Assembly (NCBI GenBank): GCA_017506865.1
Contig: JAFCMP010000224.1
Span: forward strand, 1,053,654 to 1,117,653
Length of the DNA stretch: 64,000 bases
Origin: Tribonema minus
Lineage: Eukaryota; Sar; Xanthophyceae; Tribonematales; Tribonemataceae
Direction: 5' to 3'
The position numbers were made by a program, and so were the translations under genes. This document shows positions 1 to 64,000 of this stretch, piece after piece; the first letter of the stretch is position 1; each line of letters opens with the position of its first letter. The notes under the pieces were generated by a model that saw only the letters and a program-made list of their open reading frames with translations, was not told the DNA's origin and did not search any database.

Positions 1-125
1 ACAAGACATCACGTAAGCGAGTTGTACTGCCACACACGCAGTCGCTGCCTGCCCAATGCCAATGCCGACACCCACCACAGCACTCACGCTACCTTGCGCC
101 CCTCAACCCCCTGTCGCGCTAGCAG

Positions 126-1151
126 GTGCCTGCAGCCATGGCCGCCCGCTTCCAGGAACTGTGTAACGCGAGCGGCCTGCAAGCTTTGCCCGCCCCGCAG
201 GCTTTGGCTCCGCATTCCCTTGTCGAGACGTTCAAGTACGTTTCGATACAGATGGCGGCAGCGGCTAGGACGTACATCAACGAGCATGGTGATGCGCGCC
301 GTCTGGCCATCACCAAGTGGGCCCTGTTCTCTGCCCTACAAGGGCATATGGCCGGCTTCCCAGACACGGAGGTGCAAGTATGTGTGTGTGTGTGTGTGTG
401 GATGGACGCATTCACCAGGTGGGCAGCACGCTCCACTGTGCGTTGAATTGTTCGGCGGGGGGTCGTTGATTTCGCGAGTGACTCACGAGCCAATGCCAGT
501 TGGTCGGTGAGGGCCCCACTGTGACCCCCGATTTCACATCGCATGGCACACAGAGGGGTCTGCGTCTGCAAGCAGCAGCAGCTGCAGCAGCCAGTATCCG
601 ATTCTGAGTCAGTCTCAATTTGCTGCCGCAATGAATATCGTTATCTGCGAGCAACACCTGCAGGCCCCCGCCCTTCTCAATGTAGCGCCTCAGCATGACA
701 CATGCAATTTGTTGTACTCAACAACGCTCGCAGGAAGGTGCACGAGTTGGCCGTCTGTGTCACGACCTGCATCGGTGCCGACTTCCACGGGCAGCTGCAG
801 ATATTGCTAGACCACCTGGGCTTCAGAGGCACCCAGGTGGATGACGAGGGCGACGTGCAGGAAGGCACGGACTTCATCAAGATAGTGGACATCTGGGGGG
901 TGGTGAGGGATCTGCCAGACAACAACCACGTTACCTGGCGCCGCCACCTGGCTGTGCTGCAGGAGCGCGATGATCTTGTGGAGCAGAGGACTTATTACCA
1001 GGACATGATGGGGGACCTCTTCGCGGCCTACGCCAATGACCCCGCCGCGCGCAACGCCGACAGGGATGCTCTGTGGGGCGTGCCCGCCCCACCCAAGCTG
1101 ACAGCACCCTTGCCACGCTACCAGATGCAGGCAGCCCTTCTGCCGCTATGA
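126..1151 (+). CDS. Possible 5' exons of the Fanzor-like gene
   Basis: Two open stretches look like exons. The first opens with ATG at 126 or 138 and runs to about 378, where a GTATGT donor begins a (TG)n-rich intron. The second follows an AG near 732 and reads to about 1140, where a GTGAGT donor sits. The second encodes a hydrophilic segment including WRRHLAVLQERDDLV. Fanzor proteins carry long divergent N-terminal regions ahead of the RuvC core, so these may be 5' exons of the gene whose core lies at 1.8-4.2 kb. No motif proves it. The exon 2 frame reaches a TGA at 1149 just before or at the donor, so either the exon ends earlier or an indel is present. A separate small gene is the alternative. 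Confidence 0.35.
378..400. repeat. (TG)n microsatellite in putative intron 1
   Basis: An uninterrupted TG-dinucleotide run directly after a GTATGT donor-like sequence. Confidence 0.85.
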
Positions 1152-2132
1152 CAAGAAGTGAGTAGTCGCCATACTCATCCCACCACCATGCAGCGTTCAG
1201 TGGCTTCGGCATTACTCGGTCTGGTGAGGAAAAAGAAAAAATGCAGCCCTCCTTTCATCAGCACTTCTCCTGCACATTGAATGATGATTGTCGAGGTGTT
1301 GTCGCACTGACTGTTGACCTGCGGTGACTTCAAAATCTCCAATTATCACAATGACTGCTCAGCCTTTCCTTTGTGTACAATATTCAGTACTGCTTTATAT
1401 ATAATCATTTCATCCCGCGGCAGGTCAGTCAGTGTGCATACAAGTCAAGCTAGTAGTGTGACTCATAAACAGTCTGAAGGGTCACGATATAGCAGCGCTC
1501 AATTAAAGAGTGGTCACAGTGCAAGACGGGTCTGACAGCTGGACACGGATGTAGTCGGTGGAAGGGCCGCTGCGTAACGCGGTTGCGCTGCTCGAGGCTG
1601 ATTGCTCTTGACACTTCGTTCACCTGCTCCTTGTCGCTTCACAATCGGTGCATGAACGGCCAGCTCTGATGAAAATTGTGGCGCACTCATTGCCGCTTAA
1701 GCGCATCACAGCAGTATAGTATAGCACATGGTGCCACGTTGCCTGCAATGCTGTGCGGTCGCTTGCAGATTCATTCTGAAGCCAGCTTTGTCATCCTGCC
1801 TTTGAACCGCAGGGCGACGTGCGACCTGTTTCCAGGGCTCGAGCAAGAACTGGACCGCCGGCGGCTGGGCATTTGCTGGTACCGCGCGTTTATGAAGCCC
1901 TGGGCAGGACGCGCATGTCACTACCATGCTGCAGCGCGCCAACCATTATGCCCGCAGTGAGAAGGGCATTGCGAAGGCCATTCACCTCGCCGGTGGCATC
2001 AGCAAGGCCCCGTGGCTCGTGGGCCCCTCCTTCGAGACGGGTGGCTACCAGCTCAAGCTGCAACTCGTCACCAGCACCATCTTGCACCCGGGTCCGCATG
2101 GCCTCACCAAACTCCACCGCGCTGGCTGCCAG

Positions 2133-2837
2133 GTAAGGTTGTATGTTGTGGTCATTGGGACTTTGCGGTGTTCTATTCCCAATAGGCTCAATGATATGAG
2201 GTTGTCTGGTCTCCGCAGCTGCAGTATGAACAGCTGCAGTATGAATATGCAAAGTGACTGTTCTGTTTTATTGAAGTATTATGCTGGCTACTAGTGGTCT
2301 GAGACTGGAGCCATGTGCCTTGGCCATCGGTGTTGCAGCACCAGCAGTAATTGCAGCACCAGCAGTAATTGCAGCACCAACCTTCATGCTGACACAGTGA
2401 TGCCGCCCCAGCGTACAATGAGATTTCCTACATGCTGTGAGGTGTATGATTATGACATATGTTATAATCAACTACATAGTATACTGCGTATAGCAACGTA
2501 TAATCTGATTTCATGTACTACAGTAAAGATTATCCAAATCTGAAGACAACCTTTGAGTAGTTTGTTGCTGCTTTGCGCACAACAGTGTCAACCTTCAATT
2601 GTTCAAGCATACCGTACCTGGCAACTTCAGCAGCATTGCCACTTCAACTTGAAGTTGCCCAACCTTGATGCCGGATGAAACACAGCATTCATTCATGCAC
2701 CCACGCATCTAGTGCATGCGCTATGGGCTTCAGCTTTCAACACCATGGCATATATGTTTAGGGTTAGGGTTAAGATTGGGCAGTACTCAGTCTGACTGAC
2801 TGCCCCCTGCCGGCGGCCGTGTTGTGTGATGTCACAG
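2133..2837 (+). other. Intron of the Fanzor-like gene
   Basis: Starts GTAAGG and ends CACAG; flanking exons join in phase 0. It contains two to three copies of an 18-bp unit (GCAGCACCAGCAGTAATT) at about 2334-2378 and a short interstitial TTTAGGGTTAGGG-like stretch near 2758. Confidence 0.6.
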
Positions 2838-3283
2838 GTTGGGAACGAGGACAAGCAGCTGGAGGCTGTGCTGCAGGGAGGCAACGGAGTTTTCCGTCTG
2901 GAGAAAGTACACAGGGAGGTGGGGGCTGACCCTGTGGGCTATGGCCCCGCTGACTCCCGGATGCGCCTGAAGGCTCTGAACGGTGTCGCGGTGACTGTCG
3001 TCAATCCCGGGCAGGTGCTTGCGGTTAGTGGAGCTGTTGCCCACGGCGAGCTCTGGCGACGCGAAAATGCGGCAGACTTTGTGCTGGATCCTGCGATTCG
3101 GCGTGCGGAGGTGTTGGAGGTGTCCGGCGAGTTGTACCGCACGTGGGCGCTGTCCATTTTGAACGAGCAGAAAGAGGCGGCCCGCCGCACCGCCAACGAC
3201 GAGTACAGAGATGCATGCACGGCGCTGGCGGGGGAGCACACGCGCACCTGCGACGTTGAGGTGAGCTGGGGCCAAGGAGTAGG

Positions 3284-3335
3284 CTAGCCCAGACTGAGTG
3301 CAGTCCTCACTAGCCCAGACTGAGTGCAGTCCTCA
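3284..3335. repeat. 26-bp exact tandem duplication inside intron 3261-3543
   Basis: Two identical 26-bp units, 3284-3309 and 3310-3335, just inside the donor of the GTGAGC...TGTAG intron. Confidence 0.9.
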
Positions 3336-4182
3336 CTTGGGCACCTGCTCTGCTCCAGTATCAGAGTCTCCTGCTTGTGCAGCGTCAGGCTGTCTGCCTG
3401 TGTGTGGCCTGCCTGCACCAGATGTCAGCATGCACCATCACGGCGTCCTTGGTACAGATTTGCTTGACGATCGTTTGAGTGCAGTGTGCTCAGCACTGAC
3501 CCTGTGCATCGCATGTCTGCTGCGTTGCTCTGCCCTTGTGTAGGTCCTCACTGACTACTACACCACCTTTGCTGAGCACGAGGACGGCATATACGATGAG
3601 CTGCTGCACCCTGCGCGGAGTGTTCAGAGGTTCATCCGTTTCAGCGCGCGGCAGAGGGCGGTCGCCAGGGTGGCGGAGGTGATGGCGCCGGTGTGACGGC
3701 AGCGGATGCCGCCCGAATGGAGACCCTGTCAGCAGCGGAAACAGAAGCACCGCAAGTGGCGGACCAACCGCCGGGACCGCCGGGCGGGACGGCGCGTCGT
3801 GTTCTTCGGTGTCGCCGCACGGGTGGCGGCGCGCGGCTGTCCTTCCATTCCCACCAAGGCGGTGGTGTGGCAGCTGGCGTGCCGTACAGTCATCATCATG
3901 GTGCCAGAGGCTTTCACCACCATCCGCTGCCCGGGGTGTGGCCAGCGCACTCAGCCAGGCGGCGAGCAGCACGGCCACAGGAATCGTGTGTGCAACCTGC
4001 CGCACCGCGTCTGCCCCATTCAGGCAGCCGCGAATGGCGGGAAGCAGGGGCTGATGGTCTTCAACCGCAACCGCAGCGGCGGCACCAACATGGGCATGCG
4101 TGGCGTGTGCGCGGTCTGCGGCGTGGAGGACATCATCCCGGGGTACCCTTGGATGGGGCCTGAGGGTGAGAGGAACGAGTAG

Positions 4183-5020
4183 ACAGTGGGTGGCATGGCG
4201 GGGAGCGTGGGGGGGGGGGGGTTGGGGGGAGGTGGATGGCGGGGGCAGTGGCAGTGCGGGGTAGTGCCCGTGGGGTAGTGCAGGCAGGTGCCGATGCTGC
4301 CTGTTGATGGTGGCAGCGGCACTTGTGACAGGGGTGGGTGCCTATTAGTAGCAGCAGGGGGGGGGGATGTTGCAGTAGCATGGTAGCTGGTGTAGCATAT
4401 GTACGTGTAGTGGGGTGTGGTCTGGAATGTACCCTCGAGGTTGCCAGCCCCCCACAGCTTTTCTTCAAACATTCATGACTAAGGGGCACAGCTAACGCCG
4501 GGCATATGTTGAACACAGGGGACCTTTTGGGCAACCAGGGGCCTCCCCCTGCCTTGGGAAGGGCAACCGCAGTCGGGCTTGTAAAACTCATTTGATCCCG
4601 CTATAATGAATCACTTGCCTGCCACTCCCTGCGTTATTGCTTTAATCATCAAGTTCAGAGCCGAGTGTGCACTTTAATTTGCATTGTCTGAGGTAGAGAC
4701 CGCTCCAGTGGCAAATTTGCTAGGATGCCTCCCTCACACAACTTGAACAGCTGCACACTTTATTACTCATCTGGCTTCCAGCGGATGTTTCAAGTCCGTG
4801 ATCGCCTCGACCTAAATGTTGTCTCATTCTAATGGATGCCCGCTGCTGCTGCAGCAGATCTCATGCAGTCAGAATCAGTTATTCTTGTTACACCGTGCCC
4901 GCAGCATTGTGCTCCACGGAGCAGGTCCAAGGCAGGCTGACATTACGTACCCATCACAGAGCTGTTACTGACAGACAACCATCACAGGCCTAGGCTGTCC
5001 TACTCGAAAAGAGCAGGCAC
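4183..5020. other. Non-coding stretch 3' of the Fanzor-like gene
   Basis: A strongly G-rich plus strand at about 4195-4260, with a long G run near 4210, could form G-quadruplex. Overlapping ORFs here are low-complexity shadows of this bias. No gene is recognised in the rest. Confidence 0.6.
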
Positions 5021-5261
5021 CGTTGTGCGTGCAGTACATGGCTGTCGCTCATTGCTGCGTGCAAATGCACGCATATGGCTTTCTTTTCGATTGAAGTGTG
5101 CCACTCCAAGTGTTCTTGCTACAACTGCAGCACCAACAGGACAGGCTTCTAACGTGTCTGCCCTCCATTTGAACTGGCATTGTCACACCTCAGAGATGTT
5201 GCTGACTCAAGCCGCACTCGGCTTGGCATGTGTGCAGGTGCGGCATTGAACACAACGAGTA

Positions 5262-5990
5262 TGCACATTGAACTGTATGATACATATCATACAGTTCATG
5301 GGCTGTATGTCTCTGTGCGGCAGTCAGTGCATGTGCTGTATGTCATTCAGCGTACATATCATACAGTTCATGTGCTGTATGTCTCTGTATAGAATCAGTG
5401 CATGCGCTGCATGTCTGGTACAGGTGCTGCACGATACAGGCCGTAGGCTATGTCCTGTGTGACCTATGATGCATAAGTAACATACAGTTCGTGGTCTGTA
5501 TGTCTCTGTGTTTCTGTTGTCCCTGTGTGGCATGTAATGCATCATGGACTATATGTGTTTCAAGTGCTGTATGTCTGATACATGTCATGGGCTGTATGCC
5601 CCTGTGTGGCGTGTAATGCATAACTATCACACAGTTTATGGGCTGTATATCATGAGTGTCAGTCAGTTCATGTGCTGTATGTCATTCACTGCATGTGCTG
5701 TATGTCTCATAGAGTTCATGGGCTGTATGTCCCTGTGTAGCATGCAATGAGTGTGCTGCATGTACACATCACGCAATTCGTGGGCTGCATGTATCTGGGT
5801 AGCATTCAGTACATGTGCTGTATGTCTCATACACTTCATGTGGCTGTATGTCCCTGTGTAGCATGCAATGCATGTGCTGTATGCAATGATTGTATTATTT
5901 AGTGCTTGGGTTCTATGTCACCTGCATAGTGTATCACAAAATCATGGGCTGTATGTCCCTGTGTAGCATACAGTGCAATTGCTGTCTTGG
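5262..5990. repeat. Degenerate minisatellite, about 12-15 irregular units
   Basis: The phrases CATGGGCTGTATGTC, CATGTGCTGTATGTC and CCTGTGTAGCATGCAATG recur every 40-60 bp with variable spacing. The several short ORFs across it are artefacts of the repeat. Confidence 0.8.
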
Positions 5991-6174
5991 TGTCTTGGTC
6001 TGCCGTCCGCGAGACGTGCATGCTTGCAATGTTGTCATAAAAGGCAGCACATCACAGGGGAAGACGAGTGTATTGTGTAGATAACCCGACAGTAGCCCCA
6101 AGAGTAGGCCTAGAGCAGGCCGATAGTAACCCGAGAGTAGCCCAACTTGCTATCGTGCTTACGCGGTGCCCGGC

Positions 6175-6630
6175 TCACCGCCAGACATACACCCGCGGTA
6201 TGCAGTTCACCGGAACAGCTGCGGGCTGAAACGCAATGTGTTTGAGAGTGACACCGGTAGGCATGTCAAAGAGGCTGTCTACCCCTCGCGTGTTGAAGTC
6301 ATTGATGCTCGTCCACTTCACAATCTCAGGGTAGAAGTCGTCATCATAAGGCGATGCGTCCCCCTTGACGAACCATGGAAGCACACACACATCTCTCCAG
6401 CATCCTGTGACCTCTCCATTGTGCCTGACGTCCAAATCGAAGCGTCCCTCCATCCCGTGGAACCCTATGACGATGCAGTGGCAACTTCGTAACGTCCGTT
6501 GCTCTGTCCACTGCAAGAAGGCGAGGGCGGCACACAGTGCTGTCTTTGCACTTGCAATGATGTCAACCGTGGCCGTGTCGACCGTGGCCATGTCCACGAC
6601 TGTGCTAGTGTCACAGTCATAATCAGACAT
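6175..6630 (-). CDS. Hypothetical protein, about 151 aa
   Basis: Single-exon ORF on the minus strand, starting at the ATG at 6630 (MSDYDCDTSTVV) rather than an upstream in-frame ATG, because this ATG follows an ACC context and a leader. On the minus strand about 80-90 bp upstream, the sequence GTATATATTTAAATA (plus about 6710-6725) resembles a TATA box. The product has an acidic, Thr/Val-rich N-terminus and a C-terminal half rich in aromatic and acidic residues (FVKGDASPYDDDFYPE). No domain, signal peptide or membrane segment was recognised. It could be a small lineage-specific gene or a chance ORF; the TATA-like box favours a gene. Confidence 0.4.
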   Translation of the reverse strand: MSDYDCDTSTVVDMATVDTATVDIIASAKTALCAALAFLQWTEQRTLRSCHCIVIGFHGMEGRFDLDVRHNGEVTGCWRDVCVLPWFVKGDASPYDDDFYPEIVKWTSINDFNTRGVDSLFDMPTGVTLKHIAFQPAAVPVNCIPRVYVWR

Positions 6631-6834
6631 GGTCCAGGTTCGTGAGTATGGAGTGAGTGAGGGACTGAGACTGTCGCACAAAAGATTCGGCAGGGCAATT
6701 TAATTTGAGTTTATTTAAATATATACCCCTGCAAACCACAAGTCATCAGGTCAGGTTCAAGTTGAAGGAGACCACGAACCTTTACAACAGATGTCAGGGG
6801 CTTCCCCCCAGGGGGGGTGCTTCTGCTGCTCCTT

Positions 6835-7225
6835 TGGCCTCGCATGTTTCCATGTTCTCATAAGACTTCAGGAGCAGCAATGGCATGTAGTGTATGAAGT
6901 GTGTGAGGTTCTCATATTTCAAACGCAAGGTCAGTGAGATTCTCATATCAGATAAAGGCCTGTCTGACCAGGTCGTACACTGAGCAATGTTCTTGTTTTA
7001 TAAGGAATCACAACCATGAGACATGTTAAGTCACCAAGTCTCTGAGGTTCTCATATTTCAGGTGTACAGCGTCAAGCACATGCAGAGGCATGATGAGTGT
7101 GCCAGCACAGTCTCACCTCAGCCTACTCTTATTAACTTCAAATGAAGATGGCGCAAGCGCAAAGCGTAGCAAGGAAACACATTCTGCATTTAGGTGTGTG
7201 TGTGTTGCTGCTACGTGTTGCGCAG
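6835..7225. repeat. Dispersed repeat, relative of 43903-44256
   Basis: Shares a long colinear series of blocks with 43903-44256: GCCTCGCATG, the 'agacttcaggagcag' block, GGCATGTAG-GTATGAAGTGTG, repeated GAGGTTCTCATATTTCA, TGAGCAATGTTCTTGTT, GAGACATGTTAAGTC and a terminal GTGTGTGTTGCTGCTAC. An old dispersed non-coding family, perhaps a remnant mobile element. Confidence 0.7.
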
Positions 7226-8880
7226 TGGTGTGGTGGGAGGCGATGTCGTGGGCGCCGGAAAGTGGCACTCGTCGGCAATCAAAACATAATGCAAGTAATG
7301 ACCTGTCTTTTCAGACAAGTGAATAATTTTGGAAGGTACACATTGAGCTTGGTTTCCACGCTTCTCTGGCCTTTTTTGTCCCTTACCTGCGGCTTGCCTC
7401 TGCCTCTGACACAAAGCCTTGTGTGCATGCGGTTTTGATTTACGTGTTGAGTTCTGCACTATAATTATTGCATCAGCCTCGGCATTAGCGGCGCCTGTAC
7501 CAGACTGGCCCAATCAGGCTAGGGCAACCATGTCTGCGAAACATGTTGCATCCTGGCAATTGAGAGTGCTGTTTCACATGTCACATTGATACACATGCCA
7601 ATCCTGAGCACTTTTGTAGAATACGGGGTAAAACATGTGTCCCTGGGCTCCTCTGCTTAACATGAGTGCGCCTCATGATGTGCACTGTACAAGGGTAGCC
7701 TGACTCTATGCCGTTAAAAGCCTTTCTGATAATCAGTCGTGCAAAGGAAGGCTTGAGCGAAGTTCAAGCTCCCCTAGTCTCATGTGTCTGACCAAACATC
7801 AGTAGGATCAGTGAAGCTTGGTGTTTAAGCTTTCCCTGTTCAAATGTCTCGATCAAATCAGTAGGGTATATGTTGGGTGAGTGTGTTTCAGATTTCCCCT
7901 ACTAGTATGTGTAGTACGTGCGTACACATCTTTGTGGCAGCCCTCCTGTATGATGTTTTGATTTGAAGATCCTGAGTCCGTGAGTCAACAAAGTAGCACA
8001 TGACTTCAAACGTGATCACAATACTTAGTCTTGCAGAGGTAGACTACCTCGCATCATGAGGCTGCACATGGTGAGTACTGATGATAGGGAAGGCTAACGC
8101 TCCATCAGGCTGATCTTACCTACAGATTCGAACTTCAACATTGATCCACTGTGATTCACATAAAAATCTAGCGAGCATCATACCTCGCCCCCTTAGGGTC
8201 AGTCTCTGAAAACAGCTTTTTACGATCAGCACGCGCTCAGGAGCTTCAATGACTTCATAATACTGTCAGACTTCAACTTTGTAGCTAGGGTGCATAAGGC
8301 GAGTACTCATGTTGGGGAAGCTTGAACCTCTCTCAGCCCGATCTTATCGTGATATTTGCCATTCCTGGTAGAGTTTTAAAAATGACTGCATATACCAGGC
8401 ACATTGCCAAACAACGGCAACTGTTACAGAAGGCAAAACACCAGAACACGCTCGCCTCTTCAAAGTATGTGGGGACTCTTCGAGTTGTATTAAAACCTTC
8501 CTACTACACACAGCATGAAACCATTGTGCATCAGGAACTTACACTCTGATTACTTCCACAGGCACCCGGAGCATGCACGCCACAGCGCCCTAGCCAACTC
8601 GTTGAACTGCTGATGTTGTAGGCACGGCGCACGATGCAGTATCATACCCTTGACAGTGCCCTGGACCGTACTCAAGGCCTGCTTGTGTTGTTGCCCATGT
8701 GCCCTACGCCTGTGTAGTAGAAACCGGCAGGGCCATCCTGCACACTCTGTGGAGTGCATCACGGGCCACAATGTTTGTGCTCTGAGTTGTCTGCGCATGT
8801 ACAAGCTGTGCATACGAGCTCGGAGCATTACAGTCTGCTGCAAGAGCGCTATCTGCCTATACTGCTGGTGGAGCGCGATC
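7226..8880. other. No recognisable gene
   Basis: Moderately AT-rich sequence with only short ORFs (largest about 100 aa, unsupported). No exon series, RNA gene or repeat family was recognised. Confidence 0.5.
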
Positions 8881-8990
8881 CGCATGTATTGGTGAGGGAG
8901 CAGCCCTTGCGTGTACTGCTGGGGGGGCGGCGCTTACATGTACTGTTGGGGGAGCGGCACATGCATGTACTGCTGGGGGGGCATCCTTGA
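8880..8990. repeat. ~32-bp tandem repeat, about 3 units
   Basis: The phrase TGTACTGCTGGGGGGGC and variants recurs three to four times. Read on the minus strand it encodes PPQQYMHVPLPQQYM at the C-terminal end of the decayed Gln-rich protein. Confidence 0.7.
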
Positions 8991-9683
8991 TGCTGCAGCC
9001 GTTGTAATTGTTGATGCGGCGGTGGAGGGTGCTGTGGAGACGGAGGGTGCCGACAATGCGTTGGTCTTATCTTGCTTACCCTGTACATGAGCCAGCACAG
9101 CAGCCAGTGTGGCTTGCGACGCAGCCGATGTGGCCTGCGCCGCTGCTGTGGCCGCTGCCATCTGCTCCATTGCAGCAGTCTGCCGCTGCTGCAGGATTAA
9201 CATGTATTTGCCACAAGGCATGGCGTGCGCCCCCCCCACCGTATGCGTCTGCACTTGCACCCCAACTGCTGATGCCGCCACCGCTGGTACCGCCGCCGCT
9301 GCTGACGCTCTCGCTGGCACTAGCAGTTGCCTCCGTCCCGTACCCGTCGTTGACCCGCTGGTACTTGGACGGGCGCAGGCACGATCTTGTTTCGGCGCTG
9401 TCATGCACATGGTCTTCTTTCCCATCCTCTTGTTCTGTTGCCGCAGAGGCCGATGACGAAGTCAGGCACAGGCTTTGCTCAGTCAGCGGCTATGATGGAC
9501 TCGCTCTGCTGGACTTGCAGCCGCATGGTACGGCACACGAAGGGGCTGACCAGGAACATGCGCGTCAGCTCCTTTGGCAGTGGGATGGAAGTGGGGAGGG
9601 GGTCGTTGAGGTTGCAGGCCCTCCCTTTGCCCTTCCCCATGGACTTCTTGTCGGCGGGCAAGTCGATGGTCTGGGACAGGCAC
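8934..9683 (-). pseudogene. Decayed member of the Gln-rich family (relative of 42440-43468)
   Basis: On the minus strand an acceptor CCTGTCCCAG precedes an exon starting TIDLPADKKS, with PLPKELTRMFLV following and then a stop (TGA) after SESIIAAD. A second open frame from 9425 encodes an Ala/Gln-rich segment (ILQQRQTAAMEQMAAAT). The first exon matches the start of the 42.4-kb gene in pattern (I-N/D-x-P-x-x-KK, then IP-x-P-x-EL, then F-x-x-R). That exon also begins directly after an acceptor. The ~150-residue middle of the intact relative is missing or unrecognisable here. Function unknown. Confidence 0.45.
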
Positions 9684-9699
9684 ACATGTAACAATCACA

Positions 9700-11515
9700 G
9701 CATCAGTGTACATCGCCATGCAAAGCCTTGCGGACAGAATGAGTACATCACGAGCTCAGACAACAAAGCCATGGCGTTGCACATTCAGCAACTGTTGCAG
9801 CATGCTTTGCTTTATGAGCACAATGGTTGTCTGGCACTGGGTAGTGGTAGGCAAAGGACGCAGCAAGCGGATCACAACCTGCTTTTATTGTTGACCATCT
9901 ACAAACCTGATGTGGTGCACACGCAGGCGAGCGCAGGTCACTTCCAATCTTGCCAAACTTCAACTTCAAATCTTGCTTGATGCAGCGCCTGGTGTGTCCT
10001 TGCTTCACAAAGCGTCAACGCCCACCACAACAGGTACTCGCCGTGGCACAACTCAAAGATAGCAAATCTGACAGAAGCCCAAATTAAATAGACCGCCCAT
10101 CCATTGCATTATCACATTACGTAGAACATATAGATGTGTATCATTGCACACCTGCACGACACAAAAAGAGGCACTTGATCTGAGTTGTGGGCACAGCTGC
10201 CAGCGTTGTCAGTGCACATTTACACATGTGCAATGATAGGGGTGACATACAGAACAGCATGTACAGCCTGGTGTATGGCTTGCCGATCTGATTCAGCAAT
10301 GGCATGGGCCCTAGGCCACACTTCAACATGCACATTGGCTCGACCTCACCTGCAGCAGCAGATGACGGGCATTGAATGCGAGCACGTATGATGCGTACGC
10401 AGAAGTGGTGGCGGGCCCGCCACTTTGAAAAAACTATGCTATTGTGTGGACAGCATCAGTGAGTGGGGGCAATGACGAGCACTGTTGTCTTGGAGCTACA
10501 ATGTTTTGAGCACTGTTGTCTTGGAGCTACAACGTCTCGACATCAGGCCGCGGTGTTAATGGGGCCTGTGTTAGGGCACATGCCTGTCTCTAGTTGATGG
10601 CTGTCACAGAAAGCATGCCTGATTGCAACAGAGCGGGCACAGGATCAGAAGACAACAGTGGCATGCTAGTTTGCAATGATTTGACTTTTTCGCCAAGGCA
10701 TCCGATTGTGAGACCCCAAGCCTGACTACGTTCCGCGTTTTATGACCAACATGGCATTGATTCGGTATGGACACTGCAGCGTAGTGCAATCTCTGCATCA
10801 ACTCCCAGCTTACTAGCGCTGTCACAGGCAGTGTGCTGCATGCCAGCTACAGCCAACTTGGTCCGATTAGGTGATGCTCTGTGCACAAATTCAACAGGAG
10901 CAGCACAGCACGTACAAGGTCTACTAAGTACATCTGTTTACATCTTTGAACTCTTCACCCGTGCACGATGTACTACTAGAAGTATGTTGGAACATCACAT
11001 CACAGATCATGCCACATCGTATTTATAAGACACTTGAGCGCTTTTACTTCACATGGATTGCGCTCTTAACACGCCGTATATGTGCACCGGGGTGCCGCTG
11101 CTGCGGCTGGGCTGGGGGAGCTGATCAATCATAAACAGGTACTTACCTACTTCTTTTGGAGAAGGCAGCGCCACAGGAGGAGTTTGTCCCTGTGAACCTG
11201 AGTGGCACAATGTCAGTGGTAAGCTGTGTGTGTACGCTGAACCGCACACCAGGCCTCGCACACGCACCCCATGTGCTGATCGTCCACTTGTCCAACGCCA
11301 GACTTGCGCTCTTATGATGCTGGACCAGCAATTGATCGGCACACCATGGCCAAACGGACGTGAACTCCAACAGAAAGTGCACCATGTGCATGCGCGCACT
11401 CGAGGCCAAGAGACAGTTATGCTAAAGGGTTGCTGCAAATTTCTGAAAGGGAGCCTTCCGCACAAGATTTCTATAAGAGAACGCGCACACTTTGAATCCA
11501 CATGTGCATGCCGAT
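9700..11515. other. No recognisable gene
   Basis: Short ORFs on both strands without supporting motifs. A tandem duplication of about 30 bp (GAGCACTGTTGTCTTGGAGC) occurs at about 10477-10536. Confidence 0.5.
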
Positions 11516-11805
11516 TACGAGATATGGTAGGACATGTGATAGGCCTGCACAACCTGCAATACTGGGGAGCAGGAGAGGCACTCGATTTGGTGTTTCAGCG
11601 ATGGTCCATACCTCGTGACATGGCCTTGTACACAATGTCGTTTTTGTAGGTACCTGTTCGTCGCAGTTGTCCGTCGCAGTTGTCCATAGTCAGCTCCTCA
11701 GTGACTCTGCCTGATGGACGGACGCCCGTATAGCGCAGTGCCCGCACACCTGATCGCATGTGGACAGAACAATCGTAGCACAGAGCAACGCGACGACTTA
11801 TATTT

Positions 11806-13158
11806 AGTTCAACTGTGCCTTCCCTGGATGTCCCAGTAGACTGCTCTGAAATATGAGAATCTCAGAGCCTATGAACCTTGCCTAGGGATAGTGCACTTTC
11901 AGGCCTTACACAACATGGTCAACAGCAACGTTGCCAGACCAATTCACACTCTTTAGTAGCACTTTCGGGGCACTCTCGGAGGTCCCTGGAGAAGGGGCGG
12001 AGCTCGCCTGGGAGGGACTGTAGAGACACTGTGTAAGGCATAAACAAAGCACACCAGCTTTAACCAGGGTTCAAAGGCGCTAAGGCGCGGAATACCCTCA
12101 TCTACTACTGGCGGCGACTGGCACCTGCACAATGACCGGCATTTGCCTGAGCCTGACTTCGTTGAGCATACTGCAGCCCTGCGAGTGCCACCAACAATGC
12201 GCGCATAATAGAGCATGTGTTTCTTGTGCTTGTGCTCATATACATGCTACGTGTGCGTTTGTTTGTGTTCTGGCATATGAGCCCTTGTGCTACTTGTGTG
12301 CTGTGAGAATGCCTTGCCTGCTTGAGAGCAGTGCGTCAGCCAGCGTCAACTGAGGCATGCACCTGAGGCTCTTAAATCTGATGTGCTGCTCACTTCTCAA
12401 ACATGAGGTCAACCACCTGAGGGAGCTATAATGCGTTGGGCTCATGTAGGGTTTCGTTGGGCTAATGTACGTAGGGTTTTGTTGGTTTCGTGGGGCTCAT
12501 GCAGGGTTTTGTAGGGCTCATGCAGGGTTTGTGGGGTTTGTGGACTCATGCAGGGTTTCGTTGGACTCATGCAGGGTTTCGTTGGACTCATGTAGGGTTT
12601 CGTGGGGCTCATGCAGGGTTTTCTGGGCTCATGCAGGGTTTCGTGGGGCTCATGCAGGGTTTCATTGAGCTCATGCAGGGTGTCGTTGGGCTGGAGATGA
12701 GGTTCGTATAACTTTAGTCTCGGTAGTCTCAAGGCATTTCGTGTGAAGTTTCTACCGTTCACTCTAGCATATGTACTTCAATTCTGAAAAAAGCAAATGC
12801 ATGCAAAGTGCAAGTGCGCCACACTGCTCCATGCGTGCTGAGTGGTGATGGTGTTCAGCACCACTTTATCATGGACAATCAATTGACCCCTCCCTCTGAG
12901 GCGAGGTCAGCCGGTAAAGACATGGAAGTAAGAGTATGTTGTCTAAGGCATTACGGCGCACTTTGTCTGGGCTAGGTTCAAGGGCTCTAAGGTTCTCATA
13001 CTTCACATGAGCCTAGTCTAGTCTAGTCCTGACTTGGTTGACCATGTTGTGTAAGGCCTGAAAGTGCACTATCCCTAGGCAAGGTTCATAGGCTCTGAGA
13101 TTCTCATATTTCAGAGCAGTCTACTGGGACCACATTCAGGGAAGGCACAGTTGAACTT
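11806..13158. mobile_element. Unit bounded by ~120-bp inverted repeats, copy 1
   Basis: 11806-11923 and 13037-13158 are near-perfect inverted repeats of about 120 bp. They include GGCACAGTTGAACT at the outer ends and TTGACCATGTTGTGTAAGGC at the inner ends. The 1.1-kb interior has no convincing coding region; an 87-aa minus ORF there is identical in copy 2 simply because the DNA is duplicated. The structure resembles a non-autonomous DNA transposon or foldback element. No target-site duplication was identified. Confidence 0.6.
12445..12705. repeat. ~24-bp minisatellite, copy 1
   Basis: About ten units of the type CTCATGCAGGGTTTCGTTGGG with variants. The related array at 15147-15405 has a different order of variants, so the arrays changed after the 2.06-kb duplication. 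Confidence 0.9.
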
Positions 13159-13439
13159 AATACAACAAAGTTGAATATTTACGCCTTACAGAAAATGGGA
13201 GAGCGTCGTACACTTCACACTTGCTTGACTATATGGTGTGAGGCCAGAAAGCGTACAGTCCCTAGGCAAGGTTCAAAGGTGCTTCATGCCCTACTCTACA
13301 GTCCCTCAGTAAGTGATGCGATGCACAAGCAACGGCTGCGAGAGGGCGCAGGCCCGAAACTGTTCTGCAGAGCTCTCGGGGCTACCCGCCCTCCACAGTC
13401 ATTCACCACTGTTGAAGTTGAATATAACCCACTTGAAGT

Positions 13440-13840
13440 TTGATGAATATAAGTTACAGAAATTGGGAGAGCGTCGTACGCTGCGCGTTTTGCTTTCGCG
13501 CTATAGAAACTATTTCAGATCAAAAGATTCGGGGATGAGCACAGTTGAAGTTGAATATAATCCAGGTGAAGTTGGGCTAATATAAACTACAGAAATTGGG
13601 AGAGCGTCGTACGCTGCGCGTTTTGCTTTCGCGCTATAGAAACTATTTCAGATCAAAAGATTCGTGGGCAGCACAGTTGAAGTTGAATATAATCCAGGTG
13701 AAGTTGGGCTAATATAAACTACAGAAATTGGGAGAGCGTCGTACGCTGCGCGTTTCGCTTTTGCGCTATAGAATCTATTTCAGATCAAAAGATTCGTGGG
13801 CAGCACAGTTGAACTTAATATACTCACACCTGAAATTGAA
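13440..13840 (+). repeat. Short-form (132-bp) satellite, about 3 units
   Basis: Units start at ACAGTTGAAGTTGAATATAA near 13541, 13673 and 13805, and contain GGGAGAGCGTCGTACGCTGC and CGCTATAGAAACTATTTC. This is the core module of the ~510-bp satellite at 44.8-53.6 kb without the CCTAGGC-rich subrepeats. Confidence 0.85.
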
Positions 13841-14355
13841 TATTCGCAGCCAGCACCTATGGAGCAAGTGGTATGGCAAATCAAGGCGTATGTGGGGGGA
13901 AGGGGTTTCAGTACTAGCAAAGCATCAGATATCAGTTGGAGAGATGACTTCTTCGCGCACTATGAAGGGAAGCTCGTGATGTGCATGGGCGTAGAATCAC
14001 ACCTCACGAAGGATGGGTGTGCGTCGAAGCAACTCTGTATGACGGTTTATAGGTGGTTGCAACTCCTGCACTGTGCAGCAGAAGCAGATGCACAACGCCA
14101 TATAGAAAACAGAGCGCCTTCACAATCAGCGCTTCCGACTTGCACTTGTGCGATAGCTATAGCAAAGAGAAGAGCTTGCAGAGACTGGTGGACAAGATGC
14201 TCATCATCATCGACGACATGACACGAGATATGGTAGGACATGTGATAGGCCTGCACAACCTGCAATACTGGGGAGCAGGAGAGGCACTCGATTTGGTGTT
14301 TCAGCGATGGTCCATACCTCGTGACATGGCCTTGTACACAATGTCGTTTTTGTAG
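13796..14355 (+). pseudogene. Unknown protein remnant with one frameshift
   Basis: An ORF from about 13858 (MEQVVWQIKAYVGGRG) runs in one frame to about 14110. It appears to continue in another frame (FTISASDLHLCDSYSKEKSL) to the TAG at 14353, ending SIPRDMALYTMSFL. The last ~44 codons fall inside the duplicated block, so the same C-terminus appears at 11518-11649 behind unrelated sequence. Composition is ordinary globular protein; no family was recognised. Confidence 0.3.
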
Positions 14356-16290
14356 GTACCTGTTCGTCGCAGTTGTCCGTCGCAGTTGTCCATAGTCAGC
14401 TCCTCAGTGACTCTGCCTGATGGACGGACGCCCGTATAGCGCAGTGCCCGCACACCTGATCGCATGTGGACAGAACAATCGTAGCACAGAGCAACGCGAC
14501 GACTTATATTTAGTTCAACTGTGCCTTCCCTGGATGTCCCAGTAGACTGCTCTGAAATATGAGAATCTCAGAGCCTATGAACCTTGCCTAGGGATAGTGC
14601 ACTTTCAGGCCTTACACAACATGGTCAACAGCAACGTTGCCAGACCAATTCACACTCTTTAGTAGCACTTTCGGGGCACTCTCGGAGGTCCCTGGAGAAG
14701 GGGCGGAGCTCGCCTGGGAGGGACTGTAGAGACACTGTGTAAGGCATAAACAAAGCACACCAGCTTTAACCAGGGTTCAAAGGCGCTAAGGCGCGGAATA
14801 CCCTCATCTACTACTGGCGGCGACTGGCACCTGCACAATGACCGGCATTTGCCTGAGCCTGACTTCGTTGAGCATACTGCAGCCCTGCGAGTGCCACCAA
14901 CAATGCGCGCATAATAGAGCATGTGTTTCTTGTGCTTGTGCTCATATACATGCTACGTGTGCGTTTGTTTGTGTTCTGGCATATGAGCCCTTGTGCTACT
15001 TGTGTGCTGTGAGAATGCCTTGCCTGCTTGAGAGCAGTGCGTCAGCCAGCGTCAACTGAGGCATGCACCTGAGGCTCTTAAATCTGATGTGCTGCTCACT
15101 TCTCAAACATGAGGTCAACCACCTGAGGGAGCTATAATGCGTTGGGCTCATGTAGGGTTTCGTTAGGCTAATGTACGTAGGGTTTCGTTGGGCTAATGTA
15201 CGTAGGGTTTTGTTGGTTTCGTGGGGCTCATGCAGGGTTTTGTAGGGCTCATGCAGGGTTTGTGGGGTTTGTGGACTCATGCAGGGTTTCGTTGGACTCA
15301 TGCAGGGTTTCGTTGGACTCATGTAGGGTTTCGCGGGGCTCATGCAGGGTTTCGTTGGACTCATGCAGGGTTTGCTGGGCTCATGCAGGGTGTCGTTGGG
15401 CTGGAGATGAGGTTCGTATAACTTTAGTCTCGGTAGTCTCAAGGCATTTTGTGTGAAGTCTCTACCGTTCACTGTAGCATATGTACTTCAGTTCTAAAAA
15501 CAGCAAATGCATGCAAAGTGCAAGCGCGCCACGCTGCTCCATGCGTGCTCAGCAGTGATGGTGTTCAGCACCACTTTATCATGGACAATCAATTGACCCC
15601 TCCCTCTGAGGCGACATCAGCCGGTACAGACATGGAAGTAAGAGTATGGTGTCTAAGGAATTACGGCGCACTTGTCTAGGCTAGGTTCGAGGGCGCTGAG
15701 GTTCTCATACTTCACATGAGCCTAGCCTAGTCTAGTCCTGACTTGGTTGACCATGTTGTGTAAGGCCTGAAAGTGCACTATCCCTAGGCAAGGTTCATAG
15801 GCTCTGAGGTTCTCATATTTCAGAGCAGTCTACTGGGACCACATTCAGGGAAGGCACAGTTGAACTTAATACAACAAAGTTGAATATTTACGCCTTACAG
15901 AAAATGGGAGAGCGTCGTACACTTCACACTTGCTTGACTATATGGTGTGAGGCCAGAAAGCGCACAGTCCCTAGGCAAGGTTCAAAAGGTGCTTCATGCC
16001 CTACTCTACAGTCCCTCAGTAAGTGATGCGATGCACAAGCAACGGCTGCGAGAGGGCGCAGGCCCGAAACTGTTCTGCAGAGCTCTGGGGGCTACCCGCC
16101 CTCCACAGTCATTCACCACTGTTGAAGTTGAATATAATCTACTTGAAGTTTGATGAATATAAGTTACAGAAATCAGGAGAGCGTCTTACGCTGCGCGTTT
16201 TGCTTTCGCGCTATAGAAAGTATTTCAGATCAAAAGATTCGGGGATGAGCACAGTTGAAGTTGAATATAATCCAGGTGATGTTTGACGAA
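14224..16290. repeat. 2.06-kb direct duplication, copy 2
   Basis: Second copy of 11518-13580, separated from it by about 0.65 kb of short-form satellite and a unique ORF remnant. It contains its own inverted-repeat pair (about 14512-14629 and 15746-15867) and minisatellite (15147-15405). Confidence 0.9.
14512..15867. mobile_element. Unit bounded by ~120-bp inverted repeats, copy 2
   Basis: Same organisation as 11806-13158. It moved with the surrounding duplication rather than by independent transposition, since flanking sequence is shared well beyond both inverted repeats. Confidence 0.6.
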
Positions 16291-17240
16291 TATAAGTTAC
16301 AGAAATCAGGAGAGCGTCGTACGCTGCACGTTTTGCTTTCGCGCTATAGAAACTGTTTCAGCACGCATAAGGCAATAGTTGAAACCAAGGCAGCTTGCCA
16401 GGTGCCTAGGCGCCTAGCCAGGCACAGGACGGCTGTTGCGCCTGCCGTTCATGTACGATGTTGTGGAGTCTTCATGAGCAGCTTGATGAGCACCTTAGTA
16501 GCCTGTGTAAGGCGAGTTCAGTGCTGCAACGACCTTGCTTCAAACCGGCTGCCTAGGCGCTGTGCTCTTTGCTGGGCTCCTCGAACAGCTCCTCTAAATT
16601 GAGATTCGAGAAAGCAGAGTTGAAGTTCAATATAATTGAGACTTGAAGTTGAATATAATTGGCAATTACAGACAGAAATCAGGAGAGCGTCGTACACGCG
16701 CCTTTTGCTGGCACGCATAAGGCAATAGTTGAAGGCAAGGCAGCTTGCCAGCTGCTGCCTAGGCGCCTAGCCAGGCACAGAAGCGCTGTCGCTGCTGCCG
16801 TTCATGTACGATGTTGTAGAGTCTTCATGAGCAGCTTGATGAGCACCTTGGTGGCCTGTGTAAAGAGAGTGCAGTGCTGCAACGTGCTTGCTTCACACCA
16901 GCTGCCTAGGCACTGTGCTCTTTGCTGGGCACCTCGAACAGCTCCTCTAAATTGAGATCCGAGAATGGCAGAGTTGAACTTCGACATAATTGAGACTTGA
17001 GGTTGAATATAGTTGGCAATGACAGGAATCAGGAGAGCGTCGTACACGCGCCTTTTGCTCGCACGCATAAGGCAACACTTAGAGCCAAGCCAGCTTGCCA
17101 GCTAGCGCCTAGCTAGGCACAGGAGGGCTGTCGCTCCTGCCGTTTGGGTACGATATTGTAGAGTCTTCATGAGCAGCTTGATAGCCTGTGTACAGAGAGT
17201 ACAGTGCTGCAATGTCCTTGCTTCACACCAGCTGCCTAGG
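16290..17240 (+). repeat. Satellite-related units, intermediate form
   Basis: About three diverged units of 320-370 bp containing AGGAGAGCGTCGTACACGCGCC, GCACGCATAAGGCAA, GCCTAGGCGCCTAGCCAGGC and a GAGCAGCTTGATGAGC block. They combine the 132-bp core with CCTAGGC-type subrepeats, intermediate between the short form at 13.5 kb and the long form at 44.8-53.6 kb. Confidence 0.75.
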
Positions 17241-17697
17241 CGCTGTGCTGGTGCACCTTCAGCTGCTGAGGCGCAGAAAATGGACCAGCAATCTCACCGC
17301 TGCCCGTTGCCCGCCCTCAGTGCCACTGCTGCCGCTGCCCTAGTTAAGGAGCTGTCCCAGAATCCCCCCAGCAGCTGATGCACCTCCGGCGCCGGCTGCT
17401 GCCTTCTCCTCTCTCCCTCTCCCTGTACGCACACAGTGCCGTGGCCCACAGAGTCGTTGCACACAGCCTGGTGCAGGCTCTTTCCCTGCCCCTGCCTAGG
17501 CCCTCAGTTACACGTTTGCTGTACCTTCTGAATGTTGAAGCTATAAATTGCTGCTGCTGCTGCTGCCTGCCTGCCAGTGTGCTGCTTGCCTGGTGCCGCC
17601 GATTATGTCAAATGTTGAGCTTGAGCAGAACCGTTCTCGGTCAAGTTGAAGATGTTGGGCCCGCCCGTCTGCTCTGCTGCTTAGGCAGACAGGCAGC

Positions 17698-19736
17698 ATG
17701 GACAGTAGAGCTAGAGGCAAGGCGTATAGGCTGCAGTATGACGCCACTTGCAACCCGGCCGAGGCTCAGCAACTAGTGCAGCAGGCGGTATAAAGCATCG
17801 ACACCACGCTAACAGTGGTGGCGATGTGGCAGTGGCGTGTCTTTGTGAAGCTGAGGACCAGCTCAGCCTTGCGAAGCACGCACAGGATGTGCAGGGGGCT
17901 CTCAGTACCAAGCACATCACCATATTGATCCCACCATTCACAGCAAATTCGATCCCAAAATCGTCATCTTCGCGAGCGCACCAGCCGTTTCTGCACGAGC
18001 AACCACGGTGACCTCCTGTGTGGCACCGCCCTCTACACCCACGCCGTCTGTCGTCAAAGCCGTGGAAGACGGCACCCTGCTCGACTATGTGGAATGGCAC
18101 CAGCGCGTGCAGTGAGACGGATATGTCGTCTTGGGGCGAATTGTGGGTGGCGATGTGCAAAGAGCGGAGTTTTGTAACGACACGACAGGAGAGGTAAGCG
18201 CAACTGGGCACTGTGCCTGTTACTGGCGTGACCGCTTTTACGTGCTCGTCAAGCAAATCGGCACTGTGCCTGTTGCTGGCGCGGCCGCTTTCACGTGCTC
18301 TTCACATCGTTCGGCACTGCGCCTGTTGCCGGCGCAACCGCTTTCACGTGCTCTTCAAGTCAATTGCCACTGCCCCTGTTGCTGGCGCGACCGCTGTCAC
18401 GTGCTCCTCAAATCTAGCCCCTCATCCGCAATTGCGAATGTGCCCTCCTCAGGTCTTGTACGCAGGCGATGCTGTCCCCAGCACTGTCAAACTTCGCGAG
18501 GATGGGTGGTGCAACCTGAGCGACCTTTGTGACCACCGCGACTCGCTGCACAATCCCATCTGGCTTGAGTTCAACAACGTGGGCCTGTGCCAGCGCCTGC
18601 GAAGCCCCATTGCTGTGGCCCTGCCCACCGTCGTGGCAGCGGCGGCGATCGTCATGGAGGAGCGCCAGCGGCCACGAGCGCCGCCCTTCGTCCTCTTCAA
18701 GACTCACAACAAGCCCTTCTTTGACACGTTGACTTCATTTCTTGACGACCTCGGCGAGGTGCTGAGCAGTGTGCACGTGCCTTGCTTCGACATGCGCACC
18801 ACACCACGGCACTTGGTCTATAAAAAGCAGATCCACAACGTCGGCCCGCGCGACTATGCGGTGTAGACATCCAATGGATTGCGCACTCTGTGGCTGTTAG
18901 CCACTGATTTTTTCTTGCCCTCCAACACGTTCAGCCTCAGCATATCCTCAACGATAAGCTCGTGAGCCAGCTCTCCCAACGCGCAGTTGCGCGGCGTGCC
19001 AGTCCGCGAACGCCGACGGTATTGCGCGCTATTGCGGAGTATCTGGTGCACATCGTGCCAGGTGCGCCGATGCAAGCATGGCAAGCGCTGCAGCAGCTGC
19101 AGCAAGCCGACGGGGTCGCACCGGCCAGCACGTGTCTGGAGGCGATCATGCAGGGCTTGGCTCTGCAGGACGCAGCGACTGCAGCAGCGGGTGGAGCAGC
19201 AGCAGCTCCGGCATCGCAGCGTGGACGCGACATACTTGCAGCACCGTGCGCAGTGCGAGCGCCAGCATACGGAGCTGCAGGGGTTGGTGGCGGAGATGCG
19301 GCGGGCGATAGCGGCAGAGAGGTGCTCTTTGAGCGAGCTGCAGCGGGACAAGGAGGCAGCTGTCAGCAGGCGCCACTCGGTGGTGCAAGACTTGGTGAGT
19401 GCAGAGAGCAGCTGGGTACAAAGTTTGAGTCCTTGTGCGAGGAGGTCGAAACCTTGAAGCACAGCGTGCAAGAGGAGGTGTGAGAGCTCACGGACCGCGT
19501 GAGCGCGCAAGATGAGAGGGTAAAGGCGTTGCGGCAGTTGCCTAGAAACTTGCAGCAGATACACTGTGTGTGTCAGAAGCTTGAGCGCCAGCAGATTTTT
19601 TCAAAGGCGCGCAGGCGTGTTGCCTCGTGCTGGTAGTAGAAAAGTAACCTCGAGGTATCCATTGACAAACTCCTTGTTAAGCTGCAAGCCCATGCGCGAG
19701 AGATTGGATACAATGTGGTTTTCAACAAGTTGTGAC
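17698..19736 (+). pseudogene. Broken paralogue of the 54.0-56.3 kb coiled-coil gene
   Basis: Colinear with 54056-56276 from the first ATG (MDSRARGKAYRLQYD) through an intron (donor GTAAGC at about 18194, acceptor CCTCAG near 18453) to the coiled-coil C-terminus. It carries several lesions. There is a TAA early in exon 1 plus frame changes. TGG reads TGA in the segment equivalent to VQWEGYVV (about 18114) and again in the segment equivalent to KVWELTD (about 19481). A TAG follows DYAV near 18864. Similarity continues upstream to about 17220, where the paralogue is preceded by the same satellite family. Almost certainly non-functional. Confidence 0.75.
18206..18412. repeat. 53-bp tandem repeat within the intron, 4 units
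   Basis: GGCACTGTGCCTGTTGCTGG-type units begin near 18207, 18260, 18313 and 18366. The intron of the 54.6-kb paralogue lacks the array, so it expanded in this copy or was lost in the other. Confidence 0.85.
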
Positions 19737-19739
19737 TGC

Positions 19740-21700
19740 ACAGACAGTTCTGATCACAACTTTGAAGTTTATCCATGCAAAATATCGTGCATCGCGCGTA
19801 TCCCCATCTGCAAACATGCATCGTGTGTGTTGTTGCATCTGTGCATGTTTCGGTACTTCTGAGGGCCGCCTACCGGCTTTGGCAGGCAAGCAGGCTTCGC
19901 ACTCTGCATTTAATGCAGAGATTGCTGAAAACCTGCTCTGAGCAGCTGCTCGCCAGGGTAAGGCAGGTTTCATATGCAAGTGCAGGCCTTGCGTGCACAT
20001 GTAACCTTTGGTTGAACATACATCCCGCCGCCGAAACTGCCGCTGTTGTTTTTGCAATCGGAACTGCTGCTGTTGCGTCGGCCAGTTCCCTCAACACTAC
20101 AACCTTGCCTGCATCTCGTCAACAACCTGCTGTTGGTGCTGTGTACCCGCATGCCTTCTCGGCGTCAGAAGGTCTCTTAGTGTTCCACAAGAAATTTTGT
20201 CCTCAAACCTCATCGCGCACAAACATACATAACTCGTACATAACTCAAAACCAACCCCTGTGAGTAGGAGGCATGTGCCCGGCACGCGCTAGCTAACGCT
20301 CGTATGCGCACGAGACACCCGCCAATAACATTTTTCTCCTTGTTGGTCCCTCCGGCCGCTCTCAGTGATCTCAGCTGCTCTCAAGCTGCATCCTGGGCCT
20401 CAACAATGTGAAACGACGCATCAAACAGCACTATCACTGGCTATTCAATGCCAGGTATTCTTTCAGGCGTGAAGGATATTGCAGTAGTGTGCTGCCTCTG
20501 CTTATTAGTGCTATTGCTAAGCCTGCTAGGTTGAGTGTACTTGCAGGTGCTTGCAGGTTGCCAGTGCGCGGGGTCCGGGCACGTGTCGGTTGCGAGTGCT
20601 TGCGAGTTGAATTGACGTAAGGGTGCAGATTGGTGTGAGGGCGCAGATGCTTTTGGGTTGTTGCATGTTGTGGCTTGGCTACTTTCATTATTGCGAGGTT
20701 CAGGTTCTGTGAACTCGGGGACTTCTCACTTGGGGGAGAGCATCCCGATGATGTGAAGAAGACCCCTCACATGTCATCCCAGACTAGCACACACAGCACT
20801 GCGAGGCAGCGGCTACACCTGAGGAAGTGCGTGCCGAGGTAGAGAAGGGTGAGAGAAACTTACAGAAGGCGGCACCATCAGGAAAGCTTGCCAGAGCAAG
20901 TTTGGCTGGGGGGATAGGTTTGGCGCAACAGTCACCATGAGTGAGAGCGTGTCTAATTCTGTGCACAGCTGCCGCAAGCGGATCCTCGACGATGACAGTC
21001 TGCAGCAGATCCTCAACTGGTACGGCCGAGGCGAACAGAGCAATGCTTTAGCAAGTACTGCAGATGTCTTGCATTGCTGATGGGGGCAGCCGTGGTTAGC
21101 GCCTGCTTGCCCACCAACATCATTGACATACAACATCTTTTTGAAGCAGCACGCCAACTAGCTCCCTAAGACTAACTTTTGATGCTATATCATATACCAC
21201 CTTGCCGCCGTAGGAAGAGCATCACAAGCAGTATCCTGGACTCATAGGTCATGGCGCTGCCTGCAATGATGACTTCATCTGTTTGAATAAAACTTCAGCC
21301 TGCCTAGTGAAAACATGTTTTCTGGATGATTTGTATCAAAATGCCAGAATGAGTATTTATACTGTTCATTTAAAGTAGTGTCGCATTATGTATAGCTGTT
21401 TGCAGTGGTTGCGCTGGGCAATTCCTGATAATATTGAAGTATAACAACTGGTAGTAGTATACTGTAGTAAGACTGACTTGCTTCTTAACAAGATCCGCCA
21501 TTGCCATAGACCTGATAAGGGTGGAGGTTTGCTGCAGCCAAACGATTGGATGAAATAACTTCAACAACATGTCATTGCGTACACAACGGCGTGTGCCAAC
21601 ATCGCCGCTTCGGATCCGCACCGCGATGCAGTCGGAATTGAAGCATGAACTTGTGCTTGTAAAGTGCAGTGCTTATAACTGCACAGGCGCAGACCTTGTG
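19740..21700. other. No recognisable gene
   Basis: Short blocks near 19740-19860 still resemble 56280-56530, the 3' flank of the paralogous gene. The remainder has only unsupported short ORFs. Confidence 0.5.
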
Positions 21701-21769
21701 CCATGGTGATCGGCAACAGCTGTTATACAAATATATTGCCACCAGTGTATCCAGTTCTCCTGAAAGGCC

Positions 21770-22915
21770 ATGTTCAGCATCATGACCACTAGGAGGCAGC
21801 CAGCTCTGGATTTAACTCTTAGAGGTGCGGCATCATACCCAAGAAGTCACAAGCGCCGTTTCAGGCAAGCGGACATCGGTACACAGCTTTGCCCCGGCGT
21901 TTTGCCCAAGGTACCTGACCTGTATAGGTGCGCATGGGCTTCGCCAGCGTGTGCAAATGAAAAGTTCACCTCCAGCCGATTGAACAACTTTTGCGGGCAT
22001 GTTGCACATGCAGGAAGTGTATCTCAACATCTCAACTTGCCTCTGCTGCAGGCGTGCATAGCTTTCACGGCAGCACAAGCTCTAAGAGTGCGCAAGCACG
22101 CATTGGAGCTTGAAGCACCAAGATACTTCCAAGAAACTAAGCACAAGGCGATGGCAGCCGCTGGTGCTGCTGCTGCTGCTGCCGCGAGAACTACGTCAGA
22201 TGCTGAGCCAACTGCACCCGGACCAGCAGCAATAGCAGCAGCTGTAGTACCTGCGTCTATTGTGCTTACAGAATCAGCATCAGGTGCCGCTGTGATGCCA
22301 GTGCTCCCTTCAAGTGTAAAGGTACGTACCTCACCACAGCCCTCGCATGTACAGTATGTAACCACTACCATGCTGCAGGTTGTGCATTCCCCCCACCCCA
22401 AGGCTTTCGAACTTGCATGTGCCCTAGCTTTTATGTCAGGCAGGAGCTTAGCAGAACTGCTGGGCACAGGAGCTTTTACTTTGTGCAACTCTCATGAAAC
22501 ATATCGTCACTGTATATTGCTTCAGTCTATTGAAATACCCCTCCTCTGTGATCCCAACACCTTTCTGGCAGGGTTGCAGATGCTGAGGCACATGAAACCA
22601 GCAGCATCAGCCATGACAGACCGCCAGATAAACCGCAGCCATAGCAAAAGCGCCAATGCAGCAGTCAAGATGCTTGTGGGTACGTTTCATGTTTTCAGTG
22701 ATTTGAGAGCGCTGTTTGCAGCACTGACGTACAATCTGTATTGCAGAAGGAGCGCACTACAGAGTACAGCACAGGGACCGCCACAGAGCACTATGCCACA
22801 ACAGCTAAAGGCATGGTTGCTCAAATGCATGCCTAGAGCATGCATTGCCAGCCGCTCTGCGTTTTTGGACAAAGTAGAGCAGTATCGTGTGCTTCAGCAG
22901 CACACAGGAAAGTAA
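21770..22915 (+). CDS. Tyrosine-recombinase/telomere-resolvase-like protein with degenerate catalytic residues
   Basis: A 381-aa ORF with a low-complexity Ala/Thr/Pro linker (residues about 125-190) and a C-terminal region with the order seen in telomere resolvases and related tyrosine recombinases. This runs: helix ALAFMSGRSLAEL (box I Arg present), a strand followed by IEIPLLCDPNTFLAGLQMLR, then FSDLRALFAAL at the usual H-x-x-R position, then WLLKCMP and a final Tyr region. The HxxR His is Ser, and the hairpin Lys and second His are not evident, so activity is doubtful. It converges on the gene at 23331-25343, whose protein has a similar box I. The first ~75 residues may be unspliced sequence. 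It could also be a Crypton- or virus-type recombinase. Confidence 0.42.
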   Translation: MFSIMTTRRQPALDLTLRGAASYPRSHKRRFRQADIGTQLCPGVLPKVPDLYRCAWASPACANEKFTSSRLNNFCGHVAHAGSVSQHLNLPLLQACIAFTAAQALRVRKHALELEAPRYFQETKHKAMAAAGAAAAAAARTTSDAEPTAPGPAAIAAAVVPASIVLTESASGAAVMPVLPSSVKVRTSPQPSHVQYVTTTMLQVVHSPHPKAFELACALAFMSGRSLAELLGTGAFTLCNSHETYRHCILLQSIEIPLLCDPNTFLAGLQMLRHMKPAASAMTDRQINRSHSKSANAAVKMLVGTFHVFSDLRALFAALTYNLYCRRSALQSTAQGPPQSTMPQQLKAWLLKCMPRACIASRSAFLDKVEQYRVLQQHTGK

Positions 22916-22924
22916 CACACTCGT

Positions 22925-23053
22925 GAAGAGCGTTAGGTAGATGGGCACCAATATTATGAAACAGAAGGCTAATCATGCCAACTCAGTAAGTAGAGAATGA
23001 GGCAGACGGGCACCAACAGAAGGAAACAAACGGCTGATGATGACAACTCAGTA
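22925..23053. repeat. ~63-bp imperfect tandem duplication
   Basis: Two diverged units share GGGCACCAA, GAAACA-A-GGCT-AT-ATG and CAACTCAGTA. They lie between the two convergent recombinase-like genes. Confidence 0.75.
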
Positions 23054-23330
23054 TGTACATGGTGCTGTTGGCAATGTGCCCCCGTGCCAACGAATTGTCA
23101 GCCTCCGACTGCCTGATGCACCTAGAGTTTACAATTGTGGTAGTTCGTTTGATACTACATCAATAGGTGCACATGATCGCATTGTGCCTTTTCAACGAAG
23201 AATCTGTCAATGGTTCGATGCCTTATTGAGTCCGTTGGTGGCGTCAGCAAGGGATGCAGCATCACTGGCAGTGGCAGCGGCGTTAGCAAGATGTGAGCAG
23301 CATATATCAGTGGTGTATATTGAAAGCACT

Positions 23331-25343
23331 TCATGTGCTGAGCAGCTTGGCCAGTATGTCAAGACGTGTATCAACATCAAACCCAGCACTGACCAATCCG
23401 TCTACAACTGACAGTATCTTCTGGCGTTTTGAGGGAGTGCATGCATCACGTGCAGCAGGTCGTATGTCAGCATCATTGGCTGTCATGGCTGTTTCAGTGA
23501 TCATCGGGCCACCACTTGTGTCTGCAAGGGTTTCAAGACACTGCTCGGTGTGTTCTGTCACCTTCAGTGGAGAGCGCTTGCGCCCCTTTTGAGGTGTTGC
23601 TGCCGACATGGGATCTTGTAACGGCATGTACGGCATGTCCTCTCCAGCATCTGAGACAGCTTCCAGCAGTGCTGAGCAGTCAGCTGCTGCAGCCGCGGCT
23701 GGGTCCTTCCGGGGTGGATGCGCAGCGTATTCGCATTCGTCACTGTTTGATATGGGAACATTCTCATTGTCGCCTTTGAAGCCTGGTTCTGATGTCTGCT
23801 GGACTTCATTGGAGACTTTATTTGACTGCGGACTTGTGCTGCACTGTGGCCTGTCCTCGTGATCCGCAATGTGAAACACCACGCCCAGGTGATTGTAATT
23901 CGTGGCTGGGTGGTCCACAGGCGCATGATTGAGCGCAGCTGCTGTTGCTACAGTCTGGTCGTCTGTACCAAGGGTCATGACCTTCTGGTACACAGACCTG
24001 AACAAGTGCACGCCCAAATTTCGAAGATCAAAGTGTGCCTTGTACCCCTTGAAGAGGTCGGCTAATGGCTCAACTTTCAACAGAGCGCGGACAGACCTAT
24101 CTCGCGCATTTTGGCGTTCGATGTCAGTACCCCCTTTCACAGCGAACCGCACGACCTTCAGTGCTTCCAGAACCACGTCAGCATTTATTCGGTACAGTGC
24201 TTTGCGGAGTGCTCTGAGGACCACGAACTTCTCCGCCACATGTTCACTAATATCAAGAAGCCCAAACTCTGCCCTCCCGACGCCATCAATAGAATCTGCC
24301 TCTTTGACTTCTCCTTTGCATGACTTGTTGAATGCACTTCCTTTGGTGCAGAGATTCGCCTGCAGCCGACGCGTGCCACCCTGTGCCCACTGGTGGCCAG
24401 GGCAAACGATCTCCTTGTGACGGCGTCCAGTGATGATCATGAGAGCCACCACGAGCAGGTCAGGTGCGACCAGTTGCGGGGCAGCTAGTGCTACCACAGT
24501 CCACTCTACAGCGCCGTGAAGGTCGCTGTGACAGTACCTGCCGATCCGTCTCTTGGCCTCAAGGCTATCCTTATCTGCAGCTTTCTTGGCTGTTGTGGCA
24601 ACGGGGCACGCAAAGTGTTCAACCAGAGGGTCACCAACAACCAGGGCATCTCTTGTCAAATAAATGACATTGTCAAGCGTAGTGTACTTCATGATGCAGC
24701 CTCCATTGCATGCCTTGAGCAACTTTGCAGCGGCAGTGTTGCCTTCTGCAATAAAGGCATTGTACTTGTCGTATGCGATACATTGGCTGGTATACCATTC
24801 CTCTATAGCCTTGTGCATGGCGCCCTTATCACTGGGCCTGAGCCCGTCCTCAACCCTCTTGCGAACATATGCCAACAGACTTGCACAACCTTGAGGGTGC
24901 TTGGGGAATGCTGGCATGAGCGCTGCCGTCGTCATCTGGCCAAGAAAATATTGCAGGCGCGCTGAACATGCCCTCGCTGCATCTGTGAAGCAGCTGCAAT
25001 GGACACAATTAATGCATACTAGTATGATGCAGCAAGGGCCAGAGTGATGCGTGCATGCACTTTTGCACCCAGTAACTCTACATGGTGTGCAGGTGTGCCG
25101 TCTGAGCCTGCAATAGGCAGTGGCTGCCGTTACTGACCAATGTCTCGTCAGTGTCCGTTTCACTTCCGTGTGTGAATCCAGATGCTGGCGGATCAGCACC
25201 AAATCTTTCCATTGCAAGTGTGTCGACCTGTTTGCACAAATGCACATTTGGTGTATGCCTCTGCGCTGTAACACCGCTAATTCTGTGGTGTGTGGCTCAT
25301 GAGCTTGCTGCAGGTACTTTGGTGCTCCTTGCAACTTGCTCAA
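23331..25343 (-). CDS. Tyrosine recombinase, telomere-resolvase-like, full catalytic set
   Basis: A 670-aa open frame. A plausible splice acceptor (CATTGCAG) at plus 24993 suggests coding begins near residue 118, leaving about 550 aa. The catalytic core has box I LMIITGRRHKEI (Arg307/308), a hairpin Lys at about 334 (LCTKGSAF), GVHLFRSVYQ with His446 and Arg449, LNHAP with His473, and the nucleophile candidate Tyr483 in TNYNHLG. This is the R-K-H-R-H-Y set of tyrosine recombinases. The long spacing between box I and HxxR and the GRR-x-x-E-I form resemble protelomerase/telomere-resolvase proteins more than phage integrases or DIRS recombinases. A ~180-aa acidic, Ser/Pro-rich tail follows. Upstream on the same strand lies a DDE integrase. 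Role inferred: DNA integration, resolution or hairpin-end formation for a mobile element or integrated virus. Confidence 0.6.
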   Translation of the reverse strand: MSKLQGAPKYLQQAHEPHTTELAVLQRRGIHQMCICANRSTHLQWKDLVLIRQHLDSHTEVKRTLTRHWSVTAATAYCRLRRHTCTPCRVTGCKSACTHHSGPCCIILVCINCVHCSCFTDAARACSARLQYFLGQMTTAALMPAFPKHPQGCASLLAYVRKRVEDGLRPSDKGAMHKAIEEWYTSQCIAYDKYNAFIAEGNTAAAKLLKACNGGCIMKYTTLDNVIYLTRDALVVGDPLVEHFACPVATTAKKAADKDSLEAKRRIGRYCHSDLHGAVEWTVVALAAPQLVAPDLLVVALMIITGRRHKEIVCPGHQWAQGGTRRLQANLCTKGSAFNKSCKGEVKEADSIDGVGRAEFGLLDISEHVAEKFVVLRALRKALYRINADVVLEALKVVRFAVKGGTDIERQNARDRSVRALLKVEPLADLFKGYKAHFDLRNLGVHLFRSVYQKVMTLGTDDQTVATAAALNHAPVDHPATNYNHLGVVFHIADHEDRPQCSTSPQSNKVSNEVQQTSEPGFKGDNENVPISNSDECEYAAHPPRKDPAAAAAADCSALLEAVSDAGEDMPYMPLQDPMSAATPQKGRKRSPLKVTEHTEQCLETLADTSGGPMITETAMTANDADIRPAARDACTPSKRQKILSVVDGLVSAGFDVDTRLDILAKLLST

Positions 25344-25679
25344 TGGTCAACTTTGCTGGTTCAACGTTTCCAAGAAAAACTCTTTGTGAAGTGCTCCTTG
25401 CTCGGTGGTCAACTTTGATGGATACATGTGTCCAGAGAACACACTTGGTCATTGCTCTCTTTGCAAGGGCTTACAGCTGTGCACCAGACGCTGAGGCCTT
25501 TGAGCATGAGTGAATGACTGGGGAGGTGCAGACCATTACGCACAGTTTGTTGGTCAGAGCGGTTGTATTTGTCTGGTCAGACCGCTCCGCACAGTAAGCC
25601 CTTATCACCATCACCAACATCATCTGCAATGACCCACTCTACAAATCAATGATGTCCTAGAGATGTCGTGTGTCCTTTG

Positions 25680-26945
25680 TTAGACGCTCTGCATTGCCTT
25701 CCTGCTCGCCACTTTCTTGACCCAGTCATTTTCGCTCTGCCACTCTGTCACAAAAGTCTTGCGGTCTTCTACCTGCTTCACCTTCAGCAAATCGCCTCGG
25801 AGCCATAGCCTCTTTGGAAAATGGGTTAATTCTACCATGCCATCTGCATGCTCGAGCTTGACAGTGTATGTGTCTCGGGAAAATACAGCTTCATGGCTGG
25901 ATTTGAATTGGCCGAGCTTTTTCAGAGCCTTCTTGTCATGGTCTAGTGCCACCCGGTCGATGCGAACACAGTCGCCAGGCCGCAGCTTAGGATTGAACTT
26001 CTGATTCACATCTCTTTTAGCGGCCAAACCCTTGAGCCGCACATGCACGGATTTGAGAATCGATGGAGGGCATTCTGGGTCCATCAGGTCTTGTGGCCTG
26101 TAGCCCGTGGCGCTGTGCACGCTCGAGTTGTACGCTTGTAAGACAGTATTCAAGGCCTGTTGCACAGACGTGTGCTTGTTGTCAAGAATTGAAAACAGCA
26201 TGGTCAGTATCGTTTTGTTGGAAACTTCTGCAAGCCCATTGCTTAGAGGATTCGCTGCAGTGGAAAGCACCTGCTTAATACTCCCATGCCTTTCTCGCAC
26301 TGCTGTGAATTCTTTCCCGGTGAACTCACGGCCATTATCGGATCGAATAGACCCCACTCGCACCCCAGCCGGCAATGCAGCAAGTATTGAACTCATTGCA
26401 GCTGCCACCATGGGCCCCGTCTTTCTTGTCAGCACCTTCGCATAAATCATTTTTGTGAACATGTCTGCTACCACTAGTAAGTACTTGGCCTGTCCTGCGC
26501 GGTTGATCTGAGTCAAATCACATACAAAAACTTTGTAGGGTGCGCTTGCAACTGATGGCTTTACTCATTGAGATCGCTTTCTGTGCCTGTACTCCTGGTG
26601 TATCTTATGGGTGGCCAAATAGCGTGCAACTTGTGATGCGCTGATACCCCAATACTTAGAGCGCAGAAAGGAGAGAAGCCGGCGAATTCCGAGCGATTTG
26701 GGCAAGTCCTCGAACTCTGCTTCCAACACTTCGAACACCAGTGGCTGCTGAACAATCACTCTATTTTTGTACATGGCAATCCCATCTGCGACCTCAAGGC
26801 CTTCAAACGGAAACCGCTGGGTGATGTCTTCATGGCTCATGAACTTGAACCTAGCAAGTGTGTAGTCCTTGACGATTTGGCTGGCATCGATGCATGGCGT
26901 GTCGGAGCTAAGCTCACGAGCTCTCGCCACAATTGCATCCGCCAT
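25680..26945 (-). pseudogene. Retroviral-type DDE integrase (rve) interrupted by one TGA
   Basis: Two minus-strand ORFs, 26945-26565 (126 aa) and 26516-25680 (278 aa), lie in the same frame. Only one TGA at 26567-26565 and 16 open codons separate them, giving a protein of about 420 aa. The first part ends in a helical region (GIRRLLSFLRSKYWGIS) like the domain preceding integrase cores. The core shows VCDLTQI (first Asp), SIRSDNGREF (second Asp) and NPLSNGLAEVSNK (Glu, about 36 residues on). The C-terminus has an SH3-like RPGDCVRI segment and a basic tail. The N-terminal arrangement recalls Polinton/Maverick integrases, though LTR or Ginger origin is possible. The TGA could be CGA changed at a CpG, or readthrough. 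The recombinase gene follows about 340 bp downstream. Confidence 0.72.
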
Positions 26946-28150
26946 CTCTTGCTGTCTGCTACACTGAAATCAACATTATTTAAGTCAGGTTTTGGCTGCT
27001 GATGAAGCGGGTAAACGCTGAGCCGCAAGTCTGCTGAAGCTGACTGCGGTATATGGTTGTCCACAGCTGTGCAGATACCGTTATTTGTGAGGGTGAGGCC
27101 ATAAGTACCAGTGCGAGCTAGCAATGAGGCGACGAACTTCCTAGCACGGGGTTCGACGGGGTGTCGAAGGAGATGCATTAGCCGCGGTGCCATAGGGTGG
27201 CCATGGCAACAGATGCAGTCGGTTTGCAGTTTTTGATGTTGCACATGAACTTGCGATCTCAACAGCGTGATACGGTACTACTAGTAGTATGGTTCAAGAG
27301 CCTTAGCGCACAACAAAAATACCAAAAGCCCCAATGAGGTCGTTGCAGGCCTTTGGTTATGGTTTGGATACATGCACAAGCTGCGCTAGTAGTGTCCGCC
27401 AAGATGACCATTTGTTGCCTGGCGACCCCCTGCTGTCCTGCGATCTAACTGCTTGCCGAGCTGCTTACTGAAAGCTCTTTAATTAAATTCTGAGGGCAAA
27501 CCTCCTGTCGGTGCATGTTGTTGCAACTTTCATAGACATAGCGTGCAACAAACCTCACAGGTACACCATGGGCATGGTCTTCCCATGCGGTGCTGAGCAT
27601 GTAGTGGCAGCAGCAACTATACCAAAACGAGCAAAGGCACAACCAGCGGTGACCATGATTTCCATGATACAGAGGCTGCCGTTTGTGGTATTCCGCACCT
27701 TCTGCCATCACATCTCACTGTCTACAATCGGCATGGTGGCAGGATGGGATGCTCAGCAATTCTGATGTCGTTGATGCAACGCTCCAACCTTTGTGTCAGG
27801 CATGGTTTTGACCAAAATGGACTGCTGGCATCGGTTTTACACGAAGCAGCTCACCATATGTGTGGCTCACTCAGGGAGGATCACAAGGACTGACATACTC
27901 CCCGAGGTAAGCACATTGCTGAACGCCAGCAAAGGTTTCCTGATGGAGCATAACACGCGACGCATGCAGAGCTGTACGCCCCTAAAAAACCCTTTTGTAG
28001 AGGTGAGCCAGGGCAGGCTGCAACGTGTTGTGGAACAGACGATGACACCAGGCACTTGAAAACCATGTCAAGCAAGTTGTGCTTGTAGCACATTTGCTTT
28101 CACATTTCACTTTGAACTTACAGTTTGTGCTGGGCATCATACCTCAATGC
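26946..28150. other. No convincing gene
   Basis: A 141-aa minus ORF (27262-26837) overlaps the integrase start in another frame and has no recognised motif. An 88-aa plus ORF (27793-28059) could be an upstream exon of the 28.2-29.1 kb fragment but shows no diagnostic residues. Confidence 0.4.
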
Positions 28151-28172
28151 AGATGTACAATAGTAGGACAAC

Positions 28173-29127
28173 GTGGAGGCGGAGATCAAGCGCGGACTTA
28201 ACGGTGATTGCCTTGTGCAAGAGCTAGCTCGCTTCCGCTTGCAGCGTCACAAACATTCCATTGGTATGGCGTTCATCAATGAGCCAATGGGGGGGGCCTC
28301 AGCGGAGTTTGACGGCATGCCTTTACAGCTAGCTCTCAAACGAACGGTGGGGGTGGAGCGAGCAACGGAAAAGTGCAACCTGGTCATCAGCGACGGCAAC
28401 TCGTTTGCCAAGGGCAAACAGCTGGCACACTGCATGCACGGCTCTGCCAGGCGAACGAGGCGAAGCGCCACGATACGTTTGTCCATAACCGGGTCAAGCA
28501 CACAATGCAGCGCCTGTGCCAGCACTACCTGAGGGTGCGAGTTCAGGATGAGAACCGCACCCCCTTCTTGCGTTGGAGCAGCCAGACCTGCGGATGGATA
28601 TCGTGCTACCTGCCCACGCCTTTCCACTCACGGGCTACGATGGACCTGCGCGCCAGCTTCCACTTATGGTGGACGTCACGTGCTTTGAGGCACAGTGCAT
28701 GTCCAATGCACGGAAGACGATGCGCAACCCCGAGCAATGCTGCACGGACCGGGAGGCCAAGAACCACACCCGCTATTCTGCTCGTTATGACCAGAATAGC
28801 TACAAACTTGCCACTTTGGCAATTGGGTCGTTCGGCACTCTTGGCGCGGAGGGGAGAAAGCTGCTGGGGGCAATGGCGGAGGAGTGGTCCGCAAGGGAGG
28901 CGGCGCCAGGATCAGCACAGCCACGTGCGCTCAAGGGCATCGGGTTATCGCGCATCAGAGCTGCGCTGTCAGCCTCGTTGCAGATGGCTTTGTCTGCACG
29001 TGTGATGGATCACATGGCTGCGACAAGGCACGCAGGGGGTTATGGGGATGATCTATGGGAGGCCCTGGAGGAGGGGAGGGGCCGGACTGGAACGGACTGT
29101 AGATGTTGTAGCAAGATGTGGATGTGA
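28173..29127 (+). pseudogene. LINE-type restriction-like endonuclease domain, frameshifted
   Basis: Three overlapping plus frames give one colinear protein. 28173-28440 includes FDGMPLQLALKRT and a Cys/His pair (CNLV, LAHC). 28440-28570 in another frame includes RHDTFVHNRVKHTMQR. 28573-29127 includes LRMDIVLPAHAF, then LPLMVDVTCFEAQ, then Lys-x-x-x-Tyr and SYKLATLAIGSFGTLG. The order Cys/His cluster, RHD, D(V/I)xxP, DVT, K-x-x-x-Y matches the C-terminal PD-(D/E)XK-like endonuclease region of R2/NeSL/Dualen-type non-LTR retrotransposons. The reverse transcriptase is absent. At least two frameshifts make it a dead fragment unless introns explain the changes. Confidence 0.5.
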
Positions 29128-29129
29128 TG

Positions 29130-30540
29130 TGTTGTTACATATTGCATATTATGCAATTACAGTTAGCTGCAGACATGATGGTGAGGCCAAGGGGTTGTGG
29201 ACCTTCACATAATAGTAAAAGTACAGCTCTTTTCATCGTGCAGAAATGTCATATGTGGCAAACCTACCTGACGCCATGAGGGCCGCCATCTGACAAGGTC
29301 ACCATTGATGCCGAGTTGCAGGAGATGGACACACAAAAGCTCAAGTGTGTTTGGCCCATTGTCTTGTAGGCCTCAGGCTGTCGGAGTTCAGAAAGCAAAA
29401 AGAGCATCTGAAGGTGGTCTTGCAGATTTCTGCCAGCGCGCTGAAATCATATGGGTTGAAGCCTGGAATTTAAACGCAATCGGGTATCGATGCTGACGCT
29501 GACAATGCGCATGTCGATGTACCACTTCAGCGTGGAGCGGAGATGCTAGGCTGTACAGCGTGCCCAGTGTTGGCGTATCTTGAATTTGGCGCTGTCTGAA
29601 AAGCGTTGCCTGCAGACTCCCCGTGTTATCACACAAACAACCGGTCTCCCTTTTGATACAAAGCAGGTGTAATACAAAGCACTTTTATCAATATGCGCTC
29701 AGGATCCAACACCATGCATGTGCGTGACAAATATTAGGGTCGCAACTACATGCACGTGCTTGACAGCTGTCTGGTACTACCAGTATATCTCGAAGAGCCC
29801 GTCTTCACTCCTGGCCTCCTGAGAGCTCCTTACTGTCTGGACAATATAGGCAAACGCAGGCAGTTGCAAGCCATGCACAACCTTTGCACACACACCCCCA
29901 TCGCTAAGAATCACACCATGAAGAACACATCTCATGAAAGCTCGAGAACCCCCCGACTGTGGCCCTGACCGCAGGCCTCGCCTTGCACACACGCAGCTTG
30001 CCTGCCGCCAAACTTCCTGTCCCCGTGCTCTCTCCTGAGTCCTCTCCCACCTATATGCAATGCGCTGCTCAGTTTCTATTGGGCACAGAGCATCTGCGCA
30101 GCAGCTCTTTCCAGCCCCATATCCTGCTCCTGCTCTACATGGCAGGTTTCAATAGTCCTTGAGAGCTTCAGGAGTACAGCTCCATTTATGTGTTGGCAAC
30201 CAATGCATGCATGTGGCTGTGTGGTTGCCATCACGAATACACTCTACGATGTCGCATGCATGCATTGGCCATAAACAAGGCCACTATCCCCCCTGGCTCT
30301 CCTGCTTCTGCACCACTGACAACCCCCTCAGTCTCGTGCAGCTACCGCCAATGTGTCCTTGACTTGTGCCGCCAGACAGTGCCCCAACCTATCGGAGACC
30401 GACATCTGCATGCAGCACTGTCGACAAGCCGCCGTGGGTGAAGGGTTCCCCTCTTGCCTCTGAGGCTTGAAACACGCCCGTCGTTCTTGCCTGTGAAGTT
30501 GCGGTCTGCATACGCTACTGCCATCTGCCGCACAACCCCT
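29130..30540. other. No recognisable gene
   Basis: Short ORFs only. No repeat family or RNA structure was recognised. Confidence 0.5.
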
Positions 30541-30549
30541 ATTGCTTCA

Positions 30550-30740
30550 TGTCCCTGGGTATTCGAAGGACGTGATTGCCACAGTGGCAAGGGTATAGCA
30601 ATCCTGGTCATCAAATTCGATACAGTGGCCCTTCTCCCTCTTGTGCTGCTGGCAGCAGCTCTTGTGGGCATTCTGTCTTGAACTCAATGTGTGTGGGGGC
30701 ACTGCATTTTGCCACTGATGTCGAGCATGTGCTGCCACAC
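30550..30740 (-). pseudogene. Second, shorter fragment of the same endonuclease domain
   Basis: The minus frame from 30738 encodes a segment with a CC doublet, a basic stretch and DDQDCYTLATVAITSF. This aligns with CC-x(15)-QNSYKLATLAIGSF in the 28.6-29.1 kb fragment on the opposite strand. Only about 60 codons are recognisable. Confidence 0.4.
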
Positions 30741-31150
30741 ATGCTTTCCCCCCCTCCCCCTCTCCCTCCCCCCTGCTCCGTTTTCTTCGTCCTTATTAAA
30801 TGCACCAGAACGAAGCACAATGTTCATATGGTTGAAAACATCCTTCTTGGCCCCTCCAAGCGCAGATGACATGTGTGACTCCTATGATACCGGTACTGCG
30901 AGATTGCGGTACAGCAGCTTGCCAGCGCTCGCACAAGTGCGTGGTGCGCAATGGTGCACTGCCCTCCTGATCTCTTTTGCGACGCAAAAGCGACTGTACA
31001 GAGTCCCCCCCGGCGCCATTTGGCACAGATGGCACTCATTGTCATCATGTCCACCCCCTCTGTCCTCCTCAATGCATAGCTAAAGGGACGCCATCAAGGC
31101 GGACCCGCCGGGCGGTGAAACAAAGGCGCATTCAAGAAAGCATGCCAATG

Positions 31151-31155
31151 GAGTC
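31151..31155. other. Target-site duplication GAGTC, left
   Basis: GAGTC immediately before the left LTR is repeated at 33047-33051 immediately after the right LTR. Confidence 0.85.
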
Positions 31156-31445
31156 TGTTGGAATATGGGGTATTACTGGTAGTTCAGGAAGAGCTCAGGA
31201 TCTTTCGCAGGTTGCTCTTGGAAGCACTGGTTCAAACCAAGTTGCTCTTGGAAGCTTCTTTGCAAGTTCTGGCAGGTTCTGTCAAGTTCTGGGGAAGGTT
31301 TATGACCCCCACGCGACGGAAGCAACTGTGTTTGCGAGGTCAGATGTAATGATCACTTCTCTCTTTACAGACTCCAGCTCTTCCACTTTCCTCTGCTGCT
31401 GTGCACTGGCAACGAGTTGCCTGCCTGCATAGCCAGATTTCCAAC
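31156..31445 (+). repeat. Left LTR of copia-type element
   Basis: 290 bp, beginning TGTTGGAATATGG and ending TTTCCAAC; identical by eye to 32757-33046 over the full length. The ends show TGTTGG/CCAAC inverted terminal motifs typical of Ty1/copia LTRs, with AC in place of the usual terminal CA. A GGTTATGAGCC sequence right after it resembles an initiator-Met-tRNA primer-binding site. Confidence 0.92.
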
Positions 31446-31539
31446 GGTTATGAGCCTATAGCGCAAGGGCTGGAGAGTCAGAGGTCCCGCGGCTAATCAA
31501 GGTTTGTTTTAGCGCGGTTGAATTGTACGACTGTAGAAG

Positions 31540-32067
31540 ATGCCGAGGGCGGCACAGCAGCAGCGTATTGCAGAGGAAGAGGGGACCGATAGCGACAGCG
31601 AGCAGCTACGGCTCGTGTCGTTCAAGACAGTAACATTTTCGGGCAAGCGTGCAGATGAATACCACGAGTGGAGTGGGAAATTTCTGGCACTGCTGCCAGC
31701 TTCAATCAAGACAGCCCTCATCGACCCAGAGCACATCACTGCCACCGAGCTGGGCAAGCTTGGATCAGAGAATGCCAAGTTATACAGGCAGCTGCTTCTC
31801 TCCACGAAAGGACTCGCCAATGCTTTCGTGGCGAGCGTGGAGGAAGGGGAAGGGAGGCAGGCCTGGATGGAGCTCAAGGAGAAGTTCGCAGCTCGCACGC
31901 AAGCTCGGGCGCTTGAGCTCGTGCTGGAGCTGATGAACATGAGGTACAACTCCGAGATGGACTTTGATCTGTTCTTTCTGAGAGCGGAGTACCTCCAGCA
32001 GCAGCGCAGCAACGGAGCACCGGGAGGAGGCGGCCGCAACGACGACGAACCAGTGTATAGATGCTAA
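31540..32067 (+). CDS. Copia-type Gag (UBN2-like), 175 aa
   Basis: Starts 95 bp after the left LTR. It has an acidic N-terminus, then VTFSGKRADEYHEWSGKFLA (the F-x-G...Y-x-EW entry to the UBN2 gag domain), then AWMELKEKF and a Leu-rich ALELVLELMNMRY helix. The frame stops after VYRC without the usual CCHC knuckle or pol, so the domain is nearly complete but the polyprotein is truncated. It would form the particle shell if expressed. It may act in cis for this element or be packaged with proteins of an autonomous relative. Confidence 0.75.
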   Translation: MPRAAQQQRIAEEEGTDSDSEQLRLVSFKTVTFSGKRADEYHEWSGKFLALLPASIKTALIDPEHITATELGKLGSENAKLYRQLLLSTKGLANAFVASVEEGEGRQAWMELKEKFAARTQARALELVLELMNMRYNSEMDFDLFFLRAEYLQQQRSNGAPGGGGRNDDEPVYRC

Positions 32068-32744
32068 ACCAGCATGCCACGGATGGAGCGGCGCACATAG
32101 GATGTGTTGATTAGCTGCTCTTGTGATCTTACTTAGTGCCACGAAATTGTTCAGCATTTGCCCTCAAGTGTACGGCCACCCCTAGGTTTAAGGCATACAC
32201 GGGGAAGAGTGCTGCAGCATATGGTAGTTGGAGCACTAAACGGGGAGGAGCATCCCCAGAAGCTGCGGGCAGCGGCAGTTGGTAGTACAACGATGGCAGC
32301 AGTATGCCTAGTACATTGATGGCAGCACACGCCACGATTTGCACAGAAGAGGGGTCCTCAGCAGTGTAACAGTCGCAGAAGAGCGGGCGCTCGGAATCTG
32401 TGCATGATTGTGTAGTACAGAAGAGCGGGTGCTCAGCAGTACAGCTTTTGTGTGTATGCTTTTGCACAGAAGGGGTTCCAGCAGTGCACTAAGTATGTTT
32501 GATTGCAGCAATATGTGGTATGTATACTTTGCACAAGAACGGGGGGGGCCCGGCAGTGCACTAAGTATGTTTGATTGCAGTATGTGCAGTTTGAAGCCAG
32601 TTTGGCAGTGCACTTGATTAGGCGCTTTGAGCCGGGGAGAGCAGTATACAGTAACTGTAGTACTGATGTGCGCAGAGGATAACGCGCCAGGCTCTGTTGA
32701 GTCGAAGTATTGTCTGAAGCATTGCTCCCTGCACACACGGTCGC
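32068..32744. other. Non-coding interior of the copia element
   Basis: Contains two near-identical ~27-bp blocks (GCACTAAGTATGTTTGATTG) near 32486 and 32559, and several CAGAAGAGCGGG-type repeats. No pol remnants were recognised. The unrelated spacer suggests replacement of pol rather than simple stop-codon decay. Confidence 0.6.
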
Positions 32745-32756
32745 AATGGGGGAGAG
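32745..32756 (+). promoter_or_regulatory. Polypurine tract
   Basis: AATGGGGGAGAG immediately precedes the right LTR start TGTTGG, the expected site for plus-strand priming in copia elements. Confidence 0.8.
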
Positions 32757-33046
32757 TGTTGGAATATGGGGTATTACTGGTAGTTCAGGAAGAGCTCAGG
32801 ATCTTTCGCAGGTTGCTCTTGGAAGCACTGGTTCAAACCAAGTTGCTCTTGGAAGCTTCTTTGCAAGTTCTGGCAGGTTCTGTCAAGTTCTGGGGAAGGT
32901 TTATGACCCCCACGCGACGGAAGCAACTGTGTTTGCGAGGTCAGATGTAATGATCACTTCTCTCTTTACAGACTCCAGCTCTTCCACTTTCCTCTGCTGC
33001 TGTGCACTGGCAACGAGTTGCCTGCCTGCATAGCCAGATTTCCAAC
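32757..33046 (+). repeat. Right LTR of copia-type element
   Basis: 290 bp, identical by eye to 31156-31445; followed directly by the GAGTC target duplication at 33047-33051. Confidence 0.92.
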
Positions 33047-33259
33047 GAGTCCGTTTGGTACAAGGACCATTCCTGCCACAGTGCTTGCAGCTGGCTGTGC
33101 GGTTCTCGACTGCGTCGAGACTTTCAAGCAGCTCCTCAGTACGCCGCTTCACTAGCCGACCGGTCACTGCTACCTGCACGCGGTACCTCGGCTCTCCCTC
33201 CTTTGCAGCGGTGCATGCATGCGCCGGTGCATGCGGCTGCGGCATCCGCCTTCGCATAA
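33047..33259 (-). pseudogene. Open frame with CxxC motif cut by the copia insertion
   Basis: The minus frame from 33259 encodes a basic helix (RLVKRRTEELLESLD) and SCKHCGRNGPCTKRT, then meets the LTR. On the other side of the insertion (downstream of 31155 on the minus strand) the same frame reads a further Cys-x(3)-Cys-like pair before stopping. A C-terminal zinc finger like that of PiggyBac-type transposases is possible, but no transposase core was recognised upstream. A longer minus ORF in another frame (33873-33136) has no motif. Confidence 0.25.
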
Positions 33260-33900
33260 ATCGCCTGCAAAACAGCCATAGTGCCTTGAGACAGTCTGTT
33301 GCTTTCTGTCCCTCGATGACAGGTTATACACAAGAACAGGAGAACTACTGCAAATTTGTTCAGAAGTCGCTGGGTGAGAGCTGGAAGGCTTAGAGCTGTG
33401 AGCCTGCAAATTCGGTACAATGTAGGCGTACAATTCCTAGTTTGCCTTGCAAGGTGAACACGGTACTCATGTTCTCGAATCAGACAGCGAGGGGGGCCGT
33501 TTGTTAGCATAGGAAGCATGCAGAATTTGTAACCTTGGTACATGTGTTTATGATACTTGTCAACTGGTACTTCGAGTACATGATGTACACAACTGTGCCT
33601 CACGCTCAAACTTTGCAGAATGTCGGTCACCAGTAGCCATAAAAAGTGCTGCCTGATGAGCCTTGTGATGGTCATGTGAAAATCGTTGATGGAGGTCGCG
33701 TTTTGAACATAATACTGACTGTAGCAGCTCTGCTCCTCATAGCATGCCATTGTGTGGTGGCTCTGGCTACTGTGGTGACGATGATCTGTTTCGGTTGGTA
33801 GAAAATGTCTACAGGCCAGCTGCTGAGCAATTGGGCGTTGGAATGCGGGGCAAAATCCAACGCTGATGAGCACAAGGTGTAACTGTCGGTTTCAAGCTTT

Positions 33901-33969
33901 GGGGGCTGCACCAACCCGTCCTGCGCCAGCTGTGTGAAGGCGGCAGGAGGGGGGGCAACGAACCCCCCC
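33901..33969 (-). repeat. Split direct repeat B2
   Basis: About 69 bp starting GGGGGCTGCACCAACCCGTC, matching B1 (34280-34347) with one substitution and a one-base G-run difference. Confidence 0.9.
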
Positions 33970-34003
33970 AATGGGGGAAAGCGATTGTAGGGTGGGCGGG
34001 CGG

Positions 34004-34156
34004 ACGCAAACTGCTGCAAGTGCTGTCAGGTGCCGACGGTGCTCGCTGTCTTGCGGCAGCCAGTAGTGGTCTCGGCCACAAGCAGCGACACACCGTCTGG
34101 GGTCTGTGTTTGTGATCACTCGATTTCAGTCGATGTACATCGACCAAAATCGGTGA
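34004..34156 (-). repeat. Split direct repeat A2
   Basis: 153 bp, one mismatch to A1 (39696-39848). Contains the 16-bp perfect palindrome GTCGATGTACATCGAC at 34129-34144. Confidence 0.93.
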
Positions 34157-34279
34157 GATCACCGTTTTGGACCCCCCGGTGTGCGTGGGGTCATGCGTGC
34201 GCACAATGGCAATCGTGAGCAGCAGTCATGAGATGAGAGACACTGTCACACGGTGTTGGGGGTTGTCCTCCTCATCGTA

Positions 34280-34347
34280 GGGGGCTGCACCAACCCGTCC
34301 TGCGCCAGCTGTGTGAAGGCGGCAGGAGGGCGGGCAACGAACCCCCC
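34280..34347 (-). repeat. Split direct repeat B1
   Basis: Pairs with B2; lies between the recombinase stop codon and A2, as in PAT-type elements. Confidence 0.9.
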
Positions 34348-34443
34348 ACACGGAGGCCGTAGGACTCCAACCCCCCGCACGGAAGTCCGTGTTGGCGGTG
34401 TTGGCGTGTAGATGCGTGCGCACGCATTGTAGCGCCGGCGCCG

Positions 34444-35571
34444 TCAAGGCGGACGAGCCGCCGCTGCCGCTGCGGGCGGCACCACCCGGCTGCGCACGTC
34501 CCCTGCTTGCGCTAGTGCGTTAGTGATGCGTGCGAAGTCTGCGGCGCTGTCGCGGATGTAAACTTTGTACGCGTCGGACCGCCATCGCCCGGCAAGTTTG
34601 ATGAGGCGCTCTGGCACGCCCGCGTGTGCCAGCGTGGTCGCGGCGCCCACCCGCATCGAGTGCGTTCCCAACTGCGAAGTGACGCCGCCACGCCGCGCCA
34701 CCATGTTGCGTATCATGTATGTCGCCTCGCCGCGCGTAATTGCGCGCAGTTCTGTGGCTCCACGTGCCGTCGTAGTGACGATGGGGCAGTCGGGTGGCGC
34801 GTAAGGTGGCAGCGCCACAAGTAGGGCCGCTGCAACGCGGAGGGGGTCGAACGGTCCCCCGTCCGTTGGCGTGATCGTGAGCACAGCTCCGTGGCGGTAC
34901 TGGTCGGTCTTGCTGGCACGTATGGTGATGAACACGCGATCTGCACCACCGTTGAGCGCGTGCGCGGCCGATACCGCACGCGCGCCGAGTGCGAACCGTA
35001 CGTCGCAGGCGCGCACGCAGAAATCCGCGTGGACGCGTCCGCTATCGTAAGCCCAGAGCTCCGACGCGCGCAGCAGCAGGTGGAATGCGAGTAGTATGCC
35101 TCGCCATGTGGCGATACATGCCGGCCCGCCGGCGACAGCATCGGCGTGGCCAGCCACGATGTCGTCGCGGAATATGGGTGCGCGCCGCTCCGGCGCAGCG
35201 GTTCGCCGCCCGATGCCGCGCAGCACATCGGTGATGATTTTGTGCGGCTTAAGGTCCACCCCAGGTCCGTGCTCCGGAATGAGGTGGTGGTATCGTATAG
35301 CTGAGAGCTTCCCTTCGATGGTGCCCGCACTGTTACCGTGCTCATGGAAACAGTAAGCGGCGAAGTCGCGGAGGGCGCGGGCGTCGGCGGCAGTGTCGCT
35401 GCCGGTGAGATAGAGCGGTAGCCCTGCAAGTTGCCGCCACTCGGCCCAAAAACGCCAGGCTGAGTCGTAGTGTTTGCGGGTGCCTGCAGCCAGTGCTGTA
35501 GACTGCAGTTGCCGCGCAACATCCCGAACACGACGTCCGATATCTCCTGCGGTATGGCAAGGCGTTTCCAT
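34444..35571 (-). CDS. Tyrosine recombinase of the Kangaroo-like element, 375 aa
   Basis: N-terminal SAM-like/core-binding region (RKHYDSAWRFWAEW), then a catalytic domain. Box I is LLLRASELW (Arg). The Lys-bearing strand is ITIRASKTDQYRHG. HSMRVGAATTLAHAG supplies His-x-x-Arg, LAGRWRSDA follows, and YKVYIRD carries the Tyr nucleophile candidate. It would recombine the circular cDNA with the target. The ORF overlaps the end of the RNase H frame and ends in an Ala-rich tail just before B1. Length and motif order fit DIRS-order recombinases; the protein looks intact. Confidence 0.88.
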   Translation of the reverse strand: METPCHTAGDIGRRVRDVARQLQSTALAAGTRKHYDSAWRFWAEWRQLAGLPLYLTGSDTAADARALRDFAAYCFHEHGNSAGTIEGKLSAIRYHHLIPEHGPGVDLKPHKIITDVLRGIGRRTAAPERRAPIFRDDIVAGHADAVAGGPACIATWRGILLAFHLLLRASELWAYDSGRVHADFCVRACDVRFALGARAVSAAHALNGGADRVFITIRASKTDQYRHGAVLTITPTDGGPFDPLRVAAALLVALPPYAPPDCPIVTTTARGATELRAITRGEATYMIRNMVARRGGVTSQLGTHSMRVGAATTLAHAGVPERLIKLAGRWRSDAYKVYIRDSAADFARITNALAQAGDVRSRVVPPAAAAAARPP

Positions 35572-37959
35572 GCGGCCTGCAAGGCATTGGGACGCGAGGC
35601 GCGGTGGTGCGGGTCGTCAGCGTCTCCGCGCGACAGCCAATCCGCAACATCGTTGAGCACGCCGGCGACGTGTTGTGCGCAAAAGCTCATGGTGGTGGTG
35701 ACCTCAAGGACACCAAGCACTCGCATGAGCGTGCCTGCCGACTGCGCGCGTTTTGTTGTGCCGGCGCTGTCGATCCAGTCGACTGCCGATGTGTTGTCGC
35801 CGAGCAGCAGGGCGCACTCGTTGGCCGCTCCTGGCCGTGAGGAGCCGCCCGCGAGGACGAGCATGGCCCAGGCAATTCACCACCATGCCTGCAAGCTCAA
35901 GCTCGTTGACGTAGATGGCGTCTGCGCCGCGTGCGTTAAAGCGTGCATGTAGGTCAGCCGGCAGCCTCAGCTGCCACCATGCCCCGATTTCTGTGGAGAA
36001 ACCGCCTATGCCCCAGCGCGAGGCGTCCGAGACGAGGATGAGGTGCGGCGGCCGCTCGACGTGTGCGCACACCGGCGAGCTGAGGGGGGTGGTCATGAGC
36101 GTTACGTGCTGCACCAGCCAACGCCACCAATCCAAGTCGTCGTGGAAACCGGCGCTAAGCCGTACCTGCGTGTGCGGGGGTGCGCACCCACCGACCGCTG
36201 CGGCGTTAGCGCTATTGCAGGCGCTCTGCAAGCGCCACACGAAGTAGCGGCCAGGCCGTGCCACTGTCGCGAGCGAACGTAATGAGCCGATCAACGACCG
36301 AATGCCCCGCACAGTGGCAACGGTCCGTGTGCGCGGAAAGTCGTCGAACAGGGTCGCTGTGAGCTTCCGCTGCTTGTCTAGTGGCAGTGATAGCGTGAAG
36401 GCCACGGTGTCGACATGAACGCCGAGTATAGTGGCCTGCGTGGCCCAGTCCCCCATTTTGGATAAGCTGATGGGGCAGTCGCGCACGGTTGGCTCGTAGT
36501 CGCCAGAAAGGTGCAGGTGTGCGTCGACTAGGGTGGCTGAACAGTGCCGCAGCACGGCTGGCGCGCGCGTGTCCGCCATGATGCCGTCATCGACGTGGTA
36601 GTGTATGTCGTACGGCGAGTCAGCGCGCAGCACTAGGGGGGCCACGGCAGCATCCGGCGGGATGCGCGCGATGACTGCATCCGCTGGGGGCTCGCATACA
36701 CGCACATGCGCGTCGACAATGCCGCGCGCGGCCGAGGAGACCGGCGTAGCCGGTTGTGCCGCCCGCATGTACCACTGTAATGCCTGCGCGAAGACATCGA
36801 AGTACCCGGGCGATAGGCGCCAGCCGAAAACTGCGCGCAGCTCCAGCACCACGTATGTCAGCAGCCGGTATGCGAACAGCTTGGCGGCGCGTGGGGCGAG
36901 CTTGAGCAGGCGGAATGCCGACTGCACATCATCCGCGCGGATGTAAATGTGCCCGTCGGGGCACCCCAGGCGCAAGCGGTACAGGCGCAGGCAGAAACCA
37001 TCGAAGGCGCCGCCGTACTCGCACGCGGGACCAGCGTCAAAATCCGTGACTGCATTGACGGAGTCGCGCTCGCCAGCGGACCACGTGAGGTTGGTGATGC
37101 TGCGCCAGCCGCCGGTCTTCTTCGGTCGTAGGTAGACCGGAGACACGATGAGGCCGTCGAGAAGCATGCGCGCGTCCGCAGCCGGCAGTAAGATGCTGTG
37201 GCCCTTCCGCTCGTCGGCGGCCGCCATGCGCAGCAGCTCGCGCGCATGTTCTGTGGAGTGCGCGCGGCCGCAGTGTGCCCACCGGCGCTCGTCGAGGCTA
37301 GTGTCGCGGTCGTGCATGGGTGGCACAATGCCCGCTGTGGCGACCGCGAGCAGCACGCGTAGCTTGTCAACGGGGAAGTTGAGGCCGCCGGGCCCAAACA
37401 CGCGTGCTATGCGTGTCGCGTCGAGGTGCGGTGCTAGGTGCTCGCCGCCAACAGCCTGCACCACAGCCTCAACGTCGCCGCCGGCACCCTGTAACAGTGC
37501 CCCGTACTGCGCAGCAATCGAGCCTAGTCGTGATGCTTCGTTGTGCGGCGTTGTCGTTGCTCGCAGCGCGTACAACCGCCGCACTATCAGTGCGGTAGCC
37601 GCATCGGATGTGGAGCTGCGCGGGCGCATGTCGACCGCTGCATGCGACGCGCGTGCGCCTGACGGAGGCACGGAAAATGGCCGGATGAGGCGCAGCTCTA
37701 GATTGTGTTGTCGTGGTAATGACAAGTGTAGCGTGACGTGCAACCGCTGCGTAAATGCATGCATGGCATGGCAGTTATGTGTGTTAACATGTCTGACAGA
37801 CGTAGTTGACGCTCCGAAATACGAGTGCAAGCGTGGCAGCGACATGAGGAGGAGCCGGCACGGAGCATGTGCCACAGTGTGTGGCAGTGGCGCACAGGGC
37901 ACACCGACGCGTGAGCGAACAGCGTTGAGTAAGCACTGGTCGCGGCGTTGTAATGACAT
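35560..37959 (-). CDS. Reverse transcriptase/RNase H of the Kangaroo-like element, frameshifted in RNase H
   Basis: A 751-aa ORF (37959-35704); translation may really start at an internal Met near 37630 (MRPRSSTSD). The RT has SPVYLRPKKTGGWRSI, YIRADDVQSAFR (first catalytic Asp), a GWRLSPGYF block and IHYHVDDGIMAD (catalytic DD near residue 453, HVDD instead of YVDD). RNase H begins LVSDASRWGIGGFS and NELELAGMVV. It then leaves frame near 35870-35885. The continuation, LLLGDNTSAVDWIDSAG and HVAGVLNDVADWLSR, is open in the frame of 35864 and overlaps the recombinase ORF. A one-base indel in this copy, or a recoding event, is implied. Confidence 0.85.
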
Positions 37960-37989
37960 CGTGCATCAAAAGGCACTGCGTGTGCGTAG

Positions 37990-38160
37990 TAGAGCAATGG
38001 CCTCGGGCCCGAATTGCGTGCGTAGTATATGGCCTCGGGCCCGAAAGTAGCGAAGCGGCCTCGGGCCGAACACAGCGTGTGCATGTAGCAAAAAGGGCGT
38101 CGGGCCCAAAGTGCTCAAGGTAGCGAAGCGGCCTCGGGCCGAACGCAGCCCGCGAATGTA
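37990..38160. repeat. GGCCTCGGGCC-type repeats between ORF1 and ORF2
   Basis: Five occurrences of CGGGCC(C/G), several as GGCCTCGGGCCCGAA, which contains the perfect palindrome TCGGGCCCGA. They are spaced about 20-60 bp apart and separated by GTAGCGAAGCGG-like phrases. Confidence 0.8.
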
Positions 38161-38229
38161 GCATGAAAGCAGCACGCGAATGTGCTGGAGGGCCCATGTG
38201 TCATGGGGCGAAGGCAGGCAAGTCGTGCT

Positions 38230-39711
38230 CTACCCATTGGTGGCTGGCGCCGGCGCGGCCGCCGGCTGAGCCTGCGAGGCTGCAGCAGCCGCTGAGGCAA
38301 GCTCGTCGGGCCGGGTGCCGGGCGCAATGTGAATGAAATTGCAACGCACCGCATCACGGCGGCAAGGCACAAAGCCAGCGTAGTGGTTCCAGCAGCATCC
38401 GTGCGCGCTCAGTTGGTCGGTGATGGCCTTACCAAGTATGGTTTCCGCCTTGCTGCTGCGCGGGCCCGCCGCTGTTCCAGCCGTCGCTGCTCCAGCCGCC
38501 GCATTCGGTGTCGCATCCGCGCGTGCTGCTCCGCGGTCCGACCGTGTATTGTAGCGCCCGCCTCCGTCGCCGCCCGCGCCGCTGCGGTTGGCTGCCGCGG
38601 CCAGTGCCGGCGCCGGTGTGACGATCGCGCTGGCAGCGCGCCTGCTGTTGCGCATCTCCTCCAGCGCGGGCAGAAAGCGCAAGCGCGGTTGCTCCATGCG
38701 TGCGGCAGGCGCCCCCGCCATGCCCTGCGCCGCTGCCCACGAGAACACCGCATTGCGGTAGTCCACAAGTGCTTTGTGTACCGCCGCGACCGCCCCGCTG
38801 ATGATGCCGCTGACGGCTTCGGCGTTGATGACGCCGTTGGCGCAGCGCATGGATTCTGCAAAAATCATAGCGAAGTGTGCCAGCTGCCGCAGCTCGTCTA
38901 TCGCCTCGCGCCCGCGCTCGCCGCCGGCAGGGCCGGCAGTACCCAGTGCCAGCGCCGCGTCCGTGTTCCCAACAGGGATGCGCAGCGCGCCGTCGAGGAG
39001 TCGGTAGAGTATCAGCAGCGCCATCGCGAAGCGGCTTGGCGCGTCGCTGTCGGTGACGCTCCAGCGGGGCGTGCGGACCGTGGTCAGTGGGGTGCTGTGC
39101 GGGCCGCTGTAAACGAGGTTCGGCATCTGCGGCATGACGGCCAGGTCGTACAGCATCAGGCCGTTGCTGCTTCCGAGCATGAAGAACGCCAGCGCCCCCT
39201 GCTGCTGGATGGGGAGGGCCATGAGTGGCATGTCCCCGCCTACCGCCTCCGTTGCAGCGATGGCCGCCATGAAGAGCGTTTGCCCCTCAGGAGACATGAA
39301 GATGGAGACAAGGAGGACGTTGACTGATAAGCCGAACAGAATGGCCCAGCATGCCAGGCCGAGCTGTCTGCTCTGGTAGGTGTCCTGGCGGTTGCCGCTG
39401 GTAGGCTGGCCCGAGTAGCCGCCAAAGTATTGCTGTGGGAACTGGATTGGCTGCTGCTGCTGCTGTCCCCAAGCGCCTTGGTACATGTTGCCAAGTGGCG
39501 GTTGTGCCTGCTGTTGCTGCATCTGCAGCTGTGGCTGTGCTCCCCATTGCTGCTGCCCCATAGGGAGCGCCGGGGCCATGCCAGGCTGCCACTGGTATCC
39601 CTGGGGCTGCTGCTGCTGCCACGGCTGCTGCTGCCACGGCTGCTGCTGCCATGGCTGCTGCTGCTGCTGCCATGGCTGCTGCTGCTGCTGCTGCCACGCA
39701 AACTGCTGCAA
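38230..39711 (-). CDS. Gag-like ORF1 of the Kangaroo-like element, 493 aa
   Basis: The first ~115 residues are Gln/Trp/Pro repeats (PWQQQ units, from CTG/CAG-type runs at 39600-39700). A middle region has a hydrophobic segment (AILFGLSVNVLLVSIFM) and mostly alpha-helical sequence. Near residues 440-465 a Cys/His cluster (CCWNHYAGFVPC and CNFIH) resembles the CCCH-type fingers of DIRS-order Gag proteins. The start codon lies inside repeat A1, so A2 carries the same initial codons. Expected role: nucleic-acid binding and particle or RNP formation. Confidence 0.72.
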   Translation of the reverse strand: MQQFAWQQQQQQPWQQQQQPWQQQPWQQQPWQQQQPQGYQWQPGMAPALPMGQQQWGAQPQLQMQQQQAQPPLGNMYQGAWGQQQQQPIQFPQQYFGGYSGQPTSGNRQDTYQSRQLGLACWAILFGLSVNVLLVSIFMSPEGQTLFMAAIAATEAVGGDMPLMALPIQQQGALAFFMLGSSNGLMLYDLAVMPQMPNLVYSGPHSTPLTTVRTPRWSVTDSDAPSRFAMALLILYRLLDGALRIPVGNTDAALALGTAGPAGGERGREAIDELRQLAHFAMIFAESMRCANGVINAEAVSGIISGAVAAVHKALVDYRNAVFSWAAAQGMAGAPAARMEQPRLRFLPALEEMRNSRRAASAIVTPAPALAAAANRSGAGGDGGGRYNTRSDRGAARADATPNAAAGAATAGTAAGPRSSKAETILGKAITDQLSAHGCCWNHYAGFVPCRRDAVRCNFIHIAPGTRPDELASAAAAASQAQPAAAPAPATNG

Positions 39712-39848
39712 GTGCTGTCAGGTGCCGACGGTGCTCGCTGTCTTGCGGCAGCCAGTAGTGGACTCGGCCACAAGCAGCGACACACCGTCTGGGGTCTGTG
39801 TTTGTGATCACTCGATTTCAGTCGATGTACATCGACCAAAATCGGTGA
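39696..39848 (-). repeat. Split direct repeat A1
   Basis: 153-bp partner of A2 at the 5' end of the element, containing the same palindrome at 39821-39836. Confidence 0.93.
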
Positions 39849-40192
39849 TTTCTTTCTTTGTGCTGGCTTGCCCACTCTGAGGCAGCAGCAGCGCAATACA
39901 CCTGACTAGCACTAGAATGCTGCAGGTTTTCTGTTGTGTTCTTCTTAGGCAAGCCATCCTTTGGTGGCTCTACTTGCTCCTGGCTAGCAAGATCACATCA
40001 CTTGGTTCCGACACCTCGAGCGGATTTCGACTGTGCTGGTGGCACCAGCACATCCAAACAGTCATGGTCCCAGCAGGTCAGGAGCAGGATGATTGCGCCA
40101 GCTACGAGCTCGTTGATAGGCTTCCGAAGCCTGCTCCTAGTGGCGTTCGCGTCGCCAGGGAGCATCAACAGCAGGCGCAGCAGCAGGAGTGA

Positions 40193-41086
40193 GCTCCGTC
40201 AAGCACCAACTCTGCAAAAGCCGCAGACCCGCCTCTGGGTGGGAGCGCACCTGCGTATGGCGGCGTCGTAACAGCCTATGCGGACAGGCCGGCTGGCACA
40301 GAACTGGTCGGCACTGAGGCCAATGATTCCCCAGTCCAGGAATCAGCTGCTGTCAATCAGAGAGAGGCCTCTTGGCCTGCGTCCAACCCTTTGGCAGAGC
40401 TCATGGTAGACGAGCTGGCGCGGCGGGGGGATCCGCATGCAGCTCCATTCAGGCATGAACACAACCAAGCCCCATGCGCCACTGCTGCTCGAAAGGTAGC
40501 ACCTCCATCGGACATAGCATCAATCCCCACTGCACCGCGCGGTACTCGCGAACACGGCAGCGCCGCTATTTTTGAAGGGGGGAAAGGGGCAGCTACAGGC
40601 TGCAGACACAGCCGCAGCGCCGACGGAGCAGTACACAGAGCTGAGGACAGGCTTGCTGCATTGGAGGCAGCTCACATTCGCGCCCTGAACAGGTGTGACG
40701 GCGGTGAGGAGCGCGGTCAGCTCGCCGAACGCGAAATCGGCGACATCAGCCTGAGAGCCCAACTCCAGATGGCGGTGTACGGGACAGGTCGTCTCAAGTA
40801 CGAGCGCCACAGGCAGCTACCATACAGCAGCCATCCCTCACAGTCTGTGCAACGAGCGGATGCGACTTTGGCGCAGTCAGCAACAGCACTGCTACGGAGC
40901 AGTGCGCCGCAGCATGAGACACTGGCGCCGCCATGGCGCTATCTTTGGCGGAGACCCCGACTTGCATTAGCGTGTTTTGCGCAAACGCGGTTCCTTGGTA
41001 GCCCATGTGCTCGGAGGATGTCACCATCCCAGGAGGGGGAAGGGTTTGTTGCAGCCGCTGCAGATGGTTCCCTGGCATGCGCTTAA
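40193..41086 (+). CDS. Weak ORF, about 298 codons, unknown
   Basis: Open from 40193 to 41086, with the first Met at 40391. Composition is Ala/Arg/Gln-rich with a possible helix (AEDRLAALEAAHIRALNRC). The last third runs into a GC-rich degenerate repeat, so the C-terminus is probably not coding. There is no recognised domain. It could be an exon of a gene ending at 43.5 kb or a chance ORF. Confidence 0.2.
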   Translation, partial: APSSTNSAKAADPPLGGSAPAYGGVVTAYADRPAGTELVGTEANDSPVQESAAVNQREASWPASNPLAELMVDELARRGDPHAAPFRHEHNQAPCATAARKVAPPSDIASIPTAPRGTREHGSAAIFEGGKGAATGCRHSRSADGAVHRAEDRLAALEAAHIRALNRCDGGEERGQLAEREIGDISLRAQLQMAVYGTGRLKYERHRQLPYSSHPSQSVQRADATLAQSATALLRSSAPQHETLAPPWRYLWRRPRLALACFAQTRFLGSPCARRMSPSQEGEGFVAAAADGSLACA

Positions 41087-41460
41087 GACAGTTCCGCGCG
41101 CACTGCAGACGGTCCCATTCGCGCTGTGCGGACCGCGCCTTTGTGTGCACCGCACGTTTTCAGCGCAGCACATCGCGCAATACGGACGGTTCCGCATGCT
41201 CCGCACGTGCCGCGCATTTTCAGAGCAGCAGTTTGCGCACTGGCACTTCGGAGCGCGCCGCGACCTCAGTGCCTGCTTCGCGCATTTGCGCACGCTGCGG
41301 ACGGTTCCGCGCGTGTGGCGTGTACGGCAGCCGCGCATGCAATTCTTCAGCGCAGCACTTGGCGCACTGTAGGTGGTTCTGCGGACGGTTTCGCACGCAC
41401 CGCTCAGCTTGCCATGCATTCTCAGTGCAGCACTTCGCGCACTGGCGTGGTGCTACGGCG
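41070..41460. repeat. GC-rich degenerate repeats
   Basis: Phrases such as CGGACGGTTCCGC, CAGCGCAGCAC-TCGCGCA and GCGCACTGG recur four to six times at irregular 60-90-bp spacing. ORFs across it in several frames are low-complexity. Confidence 0.65.
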
Positions 41461-41489
41461 GATCCATTGCTGCCTACTATAGAGATCTG

Positions 41490-42430
41490 ACCTCGATCTA
41501 CCAGTAGCCCAGGCCAAACCGCTTAAGGCCGGGCTGCTCCCGGCCACGACCGCCAGCCGCACTCCGACTACGCGCCCCAGCGCTCAGCGCCCCACTCTCT
41601 GCGTTGGCCGTGTTGGCCTGACGCTACTCTGTGTATGTTGGCCGCATCGGCCTGACGCTACTCTTATATCCGTACACCGTATAATTTTAACGTATATGCG
41701 TATATATCGGCGTATATCCGTATATGAGGACGTACAAGGGGCGCTAAAAGGCCATGAACATGCAGCTGAATATGGCAGGTGACTAAGTATACCATATCAC
41801 AATGATTGCTCTGATCATCAACAGCGACCAGCCATACACAAAGTCACGCATGTGTACAACATCATGAACACAGTCACATGCACTGCCACCGATGCAGAAC
41901 TGATCGTGCTTGCACCTACGCACTCAGCAATAGCTTGCATGTTCAAGAGATAAGTGTCGTTCAGCGCAATGTGCCTGACAAGGTTGTGTGCAGTAAAAGC
42001 TCGTGATATATGAGCACATCAAGCGCACTGTAGTCTACCATATACACGGTTCAATCTCTAGACATATGAGCATCTGACAGTCTAAGTTCAGCGCTTTGTA
42101 CAGCATGACTCTCATTGTATCATATGTGCGACCGTACAAGCTTTGCAGCGCTGCTGTCATAGTATAACATTGCAGGATGTACACCCTTTTGATACATGAT
42201 CATCTGCCCCTGTAACGCTGGCTTGTGACACAATGATACCACCACAGCCTACCAGACTGACCTTTGCGTGCATCAGATGCACCTGAACTGTAGTACTGTA
42301 CTAGACGCGCTTTGCAGTGTTGCACATGCCGTGAGTATTAATAGCACCAGAGTATCATGCGGCCTGCAGGCACAGTGACAAAATGTACCTTACAGCATAA
42401 AATGATTACACAAGCCAAACGAACCCACCT
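41490..42430. other. Non-coding, AT-richer stretch
   Basis: Two GTTGGCC-x-CCTGACGCTACTCT repeats near 41605 and 41640, followed by a CGTATAT-rich segment at 41670-41740. The rest has no supported gene and may be an intron of the 42.4-kb gene. Confidence 0.5.
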
Positions 42431-42439
42431 CCTATTGTG

Positions 42440-43468
42440 CAGGTCATCAATAAGCCCCTGGAAAAGAAGCAGGTCTCCTCTCACAGCGGCGCCAACGCCG
42501 CCATCAACGGTGCACTGCACGTGACGATACCAGCGCCATTGGAGCTCCACCAGCCCATGATTGTCATCCTCTTCATCCTCCGCAGGCTCCGTGCGGTCAT
42601 CTTCAAGAACGATCCCGCGCATGTCCTGATGGGCCTCCCTGGAAACAAGAGCGTGCAGGTCCACATCGACAATTACACCGACTTCATCAACGAGCTCGGC
42701 CGCCTTCACCTAGCGCTCGACCGGTACGGCATCTACTCATTCAGGAATGCTACCGCCACTGCGATCTGCACAGCAGCAAAGATGCAAGAGGAGCAGGGCC
42801 ACCATCAGCTTGCGGCCACGACACTCGCACGCGGCGCACAGCTGCTCGACACGAGCATCGCCAGATTCGTCACTGCGTACAACCAAGACGCAGGACGCGA
42901 CCTATCCATGCTGCCTGGAGCGGACATGACGTACGACAAGATGTGCGACTTCTCAGCGCAGGTCGCGCGAGGCACGCGTGTGGCCCAGCCGGCAGCGGCA
43001 TCAGCGCCAGGCGGCGGATACATGGGTGAGGCACCCCTGTCAGTACCACCGGTCACACAGCAGCAGCTGTGGCACATGCAGCAGCAGTACTTTGACCAGA
43101 TGCAACGTGCTGATGCAGCGCGCACGGAGGCCCTCGCCACAGCCTTGCAGCAGCAGTACGTAGTGCAAATGCAACAGTGGCAGGCGTGGCAGCAGGCACA
43201 GCAGCAGCAACAGATGCAGAATGCACAGTACATGTTCGAGCGCATGCAGAACACAGAACATGTGCGCATGCAGGCCATGATGACATTTCAAGACAATCTC
43301 GTCAACCGCCTACTGGGTCCGCCTGCGATGCACAGGCAGGTGTCAATTGAGGGGGGGGTTAATGTTGGCGGCAGGCGCACGGCACCGCCCATTCTGGCTC
43401 CTCAGGCCAAGCGCGGCCGCATCACTGCCGCAACGCAGCAGCAGGGCTCAGGGAGTACAGGGCGCTAA
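42440..43468 (+). CDS. Gln-rich helical protein, last exon, about 343 aa
   Basis: The open frame begins right after a good acceptor (CTCCTATTGTGCAG) with VINKPLEKKQ, so at least one upstream exon is likely. Order: a conserved N-terminal block (IPAPLELHQPMIVILFILRR), an alpha-helical middle (residues about 70-200), then a Gln/Met-rich coiled-coil-like region (WHMQQQYFDQMQRADA, then QWQAWQQAQQQQQMQ). A basic tail with PQAKRGR may be nuclear-localising. The N-terminal block and the splice position recur in the decayed copy at 8.9-9.7 kb, so this is a multi-copy family. A retroelement Gag-like or host structural role is possible; function is unknown. Confidence 0.5.
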   Translation, partial: QVINKPLEKKQVSSHSGANAAINGALHVTIPAPLELHQPMIVILFILRRLRAVIFKNDPAHVLMGLPGNKSVQVHIDNYTDFINELGRLHLALDRYGIYSFRNATATAICTAAKMQEEQGHHQLAATTLARGAQLLDTSIARFVTAYNQDAGRDLSMLPGADMTYDKMCDFSAQVARGTRVAQPAAASAPGGGYMGEAPLSVPPVTQQQLWHMQQQYFDQMQRADAARTEALATALQQQYVVQMQQWQAWQQAQQQQQMQNAQYMFERMQNTEHVRMQAMMTFQDNLVNRLLGPPAMHRQVSIEGGVNVGGRRTAPPILAPQAKRGRITAATQQQGSGSTGR

Positions 43469-43747
43469 AAGAGCGTCGCAGGGCACGCAAAGAGACTGAC
43501 TCAGATGTGGAGGAGGTAGCGCCCAAGCACATGCGGTGTGAGCAGGCAACCACTAAGTTGGCTAGGACGTCCGTCGGGTGGTGTGCATGCCGCGGGGTGT
43601 TCGTGCAGCTAACTAGAGTGAAAGTGCTGCTGGGACACGTGACCGATCGGCGTTGACAATATACTCAGTGCAGATACATCCACCTCGCATGCTTCACTTT
43701 GCCTGCTGTGCATTGCGGTTGCGTTGCGAGGCCACAAGCTTGTTGCA

Positions 43748-43895
43748 GCAGTTCAACTGTGCCGTCCACGAATCTTTTGATCTGAAATAGTTTCTATAGC
43801 GCGAAAGCAAAATGTGCAGTGTACGACGCTCCCCTGATTTCTGTAAAGCGTAAATTTTCAACTTCAAGTGTCAATTATACTAATTTCAACTATGG
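43748..43895 (-). repeat. Inverted satellite core module
   Basis: Reverse complement of the 132-bp core: TTCAACTGTGCC, CACGAATCTTTTGATCTG, TTTCTATAGCGCGAAAGC, GTACGACGCTC. It faces away from the main array, which starts about 1 kb to the right in the opposite orientation. Confidence 0.8.
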
Positions 43896-43902
43896 CTGCT
43901 AT

Positions 43903-44256
43903 TTTGGCCTCGCATGCTCCAATGTTCTCATACTTCGAAGTAAGACATCAGGAGCAGTCACGGCATGTAGCGTATGAAGTGTGTTAGGTTATCATATTTC
44001 AAACACTTGAGGTCTGTGAGATTCTCAAATTGACTGGTCAGTAAAGGTCTGTCTACTGGACCAGGTCTAGCACTGAGCAATGTTCTTGTTATTATAAGCA
44101 ATCACAAGCACGAGACATGTTAAGTCTCTAAGTCTCTGAGGTTCTCATATTTCAAGCGGTTTGTGGTGCTGCCAGAAATGAGGATGGCGCAAGTGCAAAA
44201 GACATAGCAAAACACGTTCTACATTTAGGTGTGTGTGTTGCTGCTACATGTTGCGC
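43903..44256. repeat. Dispersed repeat, relative of 6835-7225
   Basis: Colinear blocks as listed for 6835-7225. Here it sits between the inverted satellite module and the main array. Confidence 0.7.
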
Positions 44257-44261
44257 AGCCA

Positions 44262-44545
44262 AGCCCAGCCAGCCCATCCGCATTAGGTGTGTGCGTGTGT
44301 TGTGTGCAAGGTGCTCCAACCGCTTCTAGAACTAATTCCAGCCGAGCCCAGCCAGCCCACCTGCCCTAGGTGTGTGCGTGTGTTGTGTGCAAGGTGCTCC
44401 AACCGCTTCTAGAACTAATTCCAGCCGAGCCCAGCCAGCCGAGCCCAGCCAGCCCACCCGCCCTAGGTGTGTGCATGTGTTGTGTGCAAGGTGCTCCGAC
44501 CGCTTCCAGAACTGATTCCAGCCGAGCCCAGCCAGCCCCCCCGAA
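44262..44545. repeat. ~90-110-bp tandem repeat, 3 units
   Basis: Units of TGTGTGCAAGGTGCTCCAAC, CGCTTCTAGAACTAATTCCA and GCCGAGCCCAGCCAGCC recur three times with small length differences. Confidence 0.9.
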
Positions 44546-44759
44546 GGCTCTAAGGTTCTCAACTCTCTGACCTGTCTAAGTGAGTGCTAGTTCACAAGGT
44601 TTCTGCCCACAGCTTATTGCAAAATCTGACCCATCACAAAGTCCTGTGGCTCCGCCAGAATCAGGTTTGGTTAAGCACTACATGTGTTTAAGGCACAAAA
44701 GTGCACTACCTCTAGGCAAGGTCCTAGGCTCTGAGGTTCTCATATTGCAACTCTGAAGA

Positions 44760-47700
44760 TGGCACAGTTGAACTTGAATATAATTGACACTTGAAGTTGA
44801 ATATTTACGCTTTACAGAAATCAGGAGAGCGTCGTACACGCACCGTTTTGCTTTCGCGCTATAGCACTATCTCAGACCCAAAGATTTGGGGATGGAAGGC
44901 GCCTAGGCAGGCAGGCAGGCGGCTGTCCCTCTTGGTGTGTTGATGCAATATATGCTGAACATCCTGAGCAGCTTGCTCGCCTGTGTAAGGCAGTATCGGG
45001 AGGCCAGTAAGTTTAGCAGCTGCCTAAGCGCCTACACATGCAGCTTGCTGTGTAAGGCAGTATCGGGAGGTCAGCAGTTTATCAGCTGCCTGTGCGCCTA
45101 GAAATGCAGCTCGCTGTGTAAGGCAGTAAACCATCAAAGATTCGTGGACGGCACAGTTGAGGTTGAATATAATCAGACTTGAAGTTGAATATTTACGCTT
45201 TACAGAAATCAGGAGAGCGTCGTACACGAGCCGTTTTGCTTTTGCGCTATAGCACTATCTCAGACCAAAAGATTTGGGGATGGTAGGCGCCTAGGCAGGC
45301 AGGCAGGCGGCTGTCCCTCTTTGTGTGTTAATGCAATATATGCTGAACCTCTTGAGCAGCTTGCTCGCCTGTGTAAGGTAGTATCGGGAGGCCAGCAATG
45401 TTAGCAGCTGCCTAGGCGCCTAGGCATGCAGCTCGCCTGTGTAGGCAGTATCAGGAGGCCAGCAAGTTAAGCAGCTGCCTTGGCTCGCCTGTGTAGGCAG
45501 TATCGGGAGGCCAGCAAGTTTAGCAGCTGCTTAAGCGCCTACACATGCAGCTCGCTGTGTAAGGCAGTATCGGGAGGCCAGCAAGTTTAGCAGCTGCCTA
45601 TGCGCCTAGACATGCAGCTCGCTGTGTAAGGCAGTAACCCATCAAAGATTCGTGGACGGAACGGTTGAGGTTGAATATAATCAGACTTGAAGTTGAACAT
45701 TTACGCTTTACAGAAATCAGGAGAGCGTCGTACACGCGCCGTTTTGCTTTTGCGCTATAGCACTTTTCAGACCAAAAGATTTGGGGATGGAAGGCGCCTA
45801 GGCAGGCAGGCAGGCGGCTGTCCCTCTCTTTGTGTTAATGCAATATATGCTGAACCTCTTGAGCAGCTTGCTCGCATGTGTAAGGTAGTATCGGGAGGCC
45901 AGCAATGTTAGCAGCTGCCTAGGCGCCTAGGCATGCAGCTCGCCTGTGTAGGCAGTATCAGGAGGCCAGCAAGTTAAGCAGCTGCCTTGGCTCGCCTGTG
46001 TAGGCAGTATCGGGAGGCCAGCAAGTTTAGCAGCTGCCTAAGCGCCTACCTACACATGCAGCTTGCTGTGTAAGGCAGTATCGGGAGGTCAGCAAGTGTA
46101 TCAGCTGCCTATGCGCCTAGACATGCAGCTCGCTGTGTAAGGCAGTAAACCATGAAAGATTCGCGGACGGCACAGTTGAGGTTGAATATAATCAGACTTG
46201 AAGTTGAATATTTACGCTTTACAGAAATCAGGAGAGCGTCGTACACGCGCCGTTTTGCTTTTGCGCTATAGCACTTTTCAGACCAAAAGATTTGGGGATG
46301 GAAGGCGCCTAGGCAGGCAGGCAGGCAGGCAGGCGGCTGTCCCTCTCTTTGTGTTAATGCAATATATGCTGAACCTCTTGAGCAGCTTGCTCGCCTGTGT
46401 AAGGTAGTATCGGGAGGCCAGCAATGTTAGCAGCTGCCTAGGCGCCTAGGCATGCAGCTCGCCTGTGTAGGCAGTATCAGGAGGCCAGCAAGTTAAGCAG
46501 CTGCCTTGGCTCGCCTGTGTAGGCAGTATCGGGAGGCCAGCAAGTTTAGCAGCTGCCTAAGCGCCTACCTACACATGCAGCTTGCTGTGTAAGGCAGTAT
46601 CGGGAGGCCAGCAAGTTTAGCAGCTGCCTATGCGCCTAGACATGCAGCTCGCTGTGTAAGGCAGTAACCATGAAAGATTCGTGGACGGCACAGTTGAGGT
46701 TGGATATAATCAGACTTGAAGTTGAACATTTACGCTTTACAGAAATCAGGAGAGCGTCGTACACGCGCCGTTTTGCTTTTGCGCTATAGCACTATCTCAG
46801 ACCAAAAGATTTGGGGATGGAAGGCGCCTAGGCAGGCAGGCAGGCAGGCAGGCGGCTCTCCCTCTCTTTGTGTTAATGCAATATATGCTGAACCTCTTGA
46901 GCAGCTTGCTCGCCTGTGTAAGGTAGTATCGGGAGGCCAGCAATGTTAGCAGCTGCCTAGGCGCCTAGGCATGCAGCTCGCCTGTGTAGGCAGTATCAGG
47001 AGGCCAGCAAGTTAAGCAGCTGCCTTGGCTCGCCTGTGTAGGCAGTATCGGGAGGCCAGCAAGTTTAGCAGCTGCCTAAGCGCCTACCTACACATGCAGC
47101 TTGCTGTGTAAGGCAGTATCGGGAGGCCAGCAAGTTTAGCAGCTGCCTATGCGCCTAGACATGCAGCTCGCTGTGTAAGGCAGTAAACCATTGAAGCTTC
47201 GTGGACGGCACGGTTGAGGTTGAAAATAATCAGACTTGAAGTTGAATATTTACGCTTTACAGAAATCAGGAGAGCGTCGTACACGCGCCGTTTTGCTTTT
47301 GCGCTATAGCACTATCTCAGACCAAAAGATTTGGGGATGGAAGGCGCCTAGGCAGGCAGGCAGGCGGCTGTCCCTCTTGTTGTGTTGATGCAATATATGC
47401 TGAACCTCTTGAGCAGCTTGCTCGCCTGTGTAAGGTAGTATCGGGAGGCCAGCAATGTTAGCAGCTGCCTAGGCGCCTAGGCATGCAGCTCGCCTGTGTA
47501 GGCAGTATCAGGAGGCCAGCAAGTTAAGCAGCTGCCTTGGCTCGCCTGTGTAGGCAGTATCGGGAGGCCAGCAAGTTTAGCAGCTGCCTAAGCGCCTACC
47601 TACACATGCAGCTTGCTGTGTAAGGCAGTATCGGGAGGTCAGCAAGTTTATCAGCTGCCTATGCGCCTAGACATGCGGCTCACTGTGTAAGGCAGTAATC

Positions 47701-50700
47701 CATCAAAGATTCGTGGACGGCACGGTTGAGGTTGAATATAATCAGACTTGAAGTTGAATATTTACGCTTTACAGAAATCAGGAGAGCGTCGTACACGCGC
47801 CGTTTTGCTTTTGCGCTATAGCACTATCTCAGACCAAAAGATTTGGGGATGGAAGGCGCCTAGGCAGGCAGGCAGGCGGCTGTCCCTCTTTTTGTGTTAA
47901 TGCAATATATGCTGAACCTTGAGCAGCTTGCTCGCCTGTGTAAGGTAGTATCGGGAGGCCAGCAATTTTAGCAGCTGCCTAGGCGCCTAGGCATGCAGCT
48001 CGCCTGTGTAGGCAGTATCAGGAGGCCAGCAAGTTAAGCAGCTGCCTTGGCTCGCCTGTGTAGGCAGTATCGGGAGGCCAGCAAGTTTAGCAGCTGCTTA
48101 AGCGCCTACACATGCAGCTCGCTGTGTAAGGCAGTATCGGGAGGCCAGCAAGTTTAGCAGCTGCCTATGCGCCTAGACATGCAGCTCGCTGTGTAAGGCA
48201 GTAACCCATCAAAGATTCGTGGACGGAACGGTTGAGGTTGAATATAATCAGACTTGAAGTTGAATATTTACGCTTTACAGAAATCAGGAGAGCGTCGTAC
48301 ACGCGCCGTTTTGCTTTTGCGCTATAGCACGATCTCAGACCAAAAGATTTGGGGATGGAAGGCGCCTAGGCAGGCAGGCAGGCGGCTGTCCCTCTTTTTG
48401 TGTTAATGCAATATATGCTGAACCTTGAGCAGCTTGCTCGCCTGTGTAAGGTAGTATCGGGAGGCCAGCAATTTTAGCAGCTGCCTAGGCGCCTAGGCAT
48501 GCAGGTTGCCTGTGTAGGCAGTATCAGGAGGCCAGCAAGTTAAGCAGCTGCCTTGGCTCGCCTGTGTAGGCAGTATCGGGAGGCCAGCAAGTTTAGCAGC
48601 TGCTTAAGCGCCTACACATGCAGCTCGCTGTGTAAGGCAGTATCGGGAGGTCAGCAAGTTTAGCAGCTGCGTATGCGCCTAGACATGCAGCTCGCTGTGT
48701 AAGGCAGTAAACTATGAAAGATTCGTGGACGGCACAGTTGAGGTTGAATATAATCAGACTTGAAGTTGAATATCTACGCTTTACAGAAATCAGGAGAGCG
48801 TCGTACACGCGCCGTTTTGCTTTTGCGCTATAGCACTATCTCAGACCAAAAGATTTGGGGATGGAAGGCGCCTAGGCAGGCAGGCAGGCAGGCAGGCGGC
48901 TCTCCCTCTCTTTGTGTTAATGCAATATATGCTGAACCTCTTGAGCAGCTTGCTCGCCTGTGTAAGGTAGTATCGGGAGGCCAGCAATGTTAGCAGCTGC
49001 CTAGGCGCCTAGGCATGCAGCTCGCCTGTGTAGGCAGTATCAGGAGGCCAGCAAGTTAAGCAGCTGCCTTGGCTCGCCTGTGTAGGCAGTATCGGGAGGC
49101 CAGCAAGTTTAGCAGCTGCCTAAGCGCCTACCTACACATGCAGCTTGCTGTGTAAGGCAGTATCGGGAGGCCAGCAAGTTTAGCAGCTGCCTATGCGCCT
49201 AGACATGCAGCTCGCTGTGTAAGGCAGTAAACCATTGAAGCTTCGTGGACGGCACGGTTGAGGTTGAATATAATCAGACTTGAAGTTGAATATTTACGCT
49301 TTACAGAAATCAGGAGAGCGTCGTACACGCGCCGTTTTGCTTTTGCGCTATAGCACTATCTCAGACCAAAAGATTTGGGGATGGAAGGCGCCTAGGCAGG
49401 CAGGCAGGCGGCTGTCCCTCTTGTTGTGTTGATGCAATATATGCTGAACCTCTTGAGCAGCTTGCTCGCCTGTGTAAGGTAGTATCGGGAGGCCAGCAAT
49501 GTTAGCAGCTGCCTAGGCGCCTAGGCATGCAGCTCGCCTGTGTAGGCAGTATCAGGAGGCCAGCAAGTTAAGCAGCTGCCTTGGCTCGCCTGTGTAGGCA
49601 GTATCGGGAGGCCAGCAAGTTTAGCAGCTGCCTAAGCGCCTACCTACACATGCAGCTTGCTGTGTAAGGCAGTATCGGGAGGTCAGCAAGTTTATCAGCT
49701 GCCTATGCGCCTAGACATGCGGCTCACTGTGTAAGGCAGTAATCCATCAAAGATTCGTGGACGGCACGGTTGAGGTTGAATATAATCAGACTTGAAGTTG
49801 AATATTTACGCTTTACAGAAATCAGGAGAGCGTCGTACACGCGCCGTTTTGCTTTTGCGCTATAGCACTATCTCAGACCAAAAGATTTGGGGATGGAAGG
49901 CGCCTAGGCAGGCAGGCAGGCGGCTGTCCCTCTTTGTGTGTTAATGCAATATATGCTGAACCTTGAGCAGCTTGCTCGCCTGTGTAAGGTAGTATCGGGA
50001 GGCCAGCAATTTTAGCAGCTGCCTAGGCGCCTAGGCATGCAGCTCGCCTGTGTAGGCAGTATCAGGAGGCCAGCAAGTTAAGCAGCTGCCTTGGCTCGCC
50101 TGTGTAGGCAGTATCGGGAGGCCAGCAAGTTTAGCAGCTGCTTAAGCGCCTACACATGCAGCTCGCTGTGTAAGGCAGTATCGGGAGGCCAGCAAGTTTA
50201 GCAGCTGCCTATGCGCCTAGACATGCAGCTCGCTGTGTAAGGCAGTAACCCATCAAAGATTCGTGGACGGAACGGTTGAGGTTGAATATAATCAGACTTG
50301 AAGTTGAATATTTACGCTTTACAGAAATCAGGAGAGCGTCGTACACGCGCCGTTTTGCTTTTGCGCTATAGCACGATCTCAGACCAAAAGATTTGGGGAT
50401 GGAAGGCGCCTAGGCAGGCAGGCAGGCGGCTGTCCCTCTTTGTGTGTTAATGCAATCTATGCTGAACCTCTTGAGCAGCTTGCTCGCCTGTGTAAGGTAG
50501 TATCGGGAGGCCAGCAATGTTAGCAGCTGCCTAGGCGCCTAGGCATGCAGCTCGCCTGTGTAGGCAGTATCAGGAGGCCAGCAAGTTAAGCAGCTGCCTT
50601 GGCTCGCCTGTGTAGGCAGTATCGGGAGGCCAGCAAGTTTAGCAGCTGCTTAAGCGCCTACACATGCAGCTCGCTGTGTAAGGCAGTATCGGGAGGCCAG

Positions 50701-53570
50701 CAAGTTTAGCAGCTGCCTATGCGCCTAGACATGCAGCTCGCTGTGTAAGGCAGTAACCCATCAAAGATTCGTGGACGGAACGGTTGAGGTTGAATATAAT
50801 CAAACTTGAAGTTGAATATTTACGCTTTACAGAAATCAGGAGAGCGTCGTACACGCGCCGTTTTGCTTTTGCGCTATAGCACGATCTCAGACCAAAAGAT
50901 TTGGGGATGGAAGGCGCCTAGGCAGGCAGGCAGGCGGCTGTCCCTCTTTGTGTGTTAATGCAATATATGCTGAACCTCTTGAGCAGCTTGCTCGCCTGTG
51001 TAAGGTAGTATCAAGAGGCCAGCAATGTTAGCAGCTGCCTAGGCGCCTAGGCATGCAGCTCGCCTGTGTAGGCAGTATCAGGAGGCCAGCAAGTTAAGCA
51101 GCTGCCTTGGCTCGCCTGTGTAGGCAGTATCGGGAGGCCAGCAAGTTTAGCAGCTGCTTAAGCGCCTACACATGCAGCTCGCTGTGTAAGGCAGTATCGG
51201 GAGGCCAGCAAGTTTAGCAGCTGCCTATGCGCCTAGACATGCAGCTCGCTGTGTAAGGCAGTAACCCATCAAAGATTCATGGACGGAACGGTTGAGGTTG
51301 AATATAATCAGACTTGAAGTTGAATATTTACGCTTTACAGAAATCAGGAGAGCGTCGTACACGCGCCGTTTTGCTTTTGCGCTATAGCATGATCTCAGAC
51401 CAAAAGATTTGGGGATGGAAGGCGCCTAGGCAGGCAGGCAGGCGGCTGTCCCTCTTTGTGTGTTAATGCAATATATGCTGAACCTCTTGAGCAGCTTGCT
51501 CGCCTGTGTAAGGTAGTATCGGGAGGCCAGCAATGTTAGCAGCTGCCTAGGCGCCTAGGCATGCAGCTCGCCTGTGTAGGCAGTATCAGGAGGCCAGCAA
51601 GTTAAGCAGCTGCCTTGGCTCGCCTGTGTAGGCAGTATCGGGAGGCCAGCAAGTTTAGCAGCTGCTTAAGCGCCTACACATGCAGCTCGCTGTGTAAGGC
51701 AGTATCGGGAGGTCAGCAAGTTTAGCAGCTGCCTATGCGCCTAGACATGCAGCTCGCTGTGTAAGGCAGTAAACTATGAAAGATTCGTGGACGGCACAGT
51801 TGAGGTTGAATATAATCAGACTTGAAGTTGAATATCTACGCTTTACAGAAATCAGGAGAGCGTCGTACACGCGCCGTTTGCTTTTGCGCTATAGCACGAT
51901 CTCAGACCAAAAGATTTGGGGATGGAAGGCGCCTAGGCAGGCAGGCAGGCGGCTGTCCCTCTTTTTGTGTTAATGCAATATATGCTGAACCTTGAGCAGC
52001 TCGCTCGCCTGTGTAAGGTAGTATCAAGAGGCCAGCAATGTTAGCAGCTGCCTAGGCGCCTAGGCATGCAGCTCGCCTGTGTAGGCAGTATCAGGAGGCC
52101 AGCAAGTTAAGCAGCTGCCTAGGCTCGCCTGTGTAGGCAGTATCGGGAGGCCAGCAAGTTTAGCAGCTGCTTAAGCGCCTACACATGCAGCTCGCTCTGT
52201 AAGGCAGTATCGGGAGGCCAGCAAGTTTAGCAGCTGCCTATGCGCCTAGACATGCAGCTCGCTGTGTAAGGCAGTAACCCATCAAAGATTCGTGGACAGA
52301 ACGGTTGAGGTTGAATATAATCAGACTTGAAGTTGAATATTTACGCTTTACAGAAATCAGGAGAGCGTCGTACATGCGCCGTTTTGCTTTTGCGCTATAG
52401 CACGATCTCAGACCAAAAGATTTGGGGATGGAAGGCGCCTAGGCAGGCAGGCAGGCGGCTGTCCCTCTTTGTGTGTTAATGCAATCTATGCTGAACCTCT
52501 TGAGCAGCGTGCTCGCCTGTGTAAGGTAGTATCGGGAGGCCAGCAATGTTAGCAGCTGCCTAGGCGCCTAGGCATGCAGCTCGCCTGTGTAGGCAGTATC
52601 AGGAGGCCAGCAAGTTAAGCAGCTGCCTTGGCTCGCCTGTGTAGGCAGTATCGGGAGGCCAGCAAGTTTAGCAGCTGCTTAAGCGCCTACACATGCAGCT
52701 CGCTGTGTAAGGCAGTATCGGGAGGCCAGCAAGTTTAGCAGCTGCCTATGCGCCTAGACATGCAGCTCGCTGTGTAAGGCAGTAACCCATCAAAGATTCG
52801 TGGACGGAACGGTTGAGGTTGAATATAATCAGACTTAAAGTTGAATATTTACGCTTTACAGAAATCAGGAGAGCGTCGTACACGCGCCGTTTTGCTTTTG
52901 CGCTATAGCACGATCTCAGACCAAAAGATTTGGGGATGGAAGGCGCCTAGGCAGGCAGGCAGGCGGCTGTCCCTCTTTGTGTGTTAATGCAATATATGCT
53001 GAACCTCTTGAGCAGCTTGCTCGCCTGTGTAAGGTAGTATCAAGAGGCCAGCAATGTTAGCAGCTGCCTAGGCGCCTAGGCATGCAGCTCGCCTGTGTAG
53101 GCAGTATCAGGAGGCCAGCAAGTTAAGCAGCTCCCTAGGCTCGCCTGTGTAGGCAGAATCGGGAGGCCAGCAAGTTTAGCAGCTGCCTAAGCGCCTACAC
53201 ATGCAGCTCGTTGTGTAAGGCAGTATCGGGAGGCCAGCAAGTTTAGCAGCTGCCTATGCGCCTAGACATGCAGCTCGCTGTGTAAGGCAGTAAACCATTG
53301 AAGATTCGTGGACGGCACGGTTGAGGTTGAATATAATCAGACTTGAAGTTGAATATTTACGCTTTACAGAAATCAGGAGAGCGTCGTACACGCGCCGTTT
53401 TGCTTTTGCGCTATAGCACTATCTCAGACCAAAAGATTTGGGGATGGAAGGCGCCTAGGCAGGCAGGCAGGCGGCTGTCCCTCTTTTTGTGTTAATGCAA
53501 TATATGCTGAACCTCTTGAGCAGCTTGCTCGCCTGTGTAAGGCAGCATCGGGAGGCAAGCAGGTTTAGCC
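44760..53570 (+). repeat. ~510-bp satellite array, about 18 monomers
   Basis: The marker AGGAGAGCGTCGTACACGCG recurs at about 44.82, 45.21, 45.71, 46.22, 46.74, 47.26, 47.78, 48.28, 48.79, 49.31, 49.82, 50.33, 50.83, 51.34, 51.85, 52.36, 52.86 and 53.37 kb. Spacing is 503-522 bp except the first (about 390 bp). Each monomer is a core module plus four to five ~70-bp subrepeats (TGTGTAAGGCAGTATCGGGA...CAGCTGCCTA...). Each has one TGCCTAGGCGCCTAGGCA palindrome (18 bp, perfect). Monomers between 46.7 and 50.3 kb repeat with a ~2,044-bp period. The recurrent 65-77-aa ORFs are repeat artefacts. Confidence 0.97.
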
Positions 53571-54055
53571 TAGGCAGGCGGCTTCCCTCTTTTGTGTGTT
53601 GATGCAATACATGCTGACCCTCTTGAGCAGCTTGCTCGCCTATGTAAGGGGATGTTAGGAGGCAAGCAAGTTTAGCAGCTGCCTTGGGCGAGAGAGTGGA
53701 CCACCAATCTCACCGTTCTTCGTTGCTCGCCCTCAGTGCCACTGCTGCAACTGCCTTTGAGCTGCCCTCTGGAACCCCAAAGAAGTCCTCCATTGCCTGC
53801 TGCTGCCTTCACCTCTCTCGCTCTCTCGGTGCCGTGTGTGCACATGGCACACAAAGTTGTCGCACACCGCCTGCTGCAGGCTCTGCTGCCTGCCTGCCTA
53901 GGCCACTAGGCGCACATTTTGTTCTCCCTGTGCATGTTGGGCAGAACCTTCTTGGGCAGGATTGTTGCGCGCGCCTATAAGCATATATTGAGGGCCCCAG
54001 TTTTTGCGACCGCTTGGGTAGGCAGGCAGGCAGGCAGGGAAAGCAGACAGACAGT

Positions 54056-56276
54056 ATGGACAGCAGGATCAGAGGAAACGCGTATTAGTCTGCAGTATGA
54101 CAGCACTGGCGACCCGGGCGAGGCTCAGGGGCTAGTGCTGCAGGCCGTAAGCAGCATCGACACGACACTAACAGCTGTGGCGCGCGGCAGTGGTGTTGTG
54201 TTTGTAAAAGCTCAAGGACCAGCTCAGCTTTGTGAAGCACGCCCGCAGGGTTCAAGAGGCCCTCAGCACTGACGCCGTCACCATTTCGACCCCCACCATC
54301 CACAGCAAGTTTGCTTCCAGATCCGCCATCTTCACTAACACACCAGCCGTTTCTGCACCGGCAGCCCCAAGCGCCTGTGTGGCTCCACCCTCCCTTACGT
54401 CCACGCCCTCTCTCGCCAGGGCCATTGGAGAAGACACCCTGCTCAACTACGTTGAGAGGCACCAGCGCGTGCAGTGGGAGGGATACGTCGTCAAAATCAC
54501 TCTCTCACCGACACTCTTCGGGCGCGTTGTGCTCGGTGACATGCATGGGGCGGACTTTTTCAATGATACAACAGGAGAGGTAAGCGCAAGCGGCTTTTAC
54601 TGCATTTGTTGCTGGCCTGGCTGGCAACCACATTATGCTTTATATAATCAAATCCATAACAGGGCATCACATCTTTCAGCCTCCTGCCACTTTTGCTCGA
54701 TGTTTACATGTGAATTGACTAGAGATCCCTTTTCTGCTACGAAGCATTTTTCGGGTCTGATAGAGTAGGTTAAGATATCATTTGTGACCATCCAGCAAGA
54801 AACACATGATGCAATACATACCGCAATCCACAATAGGCTGTGCAAAAACACACAATATTCCACTATTGCTGCCCCGACCACTATCACATGCTCTGCGTGG
54901 TCTGAGCCATCACCTCGTGTCTGACCGTGACCTAACCCTCACCCCTCACCCACAATTGGATATGTGCCCTCCCCCAGGTCTTGTACGCAGGCGACGCCGT
55001 CCCCGACACCGCAACACTTCGTGAGGATGGGTGGTGTAACTTAAGCGACCTTTGTGACTACCGCGACTCGCTCCACAATCCCCTCTGGCGAGAGTTCAAC
55101 AATGAAGTGGGCTTGTGCCAGCGCCTGCGAAGCATCATTGCAGTGGCGCTGCCCACTGTCGTCGCGGCGGCGGCAATCGTCATGGAGGAGCGCCAGCGGC
55201 CACAAGCGACGCACCTCGTCCTCTTCGTCAAGACTCACAACAGTCCCACCTTTGACACCTTGACTTCGTTCCTCCACGACCTCGACAAGGTGCTGAGCAC
55301 TGTGCGTGTCCCTTGCTTCAGTATGCGCACTACGCCATCGCACTTCGTCCACAAAAACACCATCCACAACTTCGGCCCGCGCGACTATGCGGTGGTGTCT
55401 TCTGGTGGGCTTCGCACCCTGTGGCCGTTAGCCACTGACTTCTTCATGCCAGCCGGCACGTTCAGCCAGGGCATTAGCATCCTCAACGACAAGCTCGTGA
55501 ACCAGCTCTCCCAACGCGCAGTAGCGCGGCTGGCGGGAGCGTACCAGTCCGCAAACGCCGACGCCATTGCGGAGTGTCTGGTGAACACAGCGCCAGGTGC
55601 GCCGATACAAGCATGGCGTGCGCTGCAGCAGCTGCAGCAAGCGGACGGGGTCGCAGCAGTCAGCACCCGTCTGGAGGCGATCATGCACGGCTTGGCTCTG
55701 CAGGACACACAGCGACTGCAGCAGCGGGTGGAGCAGCAGCAGCTCCACCATCGCAGCTTGGAGGCAACATGCTTGCAGTACCGTGAGCAGTGTGAACGGC
55801 AGCACACGGAGTTGCAGGGGTCGGTGGCGGAGGTGCGGCGGGCGATAGCAGCAGAGAGGAGCTCTTTGAGCCAGCTGCAGCGGGAAAAGGAGGCAGTGGT
55901 GGCCAGGCGCCGCTCAGTTGTGCAAGACTTGGTAAGTGCAGAGAGCAGCTGGGTACAGAGATTTGAGTCCTTGTGCAAGGAGGTTGAAACCTTGGAGCGC
56001 AGCGTGCAAGAGAAGGTGTGGGAGCTTACTGACCGCGCGAGCGCGAGAGATGAGAGGGTGAAGGCGTTGCGGCAGCTGCTTTCAGACATGCAGCAGCTAC
56101 ACTGCGCGAGTCAGAAGCTTGATAGCCAGCAGACAGTTTTCGAAGGCGTGCAGGCGCGGCGCCTCGCCCTGGTGGCGGAAGAGAGTAGCCTTGAGGTATC
56201 CATTGATGAGCTCTTTGTTCGGCTGCAGGCGCGCGCGCGAGAGATTGGGTACAATGTGGTTGTCAATAAGTTGTGA
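54056..56276 (+). pseudogene. Coiled-coil gene following the satellite; exon 2 intact, exon 1 damaged
   Basis: Exon 1 starts at ATG 54056 (MDSRIRGNAY) but meets a TAG at 54086. The reading then continues in a second frame (LQYDSTGDPGEAQ) and, after another shift near 54210, in a third (KHARRVQEALST) to the donor at 54579/54580. The intron is 54580-54977 (GTAAGC...CCCCCAG). Exon 2 (54978-56276) is fully open, about 432 codons. It has a small N-terminal domain with REDGWCNLSDLCDYRDS (faintly KilA-N/APSES-like), a helical middle, and from about residue 230 a long coiled coil (LQQRVEQQQLHHR onward) to the end. Function is unknown. An alternative downstream start could keep it partly functional. 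The paralogue at 17.7 kb carries different lesions. Confidence 0.6.
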
Positions 56277-56279
56277 ACG

Positions 56280-57120
56280 CACAGACAGCAATGAATTGCG
56301 AGGTGAAGCTGTAAAATGCTGATGGATAATAGAATACAAGAGATGTGCGGCCACACAGTTTGGGTGCTACATGTACATGCTCTTTGCACATTGCCTGTCT
56401 GCTTTGCGCATGTGCTCCTTTGGTGCAGGGCGCACAACAAGATTTGTCAACTCAAACGAGTACTTCAGAAGTGATTGCCTGTCTTCCATCTGCAAGCTTG
56501 CATTGTGTGTCTTGTTGCTCCATACATGTCAATTTTGAGTTATTGTAAGGTGTTTCAGCGAGAATGAAATGCGCACGTTTGCAGTCTCAAAGAAACTGCA
56601 CACGCTGTTGGCCGCATCTAATGCTTTGTGGCAGAAGAGGGCACGCAATATCACCACGGCTTCTATATTCGCGTCTCTGTGCGCAGCATCACTGAACAAG
56701 AAAGGCTTGCGCCACATCATAGACGAGGACAATAGCAACTTCACAGCGCAGGCGCTGGGCAGGTCCAGGTCCAGCTTGCCTCAAAATTTGTTTCAGGATA
56801 TTAACAGATCAATCCAGCAGCCTCACCAGGAAGACCCTTGAGTCTACGCTGTGCACGGGTCCAAGGCGCATGTGCACCCCTCATTTGTTTAAGAGGGCTT
56901 TAAAAGCCAAACCAATAAATCCGGTGTCAAGGCCTGCAAAGCGCCCACTTGCTGCGAAAGCTCCAGTGCGCCATGTTCACCCTACCGCATTGCCCACAGC
57001 AGCTGGTAGCTGCACTGCTAAACTTGGTGTCTGCTGTACTGCAACTCAGCACATCTGTGGCGTGAGCAATAATTTGAGGCGCTTTTAGTGGCGATAACTC
57101 TTCGCAGGGCTGTATATTTC
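56280..57120. other. Spacer with one small ORF
   Basis: A 90-aa plus ORF (56569-56841; MRTFAVSKKLHTLLAASN) has ordinary composition but no supporting feature. The first ~250 bp resemble 19.74-19.86 kb. No other gene was seen. Confidence 0.4.
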
Positions 57121-57124
57121 CTCC

Positions 57125-57250
57125 CTGTTGGAATCTGGTGTGCATTCCAACACAGAACGTTGGAATGAAGTTCGCATTCCAACCGAACGTTGGAATTCAA
57201 GTTGCATCCAACACCCACACGTTGGAAGTTAAGCCGCATTCCAACCGGGC
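57125..57250. repeat. Alternating GCATTCCAAC / ACGTTGGAA motifs
   Basis: Three to four ~32-bp units, each holding GCATTCCAAC and then ACGTTGGAA, so each can form a small hairpin. They lie directly upstream of the ORF at 57281, and part of the series is duplicated at 57924-57990. Confidence 0.8.
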
Positions 57251-57280
57251 GGAAGTAGATAGGCCTCACAGCACAGCACC

Positions 57281-57973
57281 ATGGACAATCCTCACATGCA
57301 GCAGCCACCGCAGCGCCAAAATGACTTCCTGCCATGGCACCAAGCGGAGATGCAATACCAGTATCAGCTGCTCCTGTTGCACCACCAGCAACATCAATTT
57401 CAGCAGCAGCAACAGGAGGAGACGTCGCAGCAGCAGGAGGAGGCGCAGCGGCAGCAGCAGCAGCAACAGGAGGAGACGCAGCAGCATGAGGCGCAGCAGC
57501 AGCAGGAGGGCGCCGCCCCTAAGGCCACTGCAAATCTGAAGTATCAGCGGTGGTACTTAGCGCATCGGCAGGAGAAGTTGGAGAAGTCGAGGCTCCAGAG
57601 CAAGAATAAGGAGGTGGCGAAGCGGCTGGCAGCAACCCTGCGTGCGATGCACCAGGCAAACATCAATGCCAATATGCACAGCATAGGACAAGCTGCACTG
57701 GGTGCCAGCCATGCTGCAGCGGCGCGGGTTGCCCTGGCTCGACTTGAAGACACGACCACCAGGGCTCTCGCCACCGATGGCTACTGCTTCGTTCCCGGCA
57801 GTGAAACATTCACAGCCCTCACAGAAAGGCTGCTGGACGCTATGCCTTCCAGTATCAACACGGCTGCTCACCCGTGGGAGAACATCTTAAACTCGGTGCC
57901 GGGCATAAGGTGCCAGGTGAAGGCGAACGTTAGAGTTCAAGTTGCATTCCAACACCCACACGTTGGAAGTTAA
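57281..57973 (+). CDS. Gln-rich protein, 230 aa, unknown
   Basis: Starts ATGGAC in ACC context (MDNPHMQQPPQRQND). Residues about 30-80 are Gln/Glu repeats. A basic helical part follows (YLAHRQEKLEKSRLQSKNK), then an Ala-rich helix and a segment ending NSVPGIRCQ. The ORF then reads into the duplicated leader copy (57924 onward), so the real 3' end may have been displaced by the duplication or may be a splice site near 57915. No domain recognised. The start region is repeated at 57924-58107, where a second copy of the first 29 codons is cut off by the LTR element. Confidence 0.45.
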   Translation: MDNPHMQQPPQRQNDFLPWHQAEMQYQYQLLLLHHQQHQFQQQQQEETSQQQEEAQRQQQQQQEETQQHEAQQQQEGAAPKATANLKYQRWYLAHRQEKLEKSRLQSKNKEVAKRLAATLRAMHQANINANMHSIGQAALGASHAAAARVALARLEDTTTRALATDGYCFVPGSETFTALTERLLDAMPSSINTAAHPWENILNSVPGIRCQVKANVRVQVAFQHPHVGS

Positions 57974-58107
57974 GCCCATTCCAACCGGGCGGAAGTAGAT
58001 AGGCCTCACAGCACAGCACCATGGACAATCCTCACATGCAGCAGCCACCGCAGCGCCAAAATGACTTCCTGCCATGGCACCAAGTGGAGATGCAGTACCA
58101 GTATCAG
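57924..58107 (+). repeat. 184-bp duplication of the leader and start of the 57281 gene
   Basis: Near-identical to 57184-57367 (offset 740 bp) through the ATG and the first 29 codons. The match stops at CAGTATCAG, two bases before the LTR at 58110. Confidence 0.9.
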
Positions 58108-58109
58108 AC

Positions 58110-58316
58110 TGTGGTGACACTGGATGTTGGAGTGTCACCTGTAACTGTTACGGTTGGCAGTTACGAGTTGTTCGTTGTGTTTGTTTGGCTCAGACAAGAG
58201 CAGCAGCCCCAGAATACACATAGCACAGTTCGGTCAGCTGTGTTGTGTGTGGGTGTCTTCTCTGCATTGTTCCCTGCACTTGCTGAAGTGTAGTACGGAG
58301 ACTAGTTGTTTCATCA
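58110..58316 (+). repeat. 5' LTR of Ty3/gypsy-type element
   Basis: 207 bp, proposed from the TG start (TGTGGTGACACTGG) to the CA end (TTTCATCA), followed by a primer-binding-like site. GGTGACAC and GTGTCACC form a perfect 8-bp inverted repeat within the first 30 bp. The 3' LTR lies outside the window, so the ends are unconfirmed. Confidence 0.6.
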
Positions 58317-58318
58317 GT

Positions 58319-58333
58319 TGGTTCCCGAGTACG
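58319..58333 (+). promoter_or_regulatory. Primer-binding-site candidate
   Basis: TGGTTCCCGAGTACG begins with TGG, two bases after the proposed LTR end, as expected for complementarity to a tRNA 3' CCA end. The tRNA was not identified. Confidence 0.55.
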
Positions 58334-58376
58334 AAAAGACGACCTTTGACCAAATCCACCAGGCGATAGCGGTACG

Positions 58377-61300
58377 ATGGCGCACGAGCAGGACTCGGCG
58401 CGTGCTGCATCAGGAGTAAACTCTCGCGCAACGCGGAGCTCTGGAGTTGTGTTGGCCAAGCTGCCCTATGGCCACAACCCGGAGCCGAGGCGTGTGCAGA
58501 GGTCACGGAGTTTGTCCGTGGGACGCGCAGCATCACTGGCAGATGCTGTTGCGATCAAGGCTGGAGGCGCTGCTGGTGGCGCAGTCGTACCAGCCCAGAG
58601 TGCGAACGAGCTAGCAAGCGGCAGCGCAGTGAGAACAGAGCCTGTGCCAGGGCCTGCAACTGACGCTGCTGCGGCGGCTCCGCACCACTTGTCCACCATC
58701 GGGAGCAGCGACACCACTTCAGGTCCAGTATCTGTCGCTGACCACGCTTTGGTGGAGTGGGCAGACAGTGCTGCTGCCGACTGGGGGCACGAGTCTGGCG
58801 GCAAGCCTTCTGGACCCACAGGACTTCTTGGCGCCCTCGCCGACAACCCGAAGCACCTGGTCATCCGCCCGATGGGATCTGGGCCCGCAATGGACGCGGT
58901 GCCCTCTCCTAGGGAGCGTGAAATGGAGCAGGAGGAGCAGCGAAAGGAAGCTGCGATGGTGGGGCATATGACTGCCGAGGAGGACTTGGACTTGCAGCTC
59001 AACATGGAGTTGCAGTACCTGCAGTCCGAGGTAACCAGCCTCAAAGGGGGGCTCGCAGGGGTGGCCAACACCACCTCTCTCATGGGGCAGGATCTGTGCA
59101 TGGTAATTACGCACAACTTGCCCGGTATCGACACATCGCTGCGCAGGCACCAGATGCAGCTGGCGGAGCACGCTAGTGCACTGGCGCAGATGGGGAGTGG
59201 CCCCACCATCGCAGGCGGTGCAGCATCACAGCGCGACATGGACGCGCTGGTACAGGATGTGATTCCTGTCATACAAGGAGACATGGCGGCCATCGCGGAG
59301 AGCATCGCGGAGGTCGGTGAGAGGGTCGCGACTGCGGAGTTGCGGCTGATCCACATGGGTGAGCGCCTGTCAGGAGTGGCAGCGGAGGTTGCGCAGGGGC
59401 AAAAGCGCATGGAGGAGGTGATCGCGCGGCACGAGGATCTGCTGCGGCGGCACAACAACGCTGCAGCGGGCGTGGGGGACATGCGGCGCCAGCTATTTGA
59501 GGTGGGCACTAAAGTTGCGATGCTTGATGCGCAGCGTCGTACCACAACGGCGTATGAGACATCCTTCCACTCTGTGGGTAGCAACTTTGGCAGCGCAGCA
59601 CCCAGTGTGGCTCCCGAGGACAGCGTGTCAGTAGCAGACTTCAGCACCAGCGGCCCGGCAGTGCCGCTTAGTACGATCCGCAGCAGCAGCGTGGCACGAC
59701 CGCCCATTGCGCCATACGCTGCACCATTGGCTGGGCCTGGAAAGCACGTGTCGCCGAGCGCATCGGCGGCGCCGACCATTCCTGCTGGCGGCGCTGACGC
59801 CCGGCCACTGCGTCAACAACTGGAACGTGTAACAAGCAGCTACGCTGCTGACTCGTCGGATGCGACTTTGGCACCCACAGCGCAGCCCACTATGAAGCCC
59901 GACGCTCAGCTGCAGCTGCAGCATGCAGCAGATCAGAGCCACTTCCATCAGGCTCTGATGACACTTACTATGCAGCGCGATGCAGCTACGGCAGAGGCTC
60001 AGCAGCTACGGAGGGTCAACGCTGGCCTATCGGCGGCGCCAACGGCCGCAATGGCGGCCGCCCCAGGTACTATGCAAGCAGCGGCTACCCAGCAGAGGCC
60101 GTCGACGACTGCTGCGCCAACTGCCTTGCCTGCTGCCACCCTCGCGGACGGCGGCAGCAGCGACTTTGGCGCCGCAGCCCGCGGCGCCGGCAGCAGCGGC
60201 GGCGCTGCAGGCAGCGGCGGCGCCGGAGGCGGCGCCGGCGGCGACGGCGACGGCGGTGGCGGAGGCGGCAGCGGCCCCTCTAGATCGCCCCGGGGCACTG
60301 TACCGGTTGGCGCAGCCTCTGGCGGCGGCAGCGGCGGCGGCGGTGGAGGCGGCGGTGGTGCAGGTGGCGCTGGTGGTGGCGGCAGTGGAGGCAGCCGTGA
60401 CGACAACTTTGATCGTGATGGCTGGGCTCTGCGCCGTGTACCGGCAGACTTGGACAAGCTGTTCCATGGCCTCACGCCTGTAAACCGCGGCGACGAGTAT
60501 GTCGTGTGGCAGATTGGCAGTCAACTGCTGGTGCACCTGCGCCACGCCTGCTCACTCGCGCGTCAGAAGGCCAAGCTGCCGCAGGTGCTCAACAGGGAGG
60601 ACGACTTTGGTTGCGAATGGCTGGCCCCCTTTACCATGGGCCTGTGTGTCGCCTTACGGGGCTCGCATCCGGCAGCAGCAACGGTGCGCGAGCAGGCAGA
60701 ACAATGGATCGCGGAGGGCGCACGGGGAGTGGCGGCTGGCACGAGAGACCTGCAGCTCTACAAGTGGCTCATGGAACAACTGGGGGAGCACTTCCAGCAA
60801 GGTCAGCCTTCTCGCATTGCGGCGGACCTGTTACGCGTGGCGGTGCGCAAAGACACGCCATTCCGTGATGCGCTCAACTACATGCAGTCCAAGTGCAACC
60901 TGTCCGCAATGATCGACCCGACAAACGACAACCTACGCGTCCAAGCTCTTACGGGCTTGGTAAACAGGCAATACCCAACAATTGCCGCGCAGGACAACAT
61001 TCGGGACATCATCAACCGCCACACACGCTACAGCATGCACCAGGCGCTTGAGGCGCTCAAGGCGCACCGCTCCGTGCAGCATCTCGCCAGCGGCGCACCC
61101 GCCGGCTACTCTATATACCCCGAGACACTCAGCACGGGCTCAGGCGGAGGCGCCAGCGGTCTAAGTGGCGGCAATGGTGGCGGTGGCACCAATGATTACG
61201 CGCTGGGCGACAGGAGGCGCAGGCAGCAGCGTGAATCAGTGACACTGAACTCCATGGCTCTGTTGGCAGTGGTGGAGGAGAAATTCACCAGCTCGGAGCG

Positions 61301-61637
61301 GGCGCGGGGTAACGCGCTGGGGTGCTACAACTGCGGCGGTGATCACCTGTTCAGCGCATGCTCGGAGGCATTCAACCACGCAGGTTGGGCAGCGGCAGCA
61401 GTACAACGCCCACTGGTGCAGAAATTTGCGCCTACGAACCAGACGACGTGGCAGGCACTCCGGTCGCGCATACGTGCTTTCAACAGCGGCGATGCCTCCT
61501 CGCTTCAGGGCCCGCGCGGCAGAGATTCCGCAGATGGTGGAAGCGGAAGTGGCGCTGGCGGTGGCAGGAGCTACAACCGCTACGGGGGCGGCTACGGCCG
61601 CGGCGGCCGTGGCAACAGTGGCAACAGGGGCACCTAG
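58377..61637 (+). CDS. gag: Gag of the Ty3/gypsy-type element, 1086 aa, ending in TAG
   Basis: Very long Gag. Order: Ala/Ser-rich N-terminus (1-170), a helical coiled-coil-like region (about 180-390), a Ser/Pro/Ala linker, a Gly-rich stretch (about 600-680), and a Gag core near 682-900 (WALRRVPADLDKLFHG, then EWLAPFTMGLCVALRG, then LYKWLMEQLGEHF). A zinc knuckle CYNCGGDHLFSAC lies at about 982-994, followed by an Arg/Gly-rich tail. The knuckle is CX2CX3HX4C, one residue shorter than the canonical CX2CX4HX4C. The ORF ends in TAG at 61635-61637 and the same frame remains open beyond it. Assembles the particle and binds RNA. Confidence 0.8.
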   Translation: MAHEQDSARAASGVNSRATRSSGVVLAKLPYGHNPEPRRVQRSRSLSVGRAASLADAVAIKAGGAAGGAVVPAQSANELASGSAVRTEPVPGPATDAAAAAPHHLSTIGSSDTTSGPVSVADHALVEWADSAAADWGHESGGKPSGPTGLLGALADNPKHLVIRPMGSGPAMDAVPSPREREMEQEEQRKEAAMVGHMTAEEDLDLQLNMELQYLQSEVTSLKGGLAGVANTTSLMGQDLCMVITHNLPGIDTSLRRHQMQLAEHASALAQMGSGPTIAGGAASQRDMDALVQDVIPVIQGDMAAIAESIAEVGERVATAELRLIHMGERLSGVAAEVAQGQKRMEEVIARHEDLLRRHNNAAAGVGDMRRQLFEVGTKVAMLDAQRRTTTAYETSFHSVGSNFGSAAPSVAPEDSVSVADFSTSGPAVPLSTIRSSSVARPPIAPYAAPLAGPGKHVSPSASAAPTIPAGGADARPLRQQLERVTSSYAADSSDATLAPTAQPTMKPDAQLQLQHAADQSHFHQALMTLTMQRDAATAEAQQLRRVNAGLSAAPTAAMAAAPGTMQAAATQQRPSTTAAPTALPAATLADGGSSDFGAAARGAGSSGGAAGSGGAGGGAGGDGDGGGGGGSGPSRSPRGTVPVGAASGGGSGGGGGGGGGAGGAGGGGSGGSRDDNFDRDGWALRRVPADLDKLFHGLTPVNRGDEYVVWQIGSQLLVHLRHACSLARQKAKLPQVLNREDDFGCEWLAPFTMGLCVALRGSHPAAATVREQAEQWIAEGARGVAAGTRDLQLYKWLMEQLGEHFQQGQPSRIAADLLRVAVRKDTPFRDALNYMQSKCNLSAMIDPTNDNLRVQALTGLVNRQYPTIAAQDNIRDIINRHTRYSMHQALEALKAHRSVQHLASGAPAGYSIYPETLSTGSGGGASGLSGGNGGGGTNDYALGDRRRRQQRESVTLNSMALLAVVEEKFTSSERARGNALGCYNCGGDHLFSACSEAFNHAGWAAAAVQRPLVQKFAPTNQTTWQALRSRIRAFNSGDASSLQGPRGRDSADGGSGSGAGGGRSYNRYGGGYGRGGRGNSGNRGT

Positions 61638-61710
61638 GGGTGCGACCCCCAGCCCACTCCTGGCTGGGGGGGAGCACTTGGAGCCTCTAGTGTCACTGGG
61701 GGGGGGAGTG
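61635..61710 (+). promoter_or_regulatory. Putative stop-codon readthrough signal (TAG plus pseudoknot)
   Basis: TAG (61635-61637) is followed by an 8-nt spacer GGGTGCGA and stem CCCCCAGCC (61646-61654). Next come a 7-nt loop CACTCCT and the complementary GGCTGGGGG (61662-61670), a perfect 9-bp stem. Loop bases CACTCC (61655-61660) are complementary to GGAGTG at 61705-61710, which would close an H-type pseudoknot. Gammaretroviruses use TAG, an 8-nt spacer and a pseudoknot for gag-pol readthrough. A competing hairpin (GTCACT with AGTGAC around the G run) exists. Confidence 0.6.
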
Positions 61711-63917
61711 ACGCCCTCCCCCCGACGACAGTCAGAGACGCTGCGGCAGCAGCGGCGCCTGCGGGCGTCGCGCAAGCTGCAGTGCGCGCGACGTCTGCGG
61801 GGGCGACGGCGAGCGCCGCCCAAGCAGCTGACGCGCAGCGGAGCGCTGCGATGGCAGCGGCGCCCTCGGGCGCCGCGCCAGTCGCAGCGCGTACTTCTGG
61901 TGTGGCGGCGCCGCGGCGCGCCGCGCACGCACCAGAGGCACTACGGAGTGCTGTGGCAGCAGCGGCGCCTACTGACGTCGCGCAAGCTGCAGCACGCGCG
62001 GCTTCTGCGAGGGTGCCGGTGAGCGCCGCCCAAACGGCTGACGCGCAACGAAGCGCTGCGATGGCAGCGGCGCCCTCGGGCACCGCGCCGGTCGCGGCGC
62101 GTGCTGCTGGTTTGGCGGTGCCTGCGCGCGCCGCGCACGCACCAACAGCACCACGGAGGGCTGCGGCAGCAGCGGTGTCTATGGACGTCGCGCAAGCGGC
62201 GCGCGCAGCTTCTTCAGTGGCGCCGTCGGGCGCCGCCCAAGAGGATGACGCGCAGCGGGGCGTTGCGATGGCAGCAGCGCCCTCGGGCGCCGCGCCAGTC
62301 GCGGCGCGTGCTTCTGGTGTGGCGGCGCCGCGACGCGCCGCGCTCGCACCAGCAGCACCACGGAACGCTGCGGCAGCAGCGGCACCTTTGGGCGCTGCGC
62401 TGTCTGCAGTGCATGCAGCTTCTGCAGCAGCGGCGAGCGCCGCCCACGCAGCAGCTGCGCAGCAGAGCGTTACGACGGCGCAGCTTCCGTTGAGCGCTGC
62501 TGCTGAGGAGGCGCCCACGAACGCTGCTCAAGCAGCAACGGCGCGATGGAGACCGGCGGCGTTGGCGGCGCCTGATGGTGCTGCACAGTCGCCGGCGACA
62601 ACAACTACGACTGTACAGCGATGGCCTATTTTGGGGCGACGTAAGTCCAGCGGCGCGCGGCTACGGCGCGCGCGCGCGGAGCGCCTGCAGCAGGAGCAGC
62701 GCGCTCGACAGCCGGTAGCACCCCTCAGCCCTATTCAGGAGCTTGGTACTCCAGCATGGAGACCCGTGCATGCTGCGGCGGGTCATGGAGTTGGCGCGCA
62801 CGCGTCATCGCAAGGGGGGGTGAGGATACCACCAGCACCAGCAGTGAGTAGCTGCAGCACGACTACAACTGCAACTTCTGCGCCGGCAACGGCGCCACAT
62901 TTGGCGACTGCAGCAGCTGCTGCGACACGACACACGACAACTCCATCTTCTACACCAACTTCAACTCTGACATCAACTGCGACTCCCACACATTCCTCAA
63001 GACCGCCTTCAGCACCACTCAGCGGCGGCGACGCTGCTGCGGCGGCGCACGCCGCCGACGACGCCGCCTTTGCAGCGGAGCAGCAGCGCAGGCTGATAGC
63101 TCTGCAGCGGCTTCATGCTTTCAAGGTGGATGGCACGGCTCAACCTGAGCCGCAGCGGCGGATGCGCAGCTGGGCGCCGGCGGCAGAGACCCTTGGCGCC
63201 ATCGACGAGGTGCTGGACGGCGAGGCGGGCCTGACAGCGGTGGAGATAGCCATGGCAGAGGAGGCGCGCACTGTTGAGCGCTGCTTCGAGATACTGGCCA
63301 TGTGGGCGCCGGAGGACGGAGCTGATGACGGGGCGGTCTTGGCATACTACGCTGAGGTGGCAGCGATGGAGGCCGCAGTACTACCTGTACCACAGCAGGC
63401 AAGCATGCCCAACGTAAGGGGCAAACTCTATACTGACGTGCACTCTAGGTTCAAGGCCCGTTTACGCTCTGCGCGCGCACTACGTTGCAAGTTTTCTAGG
63501 GACATTCTCTGGGACACTGGGGCCTCAGTTACTGCCATCAGGGAGCAAGCATTCCGCAAATTAGTTGCATCAGGAGCCATAGAGCAACGGGATGTCCACC
63601 AACTCAGCAAACCTAGGGCAGTAGCCGGTGTTGACACATCCAAGAAGCCACAGCGCGTCACCCACGCTGTAGCGCTTCACTTTGAGGCTGATGGCCCAGA
63701 CGGGGTAGCTTTCACTCAGCTGGCGCTCATTGTACCACATCTGCCACACGACATCATCATTGGGCGTGACCACATCAGCAGACATAAGTGGCATGCAAGT
63801 CATAGTGGCAGTGGGCCCACATACGTGTATGGCGAGCCATCAGCAGAGCCCACCCCAGCTTCAGTCCCAAAGTCCCAGTGTACACCTACGGGGAGGAACG
63901 CGATTGGGTGGCAGTAG
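61638..63917 (+). CDS. Pro-pol 5' part: Ala-rich linker and retropepsin-type protease
   Basis: Open in the gag frame from the codon after TAG; the first Met is 61782. A ~280-aa Ala/Arg/Pro linker contains about three ~70-aa repeats (AMAAAPSGAAPVAAR recurring), then Thr/Ser/Pro-rich spacers. A retropepsin domain follows: LWDTGASVTAI (Asp near residue 578 counted from 61782) and HDIIIGRDHI as the second conserved block. The frame stops at 63915-63917. The continuation VYTYGEERDWVAVVRV is open to the window edge in the -1 frame, entered at C_CCA_AAG (63866-63872). Reverse transcriptase and integrase would lie beyond the window. The stop is either a frameshift signal or an indel in this copy. Confidence 0.75.
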   Translation, partial: GCDPQPTPGWGGALGASSVTGGGSDALPPTTVRDAAAAAAPAGVAQAAVRATSAGATASAAQAADAQRSAAMAAAPSGAAPVAARTSGVAAPRRAAHAPEALRSAVAAAAPTDVAQAAARAASARVPVSAAQTADAQRSAAMAAAPSGTAPVAARAAGLAVPARAAHAPTAPRRAAAAAVSMDVAQAARAASSVAPSGAAQEDDAQRGVAMAAAPSGAAPVAARASGVAAPRRAALAPAAPRNAAAAAAPLGAALSAVHAASAAAASAAHAAAAQQSVTTAQLPLSAAAEEAPTNAAQAATARWRPAALAAPDGAAQSPATTTTTVQRWPILGRRKSSGARLRRARAERLQQEQRARQPVAPLSPIQELGTPAWRPVHAAAGHGVGAHASSQGGVRIPPAPAVSSCSTTTTATSAPATAPHLATAAAAATRHTTTPSSTPTSTLTSTATPTHSSRPPSAPLSGGDAAAAAHAADDAAFAAEQQRRLIALQRLHAFKVDGTAQPEPQRRMRSWAPAAETLGAIDEVLDGEAGLTAVEIAMAEEARTVERCFEILAMWAPEDGADDGAVLAYYAEVAAMEAAVLPVPQQASMPNVRGKLYTDVHSRFKARLRSARALRCKFSRDILWDTGASVTAIREQAFRKLVASGAIEQRDVHQLSKPRAVAGVDTSKKPQRVTHAVALHFEADGPDGVAFTQLALIVPHLPHDIIIGRDHISRHKWHASHSGSGPTYVYGEPSAEPTPASVPKSQCTPTGRNAIGWQ
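63866..63872 (+). promoter_or_regulatory. Candidate -1 frameshift heptamer C_CCA_AAG
   Basis: Fits X_XXY_YYZ in the zero frame; slipping back one base gives GTC CCA GTG TAC, which is open to 64000. It is not among the strongest known slippery heptamers and no downstream structure was established. Confidence 0.35.
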
Positions 63918-64000
63918 TGCGCGTCGCAACAGAGCTAGATGGCCTTGAACATGGTGTGCAGACAGTTTGGGTTCAAGTGATGGAGTCTGATGGGATCACA
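63872..64000 (+). CDS. pol: Pol continuation in the -1 frame, partial
   Basis: At least 43 codons open to the window edge (VPVYTYGEERDWVAVV...). It follows the protease and is expected to lead into the RT linker. No catalytic motif is reached within the window. Confidence 0.5.

Follow-up and report, generated by a model that had tools for sequence, protein, structure and literature searches.

Among the viral signals for stop codon readthrough, those of type III comprise the UAG-GGR context of the Tombusviridae and, in epsilonretroviruses, UAG-R with an extended stem-loop (PMC3542737, Table 5; this and all other papers are cited from extracts of their text). As listed there, they are like the signal analysed here in the UAG itself, a 3' G or purine, a 3' RNA structure and fusion of the product to a polymerase. 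They differ from it in that our algal-type element has its hairpin right behind the UAG and another conserved one further on, and the elements and hosts concerned are unrelated to the present ones. The epsilonretroviral combination of UAG-R and an extended stem-loop (PMC3542737) is nearer to our signal than is the gammaretroviral pseudoknot. With murine leukaemia virus, our element shares UAG-G, a single frame for gag and pol and a stem 8 nt downstream of the stop (PMC3542737, PMC2194720), whereas the unpaired spacer of that virus found no support here and its compact pseudoknot at most weak support.

In-frame stop codons between gag and pol are also described for Tj1, Tosmo and Tcry1, three fission yeast elements of the Ty3/gypsy class (PMC10085805, PMC4600332). 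In Tj1 the stop is needed for integration, and its removal abolished activity (PMC4600332). These elements resemble ours in class and in the in-frame gag-pol stop, but use UGA in a conserved 8-bp context, whereas ours has UAG with a covarying structure; the term pseudoknot is absent from PMC10085805. Readthrough in Ty3/gypsy elements was already known from Tj1, Tosmo and Tcry1, and what looks new is the structure in a methyltransferase-bearing Ty3/gypsy lineage. Tca2 of Candida albicans belongs to the Ty1/copia group. In this element a UGA is followed by 8 nt and a putative pseudoknot; no readthrough was seen in Saccharomyces cerevisiae, and C. albicans was not assayed (PMC2194720). Tca2 is thus like our element in the in-frame stop, the 8-nt spacer and the proposed 3' structure and differs in its UGA, and it is a warning: an arrangement of similar appearance gave no readthrough when tested in yeast. 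KnitGypsy-Dnmt3 of Klebsormidium nitens carries a Dnmt3-type C5 cytosine methyltransferase in a gypsy pol (PMC5890265). It is like our element in having such a methyltransferase in a gypsy pol polyprotein, a likeness by domain content only; the terms gag and readthrough do not occur in the text of that paper, which leaves gag-pol expression undiscussed. Among the titles and abstract beginnings covered by our literature search, with most subscription papers outside its scope, no signal of this kind was found described, nor was one mentioned in the extracts of the algal and plant papers PMC8226300 and PMC3350952.

The window, i.e. the whole 64,000-nt stretch of DNA that was analysed, lies at the end of a contig in a 158-Mb genome, and the parts of the element given below are on the forward strand. 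The 5' end of the element, probably a short LTR and leader, was placed at 58110..58376; LTR ends were deduced from where the matches of copies begin rather than mapped directly. In blastn comparisons with the window, the main match began at 58107-58110 in 17 of 20 fetched copies, the exceptions being L028, where it was split (58110-58325 in inverted orientation, the main match starting at 58312), L013 (from 57312) and L021 (from the start of its contig). Immediately upstream of the element, a 189-bp direct repeat (96% alike) occupies 57184-57370 and 57924-58111. Elsewhere in the window, 55502-56288 and 18967-19747 are 84% alike across 790 bp, and the 446-aa open frame that holds the former had no Pfam match over the cut-off.

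The gag ORF (58377..61634) runs for 1,086 codons from its ATG and has relatives elsewhere in the genome. A Pfam search of gag gave no match; a CCHC zinc knuckle motif, C-Y-N-C-G-G-D-H-L-F-S-A-C, lies at 61323-61361. As the initial annotation had noted, gag ends in TAG (61635..61637), the next base being G, and the same frame continues. The open stretch after the stop was longer than the ~93 codons assumed there: the pol ORF (61638..63914) has 759 codons in the window copy, where it ends near the contig end, vs 2,936 open codons in several other copies. The protease was correctly located further along this frame, in a region (63411..63914) with the motif D-T-G-A-S at 63513-63527 and Pfam matches below cut-off only (Asp_protease_2, E 0.048; RVP, 0.065). 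Self-comparison revealed direct repeats of ~210 bp at 61740..62484, encoding an Ala-rich linker from the junction to the protease; they are 81-82% alike, and similar ones occur further along in other copies. At 63880-64000 the frame of the window copy departs from that of most other copies, reflecting either a decayed copy or an error at the assembly end. Matches of other copies reach no further than protease query residue 157, after which one piece resumes in a different frame.

Domains beyond the protease were identified in another copy, L015, where pol matched the C5 cytosine DNA methylase (Pfam E 1.9e-18) and RVT_1 reverse transcriptase (3.7e-19) families and, further along, Integrase_H2C2 (6.8e-18) and rve (2e-7; 31.7 bits, just under the cut-off of 32.6). 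The methyltransferase (L015:6909-7847) lies between protease and reverse transcriptase, in a part of the element beyond the end of the window copy, and related families of this genome have it as well. With the protease, recognised by motif only, ahead of methyltransferase, reverse transcriptase and integrase, the domain order is consistent with Ty3/gypsy, to which we assigned the element. A six-frame search of the genome for a tyrosine recombinase (PF00589), the criterion for a DIRS-type element, was empty at E 0.001. Outside the window family, the methyltransferase domain had matches of ~50-66% identity, many of them on contigs that also bear related protease and gag, and weaker ones of 35-38%. 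Used alone as a query against a large protein set, the methyltransferase region returned nothing at E 0.001; further queries of this set were empty at the same threshold, probably swamped by low-complexity words. One copy has part of its own gag-pol junction duplicated behind it in inverted orientation (L017:5682-7402).

Conservation of the stop codon was first of all a matter of counting. Across the whole genome, a pattern consisting of TAG, 8 nt and the letters of the stem, with ≤3 mismatches, gave 88 matches compared to 2 for the reversed pattern used as control. The window family accounted for 45 of them; 43 lay outside it, one of which, at C549, looks like chance. TAG started 87 of the 88, a proportion biased in its favour by the inclusion of TAG in the pattern. 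Four matches on viral contigs were discarded as chance-like, having unrelated flanks and no stem, and the gag relatives at C124, C79, C73 and C10 had no match to the pattern. The expectation that copies of the element keep the stop and the stem was largely borne out: among 40 window-family copies read at the junction (L009-L048), TAG was present in 39 and the 9-bp stem was perfect in 37. Exceptions were nevertheless found, namely a TCG in the window-family copy L046 and, in another family, the absence of the stem from L063. In L039-L041, all on one contig, a single mismatch in the stem is common to the three, and L038 has one additional C ahead of the stem. These near copies say little on constraint because they are 96-100% identical across the query. 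L046 (G000:C479:201526-202426), in which gag is open over 1,412 codons, is through its TCG a natural readthrough control.

More telling were families whose relation to the window copy was found through the gag protein. A search with the gag C-terminus brought up relatives, those fetched being 26-30% identical to the window gag, and families this divergent retain TAG and about 95 nt. Of the eight places initially retrieved by gag homology alone, seven have a gag that ends in TAG, with a closely similar stretch behind it. The eighth, L063 (G000:C212:609750-610400), starts just past the place of its stop, and its protein-search match counts one TAG inside. It carries GGGUGCGACC at the junction, reads GGGTGCGACC after gag and then continues into unrelated sequence without the stem, and its long pol frame with the protease is offset from the gag frame. 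We took L063 for a deleted copy, yet it is one without the fold.

To compare the RNA structure, 29 rows (28 of them distinct) were aligned, comprising 25 of the 43 divergent motif matches and 4 window-family copies; the other 18 divergent matches and 36 of the 40 window-family copies stayed outside this alignment, A1. The perfect 9-bp stem with a 7-nt loop, H1 in the following, is present in the window as the initial annotation had described it (61646..61654 with 61662..61670, 9/9 complementary; loop at 61655..61661). Alignment of other copies showed that H1 is retained through compensatory changes: 99.2% of cells were paired, three pairs were doubly changed, and the covariation was higher than in any of 500 shuffles or any slid control. 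While the window has CCCCCAGCC/GGCUGGGGG, its relatives have CCCCACGCC/GGCGUGGGG, CCCCGCGCC/GGCGCGGGG, CCCCAGGCC/GGCCUGGGG and CCCUGCGCC/GGCGUAGGG, and some of these variants alter amino acids. A second helix, H0, abuts the stop and pairs GGGUGC (61638..61643), inside the supposed spacer, with GCACUU (61674..61679). It was paired in 98.2% of cells, its covariation exceeded all 500 shuffles, and it contained one co-varying pair, GUGC/GCAC being replaced by GUGU/ACAC in 4 of 28 sequences. Further downstream, the 8-bp hairpin H3 (61699..61706 with 61715..61722) was paired in 99.1% of cells, with two doubly changed pairs and again covariation above all 500 shuffles.

For the helices taken singly, the count of doubly changed pairs was unremarkable, being reached in 50/500 shuffles for H1, 248/500 for H0 and 240/500 for H3. 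As the shuffles ignore relatedness, the count was repeated on nine family representatives. Here 99.0% of cells were paired, the covariation was reached in 0/500 shuffles and the six doubly changed pairs in 3/500. RNAalifold, unprompted, returned H0, H1 and H3 together with a short fourth helix, and single-sequence folding gave H1 and the core of H0 in 6/6 divergent relatives tested, while for the window it favoured a variant outer pairing of UAGGGG with CCUCUA. The stability of the 96-nt window fold was modest with respect to shuffles (z −2.24, 6/200 being as stable). An outer helix around H3 was paired in 67.9% of cells, the same as in shuffles, and an Rfam search of 61500-61900 gave two matches, both far under their gathering scores. 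Taken as a whole, the comparison points to a real, conserved and structured signal at the gag-pol stop.

The alternative that fared best is a signal of the gammaretroviral type, in which the 8-nt spacer would stay unpaired and the hairpin loop would pair with a strand further downstream to give an H-type pseudoknot. We consider it doubtful. The distance between UAG and H1 is indeed 8 nt in 29/29 aligned rows, so that the spacer of the initial annotation holds as a distance, but six of its eight bases are paired with GCACUU in 98.2% of cells, a figure from comparison and not from probing. The proposed loop complement is likewise present in the window (CACTCC at 61655-61660, GGAGTG at 61705-61710, 44 nt between them), but its pairing is not conserved: 65.5% of cells were paired compared to a shuffled mean of 65.6%, and this pseudoknot was rejected. 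Pairing of the loop with a GGGGGC further on had zero doubly changed pairs and was rejected as well. The best case for a pseudoknot came from the pairing of the loop with GGGGGU just past H0 (A1 columns 23-28/47-52; aligned to 61680-61685 of the window), which reached 89.8% with three doubly changed pairs (1/500 shuffles) and, for the nine representatives, 90.7% with covariation reached in 2/500. The double changes rest, however, on single sequences, by our reading of the alignment on L086 alone; two of the pairs cannot form in 5 of 28 sequences, the window family fits badly, and over all rows covariation was not above shuffles (124/500). This weakly supported pairing, which may form in the relatives, would moreover be incompatible with H0 on geometric grounds. 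The hairpin of H0 and H1 and the loop pseudoknot, being mutually exclusive, might form a switch that sets the amount of polymerase and of the self-encoded DNA methyltransferase, an idea that we regard as improbable. With a loop/GGAGTG pairing that is not conserved and a spacer whose bases are mostly paired, the likeness to gammaretroviruses does not hold in its details, and a type III readthrough signal with a stop-abutting hairpin is the better description.

A readthrough signal requires gag and pol in one frame. We compared the start positions of the gag and protease matches in 42 hand-paired copies and found a common frame in 31, i.e. in 23/27 of the window family and 8/15 of other families. 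The remaining 11, including 7 of the 15 divergent copies, were out of frame, and only some are explained by damage, such as a 5-nt deletion in L062, ~1.1 kb of extra sequence in C423, and L063; two C26 copies have a common frame offset that is unexplained. L079, L080 and L082 carry a 9-nt insertion, which leaves the frame intact. Synonymous change in the first 33 codons after the TAG was lower than in the following codons in 21/21 pairs from seven loci, L062 being omitted. The contrast was strong in most pairs (0.10 vs 0.69 for L059/L065; 0.03 vs 0.23 for L059/L061) and weak in a few (0.48 vs 0.54 for window/L061; 0.04 vs 0.07 for L060/L066). We regard this result as supporting only, since amino-acid differences were also fewer at the junction and the downstream alignments of distant pairs were poor. 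Part of the conservation could also come from families exchanging the junction, but this does not explain the compensatory changes.

The strength of the RNA structure would also suit another role of the conserved segment, e.g. in packaging or dimerisation, with pol made by internal initiation, and an H3-like second hairpin is not known from the compact gammaretroviral signal. This explanation is very unlikely, given that the TAG is near-invariant, the frame is maintained through the segment and no start codon is shared close behind the TAG: at eight loci, none occurred within 151-175 codons in three, and the first lay at codons 71-83 in the other five. Splicing out of the TAG, with a minor mRNA encoding Gag-Pol, would have a precedent in Drosophila copia, which sets its gag/pol ratio in this way (PMC2194720), and the host, judged by the size and content of its genome, is presumably eukaryotic. 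We hold it to be slightly less probable still and rejected it on the positions of GT, which at eight loci share no common place within 57 nt upstream of the TAG (L059 has none, the sister loci L060, L065 and L066 have one in common at −11, the rest differ); furthermore, conservation of the bases past the TAG extends both to their in-frame codons and to the RNA fold. Reading of UAG as a sense codon by the host would account for a single conserved in-frame UAG within an otherwise open frame of ~4,000 codons, but a sense codon would recur, and as L015 has zero further stops in the 1,893 codons read past the TAG and the gag frame has none before it, this was dismissed as scarcely credible.

We therefore return to programmed readthrough of UAG as the way in which pol is made in this Ty3/gypsy-type lineage, to which we assign a probability of roughly 0.85. 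The structure-assisted readthrough put forward in the initial annotation appears well supported by the common frame, the TAG in 87 of 88 matches and the compensatory changes in the stem. Most ribosomes would terminate at the UAG and release Gag, while a minority would insert an amino acid there and proceed into protease, DNA methyltransferase, reverse transcriptase and integrase. The putative signal would consist of UAG, GGG and an extended hairpin starting at the very next base after the stop, made up of the 6-bp H0, a small internal loop, the 9-bp H1 and the 7-nt loop, and then a linker and the 8-bp H3. The base after the UAG was G in 27/29 aligned rows, L086 having UAG-A and L046 UCG-G. The fold might raise readthrough in that it hinders release or unwinding. 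What the DNA itself displays is the common frame, the TAG, the conservation across families, the covariation and the reduced synonymous change; that ribosomes pass the stop, how often and with which tRNA, is inferred from comparison. All this points to an arrangement in which the enzymes would be made at a low, set ratio to the coat protein.

In conclusion, compensatory change across retrotransposon families provides comparative evidence that a structured readthrough signal exists in a host which we call alga-like, following the initial annotation and the parallel with Klebsormidium. The junctions, which differ in sequence and are equal in structure, form a natural series on which the needs of a readthrough-promoting fold can be tested. 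If the proposed mechanism is true, a DNA methyltransferase borne by a retrotransposon would fall under translational ratio control.
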